Below are positions 1 through 34,103 of a DNA stretch of 34,103 nt, piece by piece. The DNA comes from a bacterium HR16 (GTDB lineage Bacteria; Armatimonadota; HRBIN16): contig BEHS01000006.1 in NCBI GenBank assembly GCA_002898895.1, positions 1-34,103 on the forward strand, given 5' to 3'. How positions within the stretch are numbered: position 1 is the stretch's first letter; each line of letters starts with the position of its first letter. The position numbers and the translations under genes are program-made. Under the pieces are notes generated by a model. It ran no database searches. It saw only the letters and a list, made by a program, of their open reading frames with translations, and was not told the origin of the DNA.

Positions 1-47
1 CGGAGGGACTCGAACCCCCGACACTCAGCTCCGCAGTCTGATGCTCT
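1..47 (-). repeat. att-like partial copy of tRNA-Arg 3' region
   Basis: cggagggactcgaaccccc (1-19) identical to 7566-7584; 43 of 47 positions match 7566-7612; similarity stops after gatgctct. Confidence 0.8.
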
Positions 48-63
48 GTGTAGTAGCGGCATG

Positions 64-80
64 AACAGTACAACATGTTG
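64..80 (+). repeat. Left subterminal inverted repeat AACAGTACAACATGTTG
   Basis: Exact reverse complement of 7513-7529 at the other end of the element. Confidence 0.85.
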
Positions 81-146
81 GCAGTTCCAACTCCTCCGAG
101 CGGAGTACACACAATATGTTGCGTCAGCTTTGGAGGAAGGAACACG

Positions 147-1073
147 ATGCACACAAACACAAACCTTCAGATTCGCGTCACTGACACAAGCGCGTACTCT
201 CTGCACACGGCGGTTGAACTGTTCTGCGAAGACGCGCAAGCACGTGGACTAAGAGCAAGCACCGTGCGCTACTACCGAGACGCGCTGACACGGTTCGCCA
301 ACACCGTCGGTCTACCACTGGAACAGATTGACCACTTCACCATCCGACGCTACTTGCTACACCGCCAGCAGCAAGTGTCCAGTCTGCACACGGTGCACGG
401 CGACTTTCGCGCACTGCGTGCGTTTTTCACGTGGTGTGTGCGGAACGAACTGCTGAACACCAACCCCATGCTGAAAGTGCAAGCACCGCGTTGCGAAGTG
501 GTGACGAAGCCACCACTGACCACAGACGAGATTCAGCGCATTCTGGCAGCTTGTAGCGGTTCAGACTGGCTACAGCGACGTGACTACGCACTGGTGCTGG
601 TGTTGCTGGACACCGGGCTGCGCGTGTCTGAAGTGCAGCAGATGACGGTAGCAAATGGAACTGCCGAGACGTTCACGGTGCTTGGCAAGAACCGCCGTTC
701 GCGCTTAGTGTGTCTGTCTGCACAGACACGGTTGGCGGTGCGCAAGTATGTGCAAGCGTGTCCGTTCGCCATGAAGCCGGAATCTGCGCTGTGGCGTGGC
801 GTGAGTGGCGAACCGCTGACCGTGCACGGACTGCAAGAAGCGATTCAGCGCGTTGGCAAGCGTGCCGGACTGCAGCACCATCTTGGCTGTCACGTCTTCC
901 GGCGAACGTTCGCGGTGTTCAGTCTTCGTTCCGGCATGTCACTGGAACACTTGCGCGAGCTACTCGGACATCGCGACTTCCAGATGTTGAAGCACTACGT
1001 GCAGCTGGTAGAAACCGACTTGAAGACGGCGCACCAGCAGCACTCGCCGTTGAATCTTCTGAAAAAGCGTTAA
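147..1073 (+). CDS. int: Tyrosine recombinase/integrase
   Basis: N-terminal SAM-like core-binding region, LLDTGLRVSEV, HVFRRTFAVFSLRSGMSLEHLRELLGHRDFQMLKHYVQ (R..HxxR..H..Y). ORF opens at 75; ATG at 147 is a plausible start. Confidence 0.92.
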   Translation: MHTNTNLQIRVTDTSAYSLHTAVELFCEDAQARGLRASTVRYYRDALTRFANTVGLPLEQIDHFTIRRYLLHRQQQVSSLHTVHGDFRALRAFFTWCVRNELLNTNPMLKVQAPRCEVVTKPPLTTDEIQRILAACSGSDWLQRRDYALVLVLLDTGLRVSEVQQMTVANGTAETFTVLGKNRRSRLVCLSAQTRLAVRKYVQACPFAMKPESALWRGVSGEPLTVHGLQEAIQRVGKRAGLQHHLGCHVFRRTFAVFSLRSGMSLEHLRELLGHRDFQMLKHYVQLVETDLKTAHQQHSPLNLLKKR

Positions 1074-1075
1074 AC

Positions 1076-1687
1076 TCACGGCAGGCGCGTTGACGCGCCT
1101 GCCTCGCCATAAAAAGCGAAAGCCAATTCGATCAAGTGCTGCGGCACGGCAATCCAGCCACCGCGTCCGTCCGGTAGCAACCCCGCAACCGGTTCGTCAT
1201 CACCTTCGCGCATCTCTTCAAGTTCAGCCAACATCTGACGCAGTGGAAACTGCGCAATGTAGTGTAGCCACCGCCAGACACGACGGCGCACACGTGCTGG
1301 CGGTTCGCCATGAAGTCCAGCAATCTCGCGGATTGCCGCTTCTAGCGTGCATTTTCGCGCCGACACGACCGCAGCACACTGTTCGCAGTCGCTGAACCAT
1401 TCAATACACGGTGCGCAGTGTTCTCGCGTCGCGTAGTATGCACGGAAGCAAACGGCTGCAGACTGCAGACTACCGGTGTTTGAGAAAACGCGCAGTGCTG
1501 TCTGCGTCGCCGCCATGACGGCTTTGCGCATGACAGTTTGCGGACGTGTAGACAGCGTGAGTTTGCGCCGTAGCCACGAAGTGGTCTGTGCAGCAAGCCG
1601 ACGCGCGTCTTCCGGTGGCAACGATCGCCAGATGGCGTCTTCTGCTTTCTCCAGCTGCTCGTAAAATTGCTTTCGTGTGTGTTTCAT
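1076..1687 (-). CDS. Hypothetical protein with Cys motif HCAPC-x7-CEQC
   Basis: 203-aa ORF convergent with int; REHCAPCIEWFSDCEQCAAVVSARKC suggests a metal-binding knuckle. Confidence 0.65.
   Translation of the reverse strand: MKHTRKQFYEQLEKAEDAIWRSLPPEDARRLAAQTTSWLRRKLTLSTRPQTVMRKAVMAATQTALRVFSNTGSLQSAAVCFRAYYATREHCAPCIEWFSDCEQCAAVVSARKCTLEAAIREIAGLHGEPPARVRRRVWRWLHYIAQFPLRQMLAELEEMREGDDEPVAGLLPDGRGGWIAVPQHLIELAFAFYGEAGASTRLP
1080..1103. terminator. Perfect 10-bp hairpin between convergent genes
   Basis: GGCAGGCGCG-TTGA-CGCGCCTGCC; lacks an immediate T-tract, so intrinsic termination is uncertain. Confidence 0.5.
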
Positions 1688-1777
1688 TCCAGATGTGTGA
1701 CGTGTGAAAAGTGGTCGTAAAAAGTCGCCACAAAAATTGTAACATATGGCTGAGAACCTTGCAAGAGGTGAGATGGC

Positions 1778-1978
1778 GTGAAAAGACTGCTTAGTGCTGG
1801 CGACGTGGCGTCGACACTTGGTGTGTCGTACGAACGAGTAAGACAGCTTCGGCTGTGTGGCAAGCTACGCGCCGTGCGCGTCCGCAGCGGTTGGCTGTAC
1901 GACGCGCGGAGCGTGGAAGCATACCGGCAGCAACGTGAAGTGTGGCTTCGGAGGCGACGCCATGAAGACCGGCGTTGA
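1778..1978 (+). CDS. Small MerR/excisionase-like HTH DNA-binding protein
   Basis: LLSAGDVASTLGVSYERVRQLRLCGKLRAVRVRSGWLYDARSVEAYRQQR resembles HTH_17/excisionase; GTG start; overlaps the start of the downstream rep gene. Confidence 0.75.
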   Translation: MKRLLSAGDVASTLGVSYERVRQLRLCGKLRAVRVRSGWLYDARSVEAYRQQREVWLRRRRHEDRR

Positions 1979-4169
1979 CATCTTGGATTCAGCATTACGC
2001 TACGCGCGTTCTGGACTGTCGGTGCTGCCCATACGCGCCGACGGTTCCAAAGCACCGGCACTGCAGACTTGGCAACCGCTTCAGAAGCGATTGCCGACTG
2101 AAGACGAGCTTCGCGAATGGTTCGGCACCGGTGCACGGCGTGGCGTCGGTGTGGTGTGTGGCGCAGTGTCTGGTGGACTATACGCGCTCGACCTTGACGA
2201 CCTGAACATCGGCGAAGCGTTCATCACCGAGCTGCTGGCTTACGACAGCGAACTGTTGTTCACCATGCCGGAGTGTCGCACACCACGACCTGGCAAGCGA
2301 CTGTTCTTCCGGTATGATGGCGAACTGCACTCCACCGTGCTGGCGTACCGCGTGGACGCTGACGGACGGAAGCACGAGGCGATTGCGCTGATTGGAGATG
2401 GCAAGTACAGCATCGTGCCACCGACGCCAGCAGAGTGCCACGAGAACCGCAAGCCGTATGAGTGGGTACGCGGTGACTTAACCAGTGTGCCGACGGTGAC
2501 TGATGAACAGCTGGAAGACATTCTCGCACTGGCACGGCTGTTTGACGAAGCACCAAAGCAAGAAAACGCACCTCCGCGCGTCACCGGCGAAGCTCAGCGC
2601 GTTGGCGACCTCTACAACGCACAAGCGGACGTGTTGGAGTTGTTACAGCGTCACGGTTGGCGTGTTGCTGGCGGGCGTGGCGAGAACGTTTACTTGACTC
2701 GCCCGGGCAAACAGCGTGGTGTGTCGGCGTCATGGCATCCCCAGTTGAGCACGCTGTATGTGTTCACCACGAACGCGCCACCCTTTGAGGCAGGACGTGC
2801 TTACAGCGCGTTCGCCGTCTACGCTTTGCTGGAGCACGGTGGCGACTTCTCTGCTGCTGCGAAGGCACTGGCAAAGCAGTATATGGAACCCGAACGCCTT
2901 GCTCCACCGGTGGACTGGACTGGCTTCCTGCGTCCGTTGAAAGACGTGGAAGCAAAACCGGTGGAGTGGTTACTGCCGAACCTGCTGGCGCGAGGTGAGA
3001 TTACCATACTGGCAGGAGAAGCAGGCGCAGGCAAGACCACGCTTGCTCTGGAGATTGCCCACGCACTGACACGTGATGACACCACGCTAGGCGAACGTCC
3101 ACAATCGCAAGCACGTGTGGTGTGGCTACATTATGACCACAGCGACGAACGCATCCGTGAGAAGTATGAGCAGACCTACGGCGAGGAACCGGAGTTTATG
3201 ACTCCGGACATGAAGAAGCTGGAAGAAGCCGGTATGCTGCGATTGACGCCGGACACCGTACAGTTGTGGACGTCCATGCTGACCTCATACGGCGTGGAAT
3301 GCTTGATTGTGGACACGCTTAACGACTGGCTTGGCTGTGATGACACAGACAAGGAGAGCAAGGTGCGTCCGCTGATGAACGCGCTTCGCAAGCTGGTGGA
3401 ACAGACGGGTATTGCTGTGCTGGCAATTCACCATCCGAACAAGGCAAGTGCTCTGAAGCGTGTGACTGCACTGGCGAACAGTTACGTGTTCGGCGCGAAG
3501 GCAGACACGGTGGCACTGCTGGCAGACCCCGACGGCGAACCGTCGGCAACCGAAGTGGTGCTGCGTGTGGTGAAGTGCCGAAGTGGTGACCGGTGGCAAG
3601 CCACATACGCCAAGCAGTGGGGGAGGTTCGTACCACTTCGTGGTGAGCAACGTCCGCTGACGCTGCAAGAACGCATTATAGACTTCGTACGGACACATGG
3701 CGAGTGCTCTCGCAAACAGCTGCTGGAGAGTCTGGACGCTTCACGTGCCAGCATCGACCGCACACTGGCAACACTCGTGAGGTGCGGACGTTTAGTCACC
3801 AACACCGGCGGTTACCAGAACTTGGAACGCTACTACACACTACCACACGTAAAGATTCATTTTTCTCAAAGTGATGAGAAAATTGAGAAAATTGAGAACA
3901 TTGAGAAAATTGAGAACATTGAGAACAATGAGAACCCCACGAGTGGGCAATTTACTCAATTTACTCAATGTTCTCATGATTCTGAGGAAACTGAGAATCC
4001 GCGCGGAGATGGCGTACCAGACTACCGCACAGCTGTTATTCCGTTGCGTGCCGGTGTGGCAGCATGGTGCGACACTTGCGGATGTTCCATGTTACACGTG
4101 CTAACACGTGCTGGGCAGTGGCAGTGTGTCGGATGTGACAACACACGGGAGCTGCCAGATGAACGGTAG
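1962..4169 (+). CDS. Bifunctional primase-polymerase / RepA-like ATPase replication protein
   Basis: Prim-pol-like N-terminus (GLSVLPI..KAP..W, LDLDD, GDGKYSIVPPT); Walker A GEAGAGKTT; Walker B-like LIVDT; wHTH; C-terminal CDTCG-x11-QCVGCDN zinc motif. ATG 1962 is in frame with the ORF starting at 1857. Confidence 0.85.
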   Translation: MKTGVDILDSALRYARSGLSVLPIRADGSKAPALQTWQPLQKRLPTEDELREWFGTGARRGVGVVCGAVSGGLYALDLDDLNIGEAFITELLAYDSELLFTMPECRTPRPGKRLFFRYDGELHSTVLAYRVDADGRKHEAIALIGDGKYSIVPPTPAECHENRKPYEWVRGDLTSVPTVTDEQLEDILALARLFDEAPKQENAPPRVTGEAQRVGDLYNAQADVLELLQRHGWRVAGGRGENVYLTRPGKQRGVSASWHPQLSTLYVFTTNAPPFEAGRAYSAFAVYALLEHGGDFSAAAKALAKQYMEPERLAPPVDWTGFLRPLKDVEAKPVEWLLPNLLARGEITILAGEAGAGKTTLALEIAHALTRDDTTLGERPQSQARVVWLHYDHSDERIREKYEQTYGEEPEFMTPDMKKLEEAGMLRLTPDTVQLWTSMLTSYGVECLIVDTLNDWLGCDDTDKESKVRPLMNALRKLVEQTGIAVLAIHHPNKASALKRVTALANSYVFGAKADTVALLADPDGEPSATEVVLRVVKCRSGDRWQATYAKQWGRFVPLRGEQRPLTLQERIIDFVRTHGECSRKQLLESLDASRASIDRTLATLVRCGRLVTNTGGYQNLERYYTLPHVKIHFSQSDEKIEKIENIEKIENIENNENPTSGQFTQFTQCSHDSEETENPRGDGVPDYRTAVIPLRAGVAAWCDTCGCSMLHVLTRAGQWQCVGCDNTRELPDER
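3860..3976. repeat. Iteron-like array of 9-bp units, direct plus inverted, around a CCCACGAGTGGG palindrome
   Basis: Seven tandem units at 3875-3937 (TGAGAAAAT/TGAGAACAT and variants), spacer 3938-3949, three inverted units at 3950-3976 (ATTTACTCA x2, ATGTTCTCA), plus one upstream inverted unit near 3860. Confidence 0.85.
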
Positions 4170-5049
4170 ACGCTTATTGCTTTACACGGACGGCAGTGTG
4201 CGCAGTGGTGGACGCGGTGGCATCGGCGTTGTGCTGGTGGACGCGCAAAGCGGTTTGCCAGTCCGGCGGTTCGGCGAACCGCTGACGGAACCGGTGACCG
4301 TGAACGAGTGCGAGTATGTTGCGTTGCTTCGTGGACTTGAAGAAGCACGCAAGCTTGGCGCGAGCTGCGTGGAGTGCTACACGGATTCCAGTCTGGTGCA
4401 CGGGCAGATTGTGCTTGGGTGGCAGTGTAACCACGAGCACTTGCGCCGGTTGCGTGACCAGTGTTTGGAATTGCTGTCGCAGTTTCAATCGTGGACGCTG
4501 GAGCGCGTGGAAAGCCGGTTCAATCCGATGGCGCACACACTGGCAACCACCGCAAGCACGCAGAACCGAAAGCGGTTCTGGCGACGCAGTGCGGTTCACA
4601 TAGACACGAACACAACACAAGACGAAGGAGGTAACGAACACATGAAACTGGTGGTGACAGCACCGACACCGACGGTCTTGCCAGACGACGTGTACACCGT
4701 AGAACTGCTGGACGTGAAGGAGCAGACCGGAAACTACGGCGAGCAGTTCGTGTGGCTGTTGCGCGTGGCAAACGGCGAGTATGAGGGCATGGAACTGCGG
4801 GCGTGGACTAACGCCAGCACCGCACTCAGCGCGAAAGCGGTGAAGTGGGCAGCAGCTTTCAACGGCAAGCCCTACGCGCAAGGTGACACGGTGGACTTTG
4901 ACGCTTTGCGTGGCAAGCTGGCACGCGCGGTGGTGCAGACGAAACAGACGGCAGACGGACGCCAGTTTTCGCGTGTGACCGACATCTTGCCGGTGAAGAC
5001 CGCGAAGACGCCGGAAGACGACGATCCGTTCTCGTGGGAAGACGAGTAA
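4159..5049 (+). CDS. RNase HI-like domain in frame with C-terminal OB/SSB-like domain
   Basis: LLLYTDGSVRSGGRGGIGVVL, NECEYVALLRGLEEA, CYTDSSLVHGQI, RFNPMAHTLAT; no stop before MKLVVTAPTPTVLPDDVYTVELLDVKEQTGNYGEQFVWLLRV. Confidence 0.75.
   Translation: MNGRRLLLYTDGSVRSGGRGGIGVVLVDAQSGLPVRRFGEPLTEPVTVNECEYVALLRGLEEARKLGASCVECYTDSSLVHGQIVLGWQCNHEHLRRLRDQCLELLSQFQSWTLERVESRFNPMAHTLATTASTQNRKRFWRRSAVHIDTNTTQDEGGNEHMKLVVTAPTPTVLPDDVYTVELLDVKEQTGNYGEQFVWLLRVANGEYEGMELRAWTNASTALSAKAVKWAAAFNGKPYAQGDTVDFDALRGKLARAVVQTKQTADGRQFSRVTDILPVKTAKTPEDDDPFSWEDE
4642..5049 (+). CDS. Putative stand-alone ssDNA-binding (OB-fold-like) protein from an internal start
   Basis: AAGGAGG at 4625-4631 before ATG 4642; YTVELLDVKEQTGNYGEQFVWLLRV and the acidic C-terminus EDDDPFSWEDE resemble phage SSB-like proteins. 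Confidence 0.65.
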   Translation: MKLVVTAPTPTVLPDDVYTVELLDVKEQTGNYGEQFVWLLRVANGEYEGMELRAWTNASTALSAKAVKWAAAFNGKPYAQGDTVDFDALRGKLARAVVQTKQTADGRQFSRVTDILPVKTAKTPEDDDPFSWEDE

Positions 5050-5064
5050 CCGACAAAAAACACC

Positions 5065-5092
5065 GGACTGGTGGCGCAGACGCCACCAGTCC
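5065..5092 (-). terminator. Perfect 12-bp hairpin with A-tract upstream (T-tract on minus strand)
   Basis: GGACTGGTGGCG-CAGA-CGCCACCAGTCC preceded by gacaaaaaacacc; read on minus, the hairpin is followed by ggTGTTTTTTGTC. Confidence 0.5.
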
Positions 5093-5127
5093 ACACGAAC
5101 ACACAACACAGAAAGGAGTTTCGGAAC

Positions 5128-5481
5128 ATGAACGCGATTCAACATGGCAACGTGGTGCACCTTCTGCTGGCTGACGGACGTCCAAGCGGTTGCGTGCTGG
5201 ACGGTTGGCGACTGGTGCGACGTGTTCGCGGTTCGGTGCACATGCTGAAGCGTCCGCCAGCATGGAGTTTTGAGTTGGGCATTCTGGAAGCAGCACACGA
5301 AGCGCGTGTGTCGGTGGTGGAAGTTTGCGACGTGGAAACCGGCGTTACTTACACCGCACCGTTGCCGTCGCTGTGGCGACACGGCATCCGCATCCAACGC
5401 GACGGCACGCAGCAGCTGGCGTTGGAGTTGCGTTTCTGGCACGTGCACAATCCGCGCCAACCGACGCTGTTCGATGCTTGA
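5128..5481 (+). CDS. Hypothetical protein
   Basis: GAAAGGAG before ATG 5128; MNAIQHGNVVHLLLADGRPSGCVLDGW... Confidence 0.65.
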   Translation: MNAIQHGNVVHLLLADGRPSGCVLDGWRLVRRVRGSVHMLKRPPAWSFELGILEAAHEARVSVVEVCDVETGVTYTAPLPSLWRHGIRIQRDGTQQLALELRFWHVHNPRQPTLFDA

Positions 5482-5526
5482 CAAAATGGCGGTGAAAATC
5501 GTACACTAAACCAGGAGGTACCGAAC

Positions 5527-5793
5527 ATGGACATTCAAGCCAAAATCGCGATTTTGGAACTGCAGCAAAGTCGCTTTGAGCCGTCTTTCAGCGAGACCGA
5601 AAAATTCAGCGCGTTGAACGACGTTGTGCAGCTGGTGCGCCAGATTGAGCGCGAGCTGCAGCAGCTGGACGCTTCTGGCGACTGGCACACGCAAGCGCGT
5701 GCGGTGACACTGCGCGGACGCTTTCAGATGGCACTCCAGCAGCTGGCAGCAGCTGGCGTGTCCGTGCCACTGCCGACGGGGGTGACAGTATGA
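5527..5793 (+). CDS. Hypothetical helical protein
   Basis: AGGAGGT upstream; Q/E-rich helical sequence; ATGA overlap with the next ORF. Confidence 0.7.
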   Translation: MDIQAKIAILELQQSRFEPSFSETEKFSALNDVVQLVRQIERELQQLDASGDWHTQARAVTLRGRFQMALQQLAAAGVSVPLPTGVTV

Positions 5794-6287
5794 GCTACCA
5801 GCAAGCGTTGGAACGAGTGCGCCAGTTGCTTGACGAGTGGCGCGAACTGCTGCAAGCTGAACCGCGTCTGCTTGCGAGCGGTGACCGCGAAACTGTGTTG
5901 GACACACTAACGCGCAAGCATTCGTTACCACACGAGGTGCACCGTGCCATCGTGGAATGCGCCAAAGCTGGCGCGGACTTCTATAGCGAACTCGCAGGTG
6001 CTGAAGAAGCGGAAATCCAGCAGCTGGACGGCGAACTCGAGCCACTGCTGGCGGAGTTGGCTGAGTTGCAACGGCGCGTTGACCGGTTGCTGCGACTGCG
6101 ACGCGGACACGAGCACCGGCTGACCGCGCTGAAAAGTTACGCACGCGACGCACGCGCTTTGACCGGTTTAGACCAGTCGCGCGTGCAGACACCGCAAGAC
6201 GCCGAGCAGTGGCTTCGCCGTCTGCCACCGCCGGAGGAGCCAGCACCGGCGGAACCGGTGGAGAAACTTTTCGCTAACAAAAGTTGA
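5790..6287 (+). CDS. Hypothetical coiled-coil protein
   Basis: 4-nt overlap with the preceding ORF; EEAEIQQLDGELEPLLAELAELQRRVDRLLRLRRGHEHRL. Confidence 0.7.
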   Translation: MSYQQALERVRQLLDEWRELLQAEPRLLASGDRETVLDTLTRKHSLPHEVHRAIVECAKAGADFYSELAGAEEAEIQQLDGELEPLLAELAELQRRVDRLLRLRRGHEHRLTALKSYARDARALTGLDQSRVQTPQDAEQWLRRLPPPEEPAPAEPVEKLFANKS

Positions 6288-6321
6288 CAAAGTTGACACC
6301 ATAAAAAAAAGGAGTAGTGCA

Positions 6322-6666
6322 ATGCGCGGAGACTGGAAGCAGACTTTCCTGGCAGCACTGTCGCGCGGATGCACCGTCTCGCTGTCTGCCAAACTGGCAG
6401 GCGTGTCGCGCCAGGCAGCTTACAAAGCGCGTGCACGCAGCAGAACGTTCGCCGATGCGTGGCAAGACGCTTTGGAGAGTGGCACGGACGTGCTGGAAGA
6501 CGAAGCGGTTCGCCGTGCACTTGCTGGTAGCGACACTCTGCTGATGTTCTTGCTGAAAGCGAGGCGTCCGGAGAAGTTTCGTGACAACGTTCGTGTTGAA
6601 CACGACGCCGGACGCGAGATGCTGACCGCACTGGAGCAAGCAATCAAAAGTGTTCAGTCACCATGA
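6322..6666 (+). CDS. TerS-like small terminase / phage HTH protein
   Basis: GCTVSLSAKLAGVSRQAAYKARARSRTFADAWQDALE...GSDTLLMFLLKARRPEKFRDNVRVE matches the common phage small-terminase/HTH pattern. Confidence 0.7.
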   Translation: MRGDWKQTFLAALSRGCTVSLSAKLAGVSRQAAYKARARSRTFADAWQDALESGTDVLEDEAVRRALAGSDTLLMFLLKARRPEKFRDNVRVEHDAGREMLTALEQAIKSVQSP

Positions 6667-6682
6667 CCTCGCTCGTTCTTGC

Positions 6683-7438
6683 ATGACCACAGTCCATACC
6701 CCCACCGCCGGTAGCGGTCGAGAACCGGCAACGGTGGGGGAACTTTTTTTACCGCCAGACTGGTTTCCGACGTGTTCCGTCCGGCGCGTCGTGGTGCACA
6801 GCGCGACCGTGTGCGAACCGCTTGACGACTTGCTGCCGTGCTACCACTTTCTGATTGCCAAGTCCGGCGCGGTAGCGCGTGGACTGTTCTCATTGGCTGA
6901 CAACGCTTCGCCACAGCGCGGACGTGGCTACGCCAGACACACAGCGCGTCACAACATCGGTAGTGCCGGTGTGCTTGTGCTTGGTGGCGGTGCGCCGAAC
7001 GAACGGCAGTGGCACAGTCTGGTGGCGTTGTGTCGTTTGCTGTGTTCGCGCTACCAGCTGGACGCAACCGACGTGGTGACGCACGCGGAGATTGAACCGG
7101 ACACAAACGACTTGCCGGAACTTGGCGACGCACTGCGTGCAGCAGTCGCAGCAGCACCGTTGCCAGAATGTGACCGTGAGGAGCCGCCAGCTTACTCCTT
7201 CGTGGACGCCAACGGCAAGCGTCTGGTAGCCAGGTTGGACGGTGGCGACGTGTGGTTACCACGCGCCAGCTGTGCGCGTTTGTTTGGCGACGTCGGCGAC
7301 GCGCCGACACAGAAGCACGTCATCTACGGCGTCCTGTCCGTGTGCGTGCCGTTACGCCATGTGCTGGCACGCTTGCACAGACACGTGGAGTATGACGCCA
7401 GAAAAAACAGCTTGGTGCTGCAGGAACTTGAGGAGTGA
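6683..7438 (+). CDS. N-acetylmuramoyl-L-alanine amidase (Amidase_2/PGRP-like)
   Basis: VVVHSAT, CYHFLIAKSGAVARG, HTARHNIGSAGVLVLGG, QWHSLVALCRLLCSRY, VVTHAEIEPDTNDLPE. Start ambiguous (6650, 6683 or GTG 6734). Confidence 0.78.
   Translation: MTTVHTPTAGSGREPATVGELFLPPDWFPTCSVRRVVVHSATVCEPLDDLLPCYHFLIAKSGAVARGLFSLADNASPQRGRGYARHTARHNIGSAGVLVLGGGAPNERQWHSLVALCRLLCSRYQLDATDVVTHAEIEPDTNDLPELGDALRAAVAAAPLPECDREEPPAYSFVDANGKRLVARLDGGDVWLPRASCARLFGDVGDAPTQKHVIYGVLSVCVPLRHVLARLHRHVEYDARKNSLVLQELEE
6699..6750 (+). terminator. Bipartite hairpin followed by T7, overlapping the amidase 5' region
   Basis: CCCCCACCG-CCGGT...ACCGG-CAA-CGGTGGGGG-AAC-TTTTTTT. Confidence 0.75.
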
Positions 7439-7512
7439 ATGTCTAAGTTGGCACTGGCGTGGTGTGCACACCGTGACCGTCAGATTCGTTCAAACTGTCA
7501 CACGTCGGAACA

Positions 7513-7529
7513 CAACATGTTGTACTGTT
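7513..7529 (-). repeat. Right subterminal inverted repeat
   Basis: caacatgttgtactgtt is the exact reverse complement of 64-80. Confidence 0.85.
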
Positions 7530-7556
7530 TCTGGCTGTGGGCTACTACATGTAGTA

Positions 7557-7632
7557 TGGCGCGCCCGGAGGGACTCGAACCCCCAACCCTCAGATCCGAA
7601 GTCTGATGCTCTATCCATTGAGCTACGGGCGC
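7557..7632 (-). tRNA. tRNA-Arg (anticodon TCG), CCA encoded
   Basis: Reverse complement folds as a cloverleaf: GCGCCCG/CGGGCGC acceptor, anticodon loop CTTCGGA, T-arm GGGGG-TTCGAGT-CCCTC, then GCCA. Confidence 0.93.
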
Positions 7633-7762
7633 GCACCGGATATTATTATCCCACAAAAGTGAGCGAATCGCAAGTGCCACCGCGGTTCCACCTCTTGAAG
7701 CGGCAGGATTCCTCTGGTGTGAAGCGAACTGGGTGACGACCAATTTGAGGGAGAACGGAAGG

Positions 7763-9724
7763 ATGAACAGGGCTGACCGCTTTCAGGGGCAGTACTTCTC
7801 AGGCAAGGGAGATACAGACTATCTGCAGCTGCTGGACATCGCTCGCCGGATGTTTGACCCCGACCCCGAGTTTCAGAACCTGCCGATGCTGTATACCCCG
7901 CAGTGGAACGGCTTCGTGGAGGGACCAACGTGGAACGCCTGGTGGATACAGAATAGCTACGGAACCACTTACTGCGCGCTGCCGTTTCTGATGGAGCCGT
8001 ACATCACTTTCTTGCAGAACGCACAGGACCTGTGGTTTGACCAGATGGGCGATGGGAAGACCGTGCGCCCCTTCCAGATGGGTGAGCGGCGTTTCGACTG
8101 GGTTCCGCCGGACGGCTGTTTATGTGACGCCGCCGCGCCGGGGTGGTTTGTAGCAAAGCAGGGAGATGGACGGGTGGACATCCATGACTGGGGCATGGAG
8201 TTCACAGCAGCAGGGCTGTTGATGCAGGCGGAACTGCTGTTGATTAGCCGTGACCCCGAAGCCATCGCCCGCTACCTGCCGAAACTGGAGCGCTGTGCGG
8301 AGTTCATCGAGAGCCGACGCGACCCGAAGAACAATCTCTTCCTTGCGGGACCGGCGGGTAACCTGCTGGCTCCCAGCTACGCAGGCTGGAAACGTCCCGA
8401 CGGCACGTACGATATGGCGTATCTGACCGGGCTGTCTGTTACGTATATCGCGGCTCTGGACAGACTGATTGAGCTGGAGAAGATGGCAGGCAACACCCGC
8501 AAGGCGCGACTGTACGCAGGACGGCGAGAGCGGGCACGCAAAGGGCTGGCACTGCTTACCACCGAGGAGGGCTACTTCATCAAGTCCCTGGACCCCGACG
8601 GCACGAAACACGGGGTGTACGGCGCGCCGAAGCATGGCTACTTCGAATCCTCCCCAAATCACGATGCGATATGCTTCCGTGTGGTGGATGACATGCAGGC
8701 GCAGCGCATCTACACCAAAATCGCCTCCATTCCGGGCTTGCGCCCCTACGATTTCATCATCCCGAACTATCCCTCACTGGATGACATGTACACGGAACCG
8801 GAAGGCTTGTGGGCTTTCGGCGTGTGGGTGAACGGCGGGCACTGGTCTACCTGCGAAGCGCGGATGATCATGGCGTATTACCGCCTGGGTAAACACGAGG
8901 ATGCTCGCCGTTCGATGAAGCGGTTGCTGGACTTCGCCCGTCGGTTTCGCCTGGATAACCCGCTGGTGAAGTTCGGAAGCGACGTGTACCAGCCGGGTGA
9001 GCCTGTCAATATCACTTACGATGCCTTCGGACCGCCTGCCGCGATGGTGCGCGGGCTGTTTGAGTACCTCTATCGCGCCGATGGGTTGACGCTGATACCA
9101 CATATACCAACCGGTGTAACCGAACTGCATCAGCGCTTCCCTGTGCGCTTCGGCAGGAAGCGGTTGTATCTGTCTGTTGTGGGGCAGGGGAAGGTGCAGA
9201 GAGTGCTGGTTAACGGTAAGCACTGGCAGTGGCATGACGAAGCGTCGGTGTTCCTGCCCGATGAACGCACGCCGGAAGTGGCTGCGATACAGATTGTGCT
9301 GGACGATGCCAAGCCGGTACAAGTGCCCAAGCCCGCTGTACCGGTCGCTACGAAGGTGGTGCTGAGCGAGCTGGCAAGGGCTTCTGTTCCGGCTTCGCTT
9401 GCACAGTTGAAGGAGCGGGTGGCGCCTTTCGTCCGTCTGCTACAGCGATTGGAGCAGGCGGGATTGGGGCATACATACGAAGCGGCTCACGCCCATCTGA
9501 TATTGAGACAGTGGTTGACGGTACTCCGGCGCACAGAATTGCAAACTGCAGGCAAACTCCATTCTCTGCCCGAGCGGTCGCAAGCAGCTGCTGATAAGAG
9601 CTATCTGGACACCCTGACAAAGTTGTGCGACGGTCTGCAGAAGGTGCTGGACGGCTACGCTGAATCGCCTCTTGCCGAAAAACGCCGCATCCGCGAGGTG
9701 TGGCAGGCGGTGAAGGAAGGGTAG
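7763..9724 (+). CDS. Glycoside hydrolase-like protein, probable (alpha/alpha)6 fold
   Basis: YTPQWNGFVEGPTWNAWWIQNSYGTTYCALPFL, VHDWGMEF-like region, LWAFGVWVNGGHWSTCEARMIMAYYRLG; RBS-like AACGGAAGG before ATG 7763. Confidence 0.65.
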   Translation: MNRADRFQGQYFSGKGDTDYLQLLDIARRMFDPDPEFQNLPMLYTPQWNGFVEGPTWNAWWIQNSYGTTYCALPFLMEPYITFLQNAQDLWFDQMGDGKTVRPFQMGERRFDWVPPDGCLCDAAAPGWFVAKQGDGRVDIHDWGMEFTAAGLLMQAELLLISRDPEAIARYLPKLERCAEFIESRRDPKNNLFLAGPAGNLLAPSYAGWKRPDGTYDMAYLTGLSVTYIAALDRLIELEKMAGNTRKARLYAGRRERARKGLALLTTEEGYFIKSLDPDGTKHGVYGAPKHGYFESSPNHDAICFRVVDDMQAQRIYTKIASIPGLRPYDFIIPNYPSLDDMYTEPEGLWAFGVWVNGGHWSTCEARMIMAYYRLGKHEDARRSMKRLLDFARRFRLDNPLVKFGSDVYQPGEPVNITYDAFGPPAAMVRGLFEYLYRADGLTLIPHIPTGVTELHQRFPVRFGRKRLYLSVVGQGKVQRVLVNGKHWQWHDEASVFLPDERTPEVAAIQIVLDDAKPVQVPKPAVPVATKVVLSELARASVPASLAQLKERVAPFVRLLQRLEQAGLGHTYEAAHAHLILRQWLTVLRRTELQTAGKLHSLPERSQAAADKSYLDTLTKLCDGLQKVLDGYAESPLAEKRRIREVWQAVKEG

Positions 9725-9733
9725 TGGGTAACC

Positions 9734-9792
9734 GGAGGGCGAGGCTCCGTCCGAGCCGTTCGGCTTGCGGTCGCGACGGAGCGCGCCCCTCC
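9734..9792. repeat. Dispersed imperfect palindrome, copy A
   Basis: ggagggcgaggctccgtccgagccgttcggcttgcggtcgcgacggagcgcgcccctcc. Confidence 0.8.
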
Positions 9793-9832
9793 AATCCGAT
9801 CAAACGCCCCCTTTCCGATGGAGAACGCCTGC

Positions 9833-11653
9833 TTACTTCTTGATATGCTTACGCTTGGCGCGGTCGATGCCGGCGTCGCGTTTCTTCTCGTCCAGATGCC
9901 ACAGCCCACCCCGCAGGTAGAACGCCTGAAACGCGCTCAGCACCGATGCAACCCTTCTGCGTCTGGTGCGCCGAATAACGTTGACCTCACTGAGAATGCT
10001 CAGGAACTCCATGCCCCCACGGTGCGTGCTGAGAATCTCACAGATGATGTCGAAGGTGGAGTAGCTCTGAGCCATGCGCGTGCTCATATCCAGCAGCTCT
10101 TCGTATCGGCTACGGCTGATATGCACACGCGGTTCCAGCGTGTCTTCCCAGCGCACCTTGAACACAAATGGGTCCTCGGTGCGGGTGAGAGTGAACACCA
10201 GCCCGGATACCGCCTCGCGCGTGGCGTACCAGTCCAGCAAACCGAAGATAAGACGGTCGTTCTGGTTCACATACACCTCTGTGTAGCGGTCGCCGGTGGT
10301 TTCGTCGATGAACGTCACCTGCTGGAAGGACGGTTTGGGCTGGAAGAATCCTGCGGGAATCTGGCACAGCGGGAAGGTGCCTATCTCCTTGTGACGCGCC
10401 TTAACCACACACTGCACGCTTTCAGGGACCGGGAAGATGGTTACCGCCTCCTCTTCGTCGCCCACGTCTTGCGCAAGCGGGTCCAGAATGTCAGAGCGCA
10501 GCGTGCCCGACAAGCCTTCATCCTCCAGGTCAATCTCCAGTGGTTCACCCTCTTCGGTGTAGAACTGCACCTCAGGGAAGCGCAGGCTCTCCGGTATTTC
10601 GAAGAGGTAGGCGGGCAGGTTTGCCTTGTTGGTGAAGCGTGTGCCGCCCAGCCACATCACCCGTTCGTCGTGCCTTAACGACAAGGTGATGGTATCGAGG
10701 TCGTTGGCGTAGGTAGGGTCGCTGGGGGTCAGGTCAAAGAAGCTGCGCGCCAGCTCTTCGGCGGTAACCACCTTGGGCGATTGCAGCACGCGCTGTACCA
10801 TATTCTCCACGTCTTCTACCGATAGCACCAGCGGCTCCGCCATCAGCTGCGCCAGCACTCCCGCCATCTGCCTGGCTTGAGGACGTATCGCATCGATCCA
10901 CTGGGGTACCCACTCTGCCAGCGCCCAGTGCGCCACCGGGTCCAGCGCATCTGCCTCCTGCAAAGGTAACGTCGTGACCCCCTCGGTATCCAGCAGGCTC
11001 TGGTAAGCCTGGAGCGCGTGGAAGGATTCGGGGTTCCTGTACCACTGCAGGAAGGCGATGAAGCGTGCGGACAGCGGCGTGCCTACCTCGCGCAACAGGG
11101 CGATGACCGATTCGGGTGAACCGTCGAACTTTGAGTGCTTGCGCAGCAGCTTTTGTGCCTCGGCGAAATCGACGTAGTTGTAGAACGCCACATCTTCCGC
11201 GCTGTCGTAGTCGGTGCGAAGTAGCCACTCCCGCAAGCCGATGCGGTTGTCCGGCAGGCGGAAGAAGTGTTCATCAGACAGACGGTAGACGACCACAGCC
11301 ATCGCCTGCGGGGTGCGATGATACACCTCGGCGAGCAGATAGGCAAGGGGCTCCAGACCAACGGGTTGCCCCGTGTTGCGCAGAATGCGTTCCACAACCG
11401 CATGAACAGGGCGTGTAGCATCCTCGAAGCGTGTGGAAAGCGTCCATCGCCGCTCGGTGGATGTGAACAGGTCGGCGTTGGAGCCCAGCGTGTAGCGCAG
11501 GATGTCCATGTCCAGGTCAGGCAAACCGCAGGCATCCTGCAGTTCCGACATTTTGGCAGGCTCCTTGAAGCGCACCAGCGCGTTGGCGACGGTTGCTCTC
11601 AGAAACGCCTGCGCGATGGTCTCTACGCTTTGTGCGGTGACAGAATTGCTCAC
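9833..11653 (-). CDS. Hypothetical 606-aa protein, possibly with repeated winged-helix domains
   Basis: Long ORF with GTG start overlapping the rimO stop by 4 nt; PAKMSELQDACGLPDLDMDILRYTLGSNADLFTSTERRWTL resembles wHTH units. Confidence 0.7.
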   Translation of the reverse strand: MSNSVTAQSVETIAQAFLRATVANALVRFKEPAKMSELQDACGLPDLDMDILRYTLGSNADLFTSTERRWTLSTRFEDATRPVHAVVERILRNTGQPVGLEPLAYLLAEVYHRTPQAMAVVVYRLSDEHFFRLPDNRIGLREWLLRTDYDSAEDVAFYNYVDFAEAQKLLRKHSKFDGSPESVIALLREVGTPLSARFIAFLQWYRNPESFHALQAYQSLLDTEGVTTLPLQEADALDPVAHWALAEWVPQWIDAIRPQARQMAGVLAQLMAEPLVLSVEDVENMVQRVLQSPKVVTAEELARSFFDLTPSDPTYANDLDTITLSLRHDERVMWLGGTRFTNKANLPAYLFEIPESLRFPEVQFYTEEGEPLEIDLEDEGLSGTLRSDILDPLAQDVGDEEEAVTIFPVPESVQCVVKARHKEIGTFPLCQIPAGFFQPKPSFQQVTFIDETTGDRYTEVYVNQNDRLIFGLLDWYATREAVSGLVFTLTRTEDPFVFKVRWEDTLEPRVHISRSRYEELLDMSTRMAQSYSTFDIICEILSTHRGGMEFLSILSEVNVIRRTRRRRVASVLSAFQAFYLRGGLWHLDEKKRDAGIDRAKRKHIKK

Positions 11654-13047
11654 GGCGAAACCTCCTCCTTACACCCGGCGGTAACCGGCAGAGTAGTAGT
11701 GCTTTCGGCTATCAGGTCATAGACAGTGGCATCGGTAATTCTGACAGTGATGAACTCACCCGGTTGGGCGTTTCTTGCCCGTATGAGTACCGTTCCATCC
11801 ACTTCCGGTGCATCGCGGAAGGAGCGCGCCACCCACACGTTGCGCTGGCTTGGGTGCAGGCACTCGACAAGCACCTCCATCTCACGCCCAACCCAGGCAC
11901 GGTTACGCATCAGTGAGATGCGCTGCTGCAGACGCATGAGACGGTCGTAGCGAGATTGAGCCACGCGATAGGGAACCCTGTTGGGCAGACGTTCGGCAGG
12001 CGTGCCGTCCTCCGGCGAGAAGATAAAGGCTCCCGCTCGGTCCAGCTGCACCTCCTCAAGAAAAGAGAGCAGGTTGGCGAAGTGCTTCTCCGTCTCGCCC
12101 GGAAAGCCCACGATGAAGGTGCTGCGCACGGTCATGTCCGGGTTCGCCTCACGCAGGCGATGCACCAGTTCAACGTAGCGCTGTCTACCCGGCGGGCGCA
12201 TCATCGCCCGCAAAATCTCGTCGTCCGCGTGTTGCAGGGGTATATCCACGTAGGGTAGCACACCGGGCGTATTCGCCAGCACCTCAATCACTTCGTCCGT
12301 CATACGCGAGGGGTAGCAGTACAGCACGCGAATCCAGCGAAACGCGCCCATACCGGACAGCTCGCGCAACAAGCGGGGCAGCATCTGTTTGCCGTAGAGG
12401 TCCAGTCCATACTGCGTGCTGTCCTGAGCGATGAGATTGACCTCTTTGACGCCTCGCCTCGCGAGGTCTTCTGCCTCTGCCAGCACGCGCTCCAGCGGTT
12501 TGCTCACGTGCGCGCCACGAAAGGCAGGGATGGCGCAGAAAGTGCACTTGTGGTCGCAGCCTTCTGAAATCTTCAGATACGCGCTCCAGGGGGCGGTAGA
12601 GAGCACGCGTGTGCCCGTTTGCGCCCAGCGATGCTGAGGCGGTGTGTTTTCCACCACAGGCTGGTCATGCGACAGGGCACGTTCCACCACCTCGTGAATG
12701 CGCGCCATCTGCCCAACGCCGATCAGCGCGTCTACCTCGGGAACCTGTTCTAACAGCTTCTGTCCGTACCGCTGCGAGAGGCAGCCAGCGACAATAACCT
12801 TCGCTCCCCGGCGGCGTTTCCAGCGCAGGGCGTTGCGAATGGCGGATAACGACTCTTCCTTCGCGCTGGCGATGAACCCGCAGGTGTTGACGATGAGCAC
12901 ATCGGCGCGGGATGTATCGGCGGTGAGCGTGTAACCATGCTCCGCCAGCACACCCAGCATCTCCTCGGCGTCCACCACGTTTTTGGCGCAACCGAGGTTC
13001 ACTATCGCCACCGAAGGAGATTGTCCGTTAGAACGACCTGTCGCCAT
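11650..13047 (-). CDS. rimO: Ribosomal protein S12 methylthiotransferase RimO
   Basis: VAIVNLGCAKNVVDAEEMLG, NTCGFIASAKEES, KISEGCDHKCTFCAIPAFRG radical-SAM motif, C-terminal TRAM-like region. Confidence 0.95.
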   Translation of the reverse strand: MATGRSNGQSPSVAIVNLGCAKNVVDAEEMLGVLAEHGYTLTADTSRADVLIVNTCGFIASAKEESLSAIRNALRWKRRRGAKVIVAGCLSQRYGQKLLEQVPEVDALIGVGQMARIHEVVERALSHDQPVVENTPPQHRWAQTGTRVLSTAPWSAYLKISEGCDHKCTFCAIPAFRGAHVSKPLERVLAEAEDLARRGVKEVNLIAQDSTQYGLDLYGKQMLPRLLRELSGMGAFRWIRVLYCYPSRMTDEVIEVLANTPGVLPYVDIPLQHADDEILRAMMRPPGRQRYVELVHRLREANPDMTVRSTFIVGFPGETEKHFANLLSFLEEVQLDRAGAFIFSPEDGTPAERLPNRVPYRVAQSRYDRLMRLQQRISLMRNRAWVGREMEVLVECLHPSQRNVWVARSFRDAPEVDGTVLIRARNAQPGEFITVRITDATVYDLIAESTTTLPVTAGCKEEVSP

Positions 13048-13125
13048 ACACTCCTCACAAAAAAATCGCACTCGCGTGCGCACATTAGTATACCACGTTC
13101 TCGATGGGCAGGTCAAAACGCACCC

Positions 13126-13154
13126 TTGACAAAGAGCATTTTGTTCGGTAAAAT
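13126..13154 (+). promoter_or_regulatory. Sigma70-like promoter upstream of rplU
   Basis: TTGACA (13126-13131), 17-nt spacer, TAAAAT (13149-13154). Confidence 0.75.
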
Positions 13155-13200
13155 CCTACAGGTGTTTGAACACAATTCCCTGAGAGAAGCGGGGTTGGCA

Positions 13201-13512
13201 ATGGTCGCTGTCGTCAGAACAGGTGGAAAACAGTATAAGGTGGAACCTGATACCATCCTGCGTGTGGAAAAACTACCGGTGGAAGAGGGGCAGACCGTCG
13301 AATTGACGGAGGTACTGCTGGTGCAGGATGAGAACGGTCTGCGCGTGGGCACACCAACGGTACCTAACGCAAAGGTGGTTGCCGAAGTGGTGCGCCACGT
13401 GAAGGGCAAGAAGATTATCGGGTTTACGTATAAACCGAAGAAGAACGAGCGACGCCGCTACGGACACCGGCAGTGGCAAACCGTTCTTCGGGTGCAGAGC
13501 ATCGAAGCGTAG
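13201..13512 (+). CDS. rplU: 50S ribosomal protein L21
   Basis: [25 protein letters not shown]...[22 protein letters not shown]. Confidence 0.97.
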
Positions 13513-13528
13513 AGTGAGGTGAGGCAAA

Positions 13529-13801
13529 TTGGCACACAAGAAAGGTGTGGGTAGCTCCCGCAACGGGCGAGATAGCAAATCGAAGCGCCTTGGCGTGAAG
13601 GAGTACGCAGGCGAGTTCGTGAAGGCAGGGAGTATCATCATCCGCCAGCGCGGTACCAAGTTTAAGCCCGGCAGGAACGTGGGCATGGGCGGTGATTACA
13701 CGCTGTTCGCGCTGGTGGACGGCGTGGTGAAGTACGAGAGCAGCGACAAGAAGAATCGCCGCGTGAGCGTGGTGCCGACGACAGAAGCGGTTACCGCGTA
13801 G
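13529..13801 (+). CDS. rpmA: 50S ribosomal protein L27
   Basis: [24 protein letters not shown]...[30 protein letters not shown]. Confidence 0.98.
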
Positions 13802-13814
13802 ATTTGCGAGATGA

Positions 13815-16300
<2,486 letters not shown>

Positions 16301-16370
16301 GGCAGGACACTCCTTCTCCTCTCACGAACCCTCAAATGAGGTCAAGTCTATTCTAACGGAGGGCCATAGC

Positions 16371-18386
16371 ATGTGCCGCAGAATATTGTGCATGATGGTT
16401 ACCGGGGTGGTTCTGTTCTCCTTACAGGTATCGTGTGCGCCTTCGGTGACCCTGTCCGACCTGCTGAAGCAGATGGTAGACCTCGAGGCGTTAAGCCTCA
16501 AACCCCTTCCGGGTGAGCGGTGCAATCAGGCATCCAGCTACGACCGCGCCAGCCGCATTGTGGACGGCAAAAAAGTGGACTGGTTCGCCAACGGCGACGC
16601 CGGGCAGTATATCCGCATCGAGGAGCGCAACGGGCGCAGGGAGATGGTGATGGCGGATATCCCGGGACCGGGCGCGATCGTGCGCATCTGGTCGGCGAAC
16701 CCGAAGGGGGTGCTGCGCATCTACATCGACGGCGCGGAGAAGCCGGTGATTGAACGGGAGTTTCCCAAACTGTTCGATGGTTCGCAGGGGTATCCATTTG
16801 TGCATCCGTTTGCGGGCGTGCACTCCAGCGGAGCAAACATCTATTTCCCCATTCCCTTTGCCAGACGTGCGCTGGTCACCGTAGAGGGCGGCGAAGGGAT
16901 GTACTATCACGTGAACTATCGCCTCTATCCGCCCGGCACGCAGGTGGAAAGCTTCTCCTGGCAGGCGGTAGAGCGTACGCGCAAGCTGGGCGAAGAGGTG
17001 GCGCGACGTCTGGCGAAACCATACGAAACGTGGCGTGCACCGTCCGGCTCGCAGACCCATTCCATTCGCTGGAGCATTCCTCCGGGTGGCTCGCGGGTGC
17101 TGAATCTGCAGGGACCGGCACGCATCGTGGCAATAGAGATGAAACCTCAGGCGAAGGACCTGCAAAAGGCTCTGAGAGCGGCGGTGCTGGAAATCACGTG
17201 GGATAACGCCATGTTGCCCTCTGTGTGGTCTCCACTCGGCGATTTCTTCGGCACGGGACCCGGCTTGAACCCCTATCAGGCGTTACCCTGCGGAGTGCTG
17301 GAAAACGGGACGATGTACAGCCACTGGGTAATGCCCTTTGTCTGGCGGGCGGTGCTGCGTGTGCGCAATGAGGGCGATGAAACGCTGAACCTGTCGGGTA
17401 GGGTGATAGTGCAGCCTATGCGCTGGAGCGACCGCTGGATGCACTTCCACGCGCAGTGGCATACGCAATATCCCATCCGCACCCGCCCAATGCGCGACTG
17501 GACGATGGCAGAGGCGTGGGGAACGGGACGTTTTGTGGGCGTGGCATTGAGTGTGGCAAACCCTGTCAAGGTCTGGTGGGGCGAGGGCGACGAGAAGTTT
17601 TACGTAGACGGTGAGGAGTTTCCCAGCACCTTCGGCACCGGTACGGAAGACTTCTTCGGCTACGCCTGGGGCAACCCGACGCCTTTCACCCATGCCTACC
17701 ACAACCAGCCCCGCGCGGACGGTCCGGGCAGCTACGGACACGTGTCCAACAACCGCTTCTTTATTATCGACAACGTGCCGTTCCAGAAGAGCTTCCGTGC
17801 GGATATCGAGGTATGGCACTGGGCAGAGGTGGAGGTCAGCTACAGCGCAATTGGTTACTGGTATGCCGACAGCGAGCAAGGAGCACGGAGCTTTCCCTCT
17901 TTGCAGGAGCGACTGCCGGTGCGGCTGCCCGAACTGAAAGTATATCGCGAGCCTGGCGCCATCGAGGGCGAGGGGATGAAGGTTTTACGACGCACCGGCG
18001 GCAACACCACCACGCAGGATATGCAGGGCTTCGGTGAAGCGTGGAGCGGTGGAGCGCAGCTGTGGTGGACGGGCGCAAAGCCGGGCGATGTGCTGGAACT
18101 GGCATTCGACGCGGAGAAGGCAGGCACGTATGAGCTGGTTATCGCGATGACCAAAGCGGTGGACTACGGACAGTTCCGTCTATCGGTGAACGGCGTGCCG
18201 GTCGGTGATGTGATAGACCTGTTCAACAACGGCGTGATACACACCGGTAAAATCGGCATGGGGAAGGTGCAGTTGAAGCAGGGACAGAACATGCTGCGCG
18301 TCGATGTGGTAGGCACGAACCCTGCCAGCACCGGCGATCGCTACATGTTCGGGCTGGATTTCATCAAGATAGTGCCGGCGCAGTAA
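16371..18386 (+). CDS. DUF2961-like secreted/lipoprotein, putative carbohydrate-active
   Basis: Signal peptide with Cys; DIPGPGAIVRIWSANPKGVLRIYIDGAEKPVIE; FPSTFGTGTEDFFGYAWG; ends in a CBM-like region. Confidence 0.75.
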   Translation: MCRRILCMMVTGVVLFSLQVSCAPSVTLSDLLKQMVDLEALSLKPLPGERCNQASSYDRASRIVDGKKVDWFANGDAGQYIRIEERNGRREMVMADIPGPGAIVRIWSANPKGVLRIYIDGAEKPVIEREFPKLFDGSQGYPFVHPFAGVHSSGANIYFPIPFARRALVTVEGGEGMYYHVNYRLYPPGTQVESFSWQAVERTRKLGEEVARRLAKPYETWRAPSGSQTHSIRWSIPPGGSRVLNLQGPARIVAIEMKPQAKDLQKALRAAVLEITWDNAMLPSVWSPLGDFFGTGPGLNPYQALPCGVLENGTMYSHWVMPFVWRAVLRVRNEGDETLNLSGRVIVQPMRWSDRWMHFHAQWHTQYPIRTRPMRDWTMAEAWGTGRFVGVALSVANPVKVWWGEGDEKFYVDGEEFPSTFGTGTEDFFGYAWGNPTPFTHAYHNQPRADGPGSYGHVSNNRFFIIDNVPFQKSFRADIEVWHWAEVEVSYSAIGYWYADSEQGARSFPSLQERLPVRLPELKVYREPGAIEGEGMKVLRRTGGNTTTQDMQGFGEAWSGGAQLWWTGAKPGDVLELAFDAEKAGTYELVIAMTKAVDYGQFRLSVNGVPVGDVIDLFNNGVIHTGKIGMGKVQLKQGQNMLRVDVVGTNPASTGDRYMFGLDFIKIVPAQ

Positions 18387-18570
18387 GGGGAAATGGCGAG
18401 TCCCTGTCCGAGCCGTTCGGTTTGTGGTCGCGACGGAGCACGCCCCCAATAAGGCGGTGGTCGCTGTTTGTTTGGAGGGATGCGCTCTGTCGCATCCGGA
18501 ATGTGGTGGTCGTGACGGAGCACGACCCTCCAGTACCAGCATGTGGAGGGCGAGGCTCCGTCCGAGCCGA
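18387..18570. repeat. Cluster of two full and one half copy of the dispersed palindrome
   Basis: Copies at ~18387-18448 and 18474-18531, half copy 18545-18569. Confidence 0.75.
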
Positions 18571-18616
18571 TGTGCACAGGACAAGAGATAAGGCTATACC
18601 TTCAGGAGGTGTAAAG

Positions 18617-20734
18617 ATGGCTTACTGGTGGCTTCTCGTTGCCTGCTTACTGGTAGGCGCGACAGTGGGCGCGTCGGCTCAGCAGACGCTGTTCGATTTC
18701 GAGAGCGAGACACACCTGCAACATGTCGTGCAGAACAGTGTGCAGACACGGCAAGTTCCTGCGGGCGGCAAGCTCTCTGGACAGGCTCTGGAAGTGGAGT
18801 TTCATCCTGCCGAATGGCCCAATGTCACCTTCCGACCGGCTCAGCCGTGGGACTGGACGGGAGCGGGTGCGCTGGCGATTGACATTCATAACCCCAACGC
18901 CGAGCCGGTGTGGTTTGGCATTCGTGTAGATGATGACCCTCGCGCGGATGGCTGGAACTACTGCCGGCAGGCGACCACGGCCATCGGAGCGGGTGAAACG
19001 CATACCTACGTGCTGCCGCTGGCTTTCAGCCCGATGGACTACGGCATGAGAGGGTTGCCACCACTGGTGCAGGGTGGAGGCATCCTGCTGGGGGTGAGCA
19101 ATCCGCACAAGCTGAACGTGAGCCACGTTGTGGCGTTTCAGGTCTTTCTCCATCGCCCAGCTAAGCCAATTAAACTGCAGATAGATAACATCCGCCTCGT
19201 GGAGGGCAGTGCGCCGGTCAAGGGCATTGTGGATCGATTCGGGCAATGGACGGCGGGCGGCGACTGGCCCGGCAAGGTAAAAAGCGAGGATGACCTGAGG
19301 CGGCGACGCCAGCAGGAGGAGGCGGAGTTGAGACGGCTCCCCTCGTTGCCCGACCGCGACGAGTACGGCGGCTGGAAGAGCGGTCCGAAACTGCAGGCTA
19401 CAGGCTATTTCCGTGCTGCCAAGCACGATGGCAAGTGGTGGCTGGTCACTCCGGCAGGCACGCTGTTCATTTCGTTGGGTATGGATTGCGTGCACACAGG
19501 CGACGCCACCTTCATCACCGGACGGGAGCAGATGTTCACGTGGCTTCCTGAAGAGGGCAGTCCACTGGCGAAACACATCGGCTATCATTCCGGTGTGCAT
19601 TCGGGACCGGTGAAAGAGGGCAAGACCATCAACTGGTATGCGCTGAACCTGCAGCGCAAGTACGGGGAGAACTACAAGCCGCAGTGGATGCAGGTTACTT
19701 TGCAGAGGTTGCGCTCCTGGGGCTTCAACACCATCGCCAACTGGTCGGACCGGGATTTCTACCGCAACGGCAAGGTTCCGTATGTGGGTACGGTGCATAT
19801 CGGCGGCGACCACGCGCGCGTCTCCAGCGGTAGCGACTACTGGGGCAGGATGCACGACCCCTTTGACCCCAGGTTTGAGCAGAGCGTGCGTAACTCCCTG
19901 CGCCCTGTAGTGCAACAAATCGGAGATGACCCCTGGTGCATCGGCTACTTTGTGGACAACGAGCTGAGCTGGGCGGGCACAGGTGAAGACGGCGGTCGCT
20001 ACGGGCTGGCGTACGGCACGCTACAAGAGGATGCCGCGAACTCCCCCGCCAAGCGGGCTTTCCTGCAGCAATTGCGCCAGAAATACGGGCAGGTTGAGAA
20101 TCTGAACGCCGCCTGGGGCGCATCCTTCGCCAGCTGGGAGGAGCTGGAAAAGCCTCAGAAGCTACAGCCCCCTTCCACCGACGCCCGCAAACAGGACTTC
20201 GCCGCCTTTGTCAAGAGCCTTGCACAGCAGTACTTCCGTACGGTGCGCAACGTGTTGAAGGAGCTTGCCCCCAACCACCTGTATCTGGGCTGTCGGTTCG
20301 CGTGGTACGGACCGGACGCAGTAGAGGCAGCAGCGGAGTACTGCGATGTCATCAGTTTCAACATCTACGCGCCGCGGGTGGAGCGCGAGCGATACACCAT
20401 CGTGGAGAAACTGGACAAACCTGCCATTATCGGCGAGTTCCACTTCGGCGCGCTGGACAGGGGAATGTTCCACACCGGACTGGTTGCCGCCAAAGACCAG
20501 CAAGACCGCGCTCGCATGTACAGGGATTACCTGACCAGTGTGCTCACCCATCCCAACTTCGTGGGCTGTCACTGGTTCCAGTACAATGACCAGCCGCTGA
20601 CGGGGCGCTGGTTCGACGGCGAAAACTACAATATCGGCTTCGTGACCGTTACCGATACGCCTTATCCCGAAATGGTGGAGGCAGCGAGGGAGATACATGG
20701 GATGGCGTATCGTATCCGGGCGGACGCGAAGTAA
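18617..20734 (+). CDS. Secreted clan-A glycoside hydrolase, agarase/GH42-50-like
   Basis: Signal peptide; GLSFS-like TPAGTLFISLGMDCV, WGFNTIANWSD, CIGYFVDNELSWAG, PAIIGEFHFGALDRGMFHTG. Confidence 0.75.
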   Translation: MAYWWLLVACLLVGATVGASAQQTLFDFESETHLQHVVQNSVQTRQVPAGGKLSGQALEVEFHPAEWPNVTFRPAQPWDWTGAGALAIDIHNPNAEPVWFGIRVDDDPRADGWNYCRQATTAIGAGETHTYVLPLAFSPMDYGMRGLPPLVQGGGILLGVSNPHKLNVSHVVAFQVFLHRPAKPIKLQIDNIRLVEGSAPVKGIVDRFGQWTAGGDWPGKVKSEDDLRRRRQQEEAELRRLPSLPDRDEYGGWKSGPKLQATGYFRAAKHDGKWWLVTPAGTLFISLGMDCVHTGDATFITGREQMFTWLPEEGSPLAKHIGYHSGVHSGPVKEGKTINWYALNLQRKYGENYKPQWMQVTLQRLRSWGFNTIANWSDRDFYRNGKVPYVGTVHIGGDHARVSSGSDYWGRMHDPFDPRFEQSVRNSLRPVVQQIGDDPWCIGYFVDNELSWAGTGEDGGRYGLAYGTLQEDAANSPAKRAFLQQLRQKYGQVENLNAAWGASFASWEELEKPQKLQPPSTDARKQDFAAFVKSLAQQYFRTVRNVLKELAPNHLYLGCRFAWYGPDAVEAAAEYCDVISFNIYAPRVERERYTIVEKLDKPAIIGEFHFGALDRGMFHTGLVAAKDQQDRARMYRDYLTSVLTHPNFVGCHWFQYNDQPLTGRWFDGENYNIGFVTVTDTPYPEMVEAAREIHGMAYRIRADAK

Positions 20735-20741
20735 ACTGCCC

Positions 20742-20770
20742 TTGCCTTCTGCCCGTAGCCGTGCTATACT
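20742..20770 (+). promoter_or_regulatory. Promoter of tRNA-Leu
   Basis: TTGCCT, 17 nt, TATACT (20765-20770), ~13 nt before the tRNA. Confidence 0.65.
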
Positions 20771-20782
20771 TTTTAAGGATGT

Positions 20783-20864
20783 GCCCGGGTGGCGGAATCG
20801 GTAGACGCACGGGACTTAAAATCCCGGGCCGTAAGGCGTGCGGGTTCGAGTCCCGCCCCGGGCA
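20783..20864 (+). tRNA. tRNA-Leu (anticodon TAA)
   Basis: GCCCGGG...CCCGGGCA, anticodon arm CGGGA-CTTAAAA-TCCCG, long variable arm, T-loop TTCGAGT. Confidence 0.95.
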
Positions 20865-20899
20865 CATGGTGTGGGTGAATATGTTTGCGAGGAGGAGCC

Positions 20900-22447
20900 A
20901 TGCCACAATCTGAAGCACAAGATACTGTCATCATGGAGCCGCCGGTCAAGACGGCGGACCCTCTCGCCGAAGTGGAACAGTTACTGGAGCGCGCAGCGCA
21001 AATGGACCAATCCCTTCCCCAACAGGAGACTCAACCGCAGATGCACCGTTCTGAGCAGTTCGATGTGGACGTCACGTTCATCGGCGCGGGACCGGGCGGA
21101 TACGTGGGAGCCATCCGCGCCGCGCAGCTCGGCGGGCGCGTGGTGTGTATAGAAAAAGAGTACCTGGGCGGATGCTGCCTGAACTGGGGGTGCATTCCCA
21201 CGAAGGCAATGATTGCCGGGGTAGAGCGATATCAGCAGGTGAAGCACGCCGAGGTATTTGGCATCAGCACGGGAGAGGTGAGCATCGACTTCGCGAAGCT
21301 GATGGCGCATAAGGATAAGGTAGTTACCACCCTGCGCAACGGCATCTCCAGCCTGTTCAAGAAGAACGGAGTGCGTCATATCGAGGGAACAGGGCGTATC
21401 GCCGGACACCATACCGTGGAGGTTATTAAGTCCGATGGCTCCAGAGAGACCATCCGCACCCGCGCCATTGTGATTGCGACCGGCTCCGCACCGATACGCC
21501 TGCCCATACCCGGGCTGGAAGGGGAAGGCATTTGGACGAGCGACGACGCGGTGTCGGCAAAAGAGGTTCCGCCTCGCATGGTGATTATCGGTGCCGGAGC
21601 AATAGGTTGTGAGTTCGGCTATATCTACAACGGTCTCGGCTCTAAAGTGACCATTGTGGAGATTATGCCGCAGATTCTGCCCAATGAGGACGCCGACATC
21701 GCTGCCGAATTACAGCGAAGCCTCACGCGACAGGGTATCCGCTTCCTGCTGAACTCGCGCGTCACAGAGGTAAAGCACGGCAAAAACGGCATCAAACAGG
21801 TGATGGTGCAAACCGAGAAGGGCGAGGAGACCATCGAGTGTGAGGTCGTGCTGGTGGCGGTGGGACGGCGGGCAGTGCTGGACGGACTGGGGCTGGAGAC
21901 GGTGAACGTCAAGACGCATGAGAAGGGCATCGCCGTGAACGACAGGATGGAGACCAGCGTGCCGGGCATCTACGCTATCGGTGACGTGACCGGGCGCATC
22001 CAGCTGGCTCATGTGGCATCTATGGAGGGCATTGTGGCGGCAAGCAACGCCATGGGGCGAGAGCGACGCATGAACTATCGCGCCGTGCCCAGCTGCGTGT
22101 ACACCGTGCCGGAAGTGGCGTCGGTGGGGCTGACTGAACAGCAGGCGCGCGAGCAGGGATACGATGTGCGCGTGGGTAAATATGCTTTTCGCGGACTGGG
22201 CAAAGCGATGGCGATGGGCGAACGCGAAGGGCTGGTGAAAGTGGTCTCCGAAGCACGGTATGGGGAGATACTGGGCGTACACATCGTGGGTCCTCACGCC
22301 ACCGACCTCATCGGCGAGCCGGTGACCGCCATCCAGCTGGAAAGCACCATCGAGGAAATGAGTCATACCATCCACGCCCACCCAACTCTCACCGAAGCTC
22401 TGCTGGAAGCTTACGAAGACACCGAGAGGATGGCTATTCACAAGTGA
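20900..22447 (+). CDS. lpdA: Dihydrolipoyl dehydrogenase
   Basis: VTFIGAGPGGYVGAIRAAQLG, GGCCLNWGCIPTKA, VIIGAGAIGCEFG, YAIGDVTGRIQLAHVA, HAHPTLTEALLEA; ~50-aa N-terminal extension. Confidence 0.93.
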   Translation: MPQSEAQDTVIMEPPVKTADPLAEVEQLLERAAQMDQSLPQQETQPQMHRSEQFDVDVTFIGAGPGGYVGAIRAAQLGGRVVCIEKEYLGGCCLNWGCIPTKAMIAGVERYQQVKHAEVFGISTGEVSIDFAKLMAHKDKVVTTLRNGISSLFKKNGVRHIEGTGRIAGHHTVEVIKSDGSRETIRTRAIVIATGSAPIRLPIPGLEGEGIWTSDDAVSAKEVPPRMVIIGAGAIGCEFGYIYNGLGSKVTIVEIMPQILPNEDADIAAELQRSLTRQGIRFLLNSRVTEVKHGKNGIKQVMVQTEKGEETIECEVVLVAVGRRAVLDGLGLETVNVKTHEKGIAVNDRMETSVPGIYAIGDVTGRIQLAHVASMEGIVAASNAMGRERRMNYRAVPSCVYTVPEVASVGLTEQQAREQGYDVRVGKYAFRGLGKAMAMGEREGLVKVVSEARYGEILGVHIVGPHATDLIGEPVTAIQLESTIEEMSHTIHAHPTLTEALLEAYEDTERMAIHK

Positions 22448-22938
22448 GCGAGATGGAGAGCGAGGAGAGCAAGCAAACTCCTGTGCGACGTGCGCTGGTG
22501 GTAGGATTGCGCCTGCCGCCAGACGTGATGGACCGTGCGGAATACATCGCTGCGCTATCGGGGGCGTCGTTGAAAGGGATGTTCCGCCGGTGGATTAGCC
22601 ATGAGCTGCAGCGCGACCCACGCTGGAGCTCAGGGGTGATAGAGTGGAATGAAGTGAACGCGCGGCGTGCCCCTGCCTGCGCAGCAGTATATCGTTTCCG
22701 TGATGCACAGTATCAGGTGCTGTACGTGGGCTTTGAACCCCAGAATCTTCAGCAGAGGCTGCTGGAGCACTGGCGGACACAGGATGTTCCCGACGCTCGC
22801 TACGTGAGCTACCTGCCGGTGACCAGTGTGGCGAAGGGCAAGGAGGTGCAACAACGCCTTATCGCCCGCACCAAGCCCCTCTACCAGGTACAGGAAGAGG
22901 GGGAAGCCAAAGCGGAAGAAGATTCTGGGGAGGAGTAA
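22444..22938 (+). CDS. Ribbon-helix-helix-like plus GIY-YIG-like domain protein
   Basis: GLRLPPDVMDRAEYIAALSGASLKGMFRRWISHEL; then AAVYRFRDAQYQVLYVGFEPQNLQQRLLEHW...EVQQRLIARTKPLYQ; ATGA-type overlap with lpdA. Confidence 0.55.
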   Translation: MSEMESEESKQTPVRRALVVGLRLPPDVMDRAEYIAALSGASLKGMFRRWISHELQRDPRWSSGVIEWNEVNARRAPACAAVYRFRDAQYQVLYVGFEPQNLQQRLLEHWRTQDVPDARYVSYLPVTSVAKGKEVQQRLIARTKPLYQVQEEGEAKAEEDSGEE

Positions 22939-22988
22939 TACTTGACCACACGTGATTATTTGGATATGAGCGGAGCAGTTCCGCTTGC

Positions 22989-23061
22989 TGTCATTCTGAG
23001 CGAAGCGAAGAATCTCTTTCTATCGTTACAATGAGATGCTTCGCTGACGCTCAGCATGACA
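22989..23061. repeat. Long intergenic inverted repeat
   Basis: tgtcattctgagcgaagcgaagaatctc...gagatgcttcgctgacgctcagcatgaca; arms are imperfectly complementary. Confidence 0.8.
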
Positions 23062-23168
23062 GGCACCCCATGATTGGAATCATGGGCTATGAGGGGAGCA
23101 AAATCCGCTTGCGCGGATTGACCAACCTGTGAAGGCAGATGCTGAACATTTGTTTGACGAGGTATGCC

Positions 23169-24221
23169 ATGAGAGCTACACATCTCTTGCTCATACTGAG
23201 TGCGCTGGTATTACTGAGCGCGTGCGCGAAGAAGCCGTCTGTGCCCACGTCGGGTGAAGCCTCGACAGCAGGGAAGAAGAAACTGCGCGCGGCGATGGTA
23301 ACCGACATCGCGGGTATCGGTGACCGCTCGTTCAACGAGTCGGCGTGGCGCGGCTTGCAACGTGCGCAGAAGGAGCTGGGCGCGGAGGTGCGCTACCTCG
23401 AATCCGCCAAGCTGCCGGACTACGAGCAGAACCTGCGCCTGCTGGCGCAGCAGAAGTACGACGTGGTGATTGCAGTGGGCTTCGCGATGGAGGACGCGCT
23501 GAAGAAGGTGGCTCCGCAGTTCCCGAACGTCATCTTTGCTATCGTGGACGGCAACGCGCCCGCCCTGCCCAACTGCGTGTCGCTGAAGTTCCGCGAGCAC
23601 GAAGGTTCGTTTCTGGTGGGCGCGCTGGCTGGCGCGATGACCAAAACAGGCACCGTCGGCTTTGTGGGCGGGATGGAGATACCGCTCATCAAGAAGTTCG
23701 AAGCGGGCTATCGTGCGGGTGTAATGACCACCAACCCGAAGGCGAAGGTGCTGGTGGGCTATACCGGTAACTGGACGGACACCGCCAAAGGCAAGGAGCT
23801 GGCGCTGTCGCAGTTCGAGCGCGGAGCAGATATCGTGTATCACGCCTCCGGGCAGTGCGGGCTGGGTGTTATCGAGGCGGCAAAGGAGCGAGGCAAAGGG
23901 CATTTCGCCATCGGTGTGGACTCGGACCAGGACTACATCGCGCCCGGCTTCGTGCTGACCAGCATGATTAAAAGCGTGGACAACGCGGTGTTCGGTGTGT
24001 GCAAATCCGTAGCGGAGGGCACGTTCCAGCCCGGCACACGCGACCTGGGCATCAAGGAGGGGGGTGTTGGTCTCAGTCCGATGCAGTATACGAAGCATCT
24101 CGTGCCCAAAGAGGTGCTGGATAAAATAGAGACCCTTCGCCAGATGATAGCGGACGGCAAACTGAAGGTACCCCAGAGCGAGGAGGAGCTGAAGACCTTC
24201 CAGCCTCCGGCTGTGCCATAG
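23169..24221 (+). CDS. BMP family (PnrA-like) substrate-binding lipoprotein
   Basis: Lipobox LLSACAKK; AAMVTDIAGIGDRSFNESAWRGL; IAVGFAMEDALKKVAPQFPNVIFAIVDG; HASGQCGLGVIEAA. Confidence 0.9.
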   Translation: MRATHLLLILSALVLLSACAKKPSVPTSGEASTAGKKKLRAAMVTDIAGIGDRSFNESAWRGLQRAQKELGAEVRYLESAKLPDYEQNLRLLAQQKYDVVIAVGFAMEDALKKVAPQFPNVIFAIVDGNAPALPNCVSLKFREHEGSFLVGALAGAMTKTGTVGFVGGMEIPLIKKFEAGYRAGVMTTNPKAKVLVGYTGNWTDTAKGKELALSQFERGADIVYHASGQCGLGVIEAAKERGKGHFAIGVDSDQDYIAPGFVLTSMIKSVDNAVFGVCKSVAEGTFQPGTRDLGIKEGGVGLSPMQYTKHLVPKEVLDKIETLRQMIADGKLKVPQSEEELKTFQPPAVP

Positions 24222-24233
24222 GGGGGAGAAACG

Positions 24234-24773
24234 ATGGCTGCACCCAAATACCTGCCGCATTATACATACTCTGACTACGTGCAGTGGGAAGGTCGCTGGG
24301 AGCTCATCGACGGCATCCCCTTTGCCATGAGTCCCCAGCCCTCTTTCCGGCATCAGCGCATCTCGCACCATATTGCAGAAGAGCTCGGGCGTGCGCTGGA
24401 AGGTTGCGAGCACTGCCGGGCGGTGTTGCCGGTGGACTGGAAAATCTCCGAAGATACGGTGGTGCAGCCCGACAACATGGTGATATGCGGAGAGGTGACC
24501 ACCGAGGCATATCTGGACAGACCGCCCGTGCTCATCTTTGAGGTGCTCTCGCCGTCCACCGAACAGAAGGACCGTGTGGTGAAAGCGGAACTTTACGCCT
24601 CGCAGGGAGTCAAATACTATGTGCTGGTAGACCCCGACCTCCTGCAGGCGGAAGTGATGGAACTTCAGCACGGGGAGTACCGGTTGCAGGCAACGCTGCA
24701 TGAGGGAACGTGGCGTTTTGACCTCGGCGAGTGCGAGATAGAAGTGGATTTCGCTCGTCTGTGGAGGTTGTGA
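24234..24773 (+). CDS. Uma2 family (DUF820) putative endonuclease
   Basis: YVQWEGRWELIDGIPFAMSPQPSFRHQRI, VQPDNMVIC, PPVLIFEVLSPSTEQKDRVVKAELYASQGVKYYVLVDP. Confidence 0.9.
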   Translation: MAAPKYLPHYTYSDYVQWEGRWELIDGIPFAMSPQPSFRHQRISHHIAEELGRALEGCEHCRAVLPVDWKISEDTVVQPDNMVICGEVTTEAYLDRPPVLIFEVLSPSTEQKDRVVKAELYASQGVKYYVLVDPDLLQAEVMELQHGEYRLQATLHEGTWRFDLGECEIEVDFARLWRL

Positions 24774-24845
24774 AGGTCTTAAATGTTTCTTATCACAAAA
24801 AGCGTATAATAAGAGATGCAGAACGCTCTGCAGAGGCGATGAGGC

Positions 24846-25631
24846 ATGATTGTAGAAGCACGCAACGATACGGTCAACCTGCTGGGTGCACTGACCAAGA
24901 ATCACTGGCAAACGATTAAGGCGGCGGCGAACCTGCTGCTGAAGCGAAACCCTGCGGGTATTATCATTAACTGCTCCGGCATCACCGAGTGCACCGAGGA
25001 GGGCGCGGAGACCTTCGCCGACGCGCAGGCGTATATCCAGAAACACGGTGCGCGTATTGTGCTGTGCGACATCCCCGAACACGTGATGGAGGTGCTTCGC
25101 CGGGTGCCGGGGGTGCGCTCGCAGTTACCCGTTGCCTGCACGATGGCGCAGGCGCGCGCCTCGCTGGGATTGCCCAGCGCGTATGAGGCTTCGGAAGCTC
25201 CCGCCGAGAAAATCGTGCTGTTGCCTGTTTGGGAGGGGATGAACGCGCCGTACGCCGCCCAGCACGCCCTGCACATGACCAAGGACCAGCGTGCGGTTCT
25301 GCACATCGTGTACATTCTGCTGGTGCCCCAGAAACTGGCTCTCACGACTCCCATGCCTGAGCAAGAAGAGAGGGCGCACCAGACCTTGACCGAGCTGGAA
25401 GAGATGGCACGGCGCGCCCGGGTGAAGGTGGAAAAGCGTGTGGAGCGCTGTCGCGACCTGGCGCGAGGCATCGTCACTGTGGCGGAACAGGAAAGAGCGA
25501 GCCAGCTGGTTCTGGGAATCACGCCGGGCGACATGGCAGCAGCGAACGGCTTGCTGACCACAGTGTTGCAGAAAGCGCCCTGTGAGGTGCTGGTGGTGCG
25601 CGCCCCGGCAGCGGTAGGGCAGACGGTGTGA
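24846..25631 (+). CDS. STAS-like domain fused to universal-stress-protein-like domain
   Basis: N-term VNLLGALTKNHWQTIKAAANLLLKRNPAGIIINCSGITECTEEGAETFADAQAYIQKHGARIVLCDIP; C-term IVLLPVWEG...ASQLVLGITPGDMAAANGLLTTVLQKAPCEVLVVRAP. Confidence 0.7.
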   Translation: MIVEARNDTVNLLGALTKNHWQTIKAAANLLLKRNPAGIIINCSGITECTEEGAETFADAQAYIQKHGARIVLCDIPEHVMEVLRRVPGVRSQLPVACTMAQARASLGLPSAYEASEAPAEKIVLLPVWEGMNAPYAAQHALHMTKDQRAVLHIVYILLVPQKLALTTPMPEQEERAHQTLTELEEMARRARVKVEKRVERCRDLARGIVTVAEQERASQLVLGITPGDMAAANGLLTTVLQKAPCEVLVVRAPAAVGQTV

Positions 25632-25727
25632 GGCTGCGTCCACTCCCTCCGGCGTTACCTTTTGAGAAGCTTTTTCACATCCAGCCACTCCGCATACAGG
25701 ATGGGTATCTGGCGCCGCTTGGCTCCC

Positions 25728-26879
25728 TTACATCTTGACAGATACTTGCCAGAGCTTGTCGGGTTCGCTGAAGTAGTAAATCTCCTTTTTGCTGTCCCAC
25801 TGCAGGTTCATGATACCGTCCTGATCTCTCAGGATAACAACATCCTGCTTTCCTTCCCGGTGCACCCAGTGAAGCGCATGAGGAGGGCGTGTGTTTACTC
25901 CAAGCTCGACGGGGGGTGGCAGGTTCGATTCGGAAACGGTGTACAGCAGCCCATCCCCACCAGGGCACCAGCACAGTTCCATGGCTACCCGTCCCACGTC
26001 GAGTTGCACAGACGGCGTTTTGGGGTTGCTTAGCGGGTAGATGTAGAGATGCGTTCCAAAAGTAAAAGCAACCGCTTTGGAGTCCGGAGATACACCCCAA
26101 CCACGAATTCGGTTAGTACTACCCGGCGCGAGCGGTGGGTGAATCCATTTGACTTCTGAACCATCGGGAGAGACGACTCCCAACCTGTTAGATGAGGCTA
26201 CCAGCAGCCATCGCCCATCTGGTGTCCATCGCACCGAATGAACCCGCGGCTGCCTCAGGTCTTTGCCCACCCTCTCCTCAAGAATAGTTCTCGGAGCCGT
26301 GCCCGGTTCCGATAATCTAGCAACCATCAGAAGCCTGCGGGTATCCACAAGAGGTTGAGAGAAGTTATACGTTAACTTCACATCCACCCCCTTAATATAG
26401 GCCAGCTGCCCACCATCCGGCGACCAGGAAACGTCAAGGATGTAGGGAGCACGGTCAACGGTATACGCTTTTCCCAACTTGAGGTCTAAGACTACAAGTT
26501 CCATTTGTAAGCCCAAAGATGAGGCTTTGCGCTCCTCCAGAGGCAGCGTTCTGATGAAAGCAACGCAGGGCAGCGAAGGGGACCAGGTAACACCGTGCGC
26601 CTCACATCTTGAAGAGGGGGGCTGAAAGAGTTGTAGCCGTTCCTGCTTGCCTGTTTCAAGGTAAAGTCTTTTTACGCCGCCAGCAGTAGAAAAGATAATC
26701 TGCTTTCCATCAGGAGATACGGAAAAACCACGCCAATTCCCCACGCAGATGTCCTTCACCACCAGGCGCCTGTCTACAACGGTTGGCGGGCCACTGTTAT
26801 TCGCCTTTAGCACAAGCCAGAGGACAACGCCTGCTACCCCAAGTAGCGATAGCCAAATTAATCTTGCGAGGGTAGACAT
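25728..26879 (-). CDS. Membrane-anchored TolB/WD40-like beta-propeller protein
   Basis: N-terminal TM; repeats such as FSVSPDGKQIIFSTAGG, VSWSPDGGQLAYIKG, VRWTPDGRWLLVASSN, WGVSPDSKAVAFTFG. Confidence 0.75.
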   Translation of the reverse strand: MSTLARLIWLSLLGVAGVVLWLVLKANNSGPPTVVDRRLVVKDICVGNWRGFSVSPDGKQIIFSTAGGVKRLYLETGKQERLQLFQPPSSRCEAHGVTWSPSLPCVAFIRTLPLEERKASSLGLQMELVVLDLKLGKAYTVDRAPYILDVSWSPDGGQLAYIKGVDVKLTYNFSQPLVDTRRLLMVARLSEPGTAPRTILEERVGKDLRQPRVHSVRWTPDGRWLLVASSNRLGVVSPDGSEVKWIHPPLAPGSTNRIRGWGVSPDSKAVAFTFGTHLYIYPLSNPKTPSVQLDVGRVAMELCWCPGGDGLLYTVSESNLPPPVELGVNTRPPHALHWVHREGKQDVVILRDQDGIMNLQWDSKKEIYYFSEPDKLWQVSVKM

Positions 26880-26934
26880 TCTCAGTGTCCCCTCCCGACG
26901 GAAGATGTCAATCTATTGCCAGCAAAAGCTCTGC

Positions 26935-27780
26935 CTATTTCCTCCCCTTACACAAAGGAAGCAAGCTCATCTGTCGTTTCTCAAACACCGCTACCTCGCG
27001 GAAGCCGATGTCCCACGCCATGCGCACCGCGTCCAGCAGGTAATGCGCTAATTCGTCGGGGTGGTGGGCGTCGGAGCCGAAGGTAATCAACCTGCCGCCG
27101 CGCTCGTAGTACCACTCCAGCGTCTGTCGGCAGGGGTAAAAGTCGCGGGCATCCTGTCGCAGTCCGGCGGTGTTTATCTCCAGCACCGTGCCCTTTTCCA
27201 CCATCAGGTCAAACAGCGTGAACAGCAGGTCGCGATAGGGTTGAGGGTCAAACGCGCCGAAGCGGGGCACTCCGCGCCGTTTGGCATACTCCAGATGCCC
27301 CACGATGTCGATTAAGCCGCTCTCTACCGAGTGCAACACTTCCTCGTAGTAGCGGGTATATGCCTCACGTGCGGTGGGGAAACGCTCCACGTACTCTTCA
27401 GTCATAATCATTCGGGCATCTACGTAGTGTACGCACCCCAGCACGTAGTCGAAAGGATACTGACTGAGCCACACACGCACATCCGGCTCGAACCACTGCT
27501 GGTAGTCTATCTCCACACCCGCGCGGATGCGCAGTCGCCCTCTGAACAGGTCGCGCACGTAGGCGATGTCGTCCATGAACAGGTCGTAGTCGAAGTATTC
27601 CACCACGGGGTCGTTGGGGTCGAAGTCCTTGTGCTCGGTGAAGCCGATCTCGTCCAGCCCCAGAGCCATCGCGCGGGCGCAGTGTTCCAGCATCGTCGCA
27701 CGCCCATCGTGCGACAGGAAGGTGTGCACCTGATAGTCTACCTTTGTATATTCCGCCTTGCTACTCCAGCCCATTGACAC
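26935..27780 (-). CDS. PHP-domain histidinol-phosphatase family protein
   Basis: VDYQVHTFLSHDGRATMLEHCARAMALGLDEIGFTEHKDF; GSDAHHPDELAHYL. Confidence 0.88.
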   Translation of the reverse strand: MSMGWSSKAEYTKVDYQVHTFLSHDGRATMLEHCARAMALGLDEIGFTEHKDFDPNDPVVEYFDYDLFMDDIAYVRDLFRGRLRIRAGVEIDYQQWFEPDVRVWLSQYPFDYVLGCVHYVDARMIMTEEYVERFPTAREAYTRYYEEVLHSVESGLIDIVGHLEYAKRRGVPRFGAFDPQPYRDLLFTLFDLMVEKGTVLEINTAGLRQDARDFYPCRQTLEWYYERGGRLITFGSDAHHPDELAHYLLDAVRMAWDIGFREVAVFEKRQMSLLPLCKGRK

Positions 27781-28249
27781 TTATTCCCTCAACATCGATC
27801 ACGCGCCATTTTTCAGCAGGAAACACCAGCCACTTGCGAGCAGGCTCCTTGCGCAGTTTGACCTGAATATCTGTCGGCTCATGGCGGCTGACCAATCCCT
27901 GCTCTTCCCACCACGCCTCCACGCGCATATTGACCGTTGCCTCTTTGCCGATAATGTTAATGACCGGGGCGGTATAGCGGACATGCGGACGGATGCCGCG
28001 ACGAAACGCCGACGCCAGTTCGATGCGCAGCCGTTCGGGTGAGTAGCCAAAGGCGTCGAAATCGCTGGAGATAGCATCCATCAGCGTGTTGAGATCACGT
28101 CCTTCTATCGCCTGGCGGATTTCCTCCAGCCGATTTCGTACCACTTGCTCTTCGGGCGGGGCGGGTGTCGCCGCGATGCGCCACATCGCCAGCAGCGCAG
28201 CTATCAGCACCGTTGCCCCGGAGATAGCCAACCAGGTGGACCGCTTCAT
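27761..28249 (-). CDS. Hypothetical protein with TM anchor, NTF2/SnoaL-like
   Basis: N-terminal TM; VVRNRLEEIRQAIEGRDLNTLMDAISSDFDAFGYS. Confidence 0.65.
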   Translation of the reverse strand: MKRSTWLAISGATVLIAALLAMWRIAATPAPPEEQVVRNRLEEIRQAIEGRDLNTLMDAISSDFDAFGYSPERLRIELASAFRRGIRPHVRYTAPVINIIGKEATVNMRVEAWWEEQGLVSRHEPTDIQVKLRKEPARKWLVFPAEKWRVIDVEGISVNGLE

Positions 28250-28373
28250 TCCGCTCCCTCTCGCAGGTCAATGCTGCTGAGATTATACCGAAAACAGCCG
28301 ACTATAGCCAACCGGTGGGTTGCATTGGGGTAATTAAGCGGTTAATATATAGTAGACTGGGGAGCGTTACGCA

Positions 28374-29453
28374 ATGATAAGCGAATCGCAAAAGCAAAGC
28401 CCTGAATGGGAACAGGCGTTACAGACGCTGGCAGCACAGCGGGCACGTGTGATGGTGTTAGGGGCGCGGGATGTGGGCAAGACCACTTTCACCGCGCTGC
28501 TGGCGAACCGCCAGCTCGCCCATGGTATCCGCGTGGCGGTGGTGGACGCCGACGTGGGGCAGTCGGAGATTGGGCCGCCTACCACCATCGGCGTGGGGCT
28601 GGTGGAAGTGCCGGTGCCCACTTTGCACGCGGTTGTGCCGATGGCTATCTACTTCGTTGGCTCGAACACGCCGCGTGGAAGGATGCTGGAGACGGTGAAC
28701 GGCGTGCGCGCGATGGTGGCGAAAGCTCAGGATGCGGGAGCGGAGTCGGTCATCGTGGATACTACCGGCTTCGTCAGCGGTGCGGCGGCGCGTCGTCTGA
28801 AATGTGCGAAGGTGGAAGCGGTGCGCCCGCAGTTTGTGGTTGCCATCCAGCGCAAGGACGAGATGGAGCACCTTTTGCGACCACTGGAGCGACGCAATCT
28901 GCGCCTTATCCGCCTGCCTGTGCCGGAGACCGTCGTGCTGAAGTCGCCGGAGATGCGCCAGCAGAGACGGGTGATGCGGTTCTTTCGCTATTTTCAAGAT
29001 GCCCGTCTGCACACGTTCGCTCTGTCCGATGTCGCCTGCGAGGGCACGTGGTTCAACACCGGCACACCGCTGGAGTGGAACGAAATCCACTTTCTGCAGG
29101 AGACCCTGCGCTCGCGCGTGTTCTGGGCGGAGCGCACGACAGAGCATCTCTTCGTGATTACCGACAAGGTGGTGGATGAGCGCGCTCTGGTGATTGTAGA
29201 AGAAACCTTCCGCGTCGCGCATGTGACGACGGCAGGGGTACATCGCTTTGTTAAGCTGTTGCTGGGACTGCTCAACGCGGAAGGTGAGTGCCTGGCGATA
29301 GGTATTCTGGAGCGTATCGACTTTGTCAACCGCACCATCACCGTGCGCACTCCGTTGCGGGACGCCTCCGGTGTGGCTATCCTGCGCTTCGGCGGTTTGA
29401 ACGTGCGCCCTGATGGGAAGGAAATTGGCATGGTGAAACCCGGTGAGATTTAG
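28374..29453 (+). CDS. Clp1/Grc3-like P-loop polynucleotide kinase
   Basis: VMVLGARDVGKTTFTALLANRQLAHGIRVAVVDADVGQSEIGPPTTIGVGLV; VIVDTTGFVSGAAARRLKCAKVEAVRPQFVVAIQR. Confidence 0.75.
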   Translation: MISESQKQSPEWEQALQTLAAQRARVMVLGARDVGKTTFTALLANRQLAHGIRVAVVDADVGQSEIGPPTTIGVGLVEVPVPTLHAVVPMAIYFVGSNTPRGRMLETVNGVRAMVAKAQDAGAESVIVDTTGFVSGAAARRLKCAKVEAVRPQFVVAIQRKDEMEHLLRPLERRNLRLIRLPVPETVVLKSPEMRQQRRVMRFFRYFQDARLHTFALSDVACEGTWFNTGTPLEWNEIHFLQETLRSRVFWAERTTEHLFVITDKVVDERALVIVEETFRVAHVTTAGVHRFVKLLLGLLNAEGECLAIGILERIDFVNRTITVRTPLRDASGVAILRFGGLNVRPDGKEIGMVKPGEI

Positions 29454-29474
29454 AGGCACAAGGTGAGGGGAGAT

Positions 29475-30530
29475 ATGTTCGCTGCAGGTCTGCATGGTGA
29501 CTGCTGCACTCTGCTGCATCAGGCGATAGGTACATGGTGTCAGGGGAAGTCTGTTGCCTGGCAGGGGATGGACGACGAGCTGTGGGAAGCACTCGCTGAA
29601 GAGGCTCGCCTGCACGGCGTGTCGGGGTTGCTGTATACCCTTCTGCCGGATGACGTTCCTGCCGCGGTTCGGGATACCTTACGCTCTGACTATCAGAACC
29701 AGCTGGCAGCCAACGTGCTGTATATGCAGAAGCTGGCGCAAATTGTGCCTGCGCTGAAAAACGCGGGTGTGCGATTTGCGGTGGTGAAGGGCGCGGCTTT
29801 GCTGGCGACGGCCTACCCGGACATGGGCACGAGGGCGATGAAAGATATCGACCTGCTGGTGCACCCCGAGGACGCGAACATCCTGAAGCCGGTGATGCAG
29901 CAACTGGGCTGGCAGGAGGAGGATGAAGACATCGCCGGCAAGCACTTTGGCGAGCGTTACCGTGCGGAAACCTCGTTTACCCGTCGGGAAGGCTCGCTGA
30001 TGCTTCGTGCAGAGGCGCATCTGGATGTGCCCGGCTTCTATCCGCGTTCGCGTGGAGCAATCTGGCAAAAGGTCACATCCGTTTGCGTAGCGGGTATAGA
30101 CGAGATGCCCGTGCTCAGCGTGCCTGCGCACCTGAATTACCTGTGCACCCATTTTTACTATCATCACTGCGGACAGGGGCTCAAGTGGCTGGTAGATGTG
30201 GCGTTGCTGGTGTCGCAGGTGCGCTCATGGCACGATGTGGTGGTGGACGCCTATGAGTTCGGCACGACGCGCCCGGTGCATCTTGCCCTGTACGATGTGG
30301 CAAAGTGCCTCCATGTGCCGGTTCCTCAGCATATCGTGGAGACGTTACGCTTCCTGCCGATGCCACTCAGCCTGCGTTTGCTGTTTGAGCTGTGCAAGCG
30401 ACCGTCTCTGCACTACCTGGGTATCCGCCTGCTGGACATTTACCGCGCGCCAAACTGGCACACCCGTTTGGGGTATATCTGGCGCAAGCTCACCGCCCCT
30501 CGCTGGCGGCGTCTCTCCCGTTGCGAATAG
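29475..30530 (+). CDS. Nucleotidyltransferase family protein (NTP_transf_5-like)
   Basis: ALKNAGVRFAVVKGAALLATAYPDMGTRAMKDIDLLVHPEDA; CTHFYYHHCGQGLKWLVDVALLV. Confidence 0.8.
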   Translation: MFAAGLHGDCCTLLHQAIGTWCQGKSVAWQGMDDELWEALAEEARLHGVSGLLYTLLPDDVPAAVRDTLRSDYQNQLAANVLYMQKLAQIVPALKNAGVRFAVVKGAALLATAYPDMGTRAMKDIDLLVHPEDANILKPVMQQLGWQEEDEDIAGKHFGERYRAETSFTRREGSLMLRAEAHLDVPGFYPRSRGAIWQKVTSVCVAGIDEMPVLSVPAHLNYLCTHFYYHHCGQGLKWLVDVALLVSQVRSWHDVVVDAYEFGTTRPVHLALYDVAKCLHVPVPQHIVETLRFLPMPLSLRLLFELCKRPSLHYLGIRLLDIYRAPNWHTRLGYIWRKLTAPRWRRLSRCE

Positions 30531-30549
30531 TGGGACGACGTGTTATACT
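30521..30549 (+). promoter_or_regulatory. Promoter upstream of 30589 ORF
   Basis: TTGCGA (30521-30526), 17 nt, TATACT (30544-30549). Confidence 0.6.
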
Positions 30550-30588
30550 CTAATACACAGATAGCCTTTCTAAAGGGGATTACGCGGC

Positions 30589-30918
30589 GTGGACCTGCAG
30601 ACATTTAAGGAACTGGTTTATCATGAGTTCGGTGATCATCTGGAGCATGCCACCCCTGCCAACGTGCGCGAGTTTTTAGACAGGCTGCAGATGCAGGAGA
30701 TGGCGAGTAGATTGCCGGGTGAGCGGTTCGAAATCCATGAGACCGGCACTACCTATGAGGAGATTATCAAGGATTTCTTCGCCCGCGTGCTGGAAATGCC
30801 TCGCGATGACGCGATTATTTTGCTGTGGACGCTGGCAATAGACCTCGCTTTCGCCGCCGTAGAACATCAGTACGCCGAGTACTTTGCCTCCCTGTTCAAG
30901 GATTTGGATCAGTACTAA
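30589..30918 (+). CDS. Hypothetical small helical protein
   Basis: 109-aa ORF with its own promoter-like sequence. Confidence 0.6.
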   Translation: MDLQTFKELVYHEFGDHLEHATPANVREFLDRLQMQEMASRLPGERFEIHETGTTYEEIIKDFFARVLEMPRDDAIILLWTLAIDLAFAAVEHQYAEYFASLFKDLDQY

Positions 30919-30946
30919 CACTACAAACAACGCCCACCGCCTCATT

Positions 30947-31005
30947 GGAGGGCCGCGCTCCGTCGCGACCAGAAATGGACGGCTCGGCAGGAGCCTCGCC
31001 CGCCC
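30947..31005. repeat. Dispersed imperfect palindrome, copy C (inverted)
   Basis: Reverse complement closely matches 9734-9792. Confidence 0.8.
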
Positions 31006-31148
31006 AAGAATGGGCATTGACAGACCACTCAGTCTCATACTTTTGTGGCATGTGTCCTGCACCTCTTGCACTGGATGAGCGTCGCAGGGTACACTCTATG
31101 CGTGATAAACACCAAATGCAGGCAATATAACTATCGAGGAGTCTTTGT

Positions 31149-31835
31149 ATGGAACCGCTGGTAACGTTGCCGCTGTTTCCGTTACATGCTGTCTTGTTTC
31201 CGGGGATGCCGTTGCCCCTGCATGTCTTTGAGGAACGCTACCGCCAGATGATGCGCATGGTGCTGGAGCAAGACCGGCAGTTTGGGGTAGTGCTTATTCG
31301 GGAAGGCAAAGAGGTGGGCGGACCGGCGGTACCCTACCAATGGGGCACTCTTGCCCGTATTACCGCCCTGCAAAACCTGCCCGACGGCAGTATGAACCTC
31401 TGGACGGTGGGCGAGCAACGTTTCCGCATTGTGGAGATTATCCAGCATGAACCGTTCATGGTAGCAAAGGTCATGCTTCTGCCCGATGTGTGCGATGGTT
31501 GTGAACAGCGCACTCTACCTGTAGTGCACCGCGCTACCGACCGGTTGGAACAGTATGTACGCTTGCTGTTCAGCCCGGAGGGTGGCAGGCATTTTGTGGT
31601 AGAACTTCCTCACAATCCCCGCGTCTTAGCCAACACCATCGGCGCCATCCTTCAGGTTCCCCTGATACAGAAGCAGAAGCTGCTAGAGATGGACGACGTG
31701 GTACAGCGTCTGGAGGCAGGGCTGATGTTGCTGGAGGAAGAGATAGATAGACTGCTTCTGAAAGCGGCGGAGAAGTCGGTGGCGACGGCGGTTCATCCCT
31801 TCCGCCCCGAGGAGAAGGTGGTTTCGCGCAATTAG
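31149..31835 (+). CDS. Stand-alone LON substrate-binding (LAN) domain protein
   Basis: LPLFPLHAVLFPGMPLPLHVFEERYRQMMRMVLEQDRQFGVVLI; no ATPase or protease domain. Confidence 0.88.
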   Translation: MEPLVTLPLFPLHAVLFPGMPLPLHVFEERYRQMMRMVLEQDRQFGVVLIREGKEVGGPAVPYQWGTLARITALQNLPDGSMNLWTVGEQRFRIVEIIQHEPFMVAKVMLLPDVCDGCEQRTLPVVHRATDRLEQYVRLLFSPEGGRHFVVELPHNPRVLANTIGAILQVPLIQKQKLLEMDDVVQRLEAGLMLLEEEIDRLLLKAAEKSVATAVHPFRPEEKVVSRN

Positions 31836-31852
31836 AGCGGAGGTGCCCTCGG

Positions 31853-32875
31853 ATGTTAACGGTTACCCTTATCCCCGGAGACGGCATAGGACCCGAGGTG
31901 GTGGAAGCGGCGGTACGTGTGGTGGAGGCAACTGGCGTGCCGGTGCAGTGGGAGCGCTTTGAAGCAGGCACCGAAGTGATGAACAAGTACGGTACGCCTC
32001 TGCCCGACGAAGTGTTTAACTCCGTACTGAGAAATCGCGTTGCGCTCAAGGGGCCCATTACCACCCCAATCGGCACAGGCTACAGCAGTCCCAATGTGAT
32101 GCTTCGCAAGCGGCTGAACCTGTTCGCCAACGTCCGCCCTGCCAAAAATCTGCCGGGTGTTCGCACGCGCTATGAGGACGTGGACCTGGTGGTCATCCGC
32201 GAAAACAGCGAGGACCTGTACTCCGGTCTGGAGCACATTGTGGTGCCGGGGGTGGTGGAAAGCCTGAAGGTTATCACCGAGCGCGCCAGTCTGCGCATCG
32301 CCCGGTTCGCCTTCGATTACGCGGTGAAGCACGGGCGCAAGAAAGTGACGGCAGTTCACAAGGCGAACATCATGAAGCTCAGCGACGGGCTGTTTCTCGA
32401 GTGTTGCCGAAGGGTGGCGCGAGACTATCCGCAGATTGAGTACGAGGAGCTGATTGTGGACAATACCTGTATGCAGCTGGTCACGCGCCCTGAACGGTTC
32501 GACGTGATGGTCATGGAGAACCTGTACGGCGATATTGTTTCCGACCTGTGCGCCGGGCTGGTAGGAGGGCTGGGTTTGACGCCCAGCGCAAACGTTGGGG
32601 AGGATGGTATCGTGGTGTACGAGGCGGTACACGGCTCCGCCCCCGACATCGCCGGCCGTAACCTCGCCAACCCGATAGCGCTTATCTTCTGCGCAGCAAT
32701 GATGCTGGAGGACCAGGGTGAGCAGGAGGCGGCGGAGCGGGTGCGCCGGGGCGTGTATCGCGTCTTGAGCGAAGGCAAAGTGCTTACCCGCGACCTGGGC
32801 GGCACTGCCACCACCACCGAAATCACCGATGCTATTATCGCCGCGATGGCGCAGGAATCCGCTTCGCCTGCTTGA
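31853..32875 (+). CDS. Isocitrate/isopropylmalate dehydrogenase family protein, probably NAD-dependent isocitrate dehydrogenase
   Basis: LIPGDGIGPEVVEAA, VVIRENSEDLYSGLEH, NLYGDIVSDLCAGLVGGLGLTPSAN, EAVHGSAPDIAGRNLANP. Confidence 0.92.
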   Translation: MLTVTLIPGDGIGPEVVEAAVRVVEATGVPVQWERFEAGTEVMNKYGTPLPDEVFNSVLRNRVALKGPITTPIGTGYSSPNVMLRKRLNLFANVRPAKNLPGVRTRYEDVDLVVIRENSEDLYSGLEHIVVPGVVESLKVITERASLRIARFAFDYAVKHGRKKVTAVHKANIMKLSDGLFLECCRRVARDYPQIEYEELIVDNTCMQLVTRPERFDVMVMENLYGDIVSDLCAGLVGGLGLTPSANVGEDGIVVYEAVHGSAPDIAGRNLANPIALIFCAAMMLEDQGEQEAAERVRRGVYRVLSEGKVLTRDLGGTATTTEITDAIIAAMAQESASPA

Positions 32876-32886
32876 GTGTCCGTCTG

Positions 32887-33921
32887 CTAATCAGGGCGAA
32901 GTATCACCTTCCCGCACTTGCCGGTATCTATCAGCTCCATCGCCTTGCCGATTTCCGAGAACCCCATCGCGTGGGTAATCACCGGACGCACGTCCAGTCT
33001 GCCCGAGGTCAGCAGTTCCTGCATCTGCTCCCACGTCTGGTAAAGTCGCCGCCCAACGATGCCCTGCACCTCCAGACCTTTGAATATCACATCCTCCGCG
33101 AAATCCACCGTAATCGGGTCGGCGGGGATGCCCATGAGGGTGACTCTACCGCCGGGGCGGGCGATGCGGAACCCCGTTTTCACCGCAGCAGGAGCGCCGG
33201 ACATCTCCAGCACCACATCGACGCCTTCACCCTTCGTGCGCGTCATCACCGCTTTTTCGACATCCTCTTTAGTGGGGTCCAGCAACACATCCGCGCCCAT
33301 CTGCTCTGCCAGCTGCAGGCGGTAAGGGTGTTTTTCCACCGCGAACACCGTGCTGGCATGGCAAGCTCTGGCGATGCCCACGCTAAACAGCCCAAGCGGT
33401 CCGCATCCGAGCACCGCTACCGTACGTCCTTCCAGCGGTCCTGCCAGCGCGGCGTGCACCGCGTTGCCAAGCGGGTCCTGGATGGCGGCGACCTCTACCG
33501 GAATCTGGGGTGGGGTAGGGCGGGCGTTTGCCTCAGGGATGACCACCAGTTCCGCCCACACGCCGTCGGTGTCGATGCCCAGAATGCGTGTGTTACGGCA
33601 GACGTGCGCCTGCCCGTGTCGGCACTGATAGCAGGTTCCGCAAACGATGTGCGATTCGCTGGCAACGAAGTCGCCCACTTTCCGTTCTTTGACCCCATCG
33701 CCAACGGCGATTACCTCACCGGCGAACTCGTGCCCTAAGATGCGGGGGAGATGGATACGGTGCGCTGCCCAGTGGTCCCAGTGCCAGATGTGTACGTCGG
33801 TGCCGCAGATAGACCAGGCTCGTGGTTGAACAAGCACATGACCCGGAGGTACTGTGGATGGGTCGGGTATATCTATTACCTCGCCGCCGGGTTCGGGGCG
33901 GCTCTTGACAATCGCACGCAT
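32887..33921 (-). CDS. Zinc-dependent medium-chain dehydrogenase (threonine/sorbitol dehydrogenase-like)
   Basis: SICGTDVHIWHWD, LGHEFAGEVIAVG, CGTCYQCRHGQAHVCRN, VAVLGCGPLGLFSVGIARA. Confidence 0.9.
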   Translation of the reverse strand: MRAIVKSRPEPGGEVIDIPDPSTVPPGHVLVQPRAWSICGTDVHIWHWDHWAAHRIHLPRILGHEFAGEVIAVGDGVKERKVGDFVASESHIVCGTCYQCRHGQAHVCRNTRILGIDTDGVWAELVVIPEANARPTPPQIPVEVAAIQDPLGNAVHAALAGPLEGRTVAVLGCGPLGLFSVGIARACHASTVFAVEKHPYRLQLAEQMGADVLLDPTKEDVEKAVMTRTKGEGVDVVLEMSGAPAAVKTGFRIARPGGRVTLMGIPADPITVDFAEDVIFKGLEVQGIVGRRLYQTWEQMQELLTSGRLDVRPVITHAMGFSEIGKAMELIDTGKCGKVILRPD

Positions 33922-33957
33922 ACAACGTTACTCCTTGTTCACAGCGTTTACGGTTTC

Positions 33958-33986
33958 ATTATAAGCCTCATGGAGGAATACTGCAA
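33958..33986 (-). promoter_or_regulatory. Promoter of the Zn-dehydrogenase
   Basis: On minus: TTGCAG, 17 nt, TATAAT, upstream of the CDS start. Confidence 0.6.
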
Positions 33987-34103
33987 CCCGGCGGCATTTC
34001 GGGCTCTTAAATGTAGCCGCAACCTTATGAGCTTTGAAAAGAATAGTTGCGCCTATCCGATGAGCACCGCCTGCCCCTCCACCTGTGCGGGAAAGAGGAT
34101 GCT

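Follow-up and report, generated by a model that had tools for sequence, protein, structure and literature searches.

A tRNA-Arg-integrated element in an Armatimonadota genome probably represents a new, PICI-like family of phage satellites

The window analysed here is the whole 34,103-nucleotide stretch of contig C6 (BEHS01000006.1) from bacterium HR16, and its positions 1-7565 are occupied by an element of ~7.6 kb that is integrated in a tRNA-Arg(TCG) gene of this host from the phylum Armatimonadota. Translation and profile scans against Pfam and PHROGs resolved ten genes in 1-7565, at a coding density of 0.93. The original prediction, drawn from the nucleotide sequence, had placed an integrase, an HTH protein, a primpol/helicase, RNase H and SSB domains, a TerS and an amidase here, and the scans recovered every one of them where it was expected. 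The left end carries int (147-1073, forward strand, as are all genes below unless noted), a tyrosine integrase of ~308 aa (PF00589, E 1.4e-27; phrog_1, E 1.5e-44). It is followed on the reverse strand by orf2 (1076-1687; 203 aa), which diverges from xis and the primase gene, matches no family, is kept in relatives at ~72% and has a helical predicted structure of low confidence. A 90-bp divergent intergenic region (1688-1777) separates orf2 from an excisionase-like HTH_17 protein of the xis/alpA type (1778-1978; 66 aa; PF12728, E 2.3e-6; phrog_66, E 2.3e-6). From this layout we infer that orf2 is a candidate repressor and the intergenic region a candidate regulatory switch.

The replication genes begin with a 735-aa protein (1962-4169) that joins a PrimPol domain (PF09250, E 1.6e-19) to an AAA_25 helicase (PF13481, E 5.9e-31), a wHTH and a cysteine-rich C-terminal end. 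Next is an RNase H-SSB gene (4159-5049; PF13456, E 1.9e-16; phrog_378, E 0.004), in which the two parts form one continuous frame with no stop between the domains, rather than two genes. The SSB part is preceded by a strong internal Shine-Dalgarno-like AAGGAGG and an ATG at ~4642; three other elements have the same arrangement (L039, L171, L173), and three encode the SSB alone (L036, L037, L172). Judging by these signals, two products, the fused protein and a free SSB, are likely. Downstream lies orf6 (5128-5481; 117 aa), whose protein marks the element family within Armatimonadota: its A4 profile was found in 19/291 genomes of the phylum, there was no match to it among 50,697 phage records, and its predicted model (pLDDT 77) gave a weak nuclease-like fold in a fold search. 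The right end consists of orf7 (5527-5793; 88 aa), which encodes a small, helical protein, belongs to the terS module and is conserved beside orf8-terS in L036 and L223-L226, the coiled-coil-like orf8 (5790-6287; 165 aa), terS for the terminase small subunit (6322-6666; 114 aa; phrog_4044, E 5.5e-23), and an Amidase_2 protein of the N-acetylmuramoyl-L-alanine amidase type with an additional C-terminal domain (6650-7438; 262 aa; PF01510, E 1.4e-7). As first proposed, the Pfam and PHROGs scans found no TerL, portal, capsid or tail gene in 1-7565. They likewise detected no relaxase or conjugation genes in the element, such as would define an ICE or IME, and of defence systems there was no match of weight, only one weak ATPase match. 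Integration and replication genes, an incomplete structural set and att-site boundaries, by which phage satellites in general are recognised, are all present.

The right boundary is an intact tRNA-Arg(TCG) gene (7557-7632, reverse strand; ARAGORN and Rfam), and the left boundary a copy of its 3' half, of which the element-side part (1-47, reverse strand) was found by repeat search and is 91% identical to the tRNA (blastn E 1.1e-12); the predicted tRNA-Arg integration is thereby confirmed. The first 19 bases of this attL are identical to tRNA-Arg, and its four mismatches fall in the anticodon-to-variable-loop part, the T-arm side being exact. Just inside both ends a 17-bp terminal inverted repeat, AACAGTACAACATGTTG, occurs at 64-80 (forward) and with 100% complementarity at 7513-7529 (reverse), and is a candidate arm site for the integrase. 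Base 1 of the contig, and hence of the window, falls inside the left att copy. With flanking sequence from G009, the closest relative, as query, we located contig C210 of the same assembly, which starts TCCCTCCGGGCGCGCCA; its opening 17 bases supply the tRNA-Arg 3' end, followed by a tRNA-Phe, -Asp and -Val cluster in the same order as beside tRNA-Arg in G009. The left att junction is divided between C210 and C6, which overlap by 8 bp, and we infer that C210 is the missing left flank. When attL is reconstructed with the start of C210, a 29-bp core (7556-7584, reverse strand) is exact between attL and attR. With a cluster of host tRNA genes on its left, the element has no structural genes upstream of position 1, where the original prediction had allowed that they might be found. 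The assembly break at the att site could reflect a mixture of filled and empty sites. A specific attachment site, as is expected of a PICI, is evident from the tRNA-Arg att and from exact repeats in relatives.

Within the primase gene we identified a candidate origin (3863-3997; repeat search and codon shuffling) made of two inverted arrays of ~9-bp iterons, a TTGAGAAxA-type array and then a CTCAATTTA-type array, in a stretch of 35% GC as compared to 57% for the gene. Many elements possess tandem repeats of 8-9 bp in the same linker of the primase gene, often laid out as an array and then the reverse complement of that array, with a sequence that differs per element. As a control, synonymous codons were shuffled with protein repeats kept (200 shuffles per element). 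The observed value was reached in 0/200 shuffles for the window and six other elements and in 1-2/200 for three more, and ten elements gave no significant signal; for the window the whole-gene exact 7-mer count was null and the local 6-mer test, picked afterwards, was positive, so that its value is best taken together with relatives passing both tests. Since shuffling destroys the pattern, the iterons are not a by-product of codons, and they represent a selected DNA pattern. By analogy, they may act as the replication origin. In PICIs the origin has an iteron set on either side of an AT-rich region, 3' of the replication gene (PMC6092414); the arrays described here, which are new, resemble that origin in forming two sets in a stretch of low GC, and differ from it in lying inside the 3' part of the primase gene and not after it.

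The element TerS matches the Sf6 gp1 structure 3hef (E 2e-8, profile search of solved structures) as well as annotated phage terminase small subunits, and on this homology its assignment as a genuine phage TerS is solid; a non-phage family, which would have spoken against the satellite proposal, did not emerge. At least 8 elements in the window's genus carry the orf8-terS-amidase end module, which is common to elements with differing int and primase parts. For example, the orf7-orf8-terS-amidase end is 96% identical between L036 and L225, and their int genes and targets differ; going by such comparisons, the elements exchange parts. Strong matches to the A8 profile of orf8 were obtained solely beside satellite terS genes in the 291 genomes, making orf8 satellite-only. 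Among the pairs for which it was computable, dN/dS ranged over 0.10-0.37 in terS and 0.10-0.34 in the amidase gene, denoting purifying selection. Residues H50, H145 and D154, which are likely zinc ligands, are invariant in five element amidases. Given that the module is kept, is under purifying selection and conserves these ligands, the amidase is not the unusual cargo it was originally taken for but a standing part of the packaging end in this genus. Not every member of the wider family has TerS: L172 and L179 carry an endonuclease instead, and others no recognised packaging gene.

To retrieve relatives, the primase, orf6 and TerS were used as queries against the genus and against 291 genomes of Armatimonadota. 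This gave 21 elements bounded by tRNA-end repeats, which measure 6.0-8.8 kb with one of 12.2 kb (median 7.0 kb) and target tRNA genes of ten isotypes (Arg, Gly, Leu, Lys, Thr, Met, Ala, Val, Glu and Asn). The closest set comes from the window's genus and a single additional family (G200, G208, G212). The orf6 profile brought up looser relatives in further families, including some without a recognisable primase or TerS of the window kind. Satellites of this type are abundant in Armatimonadota, with about six elements each in G003 and G005. Conservation of gene order at tRNA genes is clearest in L036, which sits at tRNA-Gly in G003 and repeats all ten genes in full order. Mobility is equally apparent, and immobility in all relatives is contradicted by empty sites, varied tRNA targets and near-identical copies. 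The tRNA-Arg site is empty in G001, G002 and G007; in G009 all it contains is a short sequence similar to the right end of the element, a probable scar; and in G003 it is occupied by another element, of 6.0 kb, with an integrase 79% identical and exact repeats of 56 bp. Two copies in G005 are 99.9% identical over 8.4 kb, and L034 (G005) and L035 (G003), which come from two species, share 97.0% identity over 7.0 kb, versus 93% and 87% for the two host genes compared. Relatives of the primase from Planctomycetota, Actinomycetota and Myxococcota were rejected as family members, as the other element genes are absent nearby and a distant integrase occurs at two of the loci only. A direct search of IMG/VR with the primase gave no match. 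For metagenome searches, orf6, orf8 and the terS-amidase module can serve as markers.

Satellites of the P4-like and capsid-forming PICI (cf-PICI) types replicate on their own and depend on a helper for packaging, and the tycheposons of Prochlorococcus are tRNA-integrated tyrosine-recombinase elements, some with packaging genes and some with capsid genes. Tycheposons, which have been named as a proposed satellite family (PMC11389934), are of the same tRNA-integration type in other hosts when compared by description only. By Pfam and PHROGs, the window has no Sid, Psu, delta or epsilon of P4, and no capsid, portal or TerL of its own as in cf-PICIs. With PICIs (SaPI and Gram-negative types; PMC6092414) it shares int at one end, a divergent regulator position, an HTH of the xis/alpA type, a primase followed by terS, the absence of structural genes and specific att sites. 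In contrast to PICIs, it has PrimPol and AAA_25 rather than pri-rep, resides in a different phylum in a family that targets tRNA genes, carries the amidase and the satellite-only orf6-orf8, and belongs to a shorter family (median as above, against a PICI average of 9.5 kb; PMC10803314). Set against the genes held to be exclusive to PICIs (pri-rep, Stl/Rpr or AlpA, capsid morphogenesis genes), the element shows an HTH_17 protein and a PrimPol/AAA_25 primase, and general Pfam and PHROGs models gave no capsid-morphogenesis match. The PICMI of Vibrio are similarly small (~6 kb), with int, an HTH_17/AlpA-type protein and a primase; however, their model requires a DUF3987/DUF5906 primase beside int and AlpA at the fis site (PMC10803314), and in the window neither DUF is among the matches listed and the site is a tRNA gene. 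Moreover, the window has terS, while the paper on PICMI nowhere uses the word terminase (PMC10803314). Judged from its genes, the element resembles PICIs in its organisation and probably in its function, and by homology it is neither PICMI, P4 nor cf-PICI, with a primase that is not PICI-like. The PICI-like label originally given holds for organisation and probable function, and homology gives no support for a PICI proper, the primase family being different. The same plan with another primase family, and with iterons inside the primase gene, shows that shared function is separable from inheritance; what satellites have in common functionally is int, a regulator, a primase with iterons and TerS.

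A TerS without TerL or structural genes, in an element whose ends are both closed, favours a satellite, and we conclude that the element is probably a phage satellite, from a new family that is PICI-like and resides in Armatimonadota. Points against this reading are that part of the wider family lacks TerS, that the left att junction is divided between contigs, and that no matching helper phage was found in the ten genomes of the genus. Members would probably insert, copy and mark their own DNA for packaging and, having no particle of their own, steal those of viruses. As the anatomy of the ends shows, Int recombines the 29-bp core, which lies at the 3' end of the tRNA-Arg gene, and so restores the tRNA. 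The divergent orf2/xis switch may silence the element until a helper arrives, whereupon the PrimPol-helicase, with RNase H and SSB assisting, could start replication at the iteron origin that its own gene contains. Based on homology, TerS would select element DNA for the helper's large terminase and head, and orf7, orf8 and the amidase may act with it in packaging, head or lysis steps. The open-access literature searched, which was not exhaustive and supports no claim of priority, holds no description of satellites or gene transfer agents in Armatimonadota, in agreement with the suggestion that none may be described in this lineage; relative to that literature, phage satellites are here extended to a new phylum.

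Integrase, TerS and amidase are all phage-type, as they would be in a decayed prophage remnant that has lost its structural genes. That origin, against which the original prediction also argued, is very improbable: a compact set of similar size with exact att repeats recurs in many genomes, with many intact relatives in the same gene order, dN/dS is well below 1, copies are recent, and the truly decayed relative L035, with its split primase, looks different. It is quite unlikely, too, that the element is a non-packaged integrative mobilizable element or integrative plasmid whose TerS-like protein is a DNA-binding regulator only. Relatives of either primase-helicase half do occur on plasmids and TerS is absent from some relatives, yet the relaxase and conjugation genes of such elements are lacking in these profile scans, the TerS match covers most of the protein's length, including a C-terminal PEKFRDNV common to phage TerS, and terS and the amidase stay together across the elements with the end module.

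If the element is a satellite as we propose, the most likely helper is a tailed phage whose TerL belongs to the sort that adjoins this TerS type in viral contigs and in Armatimonadota phages (L008, L230, L228); for the TerS beside TerL in phages of the phylum the figures are 45% (L228) and 42% (L230). As to a helper with a matching TerL, the pairing of this TerS type with TerL was found in these phages, and no phage with matching TerS/TerL was found in the ten genomes of the genus. Other phages or prophages are present in G003. One TerL considered as a helper prophage was rejected, being a conserved chromosomal gene. Relatives of this TerL occur in 129/291 and of Portal_Mu in 144/291 Armatimonadota genomes, mostly in single copy and in several families adjoining protease and capsid genes; in G000, G003 and G005 the head genes have dN/dS of 0.035-0.11 (host control gene, 0.08). 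Across the phylum, this Mu-like head gene set looks like a gene transfer agent, and its conservation raises the testable question of whether such agents serve as helpers. TerS would then recruit a vertically inherited head (TerL, portal, capsid), and particles owned by bacteria would spread selfish islands. G005, with about six elements, has the conserved TerL as its sole phrog_2 match, and a ~7 kb element would suit a small head. We nevertheless regard this as unlikely, such a particle being putative: the conserved TerL forms its own clade, outside which fall the TerLs beside this TerS type (L008, L230, L227, L228), making a phage helper the better bet. In the window's genus, the conserved TerL lies at a separate locus from the head cluster with portal and capsid.

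The satellite-like element of the window and the 6.0-kb element of G003, a genome of the same genus (locus L037), occupy the same tRNA-Arg in opposite orientations (window positions 1-7632 compared), with integrases that are 79% identical; the integrase gene lies distant from the tRNA in the window element, whereas it adjoins the tRNA in L037. In G009, the closest relative, the tRNA-Arg site is empty and holds a short remnant resembling the right end of the element (L082:2638-2720), which is probably a deletion scar. The window's own genome also contains the start of a second element at the end of contig C51 (L040:8950-9136), where an excisionase-like gene is followed by the start of a primase (92% DNA identity to the window primase) before the contig end truncates it. 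Within the same genus, G005 carries two or more copies of one satellite that are almost the same in sequence (99.6-99.9% identity; L220, L221 and L222) and sit at contig ends, one of them adjoining a tRNA-Lys.

In two relatives of the element an endonuclease/resolvase-like gene is found at the position of terS (L172:9386-9838 and L179:9101-9421), matching phrog_93 with E-values of 4e-18 and 3e-14, respectively, and this replacement hints at an alternative mode of packaging or resolution. The fold of orf6 in the window element (5128-5481) was predicted from two sequences with a pLDDT of 77, and a fold search with this model returned a likeness to nuclease-type folds (SPARDA, fusellovirus D212; best PDB E-value 0.003). 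Because that likeness is weak, a nuclease or resolvase role for orf6 is just a lead.

Approximately half of Armatimonadota genomes share a conserved Mu-like head gene set of TerL, portal, protease and capsid. It is usually present in one copy, is subject to strong purifying selection and is probably a gene transfer agent or a domesticated prophage. Examples include TerL (L077:3604-4950), portal (L271:10038-11132) and capsid (L271:16942-17868) in the window's own genome, and the set at L248:9154-15643 in G226, another member of the phylum. Two phage contigs were binned with G003 (L090 and L091, contigs C8 and C6), and in-frame TGA or TAG codons occur several times within the regions where they match TerL, possibly reflecting recoding or mere alignment read-through.
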